64,000 bases of DNA from the NCBI RefSeq assembly GCF_958304185.1, contig NZ_OY284433.1, positions 2,108,001-2,172,000 of the forward strand, written 5' to 3'. Position 1 is the first letter of the stretch; each line of letters opens with the position of its first letter. The notes beneath the pieces were generated by a model that saw only the letters and a program-made list of their open reading frames with translations, made no database searches and had not been told where the DNA came from. Source of the DNA: an uncultured Erythrobacter sp. (GTDB taxonomy: Bacteria; Pseudomonadota; Alphaproteobacteria; Sphingomonadales; Sphingomonadaceae). Positions 1 to 64,000 of the stretch are shown here, piece by piece. The position numbers and the translations under genes were made by a program.

Positions 1-761
1 TCGACATGATGCGTCTCGCCCGTGACGCCCGATGACAGGTCGGACAAGAGATACAGCCCCGCCCCGCCAACATCGTCGATGGTGACATTGCGGCGCAGCG
101 GCGCGTTCAACTCGTTCCACTTGAGGATGTAGCGGAAATCGCCGATCCCGCTCGCCGCCAGCGTCTTGATCGGCCCGGCGCTGATTGCGTTCACGCGGAT
201 GTTCCTCGGGCCGAGGTCGTTGGCGAGATACTTGACGCTGGTCTCCAGCGCCGCCTTGGCCACGCCCATGACGTTGTAATGCGGCACGACCTTTTCCGCC
301 CCATAATAGCTCAGCGTCAGGATCGCGCCGCCACTTTCCGGCATCATCGCAGCCGCGCGCTGGGTAATCGCCACCAGCGAATAGGCCGAGATGTTCATCG
401 TCATCAGGAAATTGTCGAGGCTGGTATCGACATAGTGGCCGCGCAGCTCGTTCTTGTCGGAATAGCCGATCGCGTGGACCACGAAGTCGAGGCTGTCCCA
501 GCGCTCTTTCAGGGTCGCGAAGGCAGCGTCCAGCGACTCCATCTTCGACACATCGCACTCAAAGGTGAAATCGCTGCCCAGTTCGGCGGCGAGCGGCTTT
601 ACCCGCTTGGCCAGCGCATCGCCCTGATAGGAGAACGCCAATTCCGCGCCGTGCTCGGCCAGCTTCTTGGCGATGCCCCACGCGAGCGACTTGTCATTGG
701 CCAGCCCCATGATCAGCCCGCGTTTGCCCGCCATCAGCCCGGATCCAGCGTTACCATTCAT
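1..761 (-). CDS. fabI: Enoyl-[acyl-carrier-protein] reductase (NADH), FabI, 3' end outside window
   Basis: Catalyses the last step of each round of type II fatty acid elongation, reducing trans-2-enoyl-ACP in the cytoplasm. The N-terminal Rossmann segment reads KRGLIMGLANDKSLAWGIA (residues 13-31). The FabI version of the SDR active site, Tyr-x6-Lys, is Y162 and K169 (YNVMGVAK), close to Y156/K163 of E. coli FabI. About 253 residues are present and the C-terminus runs off the left edge. The start ATG at 761 overlaps the stop of the upstream yihY gene as ATGA, which supports this start and translational coupling. A second in-frame ATG lies further in (residue 10) but lacks that coupling. The assignment is secure; only the C-terminus is missing. 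Confidence 0.95.
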   Translation of the reverse strand, partial: MNGNAGSGLMAGKRGLIMGLANDKSLAWGIAKKLAEHGAELAFSYQGDALAKRVKPLAAELGSDFTFECDVSKMESLDAAFATLKERWDSLDFVVHAIGYSDKNELRGHYVDTSLDNFLMTMNISAYSLVAITQRAAAMMPESGGAILTLSYYGAEKVVPHYNVMGVAKAALETSVKYLANDLGPRNIRVNAISAGPIKTLAASGIGDFRYILKWNELNAPLRRNVTIDDVGGAGLYLLSDLSSGVTGETHHV

Positions 762-1753
762 CCTGTAGTCTCCTCTGCGGGCCTGCCCGCTAGCTTTTCA
801 GGCTCGGCCAGCGCTGCGTTCAATTGCGCTCCGATAACGAGGCCAAGGCCGACGAGCCAGAAAAAGAACAGCGTCACCATCGTGCCGGCCAGGCTTCCAT
901 AAGTAACGTCATAACTGAAAACATTGCGCAGCACGACCGGCAGCGCGGCGGTGACCGAAACCCACCACGCCGTCGTGAACAGCGCGCCGGGCCATTTCGG
1001 GAAGGCCTTGCCGCGATAGGAGCGGGGGGTCAGCGTCACGAACAGCACCCAGAGCGACCCGCCAAGGCCCAGCGCGGGGACGATCCGCGAATAGCGCAGC
1101 CACGCGATCAGCTCACCCAGTTGCGGCAAGCGCGCTTCAATCACCTGCTGGGCCGCGCCGATCACCACCTGCGAGAACAGCGAGATCATCAACAGCACCA
1201 CCGCGCCCAGGATCAGCCCCGCCGACAGCAGGCGATACCGCCAGAACGCGAGCCGCGCCTTGGTGCCATAGGCGCGGCGCAGGATGTCGCGGATCGTTTC
1301 GATCAGGCTCGATACCGTCCACAGCGCGACCAATGCGCCGATGCCCAAGAGCCAGCCCGAGCGCGCGTTCATCACGGTTTCGGCAACCGGGCCGATGACC
1401 TCGGCAACGGTGGGCGGCAGGGCGAGCCCGATTGCCGCGATCATGCCCTGCGCGCTCTCGCGCCCGCCGATCAGTTCAAACAGCGCTGCACCCAGCACAA
1501 AGAACGGGAAGATCGCCACCATCGACAGATAGGCGAGGTTTCCGGCGTGGATGAAGCCTTCATTATACGTGCCCGCGAGCACGCGGCCTGCCACTTCAAA
1601 TACGCGGCTGCCCGGCCCGAGCACCTGTTTGAGGCGCGCCATGATCCCGCTGCGGGGTTCGCGTTCGCCATGGCGGGCACGCTGCTTGCGCGCTTCGGGG
1701 GAGAGCGAGCGGACTTCGCGTTCTTGGGGCTGCGCGCGGCTGTCTGCGCTCAT
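758..1753 (-). CDS. YihY/BrkB family inner membrane protein
   Basis: A 331-residue polytopic membrane protein of the YihY/virulence factor BrkB family (formerly annotated RNase BN). A charged cytoplasmic N-terminus of about 60 residues precedes a typical family segment (NEGFIHAGNLAYLSMVAIFP) and about six hydrophobic helices, the last ending near LGLVIGAQLNAAL. The molecular role of the family is not firmly established. It lies between the dnaJ-like gene and fabI on the same strand; its TGA stop overlaps the fabI ATG by four bases, so the two are probably co-translated. The ATG start at 1753 is followed by a basic, hydrophilic leader that may be partly dispensable. Confidence 0.9.
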   Translation of the reverse strand: MSADSRAQPQEREVRSLSPEARKQRARHGEREPRSGIMARLKQVLGPGSRVFEVAGRVLAGTYNEGFIHAGNLAYLSMVAIFPFFVLGAALFELIGGRESAQGMIAAIGLALPPTVAEVIGPVAETVMNARSGWLLGIGALVALWTVSSLIETIRDILRRAYGTKARLAFWRYRLLSAGLILGAVVLLMISLFSQVVIGAAQQVIEARLPQLGELIAWLRYSRIVPALGLGGSLWVLFVTLTPRSYRGKAFPKWPGALFTTAWWVSVTAALPVVLRNVFSYDVTYGSLAGTMVTLFFFWLVGLGLVIGAQLNAALAEPEKLAGRPAEETTG

Positions 1754-1776
1754 ATCAGGCTCCTTGCGCGCCCGGC

Positions 1777-2757
1777 CTACAGGCCGAACTTCTCGCGCGG
1801 GCGGGCCGTGTCTACCCAGCCTTCAAGCCGTTGTTCCAGTGCCTCCAGATCGGCAGGCAACTGGATTTCGACTGTCACCAATTGATCGCCGCGCTCGGGA
1901 TTGCCGTCGACCGTCTTGCCATTCTTGCGCGTCCAGCCCTTGCCGGCCAGCCGCAGCACGGTTCCGGACGAAGAGCCCGGCTTGATCGTCAGCATCACCG
2001 CGCCATCGACGGTGGGGCATTTGACCTTGGCCCCGCGCACCGCTTCATCGAGGGTGATCGGCAGGTCCATGCGGATATTGTCGCCTTCCCGCCGGAAGAA
2101 CGGGTGGCTGCCGACTTCGACCATGACGATCCCGTCGCCATGGCCGCCGGTGCCGGGTTGGCCCTTGTCCTTGAGGCGCATCATCGTGCCGTCTTCGACG
2201 CCGGCGGGTAGCTTCAGGTTGATCGCCTTGCCATCGGCCAGCGTGATACGCTGATCGCGTCCGGCGGCGGCTTCGACGAACGGAACGGCGAGCCGGTAAT
2301 GGATGTCCGCGCCGCGCTTGGGCGGGGGGGGCGGGGGCTGGCGGCCAAAGCCGCGCTTGGGCGGAGGCTGCTGCTGGCGAGCGCGTCCGCCGAACAGGCC
2401 TTCGAACAAATCGCCGAGATCGACATCATCCGCGCCGAAGCCCGCAAAGTCGGCCGCGCCTGGCCCAGCGGCGCCATAGGTGCCGCCCCGGCCATAGCCC
2501 GGCCGCGCGCCCATCCCGGCGAAGGGATTGGCGGGATTGCCCTCACCGTCGATCTCGCCGCGGTCATATTGCGCGCGCTTCGCCTTGTCCGACAGCAGAT
2601 CATAGGCGCGGGTGGCATCGGAAAACTTCTCCGACGCCTGGGGATTGTCCTTGTTCCGGTCGGGGTGCAGCTCCTTGGCGAGCTTGCGATAGGCGCTCTT
2701 GATGTCCGCCTCCGACGCCGTGCGGGCAATGCCAAGAGTGCTGTAGGGGTCGCGCAT
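1777..2757 (-). CDS. DnaJ-class (CbpA-like) co-chaperone
   Basis: A Hsp40 co-chaperone expected to stimulate DnaK. Residues 1-70 form a J-domain with the invariant HPD at residues 31-33 (KELHPDRNKDNP). A Gly/Pro-rich linker follows, then a C-terminal peptide-binding domain (from about GADIHYRLAVPF). There is no CxxCxGxG zinc-finger region, so it is type II/CbpA-like rather than canonical DnaJ. The linker is encoded over a run of eight G at 2324-2331 followed by C and five more G, giving a poly-proline stretch; such a homopolymer is prone to slippage. It is followed on the same strand by yihY and fabI with a 23-bp gap. Confidence 0.9.
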   Translation of the reverse strand: MRDPYSTLGIARTASEADIKSAYRKLAKELHPDRNKDNPQASEKFSDATRAYDLLSDKAKRAQYDRGEIDGEGNPANPFAGMGARPGYGRGGTYGAAGPGAADFAGFGADDVDLGDLFEGLFGGRARQQQPPPKRGFGRQPPPPPPKRGADIHYRLAVPFVEAAAGRDQRITLADGKAINLKLPAGVEDGTMMRLKDKGQPGTGGHGDGIVMVEVGSHPFFRREGDNIRMDLPITLDEAVRGAKVKCPTVDGAVMLTIKPGSSSGTVLRLAGKGWTRKNGKTVDGNPERGDQLVTVEIQLPADLEALEQRLEGWVDTARPREKFGL

Positions 2758-2897
2758 GGCGTATTAGCTAGGTGAGACAGTCGCGGTGTGCAAGCTTGCG
2801 GGTGATGCCCGGGCAACGGGAAATTTACGATACGCGCCTTTTCCGGCTGCGCGCGCGTAGCTATGTGCTGCTCCAGTCACCAAGGAACTCAGCGCCC

Positions 2898-3566
2898 ATG
2901 TCCGATGCAACCCCTCTCGACGATGCCCAGTTGGCGGATAGCGTGCTGCCTGCGGGCGGCGATCCGTTTGATCTGTTCGAAGAGTGGTTTGCGGCAGCCC
3001 AGGTGGGCGAAATCAACGATCCCAATGCTATGGCACTCGCCACGGCGACTGCGGATGCGGCGCCGTCTGTTCGGATGGTGCTGCTGAAGGGCCACGGTGC
3101 GGGCGAGAACCCCGACGGCATGGGCGGCGGGGGCTTCACCTTCTTCACCAATGCCGAAAGCCGCAAAGGCCAGCACATCCGCGCCAATATGCAGGCCGCG
3201 CTGCTGTTCCATTGGAAAAGCCTGCGCCGCCAGATCCGCATTGAAGGCCCGCTGATCGAGGTCTCTCCGGCCCGCGCCGACGCCTATTTCCATTCGCGCC
3301 CCTACAAAAGCCAGGTTGGCAGCGCAGCGAGTGACCAGTCGCGTCCGCTGCCCGAGCGCCAGACCTATCTCGACCGGGTGCAGGAGTTGTGGGCCGCGCA
3401 CGAAGCCGAAGGCAAGGTGCCGCGCCCGCCGCATTGGACGGGCTTCACCCTGAGCCCGCGCCGGATCGAATTCTGGATCGACCGCGACAACCGGCTGCAT
3501 GACCGGCGCGAATTCATCCGCACTGCGCCGGACGCGCCTTGGTCCGACACGCTGCTTTACCCCTGA
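2898..3566 (+). CDS. pdxH: Pyridoxamine 5'-phosphate oxidase
   Basis: FMN-dependent oxidase that converts pyridoxine or pyridoxamine 5'-phosphate to pyridoxal 5'-phosphate, the last step of PLP synthesis and salvage. The 222-residue protein has the family signature RMVLLKGH, FFTNAESRKG, WKSLRRQIRIEG, SRPYKSQVGSAASDQS and the C-terminal RIEFWIDRDNRLHDR. The reading frame is open back to 2772, but the ATG at 2898 (MSDATPLDDA) is chosen because AAGGA at 2882-2886 sits 11 bases upstream and because the extra N-terminus is arginine-rich and not family-like. It is divergent from the dnaJ-like gene and followed 11 bp later by phzF. Confidence 0.95.
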   Translation: MSDATPLDDAQLADSVLPAGGDPFDLFEEWFAAAQVGEINDPNAMALATATADAAPSVRMVLLKGHGAGENPDGMGGGGFTFFTNAESRKGQHIRANMQAALLFHWKSLRRQIRIEGPLIEVSPARADAYFHSRPYKSQVGSAASDQSRPLPERQTYLDRVQELWAAHEAEGKVPRPPHWTGFTLSPRRIEFWIDRDNRLHDRREFIRTAPDAPWSDTLLYP

Positions 3567-3577
3567 GGATCACCCCG

Positions 3578-4372
3578 ATGACGCAGACAATCCCCTACTG
3601 GCACGTCGATGCCTTCGCCGCGCGGCCATTTGGCGGGAACCAGGCGGCGGTGATGGTGCTCGATGAGTGGCTGCCGGATGATGTGCTGGTCGCCATTGGG
3701 GCCGAGAACCTGTTTGCCGAAACCGCCTTCGTGGTGCGTGACGCCACGGGCGCGGCCGATTGGGAGCTGCGCTGGTGCACGCCGACCTATGAAATCGCGC
3801 TGTGCGGCCATGCGACGCTGGCTAGCGGGCACATCCTTCTGACGCGCGACGGCGGCGAACGGGTTACATTCCGCACCCGCAAATCCGGCATTCTTGAAGT
3901 GCGGCGTGATGGCGCAGGCTACGCGCTGGCGCTGCCCGCGATTCCGACCGCGCCGCGCGCCTATCCTGAGGCCGTGGCGCTGCTCGGTGCGGAGCCGATC
4001 GAGGTGTGGCGCAACGACACCCGCTACAACATCTTCCTGTTCGAAGACGAAGCGGCAATCCGCGCGCTCGATCCCGATATTCGCGGGCTCGGGGCTTTGG
4101 GCATCGACCAGTTCATCTGCACCGCGCCAGGAACTCGCACCGACATCGTCAGCCGCGTCTTCGTCCCCGGCGGCGGGGTGGACGAGGATAGCGTGACCGG
4201 CTCGGCCCATGCGGTGCTGACGCCCTATTGGGCCAAGCGGCTGGGGCGTGACAGCTTCACCGCCCATCAGGCCAGCACGCGCGGCGGCGATCTGATGCTG
4301 CGGCTTGACGGCGACAAGGCATGGCTCGGCGGGCCGTGCGTCACTGTGGTCGAAGGTATGTTCCATCTGTGA
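3578..4372 (+). CDS. PhzF family isomerase/epimerase-like protein
   Basis: A 264-residue member of the PhzF family, a diaminopimelate-epimerase-like fold. Family members catalyse isomerisations such as that in phenazine synthesis, but most bacterial members have unknown substrates. The N-terminal VDAFAARPFGGNQAAV motif is present, and the catalytic glutamate is E48 in NLFAETAFVV. ALCGHATLASGHIL and the C-terminal DEDSVTGSAHAVL complete the signature. GAGG at 3565-3568 precedes ATG 3578, so the longer upstream reading is not used. No phenazine genes are nearby, so a housekeeping or salvage role is more likely. It probably shares a transcript with pdxH. Confidence 0.9.
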   Translation: MTQTIPYWHVDAFAARPFGGNQAAVMVLDEWLPDDVLVAIGAENLFAETAFVVRDATGAADWELRWCTPTYEIALCGHATLASGHILLTRDGGERVTFRTRKSGILEVRRDGAGYALALPAIPTAPRAYPEAVALLGAEPIEVWRNDTRYNIFLFEDEAAIRALDPDIRGLGALGIDQFICTAPGTRTDIVSRVFVPGGGVDEDSVTGSAHAVLTPYWAKRLGRDSFTAHQASTRGGDLMLRLDGDKAWLGGPCVTVVEGMFHL

Positions 4373-4373
4373 T

Positions 4374-4391
4374 CCCCCGCGCAGGCGGGGG
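4374..4391. terminator. GC-rich hairpin between convergent genes (half REP-like element)
   Basis: CCCCCGC and GCGGGGG flank a 4-base loop directly after the phzF stop, followed by GTCTCAGG. It lies between convergent phzF and the serine hydrolase gene and could act as a terminator for phzF, although no long T tract follows. The sequence closely resembles one arm of the palindromic element found inside mutS (54241-54318), so it is probably a solitary half-repeat of that family. Confidence 0.5.
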
Positions 4392-4438
4392 TCTCAGGCG
4401 GTTTGCGCCAATCATCGGGCGCGGGAGCGCACGAGGAA

Positions 4439-5584
4439 TTAGCGAGCTGGATACAGCTCCAGCACATCCGCTGCCTGCTGCAACATCGGCGGGCGCTCGG
4501 CACTATCCGAATGGCCGAGCCGCACCAGCGTCACGCGCTGGCTGGGCGAGACCAGCACATATTGCCCCATATGCCCAATCAGCGAGAACAGGCTTTGCGG
4601 CGCGCGGTCGGGGAATAGCGGGTGTTCGCTCGCCGGTGTGCCGGGGATCGGACGGTTGAGCCAGGTCTGGAACCCGTAATGTGGGCTGCGGGGCGAGGGG
4701 GTGACCATTGCCTCGACCCAGCGCTGCGGCACCAGTTGCTCGCCGCCGGGCGCGCGGCCTTTCAGACGCAGGAATTCGCCCAGCTTCGCCCAGTCGCGCG
4801 CACTGGCGTGCATCAGGCTGCCGCCGATCAACGTTCCGCTCGCATCGAACTCGGGCACCATTGACGTCATGCCGAGCGGGCCGAACAACCGTTCCTGCAA
4901 ATAACCCGCCACCGCCTTGCGCCGCGCATCGGGCGAGGTGCTGGCCGTCAGCGCGCGCGCGGCGATATCGGCCAGGATCACGCTGGTGTTCGAGGAATAT
5001 TCGAACTGCTTGCCCGGCTCAGCCTCAAGCGGCTGCTCTTCCGCCCACTTGGCCATATTGTCGCGCCCGTCGAGGAACAGCATCCTGACCTCGGAGGATT
5101 CGTAGGGCGGATCGCCCGCTTCGGTGTGGCGCAGCCCGCTGCGCATCTGAAGCAGCTGGCGCAAGGTGATCTCGGCGCGCGGATCGCCGGGGCGCTGCCA
5201 TAGCGGGACGGGCGCGGGGGCATCCAGGCTGAGCTTGCCGTCAGCGACCAGCATCCCGATCAGCACGCCGGTGACCGTCTTGGCCATCGACCAGCTGATG
5301 AAGCGGGTGTCCTTGTCATAACCCGGGCCATAGCGTTCGGCGGCGAGCTTCCCGTTCGCCATCACCACCACGGCGCGGGTTTCGCCAAGGCCCGGCATCG
5401 TAAACAGATCGTCGATCGAGCGGGCAAGTTGATCCTTTGGCGCGCCAGCATCCACGGTCACAGCGGCAAGTGCGGCTTCGGACAGGGGAGCTTGTCCCGG
5501 CGGCGTCGATCCGCAAGCCGCAAGTATCAGCAGGGCTGGCGCTAGCAGGGCCGCGCGATTATGGGCAGGCGATCCAAGGGTCAT
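4439..5584 (-). CDS. Serine hydrolase lipoprotein (beta-lactamase class C / CubicO family)
   Basis: A 381-residue penicillin-binding-protein-like hydrolase of unknown substrate. The start ATG at 5584 gives a lipoprotein signal peptide ending in LILAAC, with the lipidated cysteine at residue 24, so the protein should be membrane-anchored and periplasmic. The catalytic S-x-x-K is S99-MA-K102 (ISWSMAKTVTG). A Tyr-x-Asn-like YSSNTS and a C-terminal GHMGQ (His-x-Gly position) follow. An in-frame upstream ATG at 5641 would overlap the divergent small gene and spoil the signal peptide, so it is rejected. Family members include esterases, D-aminopeptidases and 6-aminohexanoate-dimer hydrolases; the sequence alone does not separate these. 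Confidence 0.88.
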   Translation of the reverse strand: MTLGSPAHNRAALLAPALLILAACGSTPPGQAPLSEAALAAVTVDAGAPKDQLARSIDDLFTMPGLGETRAVVVMANGKLAAERYGPGYDKDTRFISWSMAKTVTGVLIGMLVADGKLSLDAPAPVPLWQRPGDPRAEITLRQLLQMRSGLRHTEAGDPPYESSEVRMLFLDGRDNMAKWAEEQPLEAEPGKQFEYSSNTSVILADIAARALTASTSPDARRKAVAGYLQERLFGPLGMTSMVPEFDASGTLIGGSLMHASARDWAKLGEFLRLKGRAPGGEQLVPQRWVEAMVTPSPRSPHYGFQTWLNRPIPGTPASEHPLFPDRAPQSLFSLIGHMGQYVLVSPSQRVTLVRLGHSDSAERPPMLQQAADVLELYPAR

Positions 5585-5618
5585 GCGGCCCCAATTCCCG
5601 ATGCGCGAAGGCTTGGCA

Positions 5619-5969
5619 ATGGCGAAATCATCCCCCCGCACAGCGATCCGCCGTCCCCGCTATGGACTGTGGCTGCTGGCGATCATCGCGCTCGGTGTGG
5701 GCGGGGCTGCCTGGGCGTTTCGCGAGCCGATCAATGGCTATGGCAGCATCGCGTCAGCCTATTCGGCGCGGGTGGCCTGTTCGTGCCGCTTTGTCGCGGG
5801 CCGCAGCCTTGAAGATTGCCGCAAGGACAAGCTCGCCGGGATGGAAGCCGTAACCCTGCGCGACAATCCCGAGGCGAAGAGCGTCACCGCTCGCTTCCCG
5901 CTGGTGGCCGAAGCAACCGCGACCTACCGCGAAGGCTATGGCTGCGTGCTCGAGCCTTACGAGGCTTAA
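5619..5969 (+). CDS. Small membrane-anchored protein of unknown function
   Basis: A 116-residue protein with a short basic N-terminus, one hydrophobic helix at about residues 16-35, and a predicted periplasmic part with three spaced cysteines ([18 protein letters not shown]) and a late EGYGCVLEP motif. ATG 5619 is chosen because GAAGG at 5607-5611 lies seven bases upstream; ATGs at 5583 and 5601 lack this. From memory, the pattern CSxxFVxGR followed by KSVTA and GYGC resembles an N-terminal domain that precedes the catalytic domain in some sphingomonad CubicO hydrolases. The gene is divergent from just such a hydrolase. Its TAA overlaps the opposite-strand TAA of mnmA (TTAA, 5966-5969). Function is not known. 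Confidence 0.7.
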
Positions 5970-7135
5970 GCGGCGACCTTTTCGGTAGAATCGATCCATC
6001 CGCCGCCGATCACCCGGTCACCGGCGTAGATCACTGCCGCCTGACCGGGAGCGACGCCGAATTCCGGCTCGGCAAAGCGGATCGTGACCGCCGCGCCATC
6101 ACCGAGCACACCTTCCAGAGTCACGGGCACCGGCTTGGCGAGGCTGCGGACCTTGGCCGTCAGCGGTTCGTCACCCATCGGCCCGATGCGGTTGGTTTCG
6201 GTCACCCTCGCGGCGTTCACCGCCAGCATCCGCTTCGGCCCGACCCGGACTTCGCGCGCTGCCGCATCGAGGCCGATGACATAGAGCGGCTCAGGCTGGC
6301 CGCCGATTTCGAGGCCCTTGCGCTGGCCGACCGTGAAGTGGACGATGCCCTTGTGTGTCCCAAGCGTCTCGCCGGTGGCAGCGTGGACGATCGCGCCGGG
6401 GGCCGCGCCTTCGGGGCGCACCTTGGTGACGATCTTGGCGTAATTGCCATCGGGCACGAAGCAGATGTCCTGCGAATCCGGCTTGGCCGCGTTGCGCAGC
6501 CCCGCCGCCTCAGCCAGCTCGCGCACCTGCGGCTTGGGCATCCCGCCCAAGGGGAAGCGCAGATAATCGAGCTGCGCTTCAGTGGTGCCATAAAGGAAGT
6601 AGGACTGATCGCGGGCCGGATCGAAGGCGCGGTGAAGTTCTACGCCGTCCGCGCCCATCACGCGGCGGACATAATGCCCGGTCGCCAGACAATCCGCGCC
6701 CAGTTCGCGCGCCATGCGGAACAGGTCAGTGAATTTCGGGCCCATATTGCAGCGAATGCAGGGCACCGGGGTGCGTCCGGCGAGATATTCGTCGGCGAAC
6801 TGTTCGACCACCTCTTCGCGGAAGGCGCTTTCATGGTCGAACACATAATGCGCGATGCCGAGCCGGTCGGCCACGGCGCGCGCATCGCGGATATCGTCGC
6901 CCGCGCAGCACGCGCCCTTGCGGCCTGTGGCGGCGCCATAATCATACAGCTGGAGCGTGATGCCGATCACTTCTGCACCGCTGGCATGGGCCAGCGCGGC
7001 GACGACTGAGGAATCGACCCCGCCGCTCATCGCCACAACGATCCGGCAATCGGACGCAGCGCGCGGCAGATCGAACAGCGCGGCAGCGTCGCTGGGGGGC
7101 ATCAGGCCGGTGTCGAGGAGGGTGGGGGTGTCCAT
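5966..7135 (-). CDS. mnmA: tRNA-specific 2-thiouridylase
   Basis: Makes 2-thiouridine at wobble position 34 of tRNA-Lys, -Glu and -Gln, using ATP and a relayed persulfide. The PP-loop SGGVDS is at residues 37-42. The catalytic cysteines are in PVPCIRCN and [11 protein letters not shown], and a conserved [11 protein letters not shown] segment is present. The 389-residue length is normal. ATG 7135 ([10 protein letters not shown]) is preferred to the upstream in-frame start at 7195, which adds a non-conserved leader. It converges on the small membrane protein gene with complementary overlapping stop codons. Confidence 0.95.
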
Positions 7136-7296
7136 GAGCGGGCCGCGATATAGCGAGCCTTGGCCCGCTTCGCCAGTGGCGCCAATCCAGTCCACGATTG
7201 CAGCAAGATAATCTTGCCTGATCCAGCAGCACTATTCCTAAGCCCGGGTAAACGCCCCTTTTACCGGATTTTGACGCACTCTGGGTAAGAGGGGCG

Positions 7297-7746
7297 ATGA
7301 TGTTTGAGAAAGCCAAGCCTTTCAATGCGCAAATTGGCGCGCTTTCCGGTGGTCGTCCCGCCGAAGAACGCACCCGCGTGCGGGCCACGACCTCCGGTGG
7401 GGGTGAGGAGCGATTCGCGCAGCGACCGGCGCGGCGCGCGAGTGAGGCTTTGCGGGCGCTCGAATGGAGCGAGCTGACCGCCCGGCTCAACGCAGCGCGC
7501 GATCTGCGGCTGTTGCTGCGAACCGAATCGCACGCGCCGATTGAGCAAGCAGCCGCCAGCTTCGGCGATGCGGCCGCAAGTTACTTTGCGCTTCTCGACG
7601 ATAGCGAACCGGTTGTTAACCTTGATACTTTAGGGCAACCTAAAGCCTTGGGTGCAAAGGTTGATTTCGACCAAGCCAACCGCCCGGGCGACGCGAAAGG
7701 ATTACCCTCCGACGCACCCTGCGGTGATGCGAGAGACAAGCAATGA
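7297..7746 (+). CDS. Hypothetical protein coupled to sciP
   Basis: A 149-residue protein with no recognised domain. The first half is Arg/Ala-rich and predicted helical (RRASEALRALEWSELTARLN, then ARDLRLLLR and AAASFGDAAASYFALL). The last third is rich in charged and small residues and looks disordered. GAGGGG just before the ATGATG start is a good ribosome-binding site. The TGA stop overlaps the ATG of sciP (ATGA at 7743-7746), so the two are probably co-translated. Base composition drops locally near 7615-7640, so an internal sciP promoter may lie within the coding region. It may be a lineage-specific partner of SciP, but nothing in the sequence proves that. Confidence 0.6.
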   Translation: MMFEKAKPFNAQIGALSGGRPAEERTRVRATTSGGGEERFAQRPARRASEALRALEWSELTARLNAARDLRLLLRTESHAPIEQAAASFGDAAASYFALLDDSEPVVNLDTLGQPKALGAKVDFDQANRPGDAKGLPSDAPCGDARDKQ

Positions 7747-8042
7747 TTGAGAACCAGGACATCCGCCCCGCGCAGGTTATCGGCCCACTTGGTGAGCCGC
7801 TTACGCTTGCTGACCTGCCTTCTCCCCAGACCAAGCGCTGGGTAGTGCGGCGTAAGGCCGAGGTGGTCGCTGCCGTCAATGGCGGGCTGCTGACGCTTGA
7901 CGAAGCGCTCGCGCGGTACGGCCTGACGCTGGAGGAGTTCGCTTCATGGCAGCGTGCCGTCGATCGTTCGGGGATGCACGGGCTGCGTGTCACGAAGATC
8001 CAGCACTACCGCGACCTCTACGAGCGCCAGCTTAAGTACTGA
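7743..8042 (+). CDS. sciP: CtrA inhibitor SciP (DUF1153)
   Basis: A 99-residue DUF1153 protein matching Caulobacter SciP, a small helix-turn-helix protein that binds CtrA and DNA and blocks CtrA-dependent transcription. Hallmarks are VIGPLGEPLTLADLPSP, TKRWVVRRKAEVVAAV, the helix-turn-helix region LTLDEALARYGLTLEEFASW and the C-terminal GLRVTKIQHYRDLYERQ. The start overlaps the preceding hypothetical gene. ctrA itself is in the same window at 62634-63329, so both members of the circuit are present, though not adjacent. Confidence 0.95.
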   Translation: MIENQDIRPAQVIGPLGEPLTLADLPSPQTKRWVVRRKAEVVAAVNGGLLTLDEALARYGLTLEEFASWQRAVDRSGMHGLRVTKIQHYRDLYERQLKY

Positions 8043-8068
8043 CTTCAGCTTCGATTCGTCGCGCCGGA

Positions 8069-8099
8069 AGCCCGCTCTGCCCGTAAGGCGTTGCGGGCT
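8069..8099 (+). terminator. Putative terminator after sciP
   Basis: AGCCCGC (8069-8075) pairs with GCGGGCT (8093-8099), and the 3' arm is followed by a T-rich GTCGTCGTTT. It lies 27 bases after the sciP stop. The loop is long (17 bases) and there is no pure T run, so confidence is moderate. Confidence 0.45.
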
Positions 8100-8176
8100 G
8101 TCGTCGTTTGGCGGCACTCCCCTTGCACCGCAGCGCGCAGTTCTCGCGCACCAGCTGCCGGCATGGGAGACACGTT

Positions 8177-8443
8177 ATGGGATGGATTATCGCGTTGATT
8201 GTTGGCGGTGTGGCTGGCTGGCTGGCCAGCCTCCTGATGAAACGTGATGCATCGATGGGCGTCGTCCTTAACATCGTGGTCGGCTGCGTCGGCTCGGTGA
8301 TTGGCAATTTGATTGCCGGCCCCTTGCTCGGCATCAGTGGCAGCGTGCAGGAATTCTCGATCCGCGGACTGATCGTTGCCGTGATCGGCGCGGTGGTGTT
8401 GCTCGGGATCGTCAATCTGATCCAGCGCGGCCGAGTGCGCTGA
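8177..8443 (+). CDS. GlsB/YeaQ/YmgE family membrane protein
   Basis: An 88-residue membrane protein with three hydrophobic segments and the family's glycine-rich pattern (MGWIIALIVGGVAGWLAS, then NIVVGCVGSVIGNLIAG, then GLIVAVIGAVVLLGIVN). Family members are called transglycosylase-associated or stress-response proteins; their biochemical role is unclear. GGAGA six bases before ATG 8177 fixes the start; the longer open frame from 8108 is not used. It is a stand-alone gene between sciP and the RND operon. Confidence 0.9.
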   Translation: MGWIIALIVGGVAGWLASLLMKRDASMGVVLNIVVGCVGSVIGNLIAGPLLGISGSVQEFSIRGLIVAVIGAVVLLGIVNLIQRGRVR

Positions 8444-8636
8444 CGCGATAGCCCTTCCCTCGCCCGGAACCGATGAGCCGCGCCTTTCGTCTAGGCTGAA
8501 AGTCATCGGTCGATGCAGTCATTGCGGCCCAACGCCCGACAATCTATGAGGCGTTGCAGTTGGTGACTTATGCGAGTAATACACTTCGTGGCCGGAGTGT
8601 CCGCTGCGCGGAACCGGTCCGAGTGAGGGAATGGCG

Positions 8637-9827
8637 ATGAATTACGAGACGACGATCAGGGCCGAGGCCGCCGACGGGGTGACCACCGAGTTCTCCGGTG
8701 CGCGCACGCTTGCCGCACCCGCGCTCCCGCGCTGGCTGATTGTCGGCGGGCTCGGCGTGTTCGGGCTGCTTTTGGCGGTCGCGGCGTGGTTTGCGCTTGC
8801 TGGCGGCGAGCCGGTGGCGGTTGACGATGACAATTCGCAGGCCCCTTCGGTCACTGTTGTCACGCCCGGCATGACAAAGGTCGCAGGCGAGATCGAGGCG
8901 CCCGGCACGCTGGCGGCACGCCGTCCGATGCCGGTTGGCGTCGTGGGTGAAGGCGGGCAAGTGCTGCGCGTCACTGTCGATGCGGGTGACTGGGTGCAGC
9001 AGGGCCAGGTGCTGGCAGTGATCGACCGTTCGGTGCAGGTCCAGCAGGCCGCCGCACAATCCGCGCAGATCGATGTCGCCAAGGCTGACGCCAATCTGGC
9101 GCAGGCCAACCTTGATCGCGCCGCCCAGCTGGTGGCGCGCGGGTTCGTGTCCAAGGCCGATATCGACCGGCTGACCGCCGTGCGCGATTCCGCCGTTGCC
9201 CGGGTGAAGGTCGCGCAGGCGCAGTTCGGCGAACAGCGTGCGCGTAACGAGCGGCTCAATATCTATGCGCCCGCTACCGGCTATGTCCTCGCCCGCAATG
9301 TCGAGCCCGGTCAGACGGTTGGCGCAGGCTCCCCGGCGCTGTTCACCATCGCCAGCGGCGGCGAGATGGAAATGCTCGCTCAGCTTTCCGAAGAACAGCT
9401 GGCGAAGCTTTCGGTCGGCACGATGGCGACCATCACCCCGACCGGATCGGAAACGAGCTTCTCGGGCCAAATTTGGCAGGTCGCCCCGGTGATTGACGCG
9501 ACGACCCGGCAGGGCACGGCGCGGATCGCGTTGCCCTTTGCGCCTGAACTGCGGCCCGGCGGCTTTGCCACGGCGCGGATCAATGCGGGCAGCTTCAGCG
9601 CGACGGTGCTTCCCGAAAGCGCCGTGCTCGCCGATAGCCAGGGCAGCTTCGTCTACGTCATCGGCAAGGACAAAAAGGCGGTGCGTCGCCCGGTCAAGAC
9701 CGGCGCGGTGACGGCCAATGGCCTCGCCATCACCGAAGGCCTCACCGGCTCGGAGCAGGTGGTGCTGCGCGCCGGCGGGTTCCTCAACCCCGGTGAAACA
9801 GTCAACCCCCAGCCCCTCAAGAAGTAA
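8637..9827 (+). CDS. RND efflux periplasmic adaptor (membrane fusion protein, HlyD/AcrA type)
   Basis: Adaptor linking the inner-membrane RND pump to an outer-membrane channel. One N-terminal membrane helix (about residues 33-54) is followed by a lipoyl/barrel-sandwich half, an alpha-helical hairpin (SAQIDVAKADANLAQANLDR and onward), the second lipoyl half (IYAPATGYVLARNVEPGQTV), and a beta-barrel and membrane-proximal domain. ATG 8637 is preferred over 8631 because GAGGGA at 8625-8630 abuts 8631 but lies six bases before 8637. The permease gene follows 80 bp downstream. No TolC-like outer-membrane gene is in the window, so the exit channel must be encoded elsewhere. Confidence 0.92.
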   Translation: MNYETTIRAEAADGVTTEFSGARTLAAPALPRWLIVGGLGVFGLLLAVAAWFALAGGEPVAVDDDNSQAPSVTVVTPGMTKVAGEIEAPGTLAARRPMPVGVVGEGGQVLRVTVDAGDWVQQGQVLAVIDRSVQVQQAAAQSAQIDVAKADANLAQANLDRAAQLVARGFVSKADIDRLTAVRDSAVARVKVAQAQFGEQRARNERLNIYAPATGYVLARNVEPGQTVGAGSPALFTIASGGEMEMLAQLSEEQLAKLSVGTMATITPTGSETSFSGQIWQVAPVIDATTRQGTARIALPFAPELRPGGFATARINAGSFSATVLPESAVLADSQGSFVYVIGKDKKAVRRPVKTGAVTANGLAITEGLTGSEQVVLRAGGFLNPGETVNPQPLKK

Positions 9828-9907
9828 TCGCGTCCATCCCCGCGGCGGTTTTCCGCGTAACTGACGGGGAGCGGGCGCAGCACCGGCGAAACACAGGCAG
9901 GAATATC

Positions 9908-12900
9908 ATGGCTCTACGCGACATCTCGGCCTGGTCGATCCGCAATCCGGTGATCCCTCTGGTGTTCTTCACCGGCCTGCTGTTTGCCGGGATCGTCAGC
10001 TTCCTGCAGATGGACGTGACCAATAACCCGGATGTCGATTTCCCGGCTGTTATCGTCAACATTTCCCAGCCTGGCGCTTCCCCGACCGAGATCGAGAACC
10101 AGATCACCCAGCGCGTGGAAAGCGCGCTGCGTTCGATCAGCGGGGTCAATTCGATCCAGTCGACCGCGCGTGAGGGCAGTTCAAATACCTTCGTCGAATT
10201 CGAAATCGGCACCAACCTGATCGAAGCGGTGAACGAGGTCGAAACCGCGATCGATTCCGTGCGCGGCAGCCTGCCCGATGGCATCCTCGAACCGCAGGTC
10301 TCCAAGGTCGACGTGGTGGGCGAACCGATCGGGTATGTCGGGGTTGAAGCCAATGACATGACGCTGGAACAGCTCAGCTGGTTCGTCGACGACACCGTGG
10401 CCAAGCGGCTGCTGAAGATCGAAGGCATGGCCGAAGTTCAGCGCATCGGCGGGGTCGACAGGCAGATTGAGGTTATTCTCGATCCGGCGAAAATGCAGTC
10501 CTTCGGGGTCACCGCCTCGCAGATCAACGCGGCGCTGCGTCAAGGCAATCTTGATGCGGCAGGCGGCCTCGCCGAGATTGGCGGCACCCGCCAGTCGCTG
10601 CGCGTGCTGGGCAATTCGGACACGGCCTTCGCCCTGTCGCAGACCCAGATCCAGCTCGGCGGCGGGCGCAGCGTGCGGCTGGCTGATATTGCCAAGGTGC
10701 GCGACGGTTATTCGGAACGCACCTCGATCTCGGAGGTCAACAACAAGGAAGTCGTCAACTTCCTGATGAACCGCGCGCGCGGCGCGTCCGATCTCTCGGT
10801 CTATGATGCCGCGCTGGCAGAGATGGATAAGATTGAGGCGGAGAACGAAGGCGTCAAGTTCATCAAGTTTTCGACCAGCACGACCTATACGCGCGGCCAG
10901 TACAAGTCCTCGATGTGGGCGCTGGTTGAAGGCGCGGTACTCGCGGTGGTCGTGGTGTTCCTATTCCTGCGCGATTGGCGCGCGACCTTTATCTCGGCAG
11001 TCGCAATCCCGCTGTCGGCGATCCCGACCTTCTGGTTCATGGACTTGCTGGGCTTCAACCTCAACTTCCTGTCGCTGCTGGCGCTGGCGCTGGTGGCGGG
11101 GGTGCTGGTCGACGATGCGATCGTGGAGATCGAGAATATCGTGCGTCATATGCGCATGGGCAAATCGGCCTATCAGGCAAGTATCGACGCGGCGGACGAA
11201 ATCGGCCTCCCGGTGGTGGCCACCAGCTTCTGCATCGTCGCCGTGTTCCTGCCCGTGGGCCTGATGCCGGGCGTGTCGGGCCAGTTCTTCCAGAACTTCG
11301 GCATCACCGTGGTGATTGCGGTGCTCATGTCGCTGGCCGTCGCGCGGATGGTCACGCCCTTGATGGCGGCCTATTTCCTCAAGTCCAAGGGCCACGCCGA
11401 ACATGGCGAAGGGCCAATGATCGACGGCTATATGCGGGTGCTCGCCTGGACGCTCGATACCGGGCGCATGGCAGCGCGCCGCGCTGGGATCGACGGCCCA
11501 CGCCACCGCGCGGTCTATGTGCTGACGCTGCTGCTGGCCGTAATCGTGCTGCTGATCGTGCCGGCGCTGGCGATGTTCGAACTGGCAAGCGGTTCGATCT
11601 CGGCTATGGTCGCAGAAGGCATGGGCGCCGCGCCGCTGTGGAAGGGCCTGATCGGGCTCGACGTGCACAAGCAGATCGCCACGGTCGTCTCCGCGGATCC
11701 CAACAGCACCCTGCACAAAATCATCGCCAAGGTGTTCGAAGTGGTGATCGTCCTGCTGGTCTCGCTGCTGTCCTTCTTCGCGGCCTTTGCCGCGTTCAAG
11801 GCGATCGAGGCTCCGGCGAACGGCGACAGCAAATTTGCCCGCGGCACCCGCTGGATGACGGCGCGGTTCTACGATCACCGCATCTGGATGCTCGGCATCG
11901 GCTGGTTCTCGCTGCTGGTGACGATCCTGCTATTCGGCCAGATCCCCGGCCAGTTCCAGCCCACCATCGATGATGAAAACAGCCGCGTCGAAATCGAGAT
12001 GGTGCCTGGCACCACGCTCGCCGAAACCAAGCGGGTGGTGAACGCGGTGGCCGATCGCCTGCGCAAGGAGCCGGAGGTCGAACGCCTGCTGGAACGCATC
12101 CGGCTTGGTGACAGCTCGTCGATCTTCGTCAAGTTGAAGGAAGATCGCCAGCGCACCTCGGTCGAGTTCGAGCGGGAGCTTGCGCCCGATCTCGCCAAGT
12201 TCCCCGATGCCCGTGTGCGGTTCCAGTCGCAGTCCGGCGGGTTCGGCTCGGGCCGCGACATGACCGTGATGCTGGCGGGTTCCGATCCGGTGCTGCTCGA
12301 TCAGACCGCCGCGCGGCTGGTGGAGGAAATGCGCGGGCTCAAGTCGCTGGTCGCCCCGCGCATCAGTGCTGACCTCAACCGTCCTGAAATCATCATCACC
12401 CCGCGTGACAAGATCGCAGCAGAGCTTGGGATCACCACGGTGGCCCTGTCGCAGACGATCCGCATCGCGACATTGGGTGAGATCGAACAGAACGCCGCGC
12501 GCTTCTCGCTGTCGGATCGCCAGATCCCGATCGTGGTGCGCCTGTCGGAGGCCGCCCGCGCCGATTTCCGCACGATCGAAAACCTGCCTGTGCCGCTTCC
12601 CAATGGCGGCTCCGTGCCCCTGAGCCGGGTTGCCGACATCACCTTCGGTTCCGGCCCGACCGCGATCCAGCGCTACAACCAGAACCGCCGCGTGCTGGTG
12701 GGGGCGGACTTGGCCGCAGGGGTGCTGAAGGGCGAAGCGCAGGCGCAGATTGACGCGCTGCCGGTGTTGCAGGAGCTGCCGGTCGGCGTGATCCGCGACG
12801 TGGTGGGCGAAGAGGAATGGCAGGCCGAACTGGTCACCAACCTCATCATCGCGATCATCGCGGGCGTGATGCTGGTGTTTGCGGTGCTGGTGCTGCTCTA

Positions 12901-13459
12901 CAAGCGGCTGATGAGCCCGCTGGTCAACATGACCTCGCTCGCGCTGGCACCACTCGGCGGTATCCTGCTGATCTGGCTCTTGGGCCAGCCGCAGTCCATG
13001 CCGGTCTATATCGGCATCCTGCTGCTGCTCGGCATCGTTTCGAAGAACTCGATCCTGCTGATCGACTTCGCAATCGAGGAGATGAACAAGGGCGTCGGCA
13101 AGCTCGATGCGATCATGGACGCCGGGCACAAGCGGGCGCAGCCGATCGTGATGACCACTGTTGCAATGACCGCAGGGATGGTGCCGGTGGCGCTGTCGCT
13201 ATCGGGCGACGGGGCGTGGCGTCAGCCGATGGGCATCGTGGTGATCGGCGGGCTGGTGCTCTCGACGCTGCTGACCCTGCTGATCGTGCCGGCTGGCTTC
13301 AGCTTGGCGGACAGCTTTGAAAAGCGGGTCGGCCCGTGGCTGCGGTCGCGGATGCTGACCTATAAGCCGGGCGACGAGAACAGCTTCGATCCCGCACAGG
13401 ATCGGCCGTTTCCCGGCCTCGCCAAGCTGACGCCGCCGGGCGGTGAACCGGCTGAGTGA
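9908..13459 (+). CDS. RND family efflux permease (AcrB/MdtB-like) with central insertion
   Basis: Proton-driven inner-membrane efflux pump of 1183 residues, about 130 longer than usual. It starts with the family ISAWSIRNPVIPLVF and has the proton-relay Asp pair in TM4 (VDDAIVEIENIVRHM, D402/D403) and the TM10 lysine in GIVSKNSILLIDFA. Docking and porter domains flank in normal order. Between TM6 (ending near residue 492) and TM7 (about 660-678) lies extra sequence with two further strongly hydrophobic stretches, about 535-557 and 607-630. This suggests 14 rather than 12 membrane segments. It is paired with the upstream adaptor. The substrate is unknown; both metal and drug export are possible, with the Asp pair favouring proton coupling. 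Confidence 0.93.
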   Translation: MALRDISAWSIRNPVIPLVFFTGLLFAGIVSFLQMDVTNNPDVDFPAVIVNISQPGASPTEIENQITQRVESALRSISGVNSIQSTAREGSSNTFVEFEIGTNLIEAVNEVETAIDSVRGSLPDGILEPQVSKVDVVGEPIGYVGVEANDMTLEQLSWFVDDTVAKRLLKIEGMAEVQRIGGVDRQIEVILDPAKMQSFGVTASQINAALRQGNLDAAGGLAEIGGTRQSLRVLGNSDTAFALSQTQIQLGGGRSVRLADIAKVRDGYSERTSISEVNNKEVVNFLMNRARGASDLSVYDAALAEMDKIEAENEGVKFIKFSTSTTYTRGQYKSSMWALVEGAVLAVVVVFLFLRDWRATFISAVAIPLSAIPTFWFMDLLGFNLNFLSLLALALVAGVLVDDAIVEIENIVRHMRMGKSAYQASIDAADEIGLPVVATSFCIVAVFLPVGLMPGVSGQFFQNFGITVVIAVLMSLAVARMVTPLMAAYFLKSKGHAEHGEGPMIDGYMRVLAWTLDTGRMAARRAGIDGPRHRAVYVLTLLLAVIVLLIVPALAMFELASGSISAMVAEGMGAAPLWKGLIGLDVHKQIATVVSADPNSTLHKIIAKVFEVVIVLLVSLLSFFAAFAAFKAIEAPANGDSKFARGTRWMTARFYDHRIWMLGIGWFSLLVTILLFGQIPGQFQPTIDDENSRVEIEMVPGTTLAETKRVVNAVADRLRKEPEVERLLERIRLGDSSSIFVKLKEDRQRTSVEFERELAPDLAKFPDARVRFQSQSGGFGSGRDMTVMLAGSDPVLLDQTAARLVEEMRGLKSLVAPRISADLNRPEIIITPRDKIAAELGITTVALSQTIRIATLGEIEQNAARFSLSDRQIPIVVRLSEAARADFRTIENLPVPLPNGGSVPLSRVADITFGSGPTAIQRYNQNRRVLVGADLAAGVLKGEAQAQIDALPVLQELPVGVIRDVVGEEEWQAELVTNLIIAIIAGVMLVFAVLVLLYKRLMSPLVNMTSLALAPLGGILLIWLLGQPQSMPVYIGILLLLGIVSKNSILLIDFAIEEMNKGVGKLDAIMDAGHKRAQPIVMTTVAMTAGMVPVALSLSGDGAWRQPMGIVVIGGLVLSTLLTLLIVPAGFSLADSFEKRVGPWLRSRMLTYKPGDENSFDPAQDRPFPGLAKLTPPGGEPAE

Positions 13460-13505
13460 TTGTAAGGGCGTGACGAACGACCCCGAAGCGGGCTAAGGCC
13501 ACAGC

Positions 13506-14798
13506 ATGGCAACGCGCTCTCTGAGGCCTCTGACGCTCGGCGGCCAACCGCTCACGGTCGATCGTGCCCGGCGGATGCGCTGGACGGCGACCGGCATGTT
13601 GGCGGCGATGGCGCTGATCTTCATCGCCACGCATGGCCTTGCTGTCACCGGGCATCCGGCTTGGGCCTATCTCAACGCCTTTGCCGAAGCGGCGATGGTG
13701 GGCGGGCTGGCGGACTGGTTCGCGGTGACGGCGCTGTTCCGCCACCCGCTCGGCCTGCCGATCCCGCACACCGCGATCATTCCGGAAAACAAGGACCGCA
13801 TCGCCGATACTATGGCGCAGTTCCTGCGGGAGAACTTCCTCACCCCCGCCGTGGTCGCGCGGCGGATGGCGGGGATGAACGTCGCCAAGGCAGCGGGCGA
13901 GTTTCTCGCGGCCTCGCCCGAACGGGGCGGCACCGATCACCGCTCGCGCATTACCAGCGGCGCGGCGGAGCTGCTCGCCGAGGTGCTCGAATCGCTCGAC
14001 CCCGACCGGCTCGGCAATCAGGTGCGATCGGGCCTCGCAGGCCAGCTGGCGAAGCTCGACATCGCCCCGCTTGCAGGCCGCATGATCGAGACGACGATGG
14101 CCGACAAGCGCCACCAGCCGCTGATCGATGGGTTTGTGCGCTGGGCAGGCCTCACCATCGAGGACAATGAGGAAACCCTGCGCGACATCATCCACCAGCG
14201 GGTGGCAGGCGTGTTGCGCTGGGCGGGGATCGACAAGACCATCTCCTCCAGCGTGCTCGACGGGCTCTACAAGCTGCTGGCCGAGGTGCTGGTGAACCCC
14301 GATCACCCCCTGCGCGGCAAGATCGAGGAAGGCCTCGCCAAGCTCGGTCAGGACTTGCAGGACGATCCCGAAACCCGCGCCAAGGTCGAAGACATGAAGC
14401 GCGATCTGATCGCCAACCCCGCCATCGCGGTGTGGTGGACCGGTGTGTGGGAGCGCATCCGCCGCTCGCTGATTACCCGCGCCCGCGACCCCGAAAGCAG
14501 CATGGGCGAGGAAATGCGCAACATGCTCTCCGAACTCGGGCAGGCGTTACAAGCAGACGAGCGGCTGCAACTCCAGATCAACCGTTTTGCCCGCCGCACC
14601 ATGGTCGGCGTGGCCACCCGCTACGGCGACCAGATCGTCCGGTTGGTGTCAGAAACGGTCAAGCGCTGGGACGCGACCACCATCACCGACCGCGTCGAGG
14701 GCGCCGTGGGCCGCGACCTCCAGTTCATCCGCATCAATGGCACGCTGGTGGGCGGGCTGGTGGGGATGACGCTGCATTTTATTACGACGGTGCTCTAA
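13506..14798 (+). CDS. DUF445 family membrane protein
   Basis: A 430-residue DUF445 (YjiN-like) protein of unknown function. It has an N-terminal membrane helix (MLAAMALIFIATHGLAV), the conserved family segment FAEAAMVGGLADWFAVTALF followed by RHPLGLPIPHTAIIPENKDR, a long helical cytoplasmic or periplasmic middle part, and a C-terminal hydrophobic tail (GTLVGGLVGMTLHFITTVL). It follows the RND permease by 46 bp on the same strand and may be co-transcribed, but a functional tie to the pump is not established. Confidence 0.9.
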   Translation: MATRSLRPLTLGGQPLTVDRARRMRWTATGMLAAMALIFIATHGLAVTGHPAWAYLNAFAEAAMVGGLADWFAVTALFRHPLGLPIPHTAIIPENKDRIADTMAQFLRENFLTPAVVARRMAGMNVAKAAGEFLAASPERGGTDHRSRITSGAAELLAEVLESLDPDRLGNQVRSGLAGQLAKLDIAPLAGRMIETTMADKRHQPLIDGFVRWAGLTIEDNEETLRDIIHQRVAGVLRWAGIDKTISSSVLDGLYKLLAEVLVNPDHPLRGKIEEGLAKLGQDLQDDPETRAKVEDMKRDLIANPAIAVWWTGVWERIRRSLITRARDPESSMGEEMRNMLSELGQALQADERLQLQINRFARRTMVGVATRYGDQIVRLVSETVKRWDATTITDRVEGAVGRDLQFIRINGTLVGGLVGMTLHFITTVL

Positions 14799-14808
14799 CG
14801 CCCGCGTG

Positions 14809-15687
14809 CTACCCTAGGCGGTAGGTGATCGAGGTGGCGTAATAGGATTTGAACGCCGCCCCTGTCGCATCGCGCGCGGGCTCGAAGGTGGCGTTCTTCA
14901 TCAAGCGGCAGGCGGGGGATTCGAGTTCCTTGGTCTCGGTTGCTTCGATCAAGGTGCAGCTTTCGACCTCGCCCTGCTCCGATACGATCACCCGCATCCG
15001 TAGGATCGCCTGCTCGCCCTCACGCGCCGCATCGCTCGGATAATCGGACTGGATGCGACGGACGATCACATCCTGATTGATCCACCGCGGCCCGCTTAGC
15101 GCTGTGAGATGCTTGTCGGGATCCAGCCCCCAATCACGCAGCAGATCGAGCGAGCACTGGTTCAGCACCTCGAAGGCAGCATTCAGTGGCCCGGTCCTGA
15201 GCCGTACCGTGCGCCCGCCTTGACGCAGCTCGATGAATTGCACTTGCTTGCCCAGCGCCGTGTCCAGCAGGGTCAGGGACGTTGCTGGAGGCGTTTCCTC
15301 TTTCGCTGGGCGCTCGGGCATCCCCTGATCGATCGTCACCCCTGAATAGATCACACCGTCGCCGTATCCTTCAACTGTCCCCGTGAAGGGCCTGGTACGG
15401 TGCGGGCTCTGCCCTTCGAAGAAGCGCAGATCGGTCACTGCGCGGCTGCGAAACCGCTTGAACGCCGGTCCGGCGACAGTCAGTCCGGCTGCGTTTCCGG
15501 GAGAATATTGCTGGAAGCGCAGGAAGTGCTGGTTCTCGCCCTCTCCGAATGTGCGGATGAGCTGGCATTTGTCGCGCGCGAAATCGACGGTCCATTTGCT
15601 GCTTGGGGCCAGCTCAGCCGGTGCTTCGGCTGCGGCGAGCGGGGCGGGGAGGGCTAGGAAAGCGAGAGCAAGAACAGCGTAGCGCAT
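14809..15687 (-). CDS. Secreted protein with TonB C-terminal-like domain
   Basis: A 292-residue exported protein. The signal peptide (MRYAVLALAFLALPAPLAAA) is followed by about 180 residues with no recognised domain, then about 85 residues resembling the TonB C-terminal fold (VIVRRIQSDYPSDAAREGEQ, then ILRMRVIVSEQGEVESCTLIEA). Unlike TonB it has no N-terminal membrane anchor or proline-rich linker, so it cannot transduce energy alone. A signal-peptide-bearing form is known from sphingomonads, where its role is unclear. ATG 15687 is chosen from GGAGG seven bases upstream; that site lies in the 3' arm of a terminator-like hairpin (15695-15724), so translation may be repressed on read-through transcripts. 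Confidence 0.75.
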   Translation of the reverse strand: MRYAVLALAFLALPAPLAAAEAPAELAPSSKWTVDFARDKCQLIRTFGEGENQHFLRFQQYSPGNAAGLTVAGPAFKRFRSRAVTDLRFFEGQSPHRTRPFTGTVEGYGDGVIYSGVTIDQGMPERPAKEETPPATSLTLLDTALGKQVQFIELRQGGRTVRLRTGPLNAAFEVLNQCSLDLLRDWGLDPDKHLTALSGPRWINQDVIVRRIQSDYPSDAAREGEQAILRMRVIVSEQGEVESCTLIEATETKELESPACRLMKNATFEPARDATGAAFKSYYATSITYRLG

Positions 15688-15724
15688 GAAAAAACCTCCG
15701 ACAGTCAGGCGAGACTGCCGGAGG
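15688..15724 (-). terminator. Intrinsic terminator downstream of etfA, overlapping the next gene's ribosome-binding site
   Basis: In the leftward transcript, CCTCCGGCAGTC pairs with GACTGTCGGAGG (12-bp stem, one G-U, 6-base loop; 15713-15724 and 15695-15706). A run of six U follows immediately, then the ATG at 15687. This is a classic rho-independent terminator. The terminal GGAGG of the 3' arm is also the ribosome-binding site of the TonB-C-like gene, so the same hairpin would hide that site. Confidence 0.75.
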
Positions 15725-15759
15725 CTCATTTCAAAATAAAGTCTTTTGCGATGAAGCGC

Positions 15760-16689
15760 TTACAGCGCCGCAGTCAGCTCCGGCACCGCAGTGAAAAGAT
15801 CGGCGACCAGCCCGATGTCCGCGACCTGGAAGATCGGCGCATCGTCGTCCTTGTTGATGGCGATGATGACCTTCGAGTCCTTCATCCCGGCGAGGTGCTG
15901 GATCGCGCCGGAGATGCCGATGGCGAAGTAGAACTCCGGGGCAACGATCTTGCCGGTCTGGCCGACCTGGTAGTCGTTGGGGACGTAGCCCGCATCGACC
16001 GCCGCACGGCTCGCGCCGATGGCCGCGCCGAGCTTGTCGGCGAGCGGGGTGATGGTCGCTTCGAAGGTTTCCGCGTCCTTCAGCGCGCGGCCGCCGGACA
16101 CGATGATCTTGGCGCTGGTCAGTTCCGGACGCTCGCTCTTGGCGATTTCCGAGCTGACGAAGCTGGAGACACCCGCATCGCCTGCGCCGCCGACGGCTTC
16201 GATTGTGCCCGAACCGCCTTCAGTCGCGGCCTTTTCGAAGGCGGTGCCGCGCACGGTGATGACCAGCTTGGCGTCGGTCGATTCGACGGTGGCGATGGCG
16301 TTGCCAGCGTAGATCGGACGGGTGAAGGTCTTGGGGCCTTCAACCGACAGGATCTCGCTGACCTGCATCACGTCCAAGTGTGCAGCGACGCGCGGCGCGA
16401 CGTTCTTGCCCTGCGTGGTGGCAGCGGCGAGGAACGCGTCATGGTGGCCCATCAGCTCGGCAGCGAGCGGAGCGACATTCTCGGCCAGCCCGTTGGCATA
16501 GGCGGCGTCATCCGCGACGTGGACCTTGCCCACGCCTGCGATCTTGGCCGCCGCTTCGGCCACCGAGCCGCAGTTGTGACCGGCGACCAGCAGGTGCACT
16601 TCGCCCAGCTTCGATGCAGCGGTGACGACCGCGAGGGTCGCATCATGCACCTTGGTGTTGTCATGTTCGACGAGAACCAGAGTCTTCAT
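15760..16689 (-). CDS. etfA: Electron transfer flavoprotein subunit alpha
   Basis: FAD-binding large subunit of ETF, which carries electrons from acyl-CoA and related dehydrogenases to ETF:ubiquinone oxidoreductase. The 309-residue protein has the C-terminal FAD-binding signature [40 protein letters not shown] and [19 protein letters not shown]. It lies directly downstream of etfB on the same strand (33-bp gap) and is followed by an intrinsic terminator, so etfBA forms the end of a transcription unit. Start at ATG 16689 ([14 protein letters not shown]). Confidence 0.96.
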
Positions 16690-16722
16690 CTCGAATATTC
16701 CTTATTCTGAGGGCTGGCGCGC

Positions 16723-17469
16723 TTACGCGATGCCGAGCGCCTTGACCTTCTCGACCAGCGCGGCGACGTCGGCGACCTTTTCGCCCGCCTGACGCACCGG
16801 CGGCTCGGCGACCTTGAGGGTCTTGAGGCGCGGGGTCAGATCGACGCCGTAATCGGCCGCAGTCTTGACGCTAAGCGGCTTCTGCTTGGCCTTCATGATG
16901 TTCGGCAGCGAGGCATAGCGCGGCTCGTTCAGGCGAAGATCGGTGGTGACGATCGCGGGCATGGCGAGTTTCACGGTCTGAAGACCGCCATCGACTTCGC
17001 GCTTCACGATCACGCTGTCACCATCCACCTCGACGGTGTTGGCGAAGGTACCCTGCGGACGGCCCATGAGGGCTGCGAGCATCTGGCCGGTCTGGTTCGA
17101 ATCGTCCGAAATCGACTGCTTGCCGAGGATGACGAGGCCGGGGGCTTCTTCATCGGCAATCGCCTTGAGGATCTTTGCGACCGCCAGCGGCTCAACCTCT
17201 TCGTCGGTTTCGATCAGGATCGCACGGTCGGCGCCCATCGCGAGCGCGGTGCGGAGCGTTTCCTGCGCCTTGGCCGGGCCGACGCTGACAGCGACGATCT
17301 CGGTAGCCGCGCCCTTTTCCTTGAGGCGGATGGCTTCCTCGACCGCGATCTCGTCGAACGGGTTCATGCTCATCTTGACGTTGGCAAGGTCAACGCCCGT
17401 GCCATCGGCCTTGACCCGTGGCTTGACGTTGTAATCGATCACCCGCTTGACGGGGACGAGGATCTTCAT
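16723..17469 (-). CDS. etfB: Electron transfer flavoprotein subunit beta
   Basis: AMP-binding small subunit of ETF, 248 residues. It begins with the typical [19 protein letters not shown] and contains [19 protein letters not shown] and the family segment [21 protein letters not shown], close to the signature used to define ETF beta. ATG 17469 is used because AGGAAGGAA lies just upstream and the family starts here; the frame extends eight codons further. A palindrome at 17544-17557 lies about 80 bp upstream and may be the operator of the etfBA operon. Confidence 0.96.
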
Positions 17470-17539
17470 GGGGCGTTCCTTCCTCTCACACAATCACTGG
17501 CCCAGAATCACTGGACTGAAGCCTTGGCCGCTCGCCTAG

Positions 17540-17562
17540 CTTGCGTTTACGTAAACGTCAAG
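17540..17562 (-). promoter_or_regulatory. Palindromic operator/promoter candidate upstream of etfBA
   Basis: A perfect 14-bp palindrome CGTTTACGTAAACG lies at 17544-17557, flanked by CTTG and CAAG. Read towards etfB, TTGACG (17561-17556) and TAGGCG (17538-17533) are spaced 17 bp as possible -35 and -10 elements, with the palindrome between them. That geometry is typical of MerR-family sites. The sequence resembles, from memory, the LiuR operator that controls branched-chain amino acid catabolism and etf genes in proteobacteria. The regulator is not in the window. Confidence 0.55.
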
Positions 17563-17623
17563 CGAAGCGACAGCGTGTAGGGCCGGGCGAAATTGATACG
17601 CGATCAACCTCGCCCGGGATGTA

Positions 17624-18823
17624 TCAGGCGGCCTTCTTGACCTCGGCCACGATCTTCTGCGCGGCATCGCCAAGGTTGTCGGCGCTGACGATGGCGAGGC
17701 CCGAGTTCTCGAGGATCGCCTTGCCTTCGGCCACATTGGTGCCTTCGAGGCGCACCACGAGCGGAACCTGAAGGTTCACGTCCTTGGCTGCCTGCACGAT
17801 CCCGTTGGCGATCACGTCGCACTTCATGATCCCGCCGAAGATGTTCACCAAGATGCCCTCGACCGCCGGGTCCTTGAGGATGATCTTGAAGGCCGCGGTC
17901 ACCTTCTCGGTGGTGGCGCCGCCGCCCACATCGAGGAAGTTGGCGGGGAAGGCGCCGTTCAGCTTGATGATGTCCATCGTCGCCATGGCGAGGCCCGCGC
18001 CGTTCACCATGCAGCCGATGTTCCCATCAAGCTTGATGTAGGCGAGGTCATATTCGCTGGCTTCGACTTCGGCCGGGTCTTCCTCGGTCTCGTCACGCAG
18101 GGCTTCGATATCGGGGTGGCGGTAGAGGGCGTTGCCGTCAATGCTCATCTTGGCGTCGAGCACCAGCAACTTGCCGTCTTCGCTTTCGACCAGCGGGTTG
18201 ATTTCCAGCATCTCGCAATCGGTGGCGAGGAAGGCGTCATAGAGCTGCTTGGCCAGCTTCTGCGCCTGCTTGTTGAGATCGCCCGTCAGCTTCAGCGCGA
18301 AGGCCACCGCGCGGCCGTGGTGCGGCTGGAAGCCCTGTGCGGGATCGACGCTGAATGTGGTGATCAGTTCGGGCGTATCATGCGCCACGGTTTCGATGTC
18401 CATCCCGCCCTCGGTCGAAACGACGAAGGCGACGCGGCCGGTGGCGCGGTCGACCAGCAGCGAGAGGTAGTATTCCTTGGCGATATCGACGCCGTCGGTG
18501 ATGTAGAGGCGGTTTACCTGCTTGCCCGCATCCCCCGTCTGGATGGTGACCAGCGTGTTGCCGAACATTTCCTTGGCGTGGGCTTCCACTTCCTCAAGGC
18601 TCTTGGCGAGGCGTACGCCGCCCTTGGCATCAGGGCCGAGTTCCTTGAACTTGCCCTTGCCGCGGCCGCCCGCATGGATCTGCGCCTTCACGACATAAAG
18701 CGGCCCGGGCAGCTTCTTGGCAGCTTCCACCGCTTCTTCGACGGTCAGCGCGGCGTGGCCGGCCGGGATGGCAAGCCCGTGCTGGGCGAGCAGTTCCTTG
18801 GCCTGATATTCATGGACGTTCAT
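17624..18823 (-). CDS. sucC: Succinyl-CoA synthetase (ADP-forming) subunit beta
   Basis: TCA-cycle enzyme subunit that couples succinyl-CoA cleavage to nucleotide triphosphate formation. The 399-residue protein starts [17 protein letters not shown], has the ATP-grasp segment [17 protein letters not shown], and carries the C-terminal CoA-ligase region ([19 protein letters not shown]). ATG 18823 is the family start; the open frame back to 18949 encodes a non-conserved leader. No sucD lies next to it; the next gene downstream is etfB, 154 bp away, so the alpha subunit must be encoded elsewhere. Confidence 0.96.
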
Positions 18824-18938
18824 GGCGTATCGATCCCTTCGATGCGTATTCTGGGCGTATCCTGACGAGAGGTCGTCTGGCGGGGGCCTAAGCACGGATC
18901 GACCCTCTTGAAAAGTGCTTGCGGCACGGCCAACACGG

Positions 18939-19724
18939 ATGCCTCTCATGATTGACAGGGATCATCTTCTGACCATCGTCCGCGAGGCGGGCCGCATTGC
19001 CCACTCGCGCTGGCCGGGGGCGGGCCATGACCTGCACAGCTGGGACAAGACCCCCGGCAATCCGGTGAGCGAGGCTGACCTTGAAGTCGACCGCTTCCTC
19101 AAGCGCGAGTTGCACCGTTTGCTGCCATCAGCGGCGTGGCTGTCCGAGGAAACCGCCGACGATAAAGCGCGCACGCAAAGCGGGCTCATCTGGTTGGTCG
19201 ATCCGATCGATGGCACGCGCGATTTCGTCGCCGGGCGGCCGGGCTGGGCGGTGTCGGTGGCGCTGGTGAGTTCGGGCCGCCCGCTGATCGGGATGCTGGC
19301 TGCTCCCGCAAGGCGTGAGGAATGGGTGGCGGTCGCAGGGCAAGGCGCGACATTGAACGGCGTCACGATCCGGGCGAGCCAGCGCACCGAATTCTCCGGC
19401 GCGCGGGTGCCGACCCTTAGTCTGCCCAAGGACGACAGCGATCTCGTCATGGTCGATCAGCCCAACTCGATTGCGCTCAGGATCGCGATGGTCGCCGCCG
19501 ATCAGGCCGATCTGGTCGCGACATTGCGCTGGGGCTACGAGTGGGACATCGCCGCCGCCACCCTCATAGCGCGCGAGGCAGGTGCCGAGGTGACGGACGC
19601 TTTCGGCGGCCCACTCGCCTATAACAAACACGATCCGCGCGATTTCGGGGTGCTAGTATGCTCCCCGGCCATTCACGCCGCGGCAGTCGAGCGGTTGGCC
19701 GAGCGGGCCGCGGCGCTGCGGTAA
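18939..19724 (+). CDS. cysQ: Inositol monophosphatase family phosphatase, CysQ-like
   Basis: Mg-dependent phosphatase of the inositol monophosphatase superfamily, 261 residues. Metal-binding motifs are present: SEETAD (motif with the conserved Glu), [13 protein letters not shown] (D-x-D-G-T) and [19 protein letters not shown]. From memory the closest named group in sphingomonads is 3'(2'),5'-bisphosphate nucleotidase CysQ, which recycles PAP from sulfate assimilation; histidinol phosphatase and inositol phosphatase are alternatives. The start could be ATG 18939 or ATG 18948. It is divergent from sucC and is followed by a hairpin at 19733-19756. Confidence 0.85.
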
Positions 19725-19732
19725 AACGCAAA

Positions 19733-19756
19733 CGGGCCGCCCAAAGGGACGGCCCG
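19733..19756. terminator. Hairpin between convergent cysQ and OmpA-type gene
   Basis: CGGGCCG (19733-19739) and CGGCCCG (19750-19756) flank a loop that can itself pair (CCC/GGG). It lies nine bases after the cysQ stop and 22 bases before the end of the opposing lipoprotein gene, so it could terminate both. There is no strong T run. Confidence 0.5.
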
Positions 19757-19778
19757 CCGCTATGCCTGTGTTAGACCA

Positions 19779-20474
19779 TCAATTCCCGCGAGCCGCGTTC
19801 ACATCGTCCTGGCTGACCGGGATGATCTTGATTTCGACCCGGCGGTTGAGCGCTTCGTTGATGTTGTCGCCGGTCTTGACGCGCAAATAGTCATACTGCT
19901 CGCCAAAGCCCTGCGTCGCCATCCGCGAACGTGCCACGCCGCGTGCGGCGAGATAATCGGCAACCGCCTGGGCGCGCTGTTCGGACAGACGCTGGTTGGT
20001 GGCCGGCGACCCGGTCGTGTCGGTGAAGCCGTAAACGTCGATCAGGCTATTGGGATACTTGATCAGCGTTTCAGCCACGCTGTTCAGCGTATCGAGGAAG
20101 CCCGGATTGATCGCCGCCGAACCGGTTGCGAAGGTCACGCCATCGGGTAGACGCACGAGAATCGCGTCCTGATTGCCGACTTCTTCCACGTCCACACCGC
20201 TGCCAGCGGTCTGTTCCTTCAGTTCCTTGATCTGGTCGTCATACTGCTTGCCGAGCACTGCGCCGGCCGAGCCGCCGATGCCCGCGCCGATGATGCGGCC
20301 CGTATCGCCGCCGATGGCGCCGCCGAGCAGGTAGCCGAGCGTACCGCCAAGGCCGGTGCCGATGGCCGTGCGCGAGATCTTCTTTTCGCCGGTGTTGGGG
20401 TCAGTGACGCAGGCGCTGGTGCCCAGCAAGGCAAGTGCAGCTGTGCCCGACAGCAGGATACGCGAGATAGTCAT
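19779..20474 (-). CDS. OmpA family lipoprotein with glycine-zipper domain
   Basis: A 231-residue outer-membrane lipoprotein expected to bind peptidoglycan. The signal peptide ends at GTSAC, Cys22. A glycine-zipper region (GTGLGGTLGYLLGGAIGG and onward, about residues 38-75) is followed by an OmpA C-terminal domain (about 115-225) with TFATGSAAI, DVYGFTDTTGSPATNQRLSE and NEALNRRVEIKI. The TD/NxxLSxxRA pattern is the peptidoglycan-contact signature. ATG 20474 has GAGGGAGGAA just upstream; the frame extends to 20867 but that part overlaps the divergent CNNM gene. Confidence 0.92.
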   Translation of the reverse strand: MTISRILLSGTAALALLGTSACVTDPNTGEKKISRTAIGTGLGGTLGYLLGGAIGGDTGRIIGAGIGGSAGAVLGKQYDDQIKELKEQTAGSGVDVEEVGNQDAILVRLPDGVTFATGSAAINPGFLDTLNSVAETLIKYPNSLIDVYGFTDTTGSPATNQRLSEQRAQAVADYLAARGVARSRMATQGFGEQYDYLRVKTGDNINEALNRRVEIKIIPVSQDDVNAARGN

Positions 20475-20583
20475 AAACAATTCCTCCCTCAATTGTGCCG
20501 CCAAACGTGCCATGCAACCGGAACGGCAGCAAGGGTTCAGCCCACTGAGACAATAGAGCCCTTGACCTCTCGCACATTGACCC

Positions 20584-21963
20584 ATGTTGAACAGAATGCC
20601 GCCAAGCGATGATGTTGCAAGGCTGGCAACACCGCCCGATTGTGCTAGCGCAGACGGCGTGACCCCGTTTCCCTGGACCGATCTTGCCACCATCGTGGTG
20701 CTCGTTGTGATCAACGGCGTCTTCGCCATGTCCGAGCTGGCGATTGTCTCAGCCAAGACCAGCACGCTCGAAGCCAAGGCCGAAGCCGGGTCCAAAGCGG
20801 CGCGAACGGCGATTGCGCTGGCCGCCCATCCGGGCAAGTTCCTTTCGACCGTGCAGATCGGCATCACGCTGATCGGGATCGTTGCGGGTGCCTATTCCGG
20901 GGCGAGCCTTGGCGGGCCGGTGGGTGAGCGGATGGAAGCGCTGGGCCTGCCGCCCGAATATGCCGACGAGGCCGGATTTGCCGTCGTGATTGCGCTGACC
21001 ACCTATCTCAGCGTTGTCGTGGGCGAACTGGTGCCCAAGCAGTTGGCGCTGCGCAGCGCGGTGCCGCTGGCCTTGGTGATGGCTTTGCCGATGGCGATGC
21101 TCTCGCGGATCGGCGCGCCGCTGGTGTGGCTGCTCGATTCGAGCTCGGCGGTCATCTTCAACCTGTTCGGCCTGCGCCGCACCGACGAGGCCACCGTCAC
21201 CGCCGAAGAATTGCGGATGATCTTTGCCGAAGCCACCCGCTCAGGCGTGATCGAGGCCGAACAGCGCCAGATCCTCACCGGCGTGGTCCGCCTTGCCGAG
21301 CGTCCGGTGCGCGAGATGATGACGCCGCGCACGGATATCGACTGGATCGAGGCCGATGCCGACGTCGCCGAAATCCGCGAGACGATCGAGGAAAGCTCGC
21401 ACTCGCTGCTGCCGGTCGCCGAAGGCTCGCCCGACACGATCCTCGGCGTGGTGAAGGTGCGCGATGTGCTGGCGGCGATGGTCAGCGGCGAGCAGGTCTC
21501 GATCCGTGCGATGATGCGCAAGGTCGAGGTCGTGCCGGATCAGCTCGACGCAATGGACGCACTGCGCGTGCTGCAATCGGCCGAAGTGGCGATGGCGGTG
21601 GTGCACGACGAATACGGGCATTTCGAAGGGATCGTCACGCCGGTCGACCTGCTCACCGCGATTGTCGGCAATTTCGCCAGCGACAGCGATGATGGCGATC
21701 TGCCCTCGGTGGTGGAGCGCGAGGATGGTTCGCTGCTGGTATCGGGCTCGCTATCGGCGGATGCGCTGGCGGACCGGCTCTTGCTCGAATATGGCGAGGA
21801 CCGCGAGTTTGGCACGGCGGCAGGCTATGCGCTGTCGGTTATGAAGAAGCTGCCGGGCGAGGGTGAGTATTTCACCGATCAGGGTTGGCGCTTCGAAGTG
21901 GTCGACATGGATGGTCGCCGGATCGACAAGCTTTTGGTCAGTCGGGTCACGTCGGAAGATTGA
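20584..21963 (+). CDS. CNNM/CorC (hemolysin C) family membrane protein with CBS domains
   Basis: A 459-residue protein of the HlyC/CorC/CNNM family, implicated in magnesium or cobalt transport. After a hydrophilic start there is a DUF21 membrane domain (about residues 30-200; ATIVVLVVINGVFAMSELAI, VQIGITLIGIVAGAYSGASL, VVVGELVPKQLALR). A CBS pair follows (MTPRTDIDWIEADA to YGHFEGIVTPVDLLTAIVG) and then a C-terminal CorC_HlyC domain. The start may be ATG 20584 or 20596; neither has a clear ribosome-binding site. Confidence 0.9.
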   Translation: MLNRMPPSDDVARLATPPDCASADGVTPFPWTDLATIVVLVVINGVFAMSELAIVSAKTSTLEAKAEAGSKAARTAIALAAHPGKFLSTVQIGITLIGIVAGAYSGASLGGPVGERMEALGLPPEYADEAGFAVVIALTTYLSVVVGELVPKQLALRSAVPLALVMALPMAMLSRIGAPLVWLLDSSSAVIFNLFGLRRTDEATVTAEELRMIFAEATRSGVIEAEQRQILTGVVRLAERPVREMMTPRTDIDWIEADADVAEIRETIEESSHSLLPVAEGSPDTILGVVKVRDVLAAMVSGEQVSIRAMMRKVEVVPDQLDAMDALRVLQSAEVAMAVVHDEYGHFEGIVTPVDLLTAIVGNFASDSDDGDLPSVVEREDGSLLVSGSLSADALADRLLLEYGEDREFGTAAGYALSVMKKLPGEGEYFTDQGWRFEVVDMDGRRIDKLLVSRVTSED

Positions 21964-22310
21964 GACGCATCGGGCAGAGGCCGTGTTTAAGCACCAAGGC
22001 CTTGCTTTTCCAAGAAATTCAGTGCCGCGCAACATTCTTGCGAAGTTGACAATCTTGACAGGGTGTCAAGCGGCTTTCTGTGCTTTTTTCTCAATTATTT
22101 CAGGATTTTAGACCTGAAATACGAAGTTGACACTTCGCAGGTTCTGGCCCCCCCTGTGCCCAATACGATTGTTGAGCGCAGACATGGGCGGGTCTGTGCC
22201 ACGGGGCTGACGATAGGAAAGAGCGGCAACCGTAATAGATCGCCGCAATACTGTAGGAAACCAGCGCGCGCGCCGGTCCTTCGCCCATCACACCCGCGCG
22301 CGGCGCGGCG
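21964..22310. other. Intergenic region with several perfect hairpins, no gene recognised
   Basis: A 347-bp stretch between the CNNM gene and the bamF-like gene. Its first half is AT-rich for this genome and contains three inverted repeats in 84 bp: CTTGACA-GGG-TGTCAAG (22054-22070), TTCAGG-N8-CCTGAA (22099-22118) and CGAAGT-TGAC-ACTTCG (22122-22137). A fourth, GCGCAGAC-N8-GTCTGTGC (22176-22199), lies in a more GC-rich part. Several TTGACA boxes occur (22046, 22055, 22127). No convincing ORF, tRNA or known RNA consensus was recognised. A small RNA gene or a multi-site control region is possible. Confidence 0.4.
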
Positions 22311-22727
22311 TCAGGCGCTCGGGATCACCGTCGTCGCCGCCTGCCCGTCACCTTCGGGTGCGGCGATGATGTCACGGGTCACGCGGCCCTTGGCGACCGT
22401 ATTGGTCTCGGTATCGCCGACCTGACTGCGGATGCTCGGCGCGGCGGCGCCGGCGCGGTCGATCACGCTCGCTTCCACGCGGCTGCGCGGGGCGGGGCCG
22501 CCGAACAGGGCATCGAGCGCCTGTTCGGACGCGGTGCCTTCGGACGGACGCGGAGCACCGGGAGCGGGCGGGGTGAGGGTGAAATCGGGCGGCACCACCA
22601 GCGGTGCCTGACGCTGCACAGCGAATTCGTCGGGCCGCTCGCGGTTGAAAACCCCGCCGCCGCCGCCACAGGCCGCCAGCATCGCCGAAGCGCCGGTCAG
22701 CAGGATCAGGGGTGCAAACTTACGCAT
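22311..22727 (-). CDS. DUF3035 (BamF-type) lipoprotein
   Basis: A 138-residue lipoprotein: the signal peptide ends in AMLAAC (Cys20). A low-complexity glycine stretch and the DUF3035 core RPDEFAVQRQAPLVVPPDF, then TLTPPAPGAPRPSEG, follow. Pfam describes this family as the alphaproteobacterial beta-barrel assembly subunit BamF (from memory). ATG 22727 starts within the last codons of lspA (8-bp overlap), so lspA and this gene are probably translated together; notably LspA is the peptidase that matures such lipoproteins. The C-terminal third is poorly conserved in character and probably disordered. Confidence 0.85.
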   Translation of the reverse strand: MRKFAPLILLTGASAMLAACGGGGGVFNRERPDEFAVQRQAPLVVPPDFTLTPPAPGAPRPSEGTASEQALDALFGGPAPRSRVEASVIDRAGAAAPSIRSQVGDTETNTVAKGRVTRDIIAAPEGDGQAATTVIPSA

Positions 22728-23256
22728 CTTGGGTCTCTCCACGGGGCGCTTCCCCGGTTTCGGTGTCGTCCTTGTCGCGCACCAACAGGCTGCGGGCAAG
22801 GATTATGACGACGCCGATGGTGATGGCGGCGTCGGCAATGTTGAAGATCAGGAACGGGCGGAACGTCCCGATGTGCAGATCGGCATAGTCGATGACATAG
22901 CCCAGTTCATAGCGATCGCGGATATTCCCCAGCGCTCCGCCAAGGATAAGCGACAGGCCGAGAATCTCGCCCAGCTTGCGCTCGCGCATCATCCACACCA
23001 GCACCACCAGCGCGATCACCCCGGTGAGCAGCACCAGCAGCCAGCGGGTTTCCATGTCATTGGCCTGGAACATCCCGAGCGAGATGCCCTTGTTCTCGGT
23101 ATAGGTGAGGTCGAAGAACGGCAGCAGATCGATATGCAGCACCTCACGCAGGCGCAGCGGGCCGATCACGTATCCCTTCACCACCTGATCGATGATGGCG
23201 ACCAGCGCCGCCAGCGCCAGGCCGATCAGCCGGTTGCGGGTGAACAACCCGCTCAT
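22720..23256 (-). CDS. lspA: Lipoprotein signal peptidase (SPase II)
   Basis: Inner-membrane aspartyl protease that removes signal peptides from prolipoproteins. The 178-residue protein has four hydrophobic segments and the family motifs DQVVKGYV, TENKGISLGMF, GGALGNIRDRYELGYVIDY and FNIADAAITIG; the catalytic aspartates lie in GNIRDR and FNIADA. Its ATG overlaps the ileS stop (ATGA at 23253-23256), the conserved ileS-lspA arrangement. The tail after residue 160 is hydrophilic and dispensable-looking. Confidence 0.96.
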   Translation of the reverse strand: MSGLFTRNRLIGLALAALVAIIDQVVKGYVIGPLRLREVLHIDLLPFFDLTYTENKGISLGMFQANDMETRWLLVLLTGVIALVVLVWMMRERKLGEILGLSLILGGALGNIRDRYELGYVIDYADLHIGTFRPFLIFNIADAAITIGVVIILARSLLVRDKDDTETGEAPRGETQDA

Positions 23257-26189
23257 GCGGCCGCGTCCATGTGGCCGACCACATCATCGCAGCGCCCGCA
23301 CAGTGCGCCGTCTTCCGCCACGTCAGGCAGAAGGCGCCAGCAGCGCGAGCATTTATGGTGGGCGGTCTTGGTGACGGTCACGGTGTCGCCCTGCCCGCGC
23401 GTCACTGTCGCGGTGATGAACAGCTCGGCGAGTTGTTCGTCCGAAACGCCTTCGGGCACCGCGCTGTCGGGGACGACCACCTCGGCTTCGAGGCTGGAAC
23501 GAATCGTCTTGTCGCGCCGCAGCGGCTCGATCGCTTCGTTGACCTGATCCCGCAGCGCGCGCAGCATTGCCCAGCGGGCATTGTCGACCACGACGCCCGG
23601 CACGGCCGGCCATTCGAGCAGGTGGACAGAACCGCGCTGGCCGTTGTCGTCAGGCTCGCCATCCTCGGGATAGCGGCTCAGCCACACTTCCTCGGCGGTG
23701 AACACCAACACCGGCGCGGCATAGCGGATCAGCGCGTGGAACAACAGGTCGAGCACGGTGCGATAGGCGTTGCGCGTGACGTTATCCGGCCCGTCGCAGT
23801 AGAGGCTGTCCTTGCGGATATCGAAGTAGAAGGCTGACAGATCCTCGTTGCAGAAATCGACCAGCAACCGCGTGTAGAGGTTGAAGTCGTAAGCTTCCGC
23901 CGCGGCCTTCAGCTTGCCGTCGAGTTCGGCCAACAGTGCGAGGACATAGACTTCCAGCTCCGGCAAGGACCCGCCGTCGCTCATGTCGCCGACAAACCCG
24001 TCGAGCGCGCCGAGCAGGTAGCGGAAGGTGTTGCGCAGCTTGCGGTACTGATCGCCGACGCCCTTGAGGATTTCATCACCGATGCGGTGATCTTCGGTGA
24101 AATCGACGCTCAGCGCCCACAGGCGGATGATGTCGGCGCCATATTCCTCCATCACCTTGATCGGGCTGATGGTGTTGCCTTCGCTCTTGGACATCTTGCG
24201 ACCCTTGGCGTCCATCGTGAAGCCGTGGGTCAGCACTTGGTCGTAAGGCGCGCGGCCGCGCGTGGCGCAGGATTGCAGCAGCGAGGACTGGAACCAGCCG
24301 CGATGCTGGTCTGAGCCTTCGAGGTAGAGGTTGGCGGGCCATTGCAGGTCCGGCCAGCGCCCGCTTTCAAGCACGAAGGCGTGGGTGCAGCCCGAATCGA
24401 ACCAGACGTCGAGAATGTCGGTGACCATCTCGTAGTCGTCAGGATTGTGCGCGGCGCCGAGATATTCCGCCTTGCGCGCTTCCTCCCACGCATCGACGCC
24501 TTCCTCGCGCACAGCGGCGACGATGCGGGCGTTGACTGCGGGGTCTTGCAGGTAGGAGCCATCGGGCCGCACGAACAACGTGATCGGCACGCCCCATGCG
24601 CGCTGGCGGGAGAGCACCCAGTCGGGCCGTCCTTCCACCATCGCGCCGATGCGATTGCGGCCCTTTTCGGGGATGAACTCGACGCGGGCGATTTCGGAGA
24701 GGGCGCGCTCGCGCAGCGTAGAGCCCCTTCCCTCAAGGGAAGGGGTTGGGGATGGGTGTTCGACGGTTGCGGAGGGCGGACCCCCCACCCCCAACCCCTC
24801 CCCCGAGGGGAGGGGAGAATCAAGCACCTTATCCATCGGCACGAACCACTGCGGGGTGCAGCGGAAGATCACCTTGGCCTTGGAGCGCCATGAGTGCGGG
24901 TAGGAGTGCTTGTAGTCAGCCGACGCCGCAAGCAGCGCGCCGGCCTCGCGCAGGTCCGAACAGATCGGGCCATCGGGCGCGTTGAACTTGGGGTTGATGA
25001 CGCTCATGCGGCGCTCGTCGTGAGCGCCCAGCCATTGCCAGTCGTCGCGATAACGCCCGTCGTCCATCACCGCGAAGACGGGGTTGATGCCGTTCGCTTT
25101 GCACAGGTCAAAGTCGTCCTCGCCGTGGTCGGGCGCCATGTGGACGAGGCCGGTGCCAGAATCGGTGGTGACGAAATCGCCGGGGAGCAGCGGGCGCGGG
25201 GTGGCGTAGAACCCGCCGAGGTGGTGCATCGGGTGGCGGGCGAGGGTGCCAGCGAGGTCTGCGCCTTTGAAAGTCCTGATTACCCCGTCACCCGGCTCAG
25301 CTTGCGTCAAAGGCGCTTGGCCGCTCGATGCCACTCTGGACCAGAAATCAAACTGTCGATCAGCCGCAATTACGATGTTCTTTTCATTGGATCGCAGCAA
25401 AACATACTCAACCTCCGGCCCATAGGCCAAAGCCTGATTGACCGGGATCGTCCACGGCGTCGTCGTCCAGATCACCGCGTGGGCGCCGACCAGTTCGGGG
25501 ATCGGCGATTCAACGATCTCGAACGCCACGTCGATCTGGGTCGAGGTGATGTCCTCGTATTCGACCTCCGCCTCGGCCAGCGCGGTCTTTTCGACCGGGG
25601 ACCACATCACCGGCTTGGCCCCGCGATAGACGTTCCCGGCCTCGGCGAACTTCATCAGCTCGGCGACGATGGTAGCTTCGGCCTGGAAATCCATGGTGAG
25701 ATAGGGATGGTCCCAATCGCCCATGATGCCGAGGCGCTTCAGCTGCTCGCGCTGCACATCGACCCATTGCTGCGCATAGGCGCGGCATTCGGCGCGGAAT
25801 TCCTTCGGGGGAACCTCGTCCTTGTTCTTCTTGGCCTTGCGGTAGGCTTCTTCGACCTTCCATTCGATCGGCAGGCCGTGGCAATCCCAGCCCGGAACAT
25901 AAGGCGCATCGCGGCCCAGCAGGTTCTGGGTGCGGCAGACCATGTCTTTGAGGATGTGGTTCAGCGCATGGCCGATATGCATGTCGCCATTTGCGTAGGG
26001 CGGGCCATCGTGGAGGATGAACTTCTCGCGGCCCCGGCGCGCATCGCGCAAGGCGTTGTAGAGCCCGATCTGCTCCCAGCGCGCGGCAATGCCCGGCTCC
26101 TTCTGGGGGAGGCCGGCCTTCATGGGGAAATCGGTCTTCGGCAGGAAGACGGTGTCCCGGTAATCGCGCTTGGTGCTTTCGTCAGACAT
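23253..26189 (-). CDS. ileS: Isoleucyl-tRNA synthetase with an in-frame REP-encoded insertion
   Basis: Class I aminoacyl-tRNA synthetase charging tRNA-Ile, 978 residues. The HIGH motif is HIGH at residues 71-74 (PYANGDMHIGHALNHILKD) and the KMSKS motif is K665-S669 (GRKMSKSEGN). The C-terminal zinc site is CSRCWRL...CGRCDDV. Between FVPMD and LRERALSEIARVEFIPEKG, where homologues have only a short loop, residues about 455-490 are rich in Pro, Gly and Ser. This segment is encoded by a palindromic repeat at 24722-24816. The frame is intact across the element, so the enzyme is presumed functional. It leads into lspA. Confidence 0.96.
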   Translation of the reverse strand: MSDESTKRDYRDTVFLPKTDFPMKAGLPQKEPGIAARWEQIGLYNALRDARRGREKFILHDGPPYANGDMHIGHALNHILKDMVCRTQNLLGRDAPYVPGWDCHGLPIEWKVEEAYRKAKKNKDEVPPKEFRAECRAYAQQWVDVQREQLKRLGIMGDWDHPYLTMDFQAEATIVAELMKFAEAGNVYRGAKPVMWSPVEKTALAEAEVEYEDITSTQIDVAFEIVESPIPELVGAHAVIWTTTPWTIPVNQALAYGPEVEYVLLRSNEKNIVIAADRQFDFWSRVASSGQAPLTQAEPGDGVIRTFKGADLAGTLARHPMHHLGGFYATPRPLLPGDFVTTDSGTGLVHMAPDHGEDDFDLCKANGINPVFAVMDDGRYRDDWQWLGAHDERRMSVINPKFNAPDGPICSDLREAGALLAASADYKHSYPHSWRSKAKVIFRCTPQWFVPMDKVLDSPLPSGEGLGVGGPPSATVEHPSPTPSLEGRGSTLRERALSEIARVEFIPEKGRNRIGAMVEGRPDWVLSRQRAWGVPITLFVRPDGSYLQDPAVNARIVAAVREEGVDAWEEARKAEYLGAAHNPDDYEMVTDILDVWFDSGCTHAFVLESGRWPDLQWPANLYLEGSDQHRGWFQSSLLQSCATRGRAPYDQVLTHGFTMDAKGRKMSKSEGNTISPIKVMEEYGADIIRLWALSVDFTEDHRIGDEILKGVGDQYRKLRNTFRYLLGALDGFVGDMSDGGSLPELEVYVLALLAELDGKLKAAAEAYDFNLYTRLLVDFCNEDLSAFYFDIRKDSLYCDGPDNVTRNAYRTVLDLLFHALIRYAAPVLVFTAEEVWLSRYPEDGEPDDNGQRGSVHLLEWPAVPGVVVDNARWAMLRALRDQVNEAIEPLRRDKTIRSSLEAEVVVPDSAVPEGVSDEQLAELFITATVTRGQGDTVTVTKTAHHKCSRCWRLLPDVAEDGALCGRCDDVVGHMDAAA
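24722..24816. repeat. REP-like palindromic element, copy A, inside ileS
   Basis: A 95-bp GC-rich element with CCCCTTCCCT/AGGGAAGGGG at one end, CTCCCC/GGGGAG at the other, and inner arms GGGGTTGGGG and CCCCAACCCC that can pair across the whole element. It is nearly identical along its length to 32435-32529 (few differences by eye, no indels in the core). It lies in frame in ileS and encodes about 32 residues on the coding strand. Repeats of this type, read as PLPSGEGLGVG, are familiar from sphingomonad genomes. Confidence 0.9.
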
Positions 26190-26254
26190 AGGCTCGCGCC
26201 GTTAGGGCAATTGCGGCTCGCGATAAAGGGTTTGCGCGCACCACGTCCCAAACT

Positions 26255-26345
26255 CGTCATGCTGAACTTGTTTCAGCATCCATTCTTCGGCTTCGAGCGG
26301 CGGTGCTTGTAGCGCAATGGATCCTGAAACAAGTTCAGGATGACG
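26255..26345. repeat. Palindromic intergenic repeat overlapping the end of ribF
   Basis: The left arm at 26255-26281 begins CGTCATGCTGAACTTGTTTC and the right arm at 26319-26345 ends AAACAAGTTCAGGATGACG. They are inverted copies about 27 bases long with a 37-bp spacer. It belongs to a REP family common in alphaproteobacteria. The right arm contains the ribF stop codon (26335-26337) and its last serine codons. Confidence 0.85.
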
Positions 26346-27270
26346 AAGAGAGAAGGCGCCGCGCCTCGGCGCAATCCTTGTCCATTTGTTCGATCAGCGC
26401 CTCGAGGCTATTAAACTTCGCCTCGCCGCGCAGGAAGTGGTGGAAGGCGACCTCGATCTCCTGCCCATAGAGGTCGCCGCTGAAGTCGAAGAAGTAGGGC
26501 TCCAGCAATTCCTTGGGCGGTTCGAACTGCGGGCGGATGCCGATATTGGCCGCGCCGTGGAGCACCTGTCCGGTGGCGAGCAAGCGGCCGGTGACGGCGT
26601 AGATGCCGTATTTGGGGCGCAGGTAGTTGTCGATTGTGACGTTGGCGGTGGGGTAGCCGATGGTGCGCCCGCGCTTGTCGCCGTGTTCGACGATGCCCCT
26701 GATCGCGAACGGCCGGGTCAGCAGGCGCGCGGCCAGCTGCGGATCGCCCTCACGCAAGGCGGTGCGGATGCGGCTGGAGGAGACGACCTCGTCGCCATCT
26801 GCCACTGGCTCTACCACCCGCGATTGCAGGCTGAGTTCGCCGCCGAGGGCGCGCAGCAGTTCGACATTGCCCTTCGCCCCCTTGCCGAAAGTGAAATCGC
26901 CGCCGGTAACCACCCCATGCGCGCCGAAACGCTCGATCAGGATGGCGCGGATGAAATCCTCCGCGCTCGTGCCCGCCAGATCGGCATCGAAGTGGAACAC
27001 CAGCATCGCGGTTGCGCCTGCCGCCAGATAAAGCTCCTGCCGTTGCTCCAAGGTCGTCAGCCGGAACGGTGGCACATCGGGCTTGAAGAAGCGCACCGGG
27101 TGCGGATCGAAGGTGGCGATGATCGAGGGGCGACCCTCGGCCTGCGCCCAGCGGATCGCCTCGCCCGCCACAGCCTGATGGCCCGAGTGGAACCCGTCAA
27201 AATTGCCGAGCGCGATGACCGCACCGCGCAGCGCCTCGGGCATGGAATCGCGGTGATCGAGCCAGCGCAT
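26335..27270 (-). CDS. ribF: Bifunctional riboflavin kinase / FAD synthetase
   Basis: Makes FMN from riboflavin and then FAD. The N-terminal nucleotidyl-transferase half has ALGNFDGFHSGHQAV and FTFGKGAKGN; the C-terminal flavokinase half has HGDKRGRTIGYPTANV and later GVHNIGIRP-like AANIGIRPQF. The ATG at 27270 overlaps the folA stop as TGATG, so it is preferred to a TTG one codon earlier. The last residues (SSSS) and the stop lie in a palindromic repeat, so the natural C-terminus has probably been altered by repeat insertion; the catalytic domains are complete. Confidence 0.95.
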   Translation of the reverse strand: MRWLDHRDSMPEALRGAVIALGNFDGFHSGHQAVAGEAIRWAQAEGRPSIIATFDPHPVRFFKPDVPPFRLTTLEQRQELYLAAGATAMLVFHFDADLAGTSAEDFIRAILIERFGAHGVVTGGDFTFGKGAKGNVELLRALGGELSLQSRVVEPVADGDEVVSSSRIRTALREGDPQLAARLLTRPFAIRGIVEHGDKRGRTIGYPTANVTIDNYLRPKYGIYAVTGRLLATGQVLHGAANIGIRPQFEPPKELLEPYFFDFSGDLYGQEIEVAFHHFLRGEAKFNSLEALIEQMDKDCAEARRLLSSSS

Positions 27271-27773
27271 CAAACCGTGCCCGCACGCCGGAAGGTGAGG
27301 AACGAGAACGCCGGGTGCGGATCGTTCGCGGCGTGATCCTCGCGCCCCGTCAGCACCCAGTCGCGCCCCGGTTCGGCCATGAAGGTATCGCCGGGGTAGC
27401 TCGCGTGGATCTGGGTCAGCTCGATCCGGTGGGCGAGCGGCAGGAACACATCGTAGATCGCCGCCCCGCCGATGATCGCGACTTCGCCGGCCTCGTTACC
27501 TTGCTCCGCCAGTGCCAGCGCTTCCTTGACCGATCCGGCCATCTGCACGCCTTCGGCAGTAAAGCTGTCCCGCCGGGAGAGCACGATGTGGCGGCGGCCG
27601 GGGAGCAGGCCGGGCAGGCTTTCAAAGGTCTTGCGGCCCATGATCATGGGTTTGCCCATCGTCAACGCCTTGAAGCGCTTGAGGTCAGCGGGCAGGCGCC
27701 ACGGCAGGTCGCCCTCGTTGCCGATCGCGCCATTGGCGGCGCGGGCGTAAATCAGCACGATTTCGGTGCTCAT
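27270..27773 (-). CDS. folA: Dihydrofolate reductase
   Basis: NADPH-dependent reduction of dihydrofolate to tetrahydrofolate. The 167-residue protein has the DHFR features GAIGNEGDLPWRLPADLKRF, MGRKTFESLP, GRRHIVLSRR and a late GGAAIYDVFLP. ATG 27773 overlaps the purK stop as ATGA and its own stop overlaps ribF, forming a tight purE-purK-folA-ribF chain. Confidence 0.95.
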   Translation of the reverse strand: MSTEIVLIYARAANGAIGNEGDLPWRLPADLKRFKALTMGKPMIMGRKTFESLPGLLPGRRHIVLSRRDSFTAEGVQMAGSVKEALALAEQGNEAGEVAIIGGAAIYDVFLPLAHRIELTQIHASYPGDTFMAEPGRDWVLTGREDHAANDPHPAFSFLTFRRAGTV

Positions 27774-28837
27774 CGCACCGCGTGTCCGACGCGCGTGACG
27801 TGGCCCATCTTGCGCCCCTCGCGCACTTCGCGCTTGCCGTAGAGGTGCAAGTGCGGCTCGCCCGGCTCGGCCAGGATGGCGTTAGCGCGCAGAGCGTCGT
27901 CGCCGACGATGTTGCGCATTTCGATGGCTTCGAAGCGGGTCTTGGTCACCCCGAGCGGCAGCCCGCAGATCGCGCGGATGTGGTTTTCGAACTGGCTGGT
28001 GGCCGCGCCTTCGATGGTCCAGTGGCCGGAATTGTGCACGCGAGGCGCCATCTCGTTGAACACCGGGCCATCGCGGGTGGCGAAGAATTCCAGCGTCAGC
28101 ACCCCGACATAGCCCAGCGCATCGGCGACCTTGGCGGCGAGTTCGCGCGCGGCGGGCACCTGCGCTTCGACCAGCGCACCAGCGGGCAGGATCGACTGCG
28201 CCAGCATCCCGCCATCATGCAGGTTGGCGGTGGAGTCCCAGAACTTCACGCTGCCATCCTTGCCCCGCACGAGGATCACCGAAAACTCGGTCTCATACGT
28301 CACGAAGCCTTCGTAGATGCAGGTCACACCCGGAAAGCGCACGCCGCCCGCTTCCAGAACCGAGCGCACGCGCCACTGGCCCTTCCCGTCATACCCATCG
28401 CGTGCGGTCTTGAGGATGCCGGGGGTGCCGACCCGGACAAGCGCGGCAGCAAAGTCATCCTCGGTCTCGACCCGCGCGTAAGGCGCGGGCGTGCCGCCGA
28501 GGCTGGCAGCGAAGGCCTTCTCGCTGAGCCGGTCCTGAGCCACCTCCAGCGCGCGCGCAGGGCAGGCGAGCAAGGCCGGGGGGATCGCGGCGACCGTGCT
28601 GAGCGGCACGTTCTCGAACTCCCAGGTCACCACATCGCAGCGGCTTGTGAATGCGGCGAGCGCTGCGGCATCGTCCCAATCGGCGGTGATGAAATCGGAC
28701 GAGGCATCGGCCGCGACATTGTCACCCTCAGGCGCAAAGCCGACCACCTTGTAGCCGAGCTGCAAACCGGTGACGGCCATCATCCGGCCCAGCTGACCGC
28801 CGCCCAGAATGCCGATGGTGGAACCGGAGGGAAGCAT
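27770..28837 (-). CDS. purK: 5-(carboxyamino)imidazole ribonucleotide synthase
   Basis: ATP-grasp enzyme that carboxylates AIR to N5-CAIR in purine synthesis, acting just before PurE. The 355-residue protein has GILGGGQLGRMM at the N-terminus, the ATP-grasp core KTARDGYDGKGQW and EFFATRDGPVFNEMAPRVHN, then HWTIEGAATSQFE. ATG 28837 overlaps the purE stop as TGATG and has GGAGG four bases upstream; an in-frame TTG one codon earlier is less likely. Confidence 0.95.
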   Translation of the reverse strand: MLPSGSTIGILGGGQLGRMMAVTGLQLGYKVVGFAPEGDNVAADASSDFITADWDDAAALAAFTSRCDVVTWEFENVPLSTVAAIPPALLACPARALEVAQDRLSEKAFAASLGGTPAPYARVETEDDFAAALVRVGTPGILKTARDGYDGKGQWRVRSVLEAGGVRFPGVTCIYEGFVTYETEFSVILVRGKDGSVKFWDSTANLHDGGMLAQSILPAGALVEAQVPAARELAAKVADALGYVGVLTLEFFATRDGPVFNEMAPRVHNSGHWTIEGAATSQFENHIRAICGLPLGVTKTRFEAIEMRNIVGDDALRANAILAEPGEPHLHLYGKREVREGRKMGHVTRVGHAVR

Positions 28838-29331
28838 CAATCCTCCGGCACCTCGGCCACGCCAGCGCTTTTGGCGGCGCGCCAGTCTTGCAGGCGTTCG
28901 GACAGATCTTCGTCGCTCAGCGCCAGGATCGCGGCGGCGAGCAGCCCGGCGTTCTTCGCGCCTGCCTCACCAATCGCCAGTGTGCCGACCGGGATGCCGC
29001 CGGGCATCTGCACGATCGAGAGCAGGCTATCCATGCCGCTCAAGGCCTTCGACTGCACCGGCACGCCCAGCACCGGCAGATGCGTCATGCTGGCGATCAT
29101 GCCGGGCAAATGCGCTGCGCCCCCCGCGCCTGCGATAATGACGCTGAAGCCTTCGCCCTCCGCGCCCTTGGCGAAGGCGACCATCCGGTCCGGCGTGCGG
29201 TGGGCCGAGGTGATTCGCGCCTCGTAAGCCACTTCCAGCTCGCTCAGCACGTCGGCTGCGGCTTTCATGGTCGGCCAGTCGGACTGGCTTCCCATCACGA
29301 TCGCGACCTTCCCCCCGGTGGCTTCCATCAT
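28837..29331 (-). CDS. purE: 5-(carboxyamino)imidazole ribonucleotide mutase
   Basis: Converts N5-CAIR to CAIR in purine synthesis. The 164-residue protein has the class I PurE motifs [37 protein letters not shown] and [19 protein letters not shown]. It starts at one of two adjacent ATGs (29331 or 29328); the first overlaps the gpmA stop as ATGA. It is coupled to purK downstream. Confidence 0.95.
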
Positions 29332-30014
29332 GCGTCCTTCAGATAGTACCGCGCGCCGGGCACCATGTCGGCGGCAAAGTCGTAGATGATCGGCTGGCCG
29401 GTGGGAATCTCGAGATCGGTGATGTCCGCATCGGAAATGCCCGAGAGATGCTTGACCAGCGCGCGCAAGCTGTTGCCGTGGGCCGCAATGATCACCGTCT
29501 CACCGCGCGCCAGCACCGGCAGAATCGCTTCCTCCCAATAGGGCAGCACACGTTCGATGGTCAGCTTGAGGCTTTCGGTCGAGGGGATGGCGATCCCGGC
29601 ATAGCGCGGGTCGCTGGCGAGATCGTAAGTGCTGTCCGCTTCCAGCACCGGCGGCGGCACGTCAAAGCTGCGGCGCCAGATCAGCACCTGTTCGTCGCCG
29701 TGCTTTTCGCGCGTCTCCTGCTTGTCGAGGCCGGTCAGCCCGCCATAGTGGCGTTCGTTGAGGCGCCAGTCCTTCGTCTCGGGGATCCACAAGCGTCCGG
29801 CTGCTTCCAGCGCCAGATGCAGCGTCTTGATCGCGCGGGTCTGGAGCGAGGTGAAGGCGTAGGTCGGCAGCACGCCCTTATCCCTGAGCAGCGCGCCCGC
29901 CGCAGTCGCCTCGGCCACACCCTGCGGCGTCAGATCGACATCCCACCAGCCGGTGAAGCGGTTTTCGAGGTTCCACTGGCTCTGGCCGTGGCGGACAAGG
30001 ATGAGCTTGGGCAT
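29328..30014 (-). CDS. gpmA: 2,3-bisphosphoglycerate-dependent phosphoglycerate mutase
   Basis: Glycolytic and gluconeogenic interconversion of 3- and 2-phosphoglycerate. The 228-residue protein carries the histidine phosphatase signature [20 protein letters not shown], the family segment [21 protein letters not shown] and the second catalytic histidine in [16 protein letters not shown]. It heads the leftward chain with purEK, folA and ribF, an unusual mix that is probably just compact gene order. Confidence 0.95.
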
Positions 30015-30077
30015 TCTTACTCCGTGTTACCGCGCCGCGAGCGGCCCGATCCTCTCACTGCGTCAGAGCGCGCGGGG

Positions 30078-30248
30078 TTAGCTTTCGCGGACGGGATTGG
30101 GAAGCGATTCCGTTGCATTTGCCGCATCCGATTCGCGCCCAGGGCTGCCCGCGGCGCGCGCCTGCGCCTTCCTGCGCCGCAGGTTCTCGCGCAGCTTGGC
30201 CGCGAGCCGTTCCTCGCGCGACATATTCTTGCGGGAGTCTTCACCCAT
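30078..30248 (-). CDS. Small basic conserved-looking protein
   Basis: A 56-residue highly charged protein (MGEDSRKNMSREERLAAKLR then ENLRRRKAQARA) predicted to be one amphipathic helix with a disordered tail. ATG 30248 has AAGGG eight bases before it; the longer frame to 30284 lacks a site. From memory, similar RLAAKLRENLRRRK proteins recur in sphingomonads as hypothetical proteins. No function can be assigned; nucleic-acid or membrane-surface binding would fit the charge. Confidence 0.6.
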   Translation of the reverse strand: MGEDSRKNMSREERLAAKLRENLRRRKAQARAAGSPGRESDAANATESLPNPVRES

Positions 30249-30324
30249 GCGAAACCCTTTGGCCTGAGTGGCCCGCAGCTTCAAGCCTGCGCACGGCTAC
30301 CGGAGCGTTAGCGCAATAAGGGCG

Positions 30325-30353
30325 TTGACAATACGAGGCGGCGCGACAATAGC
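30325..30353 (+). promoter_or_regulatory. Sigma-70-type promoter of tRNA-Thr
   Basis: TTGACA at 30325-30330 is a perfect -35 box; AATAGC at 30348-30353 after a 17-bp spacer is a weak -10 box. The predicted transcription start falls just before the tRNA (30370). Confidence 0.6.
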
Positions 30354-30369
30354 GCCCGCCCATACCGGC

Positions 30370-30444
30370 GCTGCTGTAGCTCAGTGGTAGAGCGCACCCT
30401 TGGTAAGGGTGAGGTCGGGAGTTCAATCCTCCCCAGCAGCACCA
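30370..30444 (+). tRNA. tRNA-Thr (anticodon GGT), CCA encoded
   Basis: The acceptor stem GCTGCTG (30370-30376) pairs with CAGCAGC (30434-30440), then the discriminator A and CCA. The D arm is GCTC-AGTGGTA-GAGC. The anticodon arm is CACCC-TTGGTAA-GGGTG, giving anticodon GGT for threonine. The T arm is GGGAG-TTCAATC-CTCCC. All stems are perfect. Confidence 0.98.
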
Positions 30445-30819
30445 TTTCCGCCCATGCGGGGCGGAAATGAGCCCTTGGCGTTTCGCCGGCCCATCCGGGC
30501 CGAAGTCCTCGGTGCTATTCCTCCACTTCGCCCGGATCAAGTCCGGGGTACGTTCCGGGCACCTGCGGTCGCTGCGCGACCGATTGGAAAGCAAAGTCCG
30601 TTAGCTAGGAAATGGCGTCAAAAGTTGGTGCTTGGGAAGCAATCCCATTCTGTCAATTTCCGTCATCCCAGCGAAAGCTGGGACCTCAGGCGGCAAACGC
30701 TGCTCGATCCGGCCCTAGGCCCCAGCTTTCGCTGGGGTGACGGGAGTATGGCGATTCACCCAGCAGCACGCCTCCGCAGGCACGCATTCCGGCCCTGAAA
30801 GCGGACCCGCGCCCTAAAG
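30445..30819. other. Gene-free 375-bp region made largely of hairpins and repeats
   Basis: Immediately after the tRNA CCA, TTTCCGCCC and GGGCGGAAA form a perfect 9-bp hairpin (30445-30467), probably for termination or 3' processing. GGCCC/GGGCC (30488-30500) and CCCGGA-TCAAG-TCCGGG (30531-30547) are further short hairpins, the latter resembling a common alphaproteobacterial REP arm. The paired repeat at 30659-30744 follows. No coding region is supported here. Confidence 0.6.
30659..30744. repeat. Palindromic REP-like repeat pair
   Basis: The left arm begins CGTCATCCCAGCGAAAGCTG (30661) and the right arm CCCAGCTTTCGCTGGGGTGA (30721) with flanking CCTCAGG and CCTAGGC; they are inverted copies about 30 bases long. 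Each arm also forms its own small hairpin. This is the 'CGTCATCCC' class of repeat seen in many alphaproteobacteria. It is intergenic between tRNA-Thr and the sterol-desaturase-like gene. Confidence 0.85.
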
Positions 30820-31680
30820 TCAGGCCGCGGTCTTGCGCTTCTCCAGCCACGGACGCAGCGGGAACAGCCATTGCTCCTTGATCGACAGGCGCTTGCGATC
30901 ATCCTGCCCGACCAGCTCGCTCTCGCCCTCCTTATAGGTGCCGAACACGCGGTCCCAGAAGATCACGCTGTTGCCGTAGTTGCAGCGCGTGTCCTCATAG
31001 CTCAGCGCCGTGTGGTGCAGGCTGTGGTTGCGGATGGTGGTGAAGAAGTACCCGTACCAGATCGGCGGATCGGCGCGGACATTGGCGTGGGCGTAGGTCG
31101 CAATCGCGCCGCCTGCGGTGATCGCGGCGAACAAGGCGTTGAGGTCGACATCCAGCAGCGCCGTTATGCCGAGGCTGATCAGGAACAGTTCGATCGGATT
31201 GCCGATAAAGCCCTTCATCGCGTTCAACTGCGTGATGTGGTGATGCGGCGCATGGGTCAGCCACAGCGGCGTCCAATTATGCATCGCGCGGTGCATCCAG
31301 TACTGGCCGAATTCGAACACGAACATCACCACCAGCACCTGCACCAGGAACGGGCTGGCTGCGAGCCACGGGGTGCCGATGCCCCAGGCCTCTTTCAATT
31401 CGCCCAGCGGGCCGTTGACCAGCGAGTCGCTGAGGAACCCGATCACGCCGTAACCGAAGGCGACATAGAACACGTCGGTCAAAAGCTCGCGACCGTTGAT
31501 GCGCCAGCCTTCGTGGCGTTCAAACACCAGCTCGAGCAGCTGGACGAAGGCGAGGGTGCCAAGGCCCACCGCCATGATCGCCCACGGCCCTTGCGTCCAC
31601 GCGGCGGGCGCCAGGCCCCAGAAAGCCCAGATCGCCGCGACGGTCGCAGGCGGTAGCAGGTTGATAAGCGACTGTTTCAC
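30820..31680 (-). CDS. Sterol desaturase / fatty acid hydroxylase family protein
   Basis: A 286-residue integral membrane di-iron protein. The histidine clusters of the family are visible: QYWMHRAMHN, THAPHHHITQLN and NHSLHHTALSYEDTRCNYG. Four to five hydrophobic segments surround them. Bacterial members hydroxylate or desaturate lipids, carotenoids or hopanoids; the substrate cannot be read from sequence. It is the last gene of a leftward cluster, 103 bp after the NTF2-like gene, so membership of that cluster is uncertain. Confidence 0.9.
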   Translation of the reverse strand: MKQSLINLLPPATVAAIWAFWGLAPAAWTQGPWAIMAVGLGTLAFVQLLELVFERHEGWRINGRELLTDVFYVAFGYGVIGFLSDSLVNGPLGELKEAWGIGTPWLAASPFLVQVLVVMFVFEFGQYWMHRAMHNWTPLWLTHAPHHHITQLNAMKGFIGNPIELFLISLGITALLDVDLNALFAAITAGGAIATYAHANVRADPPIWYGYFFTTIRNHSLHHTALSYEDTRCNYGNSVIFWDRVFGTYKEGESELVGQDDRKRLSIKEQWLFPLRPWLEKRKTAA

Positions 31681-31783
31681 CGGATCGGCCCCATGTTGAT
31701 CATCGCCGCTCTATGGCGACGCCCCGGGCGGGGAGAATACGCCATTATGCGTAAGCGGTCGAGGGGATCGGTGAACCTGCGTT

Positions 31784-32170
31784 TTAAGCCCGCGCGGCAA
31801 TTTCGGCGGCGTCGAAGTAGTGGATGCGCAGTTCCCGCAGCAGGCCGTCCTCGAAGCATCCGGCCTCGCAGATCGTCTGGGTGAAGGGCTCGCTGCCGTC
31901 TTTGGGGTGCATGGTCAGGCGGATCACCATCACCGCCCAGGTGTCACCCCCGGTGCAATCGAGCATTTCGAGCTTGGTATCGGCCCAGGTGCCATACATC
32001 GCCGCGGCGCAGCGCTGGAGCGCGTCCTTGCCGCGCCACTCCCCCGCGAAGGGGAGCGAGTTCGCCTCGTAGAGCACGAAATCGGGGTGGATCAGCGCCC
32101 CGACCGCGTCCCAATCGCGCGTGCCGGCTGTGGCATAGACGTTGGCCAGGAGTTCCCGAGGCGTGCTCAC
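31784..32170 (-). CDS. NTF2-like / SnoaL-like protein
   Basis: A 128-residue protein with the cone-shaped NTF2-like fold pattern: an N-terminal helix (ELLANVYATAGTRDWDAVGA), then LIHPDFVLYEANSLPFAG, a central helix (RCAAAMYGTWADTKLEM) and alternating strands ending in LRIHYFDAAEIA. Family members include ketosteroid isomerase, SnoaL cyclases and limonene epoxide hydrolase, but most are unassigned. Its ATG overlaps the lipoyl-protein stop (32167-32170), so it is translationally coupled to the 2-oxoacid dehydrogenase-like genes and probably acts on the same substrate. Confidence 0.8.
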   Translation of the reverse strand: MSTPRELLANVYATAGTRDWDAVGALIHPDFVLYEANSLPFAGEWRGKDALQRCAAAMYGTWADTKLEMLDCTGGDTWAVMVIRLTMHPKDGSEPFTQTICEAGCFEDGLLRELRIHYFDAAEIAARA

Positions 32171-32400
32171 TCGTCAATAGTGCCGATCAGATCGCCCACC
32201 TTGTAGACTGCGCCTTCCTCACCGGTAGGATGGATCACCCCGCTCGCCTGGGCTTCGATCTCGGTCGTGCTCTTGTCGGTTTCGACGGTGTAGATGATGT
32301 CGCCCTTTTCGACGCGCTCGCCATCGCCGAACATCCATTCGACGAGGGTCATCTCAACAGCGCTCATGCCGAGCTTGGGGATGCGGATTTCTGATGCCAT
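32167..32400 (-). CDS. Free-standing lipoyl-domain carrier protein
   Basis: A 77-residue single lipoyl/biotinyl domain: IRIPKLGMSAVEMTLVEW, then the lipoylation hairpin VETDKST with the acceptor lysine K43, and a C-terminal strand with GDLIGTIDE. In normal 2-oxoacid dehydrogenases this domain is the N-terminus of the E2 acyltransferase; here there is no subunit-binding or catalytic domain. It lies 130 bp downstream of the E1 beta gene, separated by a REP-like element, and overlaps the NTF2-like gene. The protein should accept an acyl group from E1; what takes it afterwards is not visible here. The sequence around K43 fits lipoyl better than biotin (which prefers MKM). Confidence 0.85.
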   Translation of the reverse strand: MASEIRIPKLGMSAVEMTLVEWMFGDGERVEKGDIIYTVETDKSTTEIEAQASGVIHPTGEEGAVYKVGDLIGTIDE

Positions 32401-32434
32401 GGCGGATAAGTCCTGAGTGAATTGGTCTGCGCTT

Positions 32435-32529
32435 AGCCCCTTCCCTTGAGGGAAGGGGTTGGGGATGGGTGTTCGACAGTCGCGGAGGGCAGACCCCCCA
32501 CCCCCAACCCCTCCCCAAGGGGAGGGGGG
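32435..32529. repeat. REP-like palindromic element, copy B, between E1 beta and lipoyl genes
   Basis: A 95-bp element nearly identical to 24722-24816 in ileS. It starts AGCCCCTTCCCTTGAGGGAA and ends in CCCCAAGGGGAGGGGGG, with the same inner arms. It ends one base before the TAA stop codon of the E1 beta gene (32531-32533). Confidence 0.9.
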
Positions 32530-32530
32530 T

Positions 32531-33517
32531 TTAGACCTTACCTACCGATGCTTTGATTTGTGCGATGAGGTCCGACTTCTGCGGAATCCATGCCTGTTCG
32601 AGGTGACTGGCGAAAGGCACCGCAGAGAACGTCCCGCCAATCCGCCGCACCGGGCCTTTGAGGCTGTCCCAGCACTTTTCCTGAATGTTGGCGGCAATCT
32701 CTGCCCCCGTGCCGAACGGGCGCACCGCTTCGTGCAGGGTGATCGCGCGGCCGGTCTTGCGGACCGATGCCAGGACGGTCGCCTCGTCATAAGGCGCGAT
32801 GGTGCGCAGGTCGATCACCTCGACACTGATGCCTTCCTTAGCGAGATCATCAGCCACCGCCAACGCGTCCAGCACGGTGCGGCCATAGGTGATGAGGCTG
32901 ATGTCGGTGCCTTCCCGCGCAATCGCCGCCTTGCCCAATGGCACGCGGTAGCCCGGGCCGGGGTCTTCCGCCTTGAGGCCGTAGCACAGGATGTTCTCGA
33001 TGAAGATCACCGGGTCGTTCGCGTCAATCGACGCCCGCATCAGCCCCCGCGCATCGGCGGGGTTGGAGGGCGTGACGACATGGATGCCCGCAACGTGCGC
33101 GAACCACGCTTCGAGCATGTCCGAGTGCTGGCCGCCGAAGCCGACGCCGACGCCGGTGGTGGTGCGGATCACCATCGGGCACGGCGTCTGCCCGCCCGAC
33201 ATGAAGCGCAGCTTGGCCGCGTGGTTGACGATCTGATCCATGCACACGCCGACGAAGTTCATCAGCATGATCTCGGCAATCGGCCGCTGGCCCGCGAGAG
33301 CGGCACCCACGGCCGCACCGATGATCGCGGTTTCCGAGATCGGCGTCGCGCGGATGCGGTGTTCGCCATACTTCTCGGTCAGGCCCGAGGTGACCTTGAA
33401 CACCCCGCCGCCCTGCTTGGCGGACACATCCTCGCCAAGGCAGAACACGCCCGGATCGTCGGCCATCGCCTCGTCAATTGCGAGGTTCAGCGCCTGGGTC
33501 ATGGTGATCTGGGCCAT
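32531..33517 (-). CDS. 2-oxoacid (pyruvate/acetoin-type) dehydrogenase E1 component, beta subunit
   Basis: The 328-residue beta subunit of an alpha2beta2 thiamine-diphosphate E1. Typical segments are MTQALNLAIDEAMADDPGVF, LGEDVSAKQGGGVF, RATPISETAIIGAAVGAALA, AEIMLMNFVG and HSDMLEAWFAHVAG. The C-terminal transketolase domain has ITYGRTVLDALAVADDL and EVIDLRTIAPYD. It resembles acetoin or pyruvate dehydrogenase E1 beta; the oxidised substrate cannot be decided. Its ATG overlaps the E1 alpha stop as TGATG, and the stop codon abuts a REP-like element. Confidence 0.92.
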   Translation of the reverse strand: MAQITMTQALNLAIDEAMADDPGVFCLGEDVSAKQGGGVFKVTSGLTEKYGEHRIRATPISETAIIGAAVGAALAGQRPIAEIMLMNFVGVCMDQIVNHAAKLRFMSGGQTPCPMVIRTTTGVGVGFGGQHSDMLEAWFAHVAGIHVVTPSNPADARGLMRASIDANDPVIFIENILCYGLKAEDPGPGYRVPLGKAAIAREGTDISLITYGRTVLDALAVADDLAKEGISVEVIDLRTIAPYDEATVLASVRKTGRAITLHEAVRPFGTGAEIAANIQEKCWDSLKGPVRRIGGTFSAVPFASHLEQAWIPQKSDLIAQIKASVGKV

Positions 33518-34485
33518 CAGGCGGTCTCCTCGAGCACGTCTTTGTAGATTTCATCGGTATCGGGCAGCGGCGCATCAAGCGCGTGCTGCACGGCAGCGTC
33601 GATCTGGGCATTGATGTCAGCCACGATCGCGTCCAGCTCCTCTTCGGTGAACTGGTAGTCGAGCATCACCTGCCGCAGCTTGGGCAGCGGGTCTTCGGCC
33701 TTCATCTCGGCGATATGTTCGGGCGGCATATAGCTGAAGTCCGAGCCGAAGAAATGGCCCATCATGCGGTAGCACATGGCCTCGACCAGCGTCGGGCCTT
33801 CACCGGCACGGGCGCGGGCGACGGCTTCCTGCATCGCGGGGTAGATCTGGTGGACGTCGTTCCCGTCAACCGTGACGCCCTTCATCCCGTAACCCGCTGC
33901 GCGGCTGGCGATGTTCGGGCTGTCGGTGTGGTCGGCGTAAGACGTGTGCTCGCCGTAGCGGTTGTTCTGGCACAGGAAGATGACCGGCAGCTTGTAGAGC
34001 TGGGCCATGTTCATCGCTTCGTGGAAGCCGCCGATATTGGCCGCGCCGTCACCGAAGCTGACCAGCGTCACGCGGCCATCGCCGTTGTTCTGGCTGGCCA
34101 TCGCGAGGCCGTTGGCGATGGGGAGGCCCGATCCGACCACCCCGGTCGTCACCATGATCCCGGTCTCGGGATCGGTGATGTGCATGGTGCCGCCCTTGCC
34201 CTTGCAGGTGCCGGTCGCCTTGCCGAGGCATTCGCCCCACCACTTCTCCATCGGGATGCCCTTGGCGGTCTGTTCGCCCTGCCCGCGATAGGTGCAGACG
34301 ACGTAGTCTTCCTTCTCGAGCGCCGCCATCGCCGCGGCCGAGACCAGCTCCTGCCCGCGCACGCAGTAATACATCACCGCGACCTTGCCGCCCATGAGAA
34401 GCTCGCGGAACTTCTCGTCGGTGCGGTTCACCTTCATCGTGCGGGTGTAGATGTCGAGCAGCTTGTCGCGGTCGATTTGCGCCAT
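33517..34485 (-). CDS. 2-oxoacid (pyruvate/acetoin-type) dehydrogenase E1 component, alpha subunit
   Basis: The 322-residue thiamine-diphosphate-binding alpha subunit. The ThDP motif runs from GDG (residues 145-147, SFGDGAANIGGFHEAMNM) to NN (174-175, LCQNNRYG). RGQEL, CTYRGQGEQTAKG and KGKGGTMHI are the usual substrate-channel segments, closest in character to acetoin dehydrogenase E1 alpha. It is coupled to the beta-subunit gene by a one-base overlap and follows the SDR gene by 29 bp. No E3 or E2 catalytic subunit is adjacent. Confidence 0.93.
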   Translation of the reverse strand: MAQIDRDKLLDIYTRTMKVNRTDEKFRELLMGGKVAVMYYCVRGQELVSAAAMAALEKEDYVVCTYRGQGEQTAKGIPMEKWWGECLGKATGTCKGKGGTMHITDPETGIMVTTGVVGSGLPIANGLAMASQNNGDGRVTLVSFGDGAANIGGFHEAMNMAQLYKLPVIFLCQNNRYGEHTSYADHTDSPNIASRAAGYGMKGVTVDGNDVHQIYPAMQEAVARARAGEGPTLVEAMCYRMMGHFFGSDFSYMPPEHIAEMKAEDPLPKLRQVMLDYQFTEEELDAIVADINAQIDAAVQHALDAPLPDTDEIYKDVLEETA

Positions 34486-34514
34486 GTTGTCAGCCTCTCA
34501 GGGGTAAGCGGGAA

Positions 34515-35279
34515 TTAGAACTGGACGCGCTGGGTGAACCCGCCATCGACGACGATGTTCGCGCCGGTCATGTAGGGCACCGCCGGGCTGGCGACGAAGA
34601 CGATCGCCTTGGCGACCTCCACTGGCTCACCAAAGCGGCCCGTGGGCATCTTGGCGAGGGTCGCATCGTAGAGGGGCTTCATGTGCTCCTCGATGATCTC
34701 CCAATTGCCGCCCTTGTAATAGATCGCGCCCGGCGAGACCGTGTTCACGCGGATTCCCTTGGAGGCATAGGCCTGCGAAAGCTGCGAGGCATAGGTGATC
34801 AGCGCGGCCTTCAGCGCGTTGAACGGGTTGGGCGCAATGAAGGTTTCGAGCGCGGCGGTAGACGACAGCATCACGATCGACCCGGTGCCCGAGGCTTCGA
34901 GGTAAGGCGTCAACGTCTCGACCGCATAGGCCGCGCCCTTGATGTCCATGTCGAGGCACGCCTGCCAGTCCCCAGCCCCGCCGGTGCCCGAGGCGCTCGC
35001 GGTGTGGACGAAGATATCGCAGCCGCCGAGTTCCTGCGCCGCTTTTTCCAGCCACGCCTGATAGGCGTCGGTGCCGGTCGCCATGTCGAACACCTCGGCA
35101 AACACCTTGCCTGGTCCGGCCGCGTCGATTTCGGCGGCGGCGGCGGCGATCTTGTCTTCCTTGCGGGAGAAGAACGCGACATCCGCGCCCTCGGCCGCGA
35201 ACAGCTTGAGCGCTTGCAGGCCAAGGCCGTGCGCCCCGCCGTTCATGATGACTTTCTTGCCCTTGAGTCCCAGATCCAT
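34515..35279 (-). CDS. SDR family protein with Phe in place of the catalytic Tyr
   Basis: A 254-residue short-chain dehydrogenase/reductase-type protein. The cofactor-binding glycine motif is NGGAHGLGLQ (residues 13-22), and the conserved serine is in MLSSTAA (S139/S140). The position of the Y-x-x-x-K motif reads F153-NAL-K157 (NPFNALKAALITYASQ): the codon is TTC, so tyrosine is replaced by phenylalanine. The C-terminal end GANIVVDGGFTQRVQF is normal. It heads the E1/lipoyl cluster and would, by context, make or use an alpha-hydroxyketone or diketone, but the missing hydroxyl means it may have altered chemistry or act as a binding protein. Confidence 0.88.
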   Translation of the reverse strand: MDLGLKGKKVIMNGGAHGLGLQALKLFAAEGADVAFFSRKEDKIAAAAAEIDAAGPGKVFAEVFDMATGTDAYQAWLEKAAQELGGCDIFVHTASASGTGGAGDWQACLDMDIKGAAYAVETLTPYLEASGTGSIVMLSSTAALETFIAPNPFNALKAALITYASQLSQAYASKGIRVNTVSPGAIYYKGGNWEIIEEHMKPLYDATLAKMPTGRFGEPVEVAKAIVFVASPAVPYMTGANIVVDGGFTQRVQF

Positions 35280-35378
35280 AGCGCACCTCTCCCTGGTCGC
35301 GGTTGTGGCCCAAGGGGATAGCCGAGCTAGGGGACGGGGCGTATCGTCAATTTTGTTGGGGTGGGCGGAAAGGTGCGC

Positions 35379-37343
35379 CTAGCTAGCGTCTGGGCTGCCA
35401 AGAATCGCGCAGCGCTGCTGAACGTGGGCGTCGGCGATCAGATCGCCGGTCGGCGCCTCAAGGCGGCGGCGCCAGTTGGGATGCTCGGTGATGGTGCCGG
35501 GCAGGTTCGGCTGCTCCTCCAGCCCGAGCAGATCCTCCAGCGCAACCAGCGCGATGGCCGCAGGCGTGCGGGCGATGTGCGCAATGGCGGCATCGACCAC
35601 CGGCGCGGGGTTATCGGGCGCGGGGCGGGGGGCGGTGTGGTCGAGCGTCGACCATAAGAGCCCGCGGTCCCAATCACGGATCGCCTCGGCCTCGGCGCGG
35701 GTGGTGCCTTCGGGCAGGCGCCCGAGTTTTTCCGCCCAATCCAGATCGCGCCCGCGCCACCATCCGGCGACAGTGACGGTATCATGCGTCCCGCTCATCG
35801 CGGCACTGAGCGGTTCGTAGTCGGCAGCGCCGATGAAGCCGTGATCGGCGGCGCGTTCGAACCACAGGACGCGCATCCCGAGCATCTGGCGCTCGGTCAC
35901 GGCCTGGGTGAAGCCGTAAGGCGCCGTGCCGAGGTCTTCGGCGATGACAAAGGCATTGGCGCGGTGCGCTTCCAAGGTGGCGAGGCGGATGAGATCGTCG
36001 AAGGGGTAGCTCAGGTAAGCCCCGTCCCGCGTCGCGCCGCCTTCGGGGATGACCCAGAGCCGGGCGAGGCCGAAGGCGTGGTCGATCCTCAGTCCCCCAC
36101 CTGCGGCGAGGCCCGCGCGGATCATCGCGATCCACGGCTCGTAGGCGCAAGTCCGCAGGCCCTCGGGCGAAAAGCCGGTGATCGACCAGTTTTGCCCCTG
36201 CGGCCCGAGCGGATCGGGCGGCGCGCCGATGGTCAGCCCGTCCAGCATCGCATGGCGCAGCGACCACGCATCACTGCCTGAGGGATCGACGCCGACAGCG
36301 AGGTCGGCGATGAGTCCGACGGCCATGCCAGCATCCTTGGCGGCGGACTGCGACGCTTGAAGTCCCTGCCGTGCGAGCCATTGCACGAACAGGTGGAAGG
36401 CGATCTCGTCCGGGTGCTCGGCGGCAAAGCGCGTCGCGGCTGCGCCTTCAGGATCGTGGAACGCGGCAGGCCAATCGCGCCAGCCATGCGCGCCCGCTGG
36501 GCGGAAGTGGCAATCGAGCGCATCGAACAGCGCATGGCGGTGCAGCATCGCATCGTCCGTCGCGGTCATCCCCGCAAGCTGTGCCGGAGTGAGCGCGGCG
36601 AACACCTTGCGCAATTCGGCCAAGCGGAGCGGCAAAGCGCCCGCCCAGTCGATCAGCGGTCCGGCCTCGGCCGAAGGTGCCAACGGCGGCAGGCCCACCA
36701 ACGCAGGATCGCCCATCGCTCCATTCACGAACAACCGGCTGGAGGGCGAATAGGGGCTGTAACCCACCCCATGCCCCGGAAACAGCGCGTGCACCGGATT
36801 GATCGCCAGCGCGTCTGCCCCCACCGCGCCGAACTGCCGTGCTGCTTCGGCCAAATCGCCAAAGGTGCCGAAGGGGGAGGGCGGCGCGCCTCTGAGTGCG
36901 GGGATTTGTAGCGACACGCCCCACGGGCGGCGACCCGCTGCGTTCGGCAAAGGACATTTGGCCGGAGCGACCGCCAGCTTCACCGCGCGGCCATCCAGCA
37001 CGAGGTCGTAATAGCCCGGCGCATCGGGAGCCGTCAGTCGGTTGCCCGCGATAACCAGCGGGCGGGTGACGCCGTCATCACCGGTTGCCTCGGCGCGGGC
37101 GGGGGTGGAGGGCAGGGGGATGCTCGCCCCGCAATCAGCGACCAGCATCGGCGGGAGCGCGGCGCGGCGTTCCTCGACTGCGGCGAGGCTGCGGGCGATC
37201 TGCCGCGCGCTTTCCGCTTCATGGCCGAGCGCCGCCAGCACTGCCGCCAGCGCCTCATCGGCGACCATCTGCTGCCGGCCATCGACGTCGGTCCATTCGC
37301 GCGCCACCCCTGCGGCTTGTGCCAGCGCGTGCAGTTGCTCCAT
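35379..37343 (-). CDS. malQ: 4-alpha-glucanotransferase (amylomaltase, GH77)
   Basis: Transfers maltooligosaccharide segments between glucans, releasing glucose, and lets short glycogen breakdown products re-enter phosphorolysis. The 654-residue protein carries the GH77 catalytic residues in LRIDHAFGLARLW (nucleophile Asp), VIAEDLGTAPYG (acid/base Glu) and MSGTHDTVTVAGWW (third acidic residue). A variable N-terminal domain spans about 150 residues. ATG 37343 (MEQLHALAQAAG) is preferred to 37394, which adds a basic non-conserved leader. It is divergent from the glgP operon across a 236-bp control region with two palindromes. Confidence 0.93.
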   Translation of the reverse strand: MEQLHALAQAAGVAREWTDVDGRQQMVADEALAAVLAALGHEAESARQIARSLAAVEERRAALPPMLVADCGASIPLPSTPARAEATGDDGVTRPLVIAGNRLTAPDAPGYYDLVLDGRAVKLAVAPAKCPLPNAAGRRPWGVSLQIPALRGAPPSPFGTFGDLAEAARQFGAVGADALAINPVHALFPGHGVGYSPYSPSSRLFVNGAMGDPALVGLPPLAPSAEAGPLIDWAGALPLRLAELRKVFAALTPAQLAGMTATDDAMLHRHALFDALDCHFRPAGAHGWRDWPAAFHDPEGAAATRFAAEHPDEIAFHLFVQWLARQGLQASQSAAKDAGMAVGLIADLAVGVDPSGSDAWSLRHAMLDGLTIGAPPDPLGPQGQNWSITGFSPEGLRTCAYEPWIAMIRAGLAAGGGLRIDHAFGLARLWVIPEGGATRDGAYLSYPFDDLIRLATLEAHRANAFVIAEDLGTAPYGFTQAVTERQMLGMRVLWFERAADHGFIGAADYEPLSAAMSGTHDTVTVAGWWRGRDLDWAEKLGRLPEGTTRAEAEAIRDWDRGLLWSTLDHTAPRPAPDNPAPVVDAAIAHIARTPAAIALVALEDLLGLEEQPNLPGTITEHPNWRRRLEAPTGDLIADAHVQQRCAILGSPDAS

Positions 37344-37424
37344 CGCCGCCTCCGTCCGATTGGGCCTGTCCTTAGCCCTCGCATCGGGCCGCATCGGCTG
37401 CTTGGCAAGCCGGACGCGGCCATC

Positions 37425-37502
37425 TCATGCGCATGAATACGATTGTGGCGTCACTTCTGCGATTGCTGCACACCGGCGCACCTGATTAGTGTGGTAACCA
37501 CA
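37425..37502. promoter_or_regulatory. Palindromes in the malQ-glgP divergent control region
   Basis: Two inverted repeats lie between the divergent genes: the perfect 12-bp palindrome TCATGCGCATGA (37425-37436) and TGTGGT-A-ACCACA (37490-37502). The second is 78 bp upstream of the glgP ATG and 147 bp upstream of malQ. Either could be an operator for a carbon-responsive regulator; the second does not match the CRP consensus TGTGA-N6-TCACA. The regulator is not identifiable here. Confidence 0.45.
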
Positions 37503-37579
37503 GCCGGGGGGCAAACGGGCGCGTGTCATCGTGCAGGCCAGACCATCACCCCAGGCCCGCAATGGGCACCAGAAGGAGT

Positions 37580-39999
<2,420 letters not shown>

Positions 40000-40003
<4 letters not shown>

Positions 40004-42162
40004 AGCCTCCGGCAAGCGCCATCGCTGCACTGCTCGATGGGTCGCACGCCGATCCTTTTGCGCTGCTGGGGCCGCACGAGGGGCCGGAAGGCACCTTCGC
40101 CCGCGCGATCCTGCACGGGGCGGAAGAGGCCGAGGCGTTTTCGCTGAAGGGCGGAAAGCTCGGCACAATGACCCGCGTGGAGAGCGCGGTGTTCGAAGGC
40201 AAGCTGCGCGGCAAGTCCAAGCCGGTCAAATATCGCTGCCGGGGGTATGGCAACGAATGGTGGGTGACGGACCCCTACAGCTTCGGCCCTGTGCTCGGCC
40301 CGATGGACGACTTCCTGATTGCCGAGGGCACACACCTGCGCCTGTTCGACAAGCTCGGCGCCCATGTGATCCACCATCAGGGCGCAGACGGCGTGCACTT
40401 TGCCGTCTGGGCACCCAACGCGCGCTGCGTGAACCTTGTGGGCGATTTCAACGGCTGGAACGGCGCGGCGCACATGATGCGCCGCCGCGTCGATATCGGC
40501 GTGTGGGAGATTTTCATCCCCGACATCGGCGCGGGCACCGCCTACAAATATCGCATCACCGGCCCCGATGGCACCGTGCAGCCGCTCAAGGCCGATCCCT
40601 TCGCCTTCGCCAGCGAGTTGCGCCCCAAGACGGCCAGCATTGTGGCTGTGCCAGGCAAGCGCGAATGGGGCGACGCCGCCCACCGCGCCCACTGGGCCAG
40701 CGTTGATCCCCGGCGTGAGGCGATATCGATCTACGAAGTCCACCCCGGATCCTGGCAGCGCGACGACAATGGCTGGTTCCTGACCTGGGACGAAATGGCC
40801 GCGCGCCTGATCCCCTATGCGACCCACATGGGCTTCACCCATATCGAGTTCCTGCCGGTCTCCGAACATCCTTATGACCCGAGCTGGGGCTACCAGACCA
40901 CCGGGCTCTATGCGCCGTCTGCCCGGTTCGGTGATGTCGAGGGCTTCGCTCGCTTCGTCGATGGCGCGCACCGTGCAGGGGTGGGCGTGCTGATCGACTG
41001 GGTGCCAGCGCACTTCCCGGTCGATGAACACGGCCTCGCCCGATTTGACGGCACGGCGCTTTACGAACACGAAGACCCGCGCCTCGGCTTCCACCCCGAC
41101 TGGAACACCGCGATCTACAATTTCGGGCGCAAGGAAGTGCGCTCTTTCCTCGTCAACAACGCGCTGTTCTGGGCCGAGCAATATCATGTCGACGGGCTGC
41201 GCGTGGATGCGGTCGCCTCGATGCTGTACCGCGATTACTCGCGCAAAGCTGACGAGTGGATCCCCAATGCCGAAGGCGGGCGCGAGAATTGGGAAGCGGT
41301 GGAGTTCATGCGCGCCACCAACCGCGCGCTCTATGGCTCCCATGCGGGCGTGATGACGATTGCCGAGGAATCGACCTCATGGCCCGGCGTCTCCCACCCC
41401 GCCTTCGACGAAGGCCCGCGCACGGCGCTCGGCTTCGGGTTCAAGTGGAACATGGGCTTCATGCACGACACGCTCCAGTACATGGCGCGTGATCCGATCC
41501 ACCGGAAGTATCACCATCACGAGATCACCTTCGGGCTGGTCTATGCCTTCAGCGAAAACTTCGTCCTGCCGCTGAGCCATGACGAGGTGGTGCACGGCAA
41601 GGGCACGATCCTCGGCAAGATGAGCGGCGATGATTGGCAGCAATTCGCCAATCTGCGCGCCTACTATGCGATGATGTGGGGCTATCCCGGCAAGAAGCTG
41701 CTGTTCATGGGGCAGGAATTCGCCCAGCGCCGCGAATGGAGCGAGGAGCGTAGCCTCGACTGGGATCTGCTGGACTCCCCCGCACATCGGGGCGTGGCCG
41801 ATCTGATCCGGGACTTGAACCGCCTTTACCGAACCACGCCTGCGCTCCACGCCCGCGATTGCGAGGGTGAGGGGTTCCAATGGCTCCTCTCGGACGATGC
41901 CGACAATTCTGTGTTCGCCTGGCTGCGCATGGCGCCGAGCGAGCCGCCAGTCGCGGTGATCGCCAATATGACGCCCGCGTTCCACACCGCCTACCGCCTG
42001 CCGCTGCCGCATGACGGCACATGGGCCGAAGTGCTGAACAGCGACGCGGAAATCTACGGCGGCAGCGGCAAGGGCAACATGGGGCAAGTCACAGCCGCTG
42101 ACGGCGCGGCACATATCGTGCTGCCGCCGCTCGCCACGATAATGCTGCAATTCACAGGATAA
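40000..42162 (+). CDS. glgB: 1,4-alpha-glucan branching enzyme (GH13)
   Basis: Forms alpha-1,6 branches in glycogen. The 720-residue protein starts at a GTG overlapping the glgP stop ([20 protein letters not shown]); the open frame extends further upstream but is only antisense-like sequence inside glgP. An N-terminal domain and CBM48 ([20 protein letters not shown]) precede the GH13 barrel with [14 protein letters not shown] (nucleophile Asp), [14 protein letters not shown] (acid Glu) and [14 protein letters not shown] (third Asp). It is the second gene of the glg operon. Confidence 0.96.
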
Positions 42163-42199
42163 GAAGGCGCAAAAGCCAGATCCACGGGGAGAGAATGGG

Positions 42200-43459
42200 A
42201 TGATTGAGAGGACTTCGGGCAGACCGCTCGCACGTGATGCAATGGCCTATGTGCTGGCGGGCGGACGCGGCAGCCGGTTGATGGAACTGACCGACCGGCG
42301 CGCGAAACCGGCGGTCTATTTCGGCGGCAAGTCGCGGATCATCGACTTCGCCCTGTCGAACGCGATCAACTCCGGCATCCGCCGCATCGGGGTCGCCACG
42401 CAATACAAGGCGCACTCGCTGATCCGCCATATGCAGCGCGGCTGGAACTTCATGCGGCCCGAACGCAACGAAAGCTTCGACATCCTCCCCGCCAGCCAGC
42501 GCGTGTCGGAAAACCAGTGGTATGAAGGCACCGCCGATGCCGTGTTCCAGAACATCGACATCATCGCCGCCCACGCACCCAAGTATATGGTGATCCTTGC
42601 GGGCGATCACATCTACAAGATGGACTACGAATTGATGCTGCAACAGCACGTCAATTCGGGCGCGAATGTCACGGTCGGCTGTCTGGTGGTGCCGCGCATG
42701 GAGGCGACCGGCTTCGGCGTGATGCACGTCGACGGCGCGGACAACATCACCGCCTTTGTTGAAAAGCCCAAAGACCCGCCGGGCATTCCGGGGGACGAGG
42801 GTATGGCGCTCGCTTCGATGGGGATTTACGTCTTCAACACCGATTTCCTGTTCGAACAGCTTCGCCGCGATGCCGACGATCCCGCGTCCAGCCGCGACTT
42901 TGGCGGGGACATCATCCCCTATATCGTCAAGCACGGCAAAGCGGTCGCCCACCGCTTCACCAACAGCTGCATCCGCGCCGCGGAAGAAATCGAGGAATAC
43001 TGGCGCGATGTCGGCACGCTGGATGCCTATTTCGAGGCGAACCTCGACCTCACCGACACGGTGCCCAAGCTCAACCTCTATGACCGCGACTGGCCGATCT
43101 GGACCGACGCCGTCGTCGCCGCGCCCGCGAAGTTCGTGCATGACGAGGACGGACGGCGCGGCTTTGCCGTATCCTCGCTGGTGTCGGGCGATTGCATCAT
43201 TTCCGGCTCCGAAGTGCGCCGCAGCCTGTTGTTCACCGGGGTCAAGATCGGCAGCTATTCCAACGTCAACGAAGCGGTGATCCTGCCCTATTGCAACATC
43301 GGGCGCGGAGCGCGGCTCAGCAAGGTCATCATCGATTCCGGCGTGCGCATCCCCGAAGGCATGGTGATCGGCGAAGACCCGGTGCTGGATGCGCAGCGCT
43401 TCCGCGTGTCGGAAAAAGGCGTGGTGCTCGTCACCCGCGACATGATGGCAAAGCTGTAG
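42200..43459 (+). CDS. glgC: Glucose-1-phosphate adenylyltransferase (ADP-glucose pyrophosphorylase)
   Basis: Makes ADP-glucose from glucose 1-phosphate and ATP, the regulated first step of glycogen synthesis. The 419-residue protein has the pyrophosphorylase motif [41 protein letters not shown] and [10 protein letters not shown]. The C-terminal left-handed beta-helix region carries the repeat-like [20 protein letters not shown]. The ATG 42200 follows GGGAGAGAATGGG-type purine-rich sequence. It lies 37 bp after glgB. Confidence 0.97.
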
Positions 43460-43477
43460 CAATAGGGGGCTCGAAGC

Positions 43478-48338
<4,861 letters not shown>

Positions 48339-48359
48339 AGCAGGCCCGCATCAGTGCGA

Positions 48360-48965
48360 TTACGCCTCCAGCTCGACGTCCCAATATAGCCAGTCGCGCC
48401 AGGTTTCGTGGAGGAAATTGGGCGGGAACAGCTTGCCATGCTGCTGCAATTGCCAGCTGGTCGGGCGAATCGGCGTCTGGTGGACAGGCATCGCAGCCTG
48501 TTTGGGGGTGCGCCCGCCCTTCTTCATATTGCACGGTGCACAGGCGGTGATGATGTTCTCCCACGTCGTCCTTCCCCCGAGTCGGCGCGGGGTCACGTGG
48601 TCGAAGGTCAGATGCTCGGTGCTGCCGCAATACTGGCACTGGAAGCGGTCGCGCAGGAACACGTTGAAGCGGGTGAAGGCCGGAAATTCCGAGTGCTTCA
48701 CATATTGCCTGAGCGCGATGACGCTCGGGATTTTCATGTCGAAGTTGGGCGAGTGCACCTCGCGGTCGTAGCTCGCGACAATGTCCACCCGGTCGAGGAA
48801 CACCGCTTTGATCGCGGTCTGCCACGGCCACAGGCTCAGCGGGTAATAGGACAAGGGGGTGTAATCGGCGTTGAGCACCAGCGCCGGGCACGCGGACAGG
48901 TTGCGCGTCGGGTCTTCATCAACCCCGCGGAACCGGGCAACTCTTTCGATCAGTTCGGCATTGAA
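48360..48965 (-). CDS. HNH endonuclease
   Basis: A 201-residue HNH nuclease. The zinc-binding and catalytic core is RDRFQCQYCGSTEHLTFDH then VTPRRLGGRTTWEN, with the second CxxC in ITACAPCNMKKG. It resembles conserved chromosomal HNH proteins of alphaproteobacteria with no known restriction partner. A GTG at 48965 (VFNAELIERVARFRGV) with GGGAGGAA 10-11 bases upstream is the preferred start; an in-frame ATG at 48995 is the alternative. It converges with glgX and is divergent from gluQ. Confidence 0.85.
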   Translation of the reverse strand, partial: FNAELIERVARFRGVDEDPTRNLSACPALVLNADYTPLSYYPLSLWPWQTAIKAVFLDRVDIVASYDREVHSPNFDMKIPSVIALRQYVKHSEFPAFTRFNVFLRDRFQCQYCGSTEHLTFDHVTPRRLGGRTTWENIITACAPCNMKKGGRTPKQAAMPVHQTPIRPTSWQLQQHGKLFPPNFLHETWRDWLYWDVELEA

Positions 48966-49122
48966 CACGATTTGCGTTCCTCCCTGATTGACGTGCATCC
49001 TGACGTGGCACGGCAAAGAGTCAAACCCGTTACAGGGTGGGTATCCACAGGGACGCGCTGTGGAGAGGCTGTGGCCAAGTGTGTGCATAGCGCAAGAATA
49101 TGTCCTGTGGCATGGGGCGGCG

Positions 49123-49953
49123 ATGCTCGAGTGTGTGCCGCCCGTGACCCGTTTCGCGCCCAGCCCCAACGGGCGGCTGCATCTCGGTCATGCCCTGAGC
49201 GCCATCATCGCGCATGATCTGGCACGGGAAAACGGCGGGCGGTTTCTGCTGCGAATCGAGGACATCGACGGCCCCCGCTCCCGCCCGGAACTGGCCGATG
49301 AATTCCGCCGCGATCTCGAATGGCTCGGGCTGGAGTGGGACGAAGTGCCCTCGCAATCGACGCGGCTCGCCAGCTATGCCGCTGCGGCCGAGGCGCTGAA
49401 GGCGCGCGGGCTCATCTATCCTTGCACCTGCACCCGCAAGGAAATCGAGGAAGCGGGAGCGGTCGAAGGTTCAGATGGGCTGATCTATCCCGGCACCTGC
49501 AAACGCACCCAGCCTTATCCCGCGCGCCCGGCGGCATGGCGGCTGGACACGGCCAAGGCGCTGGCCATAACTGGGCCACTGTTATGGCAGGACGCGCTGG
49601 CGGGGCCGCAGCCGGTGGATCTGTCCGGCCTCGGCGATGTCGTGCTGGTGCGCAAGGATCTGCCCGCCAGCTACCACCTCGCCGTGACGCTCGATGATGC
49701 GGCGGACGGCGTGACGCTGGTGACGCGCGGGGCGGACCTGTTTGCGGCGAGCCATGTGCACCGCACGCTGCAAGCCCTGCTCGGGCACCCGGTGCCGCGC
49801 TGGCATCACCACCCGCTCTTGCTCGGCGCAGATGGCGAAAAACTCGCCAAACGCCGGGGATCACCGGCCTTGGCCGAGCGGCGCGCGGCGGGCGAGGATG
49901 GGCGGATGCTTGCCGAGCAACTCAGGTTGCAACATTTGTCACTTGGAACCTAG
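49123..49953 (+). CDS. gluQ: Glutamyl-Q tRNA(Asp) synthetase
   Basis: A truncated glutamyl-tRNA-synthetase paralogue that attaches glutamate to queuosine-34 of tRNA-Asp. The 276-residue protein has the Rossmann core only: RFAPSPNGRLHLGHALSAI (HIGH-like), RIEDIDGPRSRPELADEF, the cysteine pair CTCTRKE and the KLAKRRG KMSKS-like loop. It lacks the anticodon-binding domain of GltX, which distinguishes it. ATG 49123 is used; the longer frame upstream crosses the control region of the divergent HNH gene. Confidence 0.93.
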   Translation: MLECVPPVTRFAPSPNGRLHLGHALSAIIAHDLARENGGRFLLRIEDIDGPRSRPELADEFRRDLEWLGLEWDEVPSQSTRLASYAAAAEALKARGLIYPCTCTRKEIEEAGAVEGSDGLIYPGTCKRTQPYPARPAAWRLDTAKALAITGPLLWQDALAGPQPVDLSGLGDVVLVRKDLPASYHLAVTLDDAADGVTLVTRGADLFAASHVHRTLQALLGHPVPRWHHHPLLLGADGEKLAKRRGSPALAERRAAGEDGRMLAEQLRLQHLSLGT

Positions 49954-49978
49954 CGTCCAAGCGTCCATTTAGACTCGC

Positions 49979-50209
49979 ATGAACTATGTCCTTGTGCCCG
50001 TATTGCTCGTCCTCATGGGACTGGTGGCCTTTTCGCTGATCAAGGGGATTGTCGCCTTCCTCAAGACGACCAAGATCGACCTTGAAACCGGCGAGGGCTC
50101 GACCGCGACTGATATGCAGCTCGCCCAGAACAAGGCGATGTTCGCGCGCATCAAATATCAGGCGCTGGCGATCGTGGTGGTGGCGATCATCATGGCAGCA
50201 TCGCGTTAA
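49979..50209 (+). CDS. HIG1-domain twin-transmembrane protein
   Basis: A 76-residue protein with two hydrophobic helices (about residues 4-27 and 56-74) joined by a short hydrophilic loop with QLAQNKAMFARIKYQ, matching the HIG1/twin-transmembrane family seen in alphaproteobacteria. Mitochondrial relatives associate with cytochrome c oxidase; a respiratory role is only inferred here. It lies between gluQ and the adenosyltransferase on the same strand with short gaps. Confidence 0.85.
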   Translation: MNYVLVPVLLVLMGLVAFSLIKGIVAFLKTTKIDLETGEGSTATDMQLAQNKAMFARIKYQALAIVVVAIIMAASR

Positions 50210-50221
50210 GCCCTTCGCGCC

Positions 50222-50797
50222 ATGGTCAAGCTGAACCGCATTTACACCCGCACCGGGGATGACGGCACCACGGGCCTCGTCGATGGCTCGCGCTGTCCGA
50301 AGCATTCCGCCCGCATCAACGCGATGGGGCTGGTGGACGAGGCGAACAGCGCCATCGGGCTCGCCATCTGCGCGCTTACGGACGAAAGCCAGCGCGCGCT
50401 GCTGACGCGGGTGCAGAACGATCTGTTCGATCTTGGCGCGGACTTGGCCACCCCGGCCGAGGATGACGATTTCAGCCCGTCCGAAATGGTGCTGCGGATC
50501 GTATCTTCGCAGCCCGAATGGATCGAAGGGCAGATCGACGCGCTGAATGAACGGCTCGAACCGCTGACCAGTTTTGTCCTCCCCGGCGGGAGCGAAGCGG
50601 CAGCGCGCGTCCATGTCGCCCGCGCTACGACCCGTGCGGCAGAACGCGCGATGGTCGAGCTGGCCGCAGAGCTGCCGGTCAATCCGGCGGCGCTCGCCTA
50701 TATCAACCGTCTGTCCGACCTCTTGTTCGTGCTCGCCCGCGTGGCGAATGACGATGGCCGCGCGGACGTGAAGTGGGTCCCCGGCGCTAATCGCTAG
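50222..50797 (+). CDS. Cob(I)yrinic acid a,c-diamide adenosyltransferase (PduO/MMAB type)
   Basis: Adenosylates corrinoids to make the coenzyme used by methylmalonyl-CoA mutase-type enzymes. The 191-residue protein has the ATP-binding N-terminus YTRTGDDGTTGLVDGSR, the FVLPGGSEAAARVHVARATT segment and RLSDLLFVLARVAN at the C-terminus, all typical of the PduO class. It is followed 60 bp later by 3-hydroxybutyryl-CoA dehydrogenase; a shared role in C4/propionyl-CoA metabolism is an inference. No mutase gene is in the window. Confidence 0.93.
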   Translation: MVKLNRIYTRTGDDGTTGLVDGSRCPKHSARINAMGLVDEANSAIGLAICALTDESQRALLTRVQNDLFDLGADLATPAEDDDFSPSEMVLRIVSSQPEWIEGQIDALNERLEPLTSFVLPGGSEAAARVHVARATTRAAERAMVELAAELPVNPAALAYINRLSDLLFVLARVANDDGRADVKWVPGANR

Positions 50798-50857
50798 CTT
50801 TTGCCTGAGCCCGTCGCTAACAGCGCGGCAAATTGCTGCACTTGCGAAGGACACATC

Positions 50858-51727
50858 ATGCGCACCATCGCCGTCATCGGGGCCGGACAAATGGGCACCG
50901 GCATCGCCCAGACGATTGCCGCCAACGGCATGAACGTGATGCTGACCGATGTTGACCTCGCCCGCGCAGAAGCTGGGAAGGCCAATGTCGAAAAGGCGTT
51001 GGTCAAGCTGATGGGCCGCGGCAAGATCGAGACAGCGGAGGCCGAAAGCCTGCTCGCGCGCATCACCCCCGTCGCCGATTACGCCCCTTTCGCAGAGGCC
51101 GACCTCATCATCGAAGCCGCGACCGAGCGGGAGGAGATCAAGAACGCAATCTTCGCAAACGCCGGCAAGGTGCTTAGCGCGGGCGCGATCATGGCGTCGA
51201 ACACCTCGTCGATCCCGATCACGCGGATGGCCAACCATTCGCCCGATCCGGCGCGGTTCATCGGGCTCCATTTCTTCAATCCGGTGCCCGTCATGGGCCT
51301 GATTGAAGTCATCCCCGGCCTCGCGACTGCGCAGGACACAACCGACCGCGTCACCGCTTTCGCGCGCGGGTTGGGCAAGGAAGTGGTGCTTAGCCAGGAC
51401 GAACCCGGCTTCGTCGTCAACCGCATCCTGCTGCCGATGATCAACGAAGCGGTGTTCGTGCTTGGTCAGAGCACGGCCGGGATCGAGGATATCGACAAGG
51501 GCTGCCGCCTTGGCCTCAACCACCCGATGGGGCCGCTGCAACTCGCCGATTTCGTCGGGCTCGACACCTGCCTGGACATCATCAACGTGCTCTACACCAC
51601 CACCCGCGACAGCAAGTATCGCGCGGCGCCGCTGCTGGTGAAGTATGTCGAAGCCGGTTGGCTCGGCCGCAAGACCGGGCGCGGGTTCTACGATTACACG
51701 GGCGAGGTTCCGGTTCCCACCCGTTGA
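50858..51727 (+). CDS. 3-hydroxybutyryl-CoA dehydrogenase
   Basis: NAD(P)-dependent oxidation/reduction between 3-hydroxyacyl-CoA and acetoacetyl-CoA. The 289-residue protein has the Rossmann motif VIGAGQMGTGIAQTIA at residues 5-20, ASNTSSIPITRMAN, FIGLHFFNPVPVMGLIEVI with the catalytic histidine, and DEPGFVVNRILLPMINEAV. ATG 50858 has GAAGGA seven bases before it; the frame extends upstream without a ribosome-binding site. It may feed PHB or fatty acid metabolism together with ETF. Confidence 0.94.
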   Translation: MRTIAVIGAGQMGTGIAQTIAANGMNVMLTDVDLARAEAGKANVEKALVKLMGRGKIETAEAESLLARITPVADYAPFAEADLIIEAATEREEIKNAIFANAGKVLSAGAIMASNTSSIPITRMANHSPDPARFIGLHFFNPVPVMGLIEVIPGLATAQDTTDRVTAFARGLGKEVVLSQDEPGFVVNRILLPMINEAVFVLGQSTAGIEDIDKGCRLGLNHPMGPLQLADFVGLDTCLDIINVLYTTTRDSKYRAAPLLVKYVEAGWLGRKTGRGFYDYTGEVPVPTR

Positions 51728-51731
51728 GGGG

Positions 51732-52151
51732 TTACTTCGGTTCGATCGTCATCTCGCGGTCGGAGATAAACGGCTCGCTTACTGTCGTGGGTCCGCGGTG
51801 ATCCACCATTGCGGTTGGCGATAGCGGTGCAGTCATCGGATTGCCGCCTGTGTTCGCCGCCGCGCCAGGGGCCTTTGCGACGGCTTTGCCATCGGCCCCA
51901 TATTCTCCGAAGACCGCAGTTTTGCTGCCCGAGCCCGCCTCGGCCTTGCCCGGCTTGTCGCCCTGGCTCTGTCCTCCGGCAAACGCTTGCGCCTCGCTCG
52001 CGATATTGGCGCGCTGGGCGCCGATAACGTCGGACGCCTTGCCGATGATCCCGCTGTCGTCTGAAGTGCCGACGAGCGACACCGCGCTGAACAGGGTCAG
52101 TCCGGCAAAGGCGAGCGCGGCTTTGCTGTTCTGGAACACTGACTTGTACAT
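51732..52151 (-). CDS. Hypothetical protein with N-terminal membrane segment
   Basis: A 139-residue protein of unknown function. Residues about 10-28 (AALAFAGLTLFSAVSLVGTS) form a signal anchor or signal peptide. The rest is low-complexity, rich in Gly, Ala, Lys and Ser with no cysteines, and probably disordered. ATG 52151 (MYKSVFQNSK) is the plausible start; the longer frame up to 52553 runs antisense-like through the mutS 3' end. It converges with 3-hydroxybutyryl-CoA dehydrogenase, four bases from its stop, and follows mutS by 40 bp. Confidence 0.65.
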   Translation of the reverse strand: MYKSVFQNSKAALAFAGLTLFSAVSLVGTSDDSGIIGKASDVIGAQRANIASEAQAFAGGQSQGDKPGKAEAGSGSKTAVFGEYGADGKAVAKAPGAAANTGGNPMTAPLSPTAMVDHRGPTTVSEPFISDREMTIEPK

Positions 52152-52191
52152 ACCCTCGTTTAACCCCGTTGTGGTTAAACCTTGGTTGAAG

Positions 52192-54903
52192 TCAGACAAC
52201 GGATTTTGGCAGTGCCCGCTTCCATTCATAAAGCAGGTCGAGCGCCTCACGCGGGGTGAGCGCATCGAGATCGGCGTCGCGCAGGGCCTGGGCGAGTTGC
52301 TGTTCGGGTGAGGGGGGTGCCGGTTCGGCGGCCAGCGCGGCGAAGAGCGGCAGATCGCCCAGCCCTGCGGCGATGCCCCCGGTGGCCGTGCGGGTGGCTT
52401 CGAGCTTTTCGAGCACCGCTTTGGCGCGGGCGACCACCGGGGCCGGCACCCCTGCCAACCGCGCGACCGCGAGGCCGTAGGAGCGATCGGCCGGGCCGTC
52501 GGCCAGTTCGTGCAGCAACACCAGATCGCCTTGCCATTCGCGTGCGCGGACATGGTGGAGACTCAGCGCCTCGCAGGTTTCGGCCAGGCGCGCGAGTTCG
52601 TGGTAATGGGTCGCGAACAGACACCGGCAGCGGATCTTGGAATGCACCGCCTCGGCCACCGCCCAGGCGAGCGCCAAGCCATCATAGGTCGATGTGCCGC
52701 GCCCCACTTCATCAAGGATCACGAAGCTGCGCGGGGTGGCCTGCGCCAGAATGGCGGCGGTCTCGACCATTTCGACCATGAAGGTGGAACGGCCCCGGGC
52801 GAGGTTATCGGCCGCGCCCACCCGGCTGAACAACCGGTCGACGAGGCCGACACGAGCCGCCGACGCGGGGACGAAGCACCCCGCCTGCGCCAACAACACA
52901 ATCAGCGCGTTCTGGCGCAGGAAGGTGGACTTGCCGCCCATGTTCGGCCCGCCGATCAGCCACAGGCGATTGGTGTCGGCCAGCTGGCAGTCATTCGCCA
53001 CGAACCGCTCACCGGCCTTGGCGAGTGCCGCTTCGACCACGGGATGACGCCCGGCGGTGATGGAAAGGCCTGCGTCCTCGGCAATGTCGGGGCGGCACCA
53101 ATCGGCTTCGCTGGCGCGCTCGGCATTGCCGGCGGCGACATCGATCCGGGCGAGCGCGGCGGCGGTGGCGGCGATGGCGTGGCGCGCTGCGACGACTTCG
53201 GCGACCAGTTCCTCGAAATGCGACTCTTCTGCCGCCAGCGCATGGCCCCCTGCCTCGGCGATGCGGGCGGCTTCCTCGTGCAGCTTCAGCGAGTTGAACC
53301 GCACCGCGCCTGCCATTGTCTGACGGTGGGTGAAGCCACTGTCGGGCGTCATCAGCGCATCGGCATAGCGCGCGCCCACTTCGATGAAATAGCCCAGCAC
53401 GCCATTGTGGCGGATCTTGAGCGAGGCGATGCCGGTTTCGTCCCGGTAGCGCGCTTCCATCGCCGCAATCGCGCGGCGCGCATCGCCGGAGGTGGCGCGC
53501 AATTCGTCGAGCGCGGCGTCGTACCCGTCAGCGATAAAGCCGCCGCTTCCGCGATCGGTCGGGGGTGAGGGCACCAGCGCGCGCGTCAGCCAATCGGTCA
53601 GCGCGCCGTGGCCGGTGAGTTTCGCCAGAACGGCATCGAGCAGCGCAGGCCGATCCGGCGCACCGCTCAGCCAATGGTGCAGCCGCATCGCCTCGGACAG
53701 CCCATCGCGCAACTGGCCGAGATCGCGCGGAGAGCCGCGCCCCGCCACCACGCGCCCGAGCGCGCGGCCGAGATCAGGGATGGCGCGCAAGGCCTCACGC
53801 AATTGCGCGCGTTCAATCGGCCGGTCGCGCCAGAACTGCACCAGCCCAAGCCGTGCCTCGATCTGCGCCACATCGAGCAGGGGCGCGGACAAGTCCTCCG
53901 CCAGAAGCCGCGATCCCGCGCCCGTCACGCAGCGATCCACCGCGCCGATCAGGCTGCCCGCGCGCGCGCCGGTGGTGCTTTCAAGGATTTCGAGACTCGC
54001 CCGCGTCGCCGCATCCATCGCCATGCCCGCCTCGGCCGCGCGCGCCACCGGGGGCAGCAGCAGCGGCAGCTTGCCGCGTCCGACATGGTCGAGATAGGCG
54101 ATCAACCCGCCCGCCGCGCCCAGCATCGCGCGGGAGAAATCGCCGAACGCATCGAGCGTGGCTACACCATGCACCGCCTTCAGCCGCTCAGCCCCGGCAT
54201 CGCTGGCGAAAGAGCTGCGCGGGCGGTAGATGATGATGTCGCGAGTCCCCGCGAAGGCGGGGACCTCGTTCAGCAGGGCGCCAGAGTGCCTGAGGTCCCC
54301 GCTTCCGCGGGGACTCGCATCAGGCACTTCGGGGATAATGATTTCGCTCGGGGAGAGCCGCGCCAGCGCCGCGCCGAGCTGATCGGCAGCGCATTCTTCC
54401 AGCACCATCGCGCCGGTGGAGACATCCACCGCAGCAATGCCCACCGTCCCGCGCAATTCCGCGAGCGCCACCAGCACGTTCGCACGGCGCGGTTCGAGCA
54501 GCGCTTCCTCGGTTAGCGTCCCCGCTGTCACCAGCCGCACAATCGCGCGACCGACCAGCACCTTGGAGGACGGCGTGCCTTCGCGCTTGGCCCGCGCCTT
54601 GGCTTCGTCGGGCGTTTCGACCTGTTCGGCGATGGCGACCCGGCAGCCCGCCTTGATCAGCCGCGCGAGATAGCCTTCCGCCGAATGCACCGGCACCCCG
54701 CACATCGGGATCGGCGCGCCGCCATGTTCGCCCCGGGTGGTCAGCGCAATGTCGAGAATCTGGGCCGCCGTGCGTGCGTCTTCGAAGAACAATTCGAAGA
54801 AATCGCCCATCCGGTAGAACAGCAGCGCATCGCCCGCTTCCTCGCGCAGGGCGAGGTATTGCGCCATCATCGGCGTGGGTTTGGAATCGGGAAGGGCAGC
54901 CAT
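52192..54903 (-). CDS. mutS: DNA mismatch repair protein MutS with an in-frame palindromic insertion
   Basis: Recognises mismatches and starts methyl-independent or strand-directed repair. About 903 residues. The N-terminal mismatch-binding motif is YRMGDFFELFFEDA; the ATPase has WLIGGPNMGGKSTFLRQNA (Walker A), SFVILDEVGRGTSTYDGLA (Walker B and signature) and FATHYHELARL. In the connector domain, residues about 196-221 (SPRGSGDLRHSGALLNEVPA and a few more) are encoded exactly by the 78-bp palindromic element 54241-54318. The frame is preserved on both sides. The start is ATG 54903; a GTG one codon earlier is possible. Confidence 0.96.
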   Translation of the reverse strand: MAALPDSKPTPMMAQYLALREEAGDALLFYRMGDFFELFFEDARTAAQILDIALTTRGEHGGAPIPMCGVPVHSAEGYLARLIKAGCRVAIAEQVETPDEAKARAKREGTPSSKVLVGRAIVRLVTAGTLTEEALLEPRRANVLVALAELRGTVGIAAVDVSTGAMVLEECAADQLGAALARLSPSEIIIPEVPDASPRGSGDLRHSGALLNEVPAFAGTRDIIIYRPRSSFASDAGAERLKAVHGVATLDAFGDFSRAMLGAAGGLIAYLDHVGRGKLPLLLPPVARAAEAGMAMDAATRASLEILESTTGARAGSLIGAVDRCVTGAGSRLLAEDLSAPLLDVAQIEARLGLVQFWRDRPIERAQLREALRAIPDLGRALGRVVAGRGSPRDLGQLRDGLSEAMRLHHWLSGAPDRPALLDAVLAKLTGHGALTDWLTRALVPSPPTDRGSGGFIADGYDAALDELRATSGDARRAIAAMEARYRDETGIASLKIRHNGVLGYFIEVGARYADALMTPDSGFTHRQTMAGAVRFNSLKLHEEAARIAEAGGHALAAEESHFEELVAEVVAARHAIAATAAALARIDVAAGNAERASEADWCRPDIAEDAGLSITAGRHPVVEAALAKAGERFVANDCQLADTNRLWLIGGPNMGGKSTFLRQNALIVLLAQAGCFVPASAARVGLVDRLFSRVGAADNLARGRSTFMVEMVETAAILAQATPRSFVILDEVGRGTSTYDGLALAWAVAEAVHSKIRCRCLFATHYHELARLAETCEALSLHHVRAREWQGDLVLLHELADGPADRSYGLAVARLAGVPAPVVARAKAVLEKLEATRTATGGIAAGLGDLPLFAALAAEPAPPSPEQQLAQALRDADLDALTPREALDLLYEWKRALPKSVV
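54241..54318. repeat. 78-bp inverted-repeat element inside mutS (26 codons)
   Basis: The left arm GCGAGTCCCCGCGAAGGCGG with GGACCTC (54241-54267) and the right arm 54292-54318 are inverted copies of 27 bases with two mismatches, separated by 24 bp. The length is a multiple of three. A nested inverted pair AGTGCCTGA (54285) / TCAGGCACT (54319) also flanks the right half. One arm resembles the solitary hairpin at 4374-4391. Confidence 0.9.
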
Positions 54904-55054
54904 CACTCCGGCATTGCCCCATCGCCTGCGATTCGGAAATGTCCGCCGCTACGGCTTTCCCCCGCGCCGCGCCATTTCCGGCCTATCGCAACCGCCTTGG
55001 TGAGGCTAAGCGGAACGCGATTTTCCATTCGGACAAGCAGAGGGATCAGGCATC

Positions 55055-57328
55055 ATGGCCGATGAGAACGCCACACCGAACAAGGGCGGCTTCACCGCGC
55101 GCGAGGCGCTGTTCTATCACGAGACGATCCGCCCCGGTAAGCTCGAGATCGTCGCCACCAAGCCGATGACCTCGCAGCGTGACCTCAGCCTCGCCTATTC
55201 GCCGGGTGTGGCCGTGCCGGTGGAAGCCATCGCCGCCGATCCGTCGCTCGCCGCGCGTTACACCGTCAAAGGCAATCTGGTCGCCGTGATCAGCAATGGC
55301 ACCGCGATCCTCGGGCTGGGCAATCTCGGCGCGCTCGCCTCCAAGCCGGTGATGGAAGGCAAGGCGGTGCTGTTCAAGCGGTTCGCCGATGTGGATTCGA
55401 TCGACATCGAACTCGCCACCGAAGACCCCGAAGCCTTCATCAACGCCGTCGCGCTGATGGAGCCGACCTTTGGCGGGATCAATCTTGAGGACATCAAGGC
55501 GCCGGAATGCTTCATCATCGAGGCGGCTCTGCGCGAGCGCATGAACATTCCCGTGATGCACGACGACCAGCACGGTACTGCGATCATCACGGCGGCTGGC
55601 CTGCTCAACGCCTGTCACATCACGGGCCGCGACTTCAAGGACGTCAAGGTGGTGGTCAACGGCGCGGGCGCGGCGGCGATTGCCTGCACCGCGCTGATCA
55701 AGGCGATGGGCGTGCGCCACGAAAACGTGATCATGTGCGACCGTTCCGGCCCGATCACGCCGGGCCGCGAAGGAGTCGACCAGTGGAAGAGCGCGCACGC
55801 AGTCGCCACCACCGCGACCAGTCTTGAAGAAGCGCTGGTGGGCGCGGACATCTTCCTCGGCCTGTCGGCTGCCGGTGCGCTGAAGCCCGAATGGGTGCGC
55901 AAGATGGCGGACAAGCCGATCATCTTTGCAATGGCCAACCCCGTCCCGGAAATCATGCCGGACGAAGCCAAGGCGGTCCGCCCTGATGCGATCATCGCCA
56001 CCGGGCGCAGCGATTTCCCCAATCAGGTCAACAACGTGCTGGGCTTCCCCTTCATCTTCCGCGGCGCGCTGGATGTGCAGGCGACCACGATCAATGAAGA
56101 AATGAAGGTTGCCGCCGCCCACGCCATCGCGGAACTCGCGCGCCGTCAGGTGCCCGAGGAAGTGGCGAGCGCCTATGGCAAGAACCACAAGTTCGGCACC
56201 GATTACATCATCCCCGCCCCGTTCGACCCGCGTCTGATCGAGGTCGTGTCCTCCGCCGTCGCCAAGGCGGCAATGGATTCGGGCGTGGCGCAGGCGCGGA
56301 TCGAGGATTTCGAGGCCTACCGCATCCAGCTGCGCAGCCGCCTCAACCCGACCACTTCGGTGCTGAGCGGCGTTTATGAAGTCGCCAAGGCGAACCCCAA
56401 GCGGATGGTCTTTGCCGAAGCGGAAGAAGAAGTGGTGCTGCGCGCCGCGATTCAGTTCCGCGATTTCGGTTATGGCACGCCGATCCTGGTCGGCCGCACC
56501 AAGGCGGTGCTCGACAAGCTGCATCAGCTATCGGTCGGCGATCCGGGCAGCTTTGAAATCCAGAACTCGGCCGATAGCGAGCACGTGCCCGCGATGGTCG
56601 ATTACCTCTACAAGCGGCTCCAGCGGCGCGGTTATACCGAGCGTGATGTGCGGCGCATGGTCAATCAGGACCGCAACGTCTTCGCTTCGCTGCTGGTCGC
56701 ACTCGGCCATGGCGACGGGATCATCACCGGCATGACCCGCACCTTTGCGCAGACCGTGCGCGAGGTGAACCTGGTGCTCGATCACAAACAGGGCGCGCTG
56801 CCGTTCGGCATCCACATGATGATCGGCAAGAACCACACCACCTTCCTCGCCGATACGACGATCAACGAGCGGCCCAATTCCGCAGAACTCGCCCATATTG
56901 CCAAGGAAACCGCTGCGGTTGCCCGGCGCATGGGGCATGAACCGCGCGTGGCGTTCCTCAGCTATTCGACCTTCGGTAACCCCTCGGGCCAGTGGCTGAC
57001 TTCGATCCGCGAGGCGGTGGCGATTCTCGACCGGGAGGATCCGGGCTTCGAATATGAAGGCGAAATGGCGCCTGACGCCGCCCTCAATCCCAAGGTGATG
57101 GCGCTGTACCCGTTCAGCCGCCTGTCTGGCCCGGCCAACGTCCTGATCATGCCGGGGCTGCAATCCGCGAACCTGTCGGCCAAGCTGCTGCGCGAATTGG
57201 GCAGCAATGCCACCATTGGCCCGATGCTGATCGGGATGGAAAAGCCGGTGCAGATCGTGCCGATGACCGCCAGCGTGCCCGATGTGCTGACGCTCGCCGT
57301 GCTGGCGGGCGCGGGCATTGTGGGATGA
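55055..57328 (+). CDS. maeB: NADP-dependent malic enzyme (malic enzyme-phosphotransacetylase fusion)
   Basis: Decarboxylates malate to pyruvate, giving NADPH. The 757-residue protein has a malic-enzyme half (about 1-430): [56 protein letters not shown] and [22 protein letters not shown]-terminal phosphate acetyl/butyryltransferase-like half (about 430-757) has the family's [18 protein letters not shown] near the end and is usually regulatory. It is divergent from mutS across about 150 bp and followed by a strong hairpin. Confidence 0.96.
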
Positions 57329-57333
57329 GATAG

Positions 57334-57360
57334 CGGAGCCCGGCGGATCGCACCGGGCTC
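57334..57360. terminator. Bidirectional terminator hairpin between maeB and the DUF892 gene
   Basis: GGAGCCCGG (57334-57342) pairs with CCGGGCTCC (57352-57360), a perfect 9-bp stem with a 9-base loop, between two convergent genes (stops at 57328 and 57370). There is no T run, so it may rely on the GC stem alone. Confidence 0.6.
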
Positions 57361-57369
57361 CTGCCACGC

Positions 57370-57870
57370 TTACGCTTCGGCAGCGGCGGGGTTGACCTCG
57401 CCCGACGCGATCTGCGTCATGTGTGTGTCGCCGCTGCGGGTGTCTTCGAGACACTGCGCCAAGACACTGGCGTCATTCTCCAGCCCGAGCCGCCGCGCGA
57501 ACGCCGCCGCCGTGCCATAGCCCGAGATGCCGTAGTGGGTCATGCGCTGGTACTGCGCGATGATCGAGGCATCGCGGACATCCTCATCCGCAAAATCGGC
57601 CTCGACCCCATGCGCGCGCGCTTCAGCGGCGAGGCCTTCCATGCCCTTGCAATGTTCGCCGCGCGGGTTGGCGTCGTGGTTTTCGATCAGGGTCTTGAGG
57701 TGATCCATACCCTCCTCGATCCCGTCCACGCCTGCGGTCAGCGCCTTGCGCAGCTGGGCCGAGCTGGCGGCTTCCTTCAGCTCGCGCGTGACCTGAATGG
57801 CCTGGCGATTGGCGCTGTAGAGGTCCTGCAACTGATCGACGTAAAGATCCTTGAGCGTCGTGATGGTCAT
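57370..57870 (-). CDS. DUF892 ferritin-like protein (YciE/YciF type)
   Basis: A 166-residue four-helix-bundle protein of the DUF892 family, a ferritin-like fold induced by stress in enterics; its function is unsettled. Conserved segments are LKDLYVDQLQDLYSANRQAI at the N-terminus, ENHDANPRGEHCKGMEGL in the centre and DASIIAQYQRMTHYGISGYG. The acidic and histidine residues typical of di-iron sites (E, H) are present in these helices. ATG 57870 is the family start; the frame to 57942 is not family-like. Confidence 0.9.
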   Translation of the reverse strand: MTITTLKDLYVDQLQDLYSANRQAIQVTRELKEAASSAQLRKALTAGVDGIEEGMDHLKTLIENHDANPRGEHCKGMEGLAAEARAHGVEADFADEDVRDASIIAQYQRMTHYGISGYGTAAAFARRLGLENDASVLAQCLEDTRSGDTHMTQIASGEVNPAAAEA

Positions 57871-58013
57871 GTTGGTCGTCTCCGGTGAATGATTGCACCC
57901 CCATTCCGCTGTGGGCCCAACCGTTCCGCGATGTTCTGTCATGGGTGTGGTAAGCTGCGGGGATCGGACGAGCCGCAGGCTGGCTGCGGCAGGGCGAACA
58001 GGGAGGCGGGGCC

Positions 58014-58427
58014 ATGCGGGTCGGGACGGCAGCGGTAACCTATTGGGCCATCGTGTTTGCGCTGGGCTTCGTGCTCGGCACGGTGCGGGTGTTGTGGGTG
58101 ATCCCGCTGGTGGGGTTGATACCCGCGACTTTGCTGGAACTGCCGATCATCCTCGCAGCAAGCTGGTTTGCGGCCGGCTGGATTCTGCGCCGCTTCGGCA
58201 TAGCCACCCGGCGCGAGGCGCTGACCCTCGGCGTGCTCGCCTTCGCGATCCTGATGGCGGCGGAGTGGGCGCTGGCTGGGGTGCTTTCGGGCGAGACACC
58301 GGCACAGTGGCTTGCGGGGCTGAGGCAACCGCACGCGCTGCTCGGGCTGGCAGGGCAGATGGTGTTCGCGCTGATGCCGTGGTGGCGGGCGGGGCCGGGC
58401 GGACGGGCTGCGAAACCAATTCCCTGA
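58014..58427 (+). CDS. Hypothetical four-helix membrane protein
   Basis: A 137-residue protein with four hydrophobic helices (VTYWAIVFALGFVLGTVRVL; ATLLELPIILAASWFAAGWI; LGVLAFAILMAAEWALAGVL; LLGLAGQMVFALMPWW) and a short basic tail. No family is recognised with confidence. ATG 58014 is the only sensible start. It is divergent from the DUF892 gene and 69 bp upstream of the amidohydrolase; a functional link is not supported. Confidence 0.75.
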   Translation: MRVGTAAVTYWAIVFALGFVLGTVRVLWVIPLVGLIPATLLELPIILAASWFAAGWILRRFGIATRREALTLGVLAFAILMAAEWALAGVLSGETPAQWLAGLRQPHALLGLAGQMVFALMPWWRAGPGGRAAKPIP

Positions 58428-58496
58428 CAAAACATTGGCATGACAATCGCGCCATGGCATTCTTGCGGTGCGATCAGGGGACGAGGGGGGACTGAC

Positions 58497-59831
58497 ATGA
58501 TTTCGGCTTATCTACGCGCTGGCCTTGCCGTGCTGACCGCGTGCCTGCTGGCGCCTTTCGCGCCGCTCGCCGCACAGGAGGTGGTCTTCTCCAATGTCCG
58601 GGTGTTCGATGGCACCGCCGATACCCTTTCTGCGCCGACTACCGTGGTGGTGCGCGGCAATGTGATCGCCGCCATCGGGCCTGACGCCGCACCCGCCTCA
58701 CCGGAAGCGACCGTGATCGACGGCACGGGGCAAACGCTGATGCCCGGCCTGATCGACAATCACGTCCACATGATGTTCAACAGCCTCGCACCCGCCGAAA
58801 TGGCCGCGCCGGACATGAGCCTTGAGAAGGTCATGGCACTCTCCGCCGCGCAATCCAGGGCGATGCTGCTGCGCGGATTTACTGCGGTGCGCGATGTCGG
58901 CGGGCCCTCGTTCCAGCTGAAGCGCTTGATCGACAGCGGCAAGGTGATGGGCCCGCGCATCTGGCCGTCAGGGCCGATGATCTCGCAGACCTCGGGCCAT
59001 GCCGACCTGCGCGGTCCGGACGAACCGTCGCGGCGGTTCTCGGGGAAAATGTCCAAGGCCGAGGAAATCTGGGCCAGCGTCGTCGCCGATGGGCGGGACG
59101 AGGTGCTGACCGCGGTGCGCGAGAACCTCAGGCTCGGCGCCAGCCAGATCAAGATCGCGGCCGGCGGCGGCACCAGTTCGGAGTACGACCCGCTCGACGT
59201 GACCCAGTACACGCTCGACGAGATGAAGGCGGCGGTGGACGCAGCCTCGGACTGGAACACCTATGTCACCGTCCACGCCTATCACCCCAAATCGGTGCGC
59301 CGCGCGATCGAGGCGGGGGTGAAGGTGATCGAGCATGGCAATCTGCTCGATGAAGATACGCTCAAGCTGATGGCGGAAAAGGGCATCTGGCTGTCAGGTC
59401 AAATGCTAGTCGATTCGACCGAGGCGATGGACCCCAAGCGGCGCGAGAAGCGCAAACCTGTGATCGAAGGGCAAAAGATCGTCTGGCCGATGGCGAAGCG
59501 GCTCGGCGTGAAGCTGGCGTGGGGCACGGACTTCCTGTTCGAGCCTGATCTCAACGCCCAGCAAAACGCCTATATCCTGCGGCTGAAGCCCTATTTCACG
59601 CCTGCCGAACTGCTCAAGCTGGTGACCTCGGGCAATGCCGAGCTGCTGGCCCTGTCCGGCCCGCGCACGCCTTATGAAGGGCGGCTGGGCGTGGTGGAGC
59701 AGGGCGCGCTCGCCGATCTCATTCTGGTGCGGGGTGATCCGCTGGCGGATATCGACCTGATCGGCGATCCGGCGCGCAATTTCACCGTCATCATGAAGGA
59801 CGGGGTGATCGTGAAAAGCGCGGCGGAATGA
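58497..59831 (+). CDS. Secreted amidohydrolase
   Basis: A 444-residue metal-dependent hydrolase of the amidohydrolase superfamily, with a signal peptide (AGLAVLTACLLAPFAPLAAQ) that places it in the periplasm. Metal ligands are expected in GLIDNHVHMMF, VTVHAYHP, VIEHGNLL and WGTDFLF. The N- and C-terminal strands (VFDGTADTLSAPTTVVVRGN; GALADLILVRGDPLADIDL) form the small beta sandwich of this group, close to Xaa-Pro dipeptidase/imidazolonepropionase-like hydrolases. ATG 58497 has GGGGGA upstream. Its TGA overlaps the next gene (ATGA). Confidence 0.9.
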   Translation: MISAYLRAGLAVLTACLLAPFAPLAAQEVVFSNVRVFDGTADTLSAPTTVVVRGNVIAAIGPDAAPASPEATVIDGTGQTLMPGLIDNHVHMMFNSLAPAEMAAPDMSLEKVMALSAAQSRAMLLRGFTAVRDVGGPSFQLKRLIDSGKVMGPRIWPSGPMISQTSGHADLRGPDEPSRRFSGKMSKAEEIWASVVADGRDEVLTAVRENLRLGASQIKIAAGGGTSSEYDPLDVTQYTLDEMKAAVDAASDWNTYVTVHAYHPKSVRRAIEAGVKVIEHGNLLDEDTLKLMAEKGIWLSGQMLVDSTEAMDPKRREKRKPVIEGQKIVWPMAKRLGVKLAWGTDFLFEPDLNAQQNAYILRLKPYFTPAELLKLVTSGNAELLALSGPRTPYEGRLGVVEQGALADLILVRGDPLADIDLIGDPARNFTVIMKDGVIVKSAAE

Positions 59832-60853
59832 TCCGCGCGGGCTGGCTGGCCGCCGCCCTGGCGCTGGGTGGGTGTGTGTCCTACCCCGATGTGCCTGCTC
59901 CGGTCGCGGCCACGCCTGCATCCGGTCCGGTCCCGGCGACGCTCAGCGTGATGACCTATAACCTCGAAGGCCTGACATGGCCCGCCCGCACCGGTCGTGG
60001 GCCGTTTCTCGAAGCGATGACCGCCGAATTTGCCCGGATGGAGCAGGCCGGTGTCCTGCCCGATGTGATCGTGTTTCAGGAGGCTTTCAGCACCGCCGCG
60101 CTGCGCACCGCCACCTCGACCCCGCACCCCCACGTCGCGCTCGGCCCGCGCGCGCCGACCCGTTCCGGCTTGCCCAAGACCCGCGATCCAGTGCTGCGCA
60201 AGCGCAACTATCTGCGCGGCGAATGGGGCATCCGCTTCATGGGCAGCGGCATCGCCATCACCTCGCGCTATCCGATCATCGCGTCCTATTCCCAGCCCTA
60301 TGGCCCGACCTCCTGCGCGGGGTGGGATTGTCTGGCGAACAAGGGCGTGATGCTGGTGCGGATCGCGGTCCCCGGCCTTGCCGACCCCGTCGAGATCGCC
60401 ACCACCCATATGAACGCGCAAGGCGCCTCCAAGGCCCCGCCCGAAAAGCACCTTGCCGCCCACAATGCCCAGTCAGCCGAGCTGGCCGACTTCCTTGACC
60501 GGGTGAGCCAGGTCGCCAGCCCGATGGTGCTGGCGGGTGACTTCAATATGCGCCGCAGCCCCGCACGGTTCGATGCTTTCGAGCAGCAGAATGGCTACCA
60601 ACTGGCACGCCGCTATTGTGTCGAAGCCCGCGCCGATCCCGCCCTGCCGCCCTGCGACATCCGCCTGAGCTTCGATGGGGACGAGCCGTGGTTCGACACG
60701 CAGGACCTGCAAATCTACGATGACGGCGCGCGCACGTTACTGCGCCCAGTGCGGATCGAGGCGTGGTTTGACGGGCCGGACGCGGGCGGCAAGCTGTCGG
60801 ATCACGACGCCTATGTGGTCACCTACGCGCTCCTGCCCGCCGACAAGCGTTGA
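59828..60853 (+). CDS. Lipoprotein of the endonuclease/exonuclease/phosphatase family
   Basis: A 341-residue lipoprotein: the signal peptide ends LALGGC with Cys16. The catalytic domain follows the EEP pattern MTYNLEGLTWPA, then VIVFQEAF (metal Glu), ATTHMNAQG (His-x-Asn), VLAGDFNMRRSPARFDAFEQ (GDFN) and KLSDHDAYVVTY (SDH). Homologues include sphingomyelinases, DNases and inositol phosphatases, so the substrate is open. It is translationally coupled to the amidohydrolase, suggesting use of a shared nutrient, possibly a phospholipid or peptide. Confidence 0.9.
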   Translation: MIRAGWLAAALALGGCVSYPDVPAPVAATPASGPVPATLSVMTYNLEGLTWPARTGRGPFLEAMTAEFARMEQAGVLPDVIVFQEAFSTAALRTATSTPHPHVALGPRAPTRSGLPKTRDPVLRKRNYLRGEWGIRFMGSGIAITSRYPIIASYSQPYGPTSCAGWDCLANKGVMLVRIAVPGLADPVEIATTHMNAQGASKAPPEKHLAAHNAQSAELADFLDRVSQVASPMVLAGDFNMRRSPARFDAFEQQNGYQLARRYCVEARADPALPPCDIRLSFDGDEPWFDTQDLQIYDDGARTLLRPVRIEAWFDGPDAGGKLSDHDAYVVTYALLPADKR

Positions 60854-60856
60854 GGC

Positions 60857-61558
60857 TTAGCGCCGTCGGAACCGGAAGTACCACACCTCATGCCCGTAGA
60901 CCGTGCGGGCCTTGTGCTCGTATCGCGTCTCGGGCCAGCCGGAGGGGCGCACCTGCCAGTCCGACGGTTTCTCGACCACCCACTCGAACAGGTCGGTGTG
61001 GCGCTGCATCACCATCAGCGCATGGCGCAGATAGACGTCGTGATCGGTGCCGAACCGGAACTCGCCGCCCGGTTTCATCTTGGCGGCGAGCAGTTTGATC
61101 GGGCCGTCGTTGACCATCCGCCGCTTGGCATGGCGCGCCTTGGGCCAAGGGTCGGGATGCAGCAGATAGGCCATCGTCAGTGCGCCATCGGGGATGCGCT
61201 GGAGCACCTCCAGCGCGTCGCCATGATGCAACCGGATATTGGCGAGGCGCTGGTCGGCCACATGGGTCAGCGCCTGCGCCACACCGTTGACGAAGGGCTC
61301 CGCGCCGATGAAGCCGTGATCAGGCAGCAGATCGGCGCGGTAGGCGAGATGCTCACCGCCGCCGAAGCCGATCTCGAAATGCAGCGGGCGCTGGTCGCCG
61401 AACAGGGTTTCGGATGTGACCGGGCCTTCGGCAGGCACAGAAATCTGCGGCAGGAGGGTATCGACCAACCCCTGCTGATACTTGCGCAACTTCTTCCCGA
61501 CAGAGCGGCCATAAAGCCGCGCAATGGTGGTCGGATCGCCTTCCTTGAACGCTGTCAT
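60857..61558 (-). CDS. trmB: tRNA (guanine-N7)-methyltransferase
   Basis: Methylates G46 of tRNA variable loops with SAM. The 233-residue protein has the TrmB signature HFEIGFGGGEHLAYRADLL then PDHGFIGAEPF, and VAYLLHPDPWPKARHAKRRM-like TMAYLLHPDPWPKARHAKRR. RTVYGHEVWYFRFRRR is the family's C-terminus. ATG 61558 (MTAFKEGDPTT) is preferred to the upstream frame at 61615. It converges with the lipoprotein phosphoesterase and is divergent from the LuxR-type gene. Confidence 0.94.
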   Translation of the reverse strand: MTAFKEGDPTTIARLYGRSVGKKLRKYQQGLVDTLLPQISVPAEGPVTSETLFGDQRPLHFEIGFGGGEHLAYRADLLPDHGFIGAEPFVNGVAQALTHVADQRLANIRLHHGDALEVLQRIPDGALTMAYLLHPDPWPKARHAKRRMVNDGPIKLLAAKMKPGGEFRFGTDHDVYLRHALMVMQRHTDLFEWVVEKPSDWQVRPSGWPETRYEHKARTVYGHEVWYFRFRRR

Positions 61559-61642
61559 GGGGCGGGCGCTTGGCACGCAGCCCGTCGCGGCACAAGAAAA
61601 TCGTGCTGGACGCAAGGCTGCGCGCTGTGGTGATCAGAGCCG

Positions 61643-62467
61643 ATGACGACCCCGTCCCCAGTTTGTGCCGAGGCGCTTTCCGACAAGGAGCTTGAAGTCC
61701 TGCGCCTGCTGGCGGCGGGGCACACGGTGAAGTCGATTGCTGCCCGGCTGGATCGTTCGGAAGCCTCGATCAACGAACGGCTGCGCGAGGCGCGGCGCAA
61801 GACGGGGTTGGGCAGTAGCCGCGAGTTGGCGCGGCTGCTTGATGCCCAGAAAATCTGGGACAGGAAAATCGATCTGTCCCCCGGCGAACCTTCCGCAGAG
61901 GAACCGTCCGTGCCCCGCCGAAAGGGGTTCGAATGGACGAAAGGAAAGATCGCCATGCTCACCTTGCTCCCCGCCGCCGCCGCCCTCGGGCTCGCGCTTG
62001 CTGCCGGTAATGCCACCCCGGAGGCTGCCGGAACTGCGCAGGCCGCCACGGCTGCTCCGGTCAGCGGAACGCCGCTGACCGGGCGCTGGTCGCTCGATGT
62101 GGCGAAAATCCCGGAGGAGGAACGACCGCGCGCAGTTACAATCGCCTTCTCGCCTGCCCCTGAGGGGCGCTGGCACACGGTGGTTATGATCGAGAGCCCC
62201 GACGGCGCGCTACAAAAGGCCGAATCGACCGCTGCGTTGGATGGCGTGGCGGTGCCGGTGACGGGATCGATGGGGGGTATCGACTCGGTGTCGCTGCGCC
62301 AACCGGAAGCCGGAACGCTGGTGATGACGCTCGGCAAGGACGGCAAGCGCGTTTCGACGCGGGTCTATACCGTGGCCGGGGATGGGAGGACGATGACAGA
62401 AACCATCGTTTGGGCCGCCGAGGGGATGCCGGACATCGTGACGACGACCTTCAACCGCATAAGCTGA
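61643..62467 (+). CDS. Membrane-anchored LuxR-type transcriptional regulator
   Basis: A 274-residue protein that joins a LuxR/GerE-type helix-turn-helix (about residues 10-66: LSDKELEVLRLLAAGHTVKS, IAARLDRSEASINERLREAR) to one hydrophobic helix (about 102-122) and a C-terminal domain of about 150 residues of beta-rich, lipocalin-like character (GTPLTGRWSLDVAKIP, then VTIAF...DGVAVPVTG...GKRVSTRVYTVAGDGRTMTE). The order cytoplasmic DNA-binding / membrane / periplasmic sensor is that of ToxR-like one-component regulators. ATG 61643 is the natural start. The signal sensed is unknown. Confidence 0.85.
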   Translation: MTTPSPVCAEALSDKELEVLRLLAAGHTVKSIAARLDRSEASINERLREARRKTGLGSSRELARLLDAQKIWDRKIDLSPGEPSAEEPSVPRRKGFEWTKGKIAMLTLLPAAAALGLALAAGNATPEAAGTAQAATAAPVSGTPLTGRWSLDVAKIPEEERPRAVTIAFSPAPEGRWHTVVMIESPDGALQKAESTAALDGVAVPVTGSMGGIDSVSLRQPEAGTLVMTLGKDGKRVSTRVYTVAGDGRTMTETIVWAAEGMPDIVTTTFNRIS

Positions 62468-62473
62468 AACGCA

Positions 62474-62501
62474 AACGCCCGGAGCCAAGGCCCCGGGCGT
62501 T
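62474..62501 (+). terminator. Terminator hairpin after the LuxR-type gene
   Basis: AACGCCCGG (62474-62482) and CCGGGCGTT (62493-62501) form a perfect 9-bp stem with a 10-base loop, seven bases after the stop. The 3' side continues CCCG and is not T-rich, so it is a probable but not classic terminator. Confidence 0.6.
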
Positions 62502-62605
62502 CCCGTCAACAATTATGTAGCGCGCTGTTCCGGCCCAAAGGGACGCAAGGCCGACCGGCCGCCCGCAGGCGCTCGATCCTGAAAGGATCGAACCGCGCCG
62601 AGGAC

Positions 62606-62625
62606 GAGGGCGCGGAGGCGCCCTC
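62606..62625. terminator. Hairpin at the 3' end of ctrA
   Basis: GAGGGCGC and GCGCCCTC flank a 4-base loop just beyond the ctrA stop (62634). A second stem CGATCCT/AGGATCG lies at about 62573-62590. They probably terminate or stabilise the leftward ctrA transcript. Confidence 0.5.
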
Positions 62626-62633
62626 GCAATAAA

Positions 62634-63329
62634 TTACGCCGCTTCGACCACCGCTTCGTCGTCGCGCAGCACGTAGCCACGGCCCCACACGGTTTCGATG
62701 TAGTTCTCACCGCCGCAAGCCAGCGACAGCTTCTTGCGCAGCTTGCAGATGAACACGTCGATGATCTTGAGTTCCGGCTCGTCCATCCCGCCATAGAGGT
62801 GGTTGAGGAACATTTCCTTGGTCAGCGTGGTGCCCTTGCGGAGCGAAAGGAGCTCCAGCATCGCATATTCCTTGCCGGTGAGGTGCACGCGGGCGCCATC
62901 GACTTCGACGGTCTTGGCGTCGAGGTTCACTGCCAGCTTGCCGGTGCGGATGACCGACTGCGAGTGGCCCTTCGAACGGCGCACCACGGCATAGATGCGG
63001 GCGACCAGTTCTTCGCGGTGGAACGGCTTGGTGACGTAATCGTCAGCGCCGAAGCCGAAGCTGCGGATCTTCGAATCCATTTCCGAAATGCCCGAGAGGA
63101 TCAGCACTGGCGTTTGCACCTTGGCAACGCGCAGCTTCTTGAGCACGTCATAGCCATGCATGTCAGGCAGGTTCAGGTCGAGCAGGATGATGTCGTAATC
63201 ATACAGCTTGCCGAGATCCAAACCTTCCTCGCCGAGGTCGGTCGAATAGACATTGAAACCTTCGGTGGTGAGCATCAGCTCAATCGCCTTGGCGGTGGTC
63301 GGTTCGTCTTCGATCAGCAGAACGCGCAT
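62634..63329 (-). CDS. ctrA: Cell-cycle response regulator CtrA
   Basis: OmpR-type master regulator of the alphaproteobacterial cell cycle. The 231-residue protein has a receiver domain (1-120) with acidic pocket EDE (7-9) and phospho-acceptor D51 ([20 protein letters not shown]), and K103 region TKPFHREEL. The C-terminal winged helix has [19 protein letters not shown] and [19 protein letters not shown]. The tail ends VVEAA, consistent with the small-residue terminus used for ClpXP degradation in Caulobacter. Its promoter carries GANTC and TTAA motifs (63390-63475). Confidence 0.97.
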
Positions 63330-63389
63330 CTTAGTCCCCCGTGAAATCCGGTGTCTGTCCCCTGGTAACCCCTGCTTAGGAGAGGTTGC

Positions 63390-63475
63390 CGTCTGTTAAC
63401 CACGCCACTTCTCACCAAAAAAGGTTAATAAGAAGTTTAGCGCGTTAACGTTTTGAAGTGAGTCTTTCGAGTCAC
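63390..63475 (-). promoter_or_regulatory. ctrA control region with CtrA-like and CcrM sites
   Basis: TTAA-N7-TTTA (63425-63439) is one base off the CtrA box TTAA-N7-TTAA; further TTAA half-sites occur at 63396 and 63445. Two GAGTC (GANTC) methylation sites for CcrM lie nine bases apart at 63460-63464 and 63469-63473. In Caulobacter the ctrA P1 promoter is controlled by CtrA and by methylation of a GANTC site, so the arrangement fits feedback and cell-cycle control. Confidence 0.55.
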
Positions 63476-63544
63476 ACCCCCGCAGCAGCGAATTATCGCG
63501 CAGGGTGAGACGTTTACGGATGGGCCGCCCAATGCGGGAAAATC

Positions 63545-64000
63545 CTAAGATGCGCCCGCCAGCTTCTTCGCCCGCCGCCGCTCGGCGCTGGAGCCCAGCC
63601 CGATCGCTTCGCGGTATTTCGCGACGGTGCGCCGGGCGAGGTCGAAGCCTTCTTTCTGGAGCATTTCGGCAAGTTGTTGGTCAGACAGGATATTCTTCGC
63701 GGTCTCTGCGTCGATCAGCGCCTTGATGCGGGACTTGATCGCGGCGGAGGACGCGCCTTCGCCGTCGGCTGAGGCGACCCCGCTGGTGAAGAAGTATTTC
63801 AGTTCAAACGTCCCGCGCGCGCAGGCGAGGTACTTGTTGCTGGTCACCCGGCTGACCGTGCTTTCGTGCATTTCGATCTTCTCGGCCACTTCGCGCAAGG
63901 TGAGCGGGCGCAGTTCGGAAACTCCCCGGCGGAAGAACCCGTCCTGTTGCTTCACGATTTCCGCGGCGGTTTTGAGAATCGTCTTCTGCCGCTGGTCAAG
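63545..64000 (-). CDS. rpoN: RNA polymerase sigma-54 factor, C-terminal part (5' end outside window)
   Basis: The C-terminal 151 residues of sigma-54. LDQRQKTILKTAAEIVKQQ leads into the DNA-binding helix LREVAEKIEMHESTVSRVTS and the RpoN box ARRTVAKYREAIGL (normal ARRTVAKYRE). The gene continues past the right edge, so its start and core-binding domains are not seen. An internal methionine at 63955 is not the start. It lies upstream of, and on the same strand as, ctrA, with a 215-bp gap that includes the ctrA promoter. Confidence 0.95.
   Translation of the reverse strand, partial: LDQRQKTILKTAAEIVKQQDGFFRRGVSELRPLTLREVAEKIEMHESTVSRVTSNKYLACARGTFELKYFFTSGVASADGEGASSAAIKSRIKALIDAETAKNILSDQQLAEMLQKEGFDLARRTVAKYREAIGLGSSAERRRAKKLAGAS

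Follow-up and report, generated by a model that had tools for sequence, protein, structure and literature searches.

Palindromic repeats that are translated in frame as part of a protein are already known, from the RPEs of Rickettsia and from the work of Di Nocera 2013, and ileS is among the genes that carry them. The available part of the Rickettsia study (PMC3767692) describes RPEs in many genes, in frame and at solvent-exposed places, including tRNA synthetases and DNA repair genes, and lists RPE-7 in ileS of R. japonica, R. conorii, R. africae, and R. felis. According to the same text, an insert is present in every Rickettsia orthologue and a single old origin is favoured, although its authors leave room for hotspots that receive inserts of different origin. 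The accessible sections of Di Nocera 2013 (PMC3733652) report intragenic REPs in uvrA, DNA ligase, and tRNA synthetases of X. oryzae, E. litoralis, and S. alaskensis, with the tRNA synthetases of the latter two left unspecified. There, recB of two Xanthomonas has a REP at about the same site, and other genes have theirs at different sites. The open-access literature that we searched contained no report of one enzyme loop being captured repeatedly by unrelated families.

We analyzed a stretch of 64,000 nucleotides (the window) from an Erythrobacter-like bacterium that has Erythrobacter and Porphyrobacter as its closest named relatives, and whose family we take to be the Sphingomonadaceae of GTDB. 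The window contains ileS (23253..26189, minus strand), an ORF for an isoleucyl-tRNA synthetase of 978 residues, with phmmer matches to solved IleS chains (best E 6.6e-204) and a fold match to IleS structures. An alignment of relatives places a hypervariable loop at residues 454-490, between TPQWFVPMD and TLRERALSEI (24720..24830, minus strand). Most of this loop is a REP-derived insert of a family that we label A (24720..24821, minus strand; REP-A model score 66.5 bits), delimited by comparison with the empty loops of two relatives, Porphyrobacter sp. SLTP (L090) and Erythrobacter ramosus (L159). The 102-bp insert encodes 34 REP-derived residues (457-490, DSPLPSGEG...EGRGS), a net gain of 30 codons over both relatives. 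A sequence-only reading had put the addition at about 32 residues; it was right about the extra Pro/Gly/Ser-rich residues in the loop, and the size is corrected here to 34. Its claim of a 95-bp repeat with the frame open on both sides was borne out: segment 24722-24816, the first direct-repeat family of the window in a direct-repeat scan, matches a sister copy outside ileS at 32435..32529 (plus strand) in 84 of 95 bases without gaps, or at 93% identity with gaps, and by repeat and genome comparison the element has no better match elsewhere in the genome. Sequence reading and folding revealed two palindromic arm pairs, neither assigned to a strand, CCCCTTCCCTCAAGGGAAGGGG (24724..24745) and CCCCTCCCCCGAGGGGAGGGG (24795..24815), and the element folded better than 200 of 200 shuffled sequences (z -3.26). 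It has the ends TCCCC and AAGGGGCT, without a GTAG or CGTC tag. Direct-repeat families and genome searches also identified a copy of an unrelated CGTC-type family, C, at 30660..30743 (plus strand), and family C occupies the same ileS loop in other species. An inverted repeat of a further type, TCGTCATGCTGAACTTGTTTCAGCATCC..., adjoins the ileS start at 26254-26346.

Across 30 ileS genes from relatives, the stretch from FVPMD to LRE is highly variable. A second hypervariable segment lies at about residues 265-305 (window 25275-25400) in the alignment of relatives. Porphyrobacter sp. SLTP and E. ramosus both read KVLGEGG at the site of the insert, while the window IleS has KVL, then the 34 REP-derived residues, and then TLRERA. 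The three sequences form a starred set on the flank DNA trees (96 and 97, two trees); on the flank protein tree the set has no star. Given the two empty loops and the starred set, the ileS insertion is probably younger than the split from E. ramosus and SLTP. Finding GEGG in the two nearest relatives that our search recovered answers the question of whether the insertion is absent from them, and on this ground we reject an ancestral protein segment. The best other match of the element lies only 7.7 kb off in the same genome. Elsewhere in the SLTP genome the element gave 11 match rows, yet the ileS loop there is empty; the genomes of E. ramosus and of L139 gave no match to the element at E <= 1e-6.

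The window element gave 29 match rows at E <= 0.01 in its own genome (5 contigs, 3.29 Mb), which we merged by eye to about 15 places since palindromes match on both strands. This copy number makes the element a repeat family, as proposed from the sequence. Six of the 15 places are in genes named by NCBIfam (ileS, ligA, ubiG, trmD, mutL, and a dihydrolipoyl acyltransferase gene, the last a partial match resting on 26 bp); the other nine had no NCBIfam match in the frames scanned, which were not all frames, or no long spanning frame. In-frame insertions are present in several unrelated genes of this genome, namely ileS, ligA, ubiG, trmD, mutL, and glyS, and its glyS beta subunit (L226, C1 around 334579) has three separate REP-derived loops from two families. 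Its ligA (L004) contains a second Gly/Pro-rich stretch, AAERAQSSPSGEADSDPQGRG...PPPRGGED, that is absent from L255 and may be another repeat-derived insert. Other genomes carry gene-borne REPs in glyS, valS, uvrA, mutL, ligA, ispE, and a nitrite/sulfite reductase-like gene; many of these cases came through REP queries, and the gene frequencies are a biased sample. Site 1 of GlyS is shared by the unrelated families A, B, and C and held a REP in 4 of the 15 rows giving a value (22 same-genus loci), site 2 holds families A and C, and the UvrA site has family C in L208 and family A in L301. Long open frames over REP-A copies (two in L005 and one each in L010, L015, L017, L029, and L028) lacked an NCBIfam match and were rejected as genes, those over REP-C copies were left uncounted for the same reason, and a Pfam scan of ten frames over REP copies gave no match. 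The PF01797 transposase (RAYT) had no match in this genome and was present in 9 of the 41 genomes searched. By eye, no target-site duplication was evident at the junctions, where the site has diverged.

We then extracted 290 ileS loops, all in frame and none with a frameshift or stop; dropping 27 duplicates left 263 distinct loops. These were compared (cut-off 8 bits) with family models made solely from copies outside ileS. The model copies came from whole-genome searches because BLAST seeds against the flanks of 80 named loci, ranked by similarity to the window protein, gave too few. Four families matched: A, the window's family (CCCCTTCCC type), in 24 loops; B (CTTCGACAAGCTCAG type) in 11; C (CGTCACCCCAGCGAAAGCTGGGG type), which has CGTC at its start and the complement of CGTC at its end, in 8; and D (CTCGACTTCGCTCG type) in 12. 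Within the boundaries that we drew, families A, B, and D have neither GTAG nor CGTC at their start. Altogether 55 of the 263 distinct loops matched a REP, compared with 0 of 526 control segments adjoining the loop, and the 46 of these 55 that are genus-labelled come from 24 genera. REP-matched loops folded strongly (median z -3.7 to -6.3), in contrast to the common non-REP types W (0.06) and Q (-0.21). Nine further loops folded strongly (z < -3.9) without a model match and were left uncounted. Types W and Q are conserved, about 26-35 residues long, and scattered over the tree in several genera (19 and 7 changes, respectively), which looks as if loops were exchanged or repeatedly lost. Occupancy by REPs varied with sampling: 7 of 30 loops in one set of 30 loci, and 38 of 150 among the matches listed for a flank-only query with matches in 290 genomes, including 15 extra loops without any REP match. 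This frequency and the earlier published cases lend no support to the view that such an insertion is rare. Of 20 ileS genes fetched from other families of the order, the site could be read in 14, where the link is 3 residues; in L052, which likewise belongs to another such family, the loop is 20 residues long and has no REP match. The genome of L160 gave no further REP-D match. Judged from these loop sequences, the ileS loop is a hot site for REPs in Sphingomonadaceae.

Placing the loop types on quick trees of the flanks required at least 48 REP-type changes on the protein tree and at least 48 on the DNA tree, where a change may be a gain, a loss, or recombination; some of the 48 may be due to recombination between loop alleles. 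On the DNA tree, starred branches force 16 changes for A, 10 for B, 7 for C, and 7 for D, and well-supported branches of the protein tree force 10, 7, 4, and 4. Within 96 long loci at 15 bits, the loop (7.5 kb) had 17 hits, the rest of ileS (271 kb) had 2, and the sequence outside ileS (1277 kb) had 22. The loop bases include the repeats themselves, which inflates the per-base contrast, and it is safer to rely on the count of 17 of 96 loci. Both ileS hits beyond the main loop, in L154 and L096, sit in the other variable loop near residue 300, near the second hypervariable segment (25275-25400).

The REP loops are biased in the frame in which they are read. Counting frames by arm pattern was uninformative, and we compared the composition of all six frames instead. 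The frame used is the most disorder-promoting of the six in 44 of 55 REP loops versus 70 of 140 long non-REP loops, and it has the lowest content of W, C, F, Y, and H in 41 of 55 versus 38 of 140. Low-Arg frames were preferred no more than in controls (40 of 55 versus 116 of 140), and a stop was present in 119 of 275 alternative frames of the REP loops. Exceptions read in another frame were one REP-C copy, in the nitrite/sulfite reductase-like gene, and two REP-A copies, in the L184 ileS and at site 1 of the window genome's own GlyS. An AlphaFold2 model of the window IleS (36 sequences, mean pLDDT 80.6), used in place of an earlier model that was set aside (mean pLDDT 51.9), matched solved IleS of Priestia megaterium (8c9e) with TM 0.75 and 0.80. 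Residues 461-486 had pLDDT < 50, preceded by a strand ending at 450 and followed by a helix starting at 492, so the insert loop is predicted to be flexible, and its modelled position between ordered elements fits the idea of a tolerated loop. Alignments to solved IleS (8c9e and 8c9f, among the matches listed) place 3 chain residues opposite 40 of the window IleS at this position. The loop presumably lies where the chain leaves the editing part of IleS.

We hypothesize that a REP-like palindromic element of this bacterium's lineage copied itself at the DNA level into ileS after the split from E. ramosus and SLTP. Its landing site would be a flexible tether that joins a strand to the helix starting LRERA, and the frame used would yield a Pro/Gly/Ser/Glu-rich linker that leaves the enzyme intact. 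Permissive loops in IleS, GlyS, UvrA, MutL, and LigA of Sphingomonadaceae would capture REP families repeatedly, while REP insertions elsewhere within genes would mostly be purged, so that mobile palindromes are filtered to permissive loops. We consider this account likely, and several findings argue for it: the element is multicopy, the nearest relatives are empty, 55 of 263 loops but 0 of 526 control segments match a REP, at least 48 changes are needed, the frame is biased, pLDDT is low, and GlyS and UvrA sites are shared between families. Movement as DNA, purging elsewhere, and the lack of harm to enzyme function are what we infer from this pattern. The density of REPs per base is higher in the loop than in the surrounding DNA and exceeds what mere tolerance would predict, unless in-frame copies are hard to lose. 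Several points speak against the capture reading, namely the lack of PF01797 in this genome, the exceptional frames, the low-Arg frames that are not favoured over controls, the missing element matches in the L159 and L139 genomes, the lack of further REP-D in L160, and the non-REP loop of L052.

An excess of AGA/AGG codons also counts against capture, which offers no explanation for it: the Arg codon next after the loop is AGA or AGG in 14 of the 55 REP rows (L036, L046, L048, L092, L096, L124, L139, L154, L156, L175, L180, L328, L383, and L414) but in 0 of the 208 loops without a REP match. Element tails are an unlikely source, as TGAG[AG] occurs in 4 of 48 REP-B and 5 of 62 REP-C tails, ileS copies included. 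The excess would suit a REP loop that is selected for, because its mRNA hairpin or a following slow stretch aids folding or expression where the chain returns to the catalytic core, and the high occupancy (17 of 96 loci; 38 of 150 among the matches listed) points the same way. We nevertheless regard selection as rather improbable, since 208 of 263 loops, including those of the two nearest relatives, have no REP match, the families have no sequence in common, and the common non-REP loops W and Q show no excess folding; relief of mRNA pairing by AGA/AGG was also not significant, with no clear difference in Arg codon pairing (p 0.07). Spread of REP-bearing ileS alleles between species by recombination, with few true insertions, is a possibility that we take more seriously, though it too seems less than likely. 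Five of the 8 family C rows (L046, L092, L096, L156, and L175, from two genera) carry ACG(T/C)TGAGAGAG just past the element, and the non-REP types W and Q show a scatter too. Four unrelated families nonetheless require at least 4 insertions, the closest counterpart of the window insert is a copy within the same genome, the nearest relatives lack the insert, and unrelated families also share one site in GlyS and in UvrA.

A mobiliser that targets a specific DNA site in the ileS loop would account for the repeated use of one loop and for the C that precedes 12 of 12 REP-A copies aligned from the first base, although this base may belong to the element. Such targeting is very improbable in light of four families with different ends, junctions that differ by several codons, and the absence of PF01797 from this genome. 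An origin of the insert as ancestral protein, or as an artefact of assembly, is hardly credible: most relatives do have some loop at this position, many of the conserved types W and Q, but the nearest relatives have GEGG in its place, the element occupies about 15 genomic places, and REP loops occur in many separate assemblies with 0 of 290 frameshifted.

Family C differs between genes and other places. The arm GGCATGACG is present in 9 of 13 copies within named genes versus 0 of 15 others (28 compared; Fisher p 1e-4), and the hairpin of the variant arm, ATGCCAGC...GCTGGCAT, is kept by paired changes. Around these 15 copies no gene was recognised: the longer frames that cross the repeat gave no NCBIfam or Pfam match, with some short frames left unscanned. 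The 15 are among the best-scoring other hits, which makes the arm contrast conservative. One genome (G015) has family C copies in ileS, glyS, and valS that are 95-97% identical; among the 15, the closest copy reaches 83% in G015 and 84% in any genome. The tree of family C copies has one starred branch only. A speculative and on balance doubtful reading is that Sphingomonadaceae contain lineages of palindromes adapted to coding sequence, which pass between genes, prefer loops of aminoacyl-tRNA synthetases, and are kept by a benefit to translation. If true, these would be mobile elements that exist as protein segments.

The ileS loop offers a natural experiment, in which repeats of at least four unrelated kinds have struck one loop of one essential enzyme many times over and empty relatives serve as controls. 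It shows a path from selfish DNA to protein sequence and supplies genes and sites for asking whether such loops are neutral. The window element resembles MITEs, as far as the consulted descriptions go, in being short palindromic DNA, which in MITEs is non-autonomous, and differs in having no target-site duplication evident by eye and no parent transposase found here. Like the GTAG/CGTC REPs in the accessible sections of PMC3733652, the elements are short multicopy palindromes, and family C has CGTC with its complement at the end; unlike them, families A, B, and D do not start with GTAG or CGTC. The likeness to the RPEs of Rickettsia, as described in the available part of PMC3767692, is that the element is multicopy, palindromic, and in frame within several genes, ileS among them. 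The difference is that the nearest relatives here are empty and that four unrelated families occupy the ileS loop. Our results thus bear on the question raised for Rickettsia in the available part of PMC3767692, whether hotspots or one diverged old insert explain the pattern, and in Sphingomonadaceae they favour hotspots.
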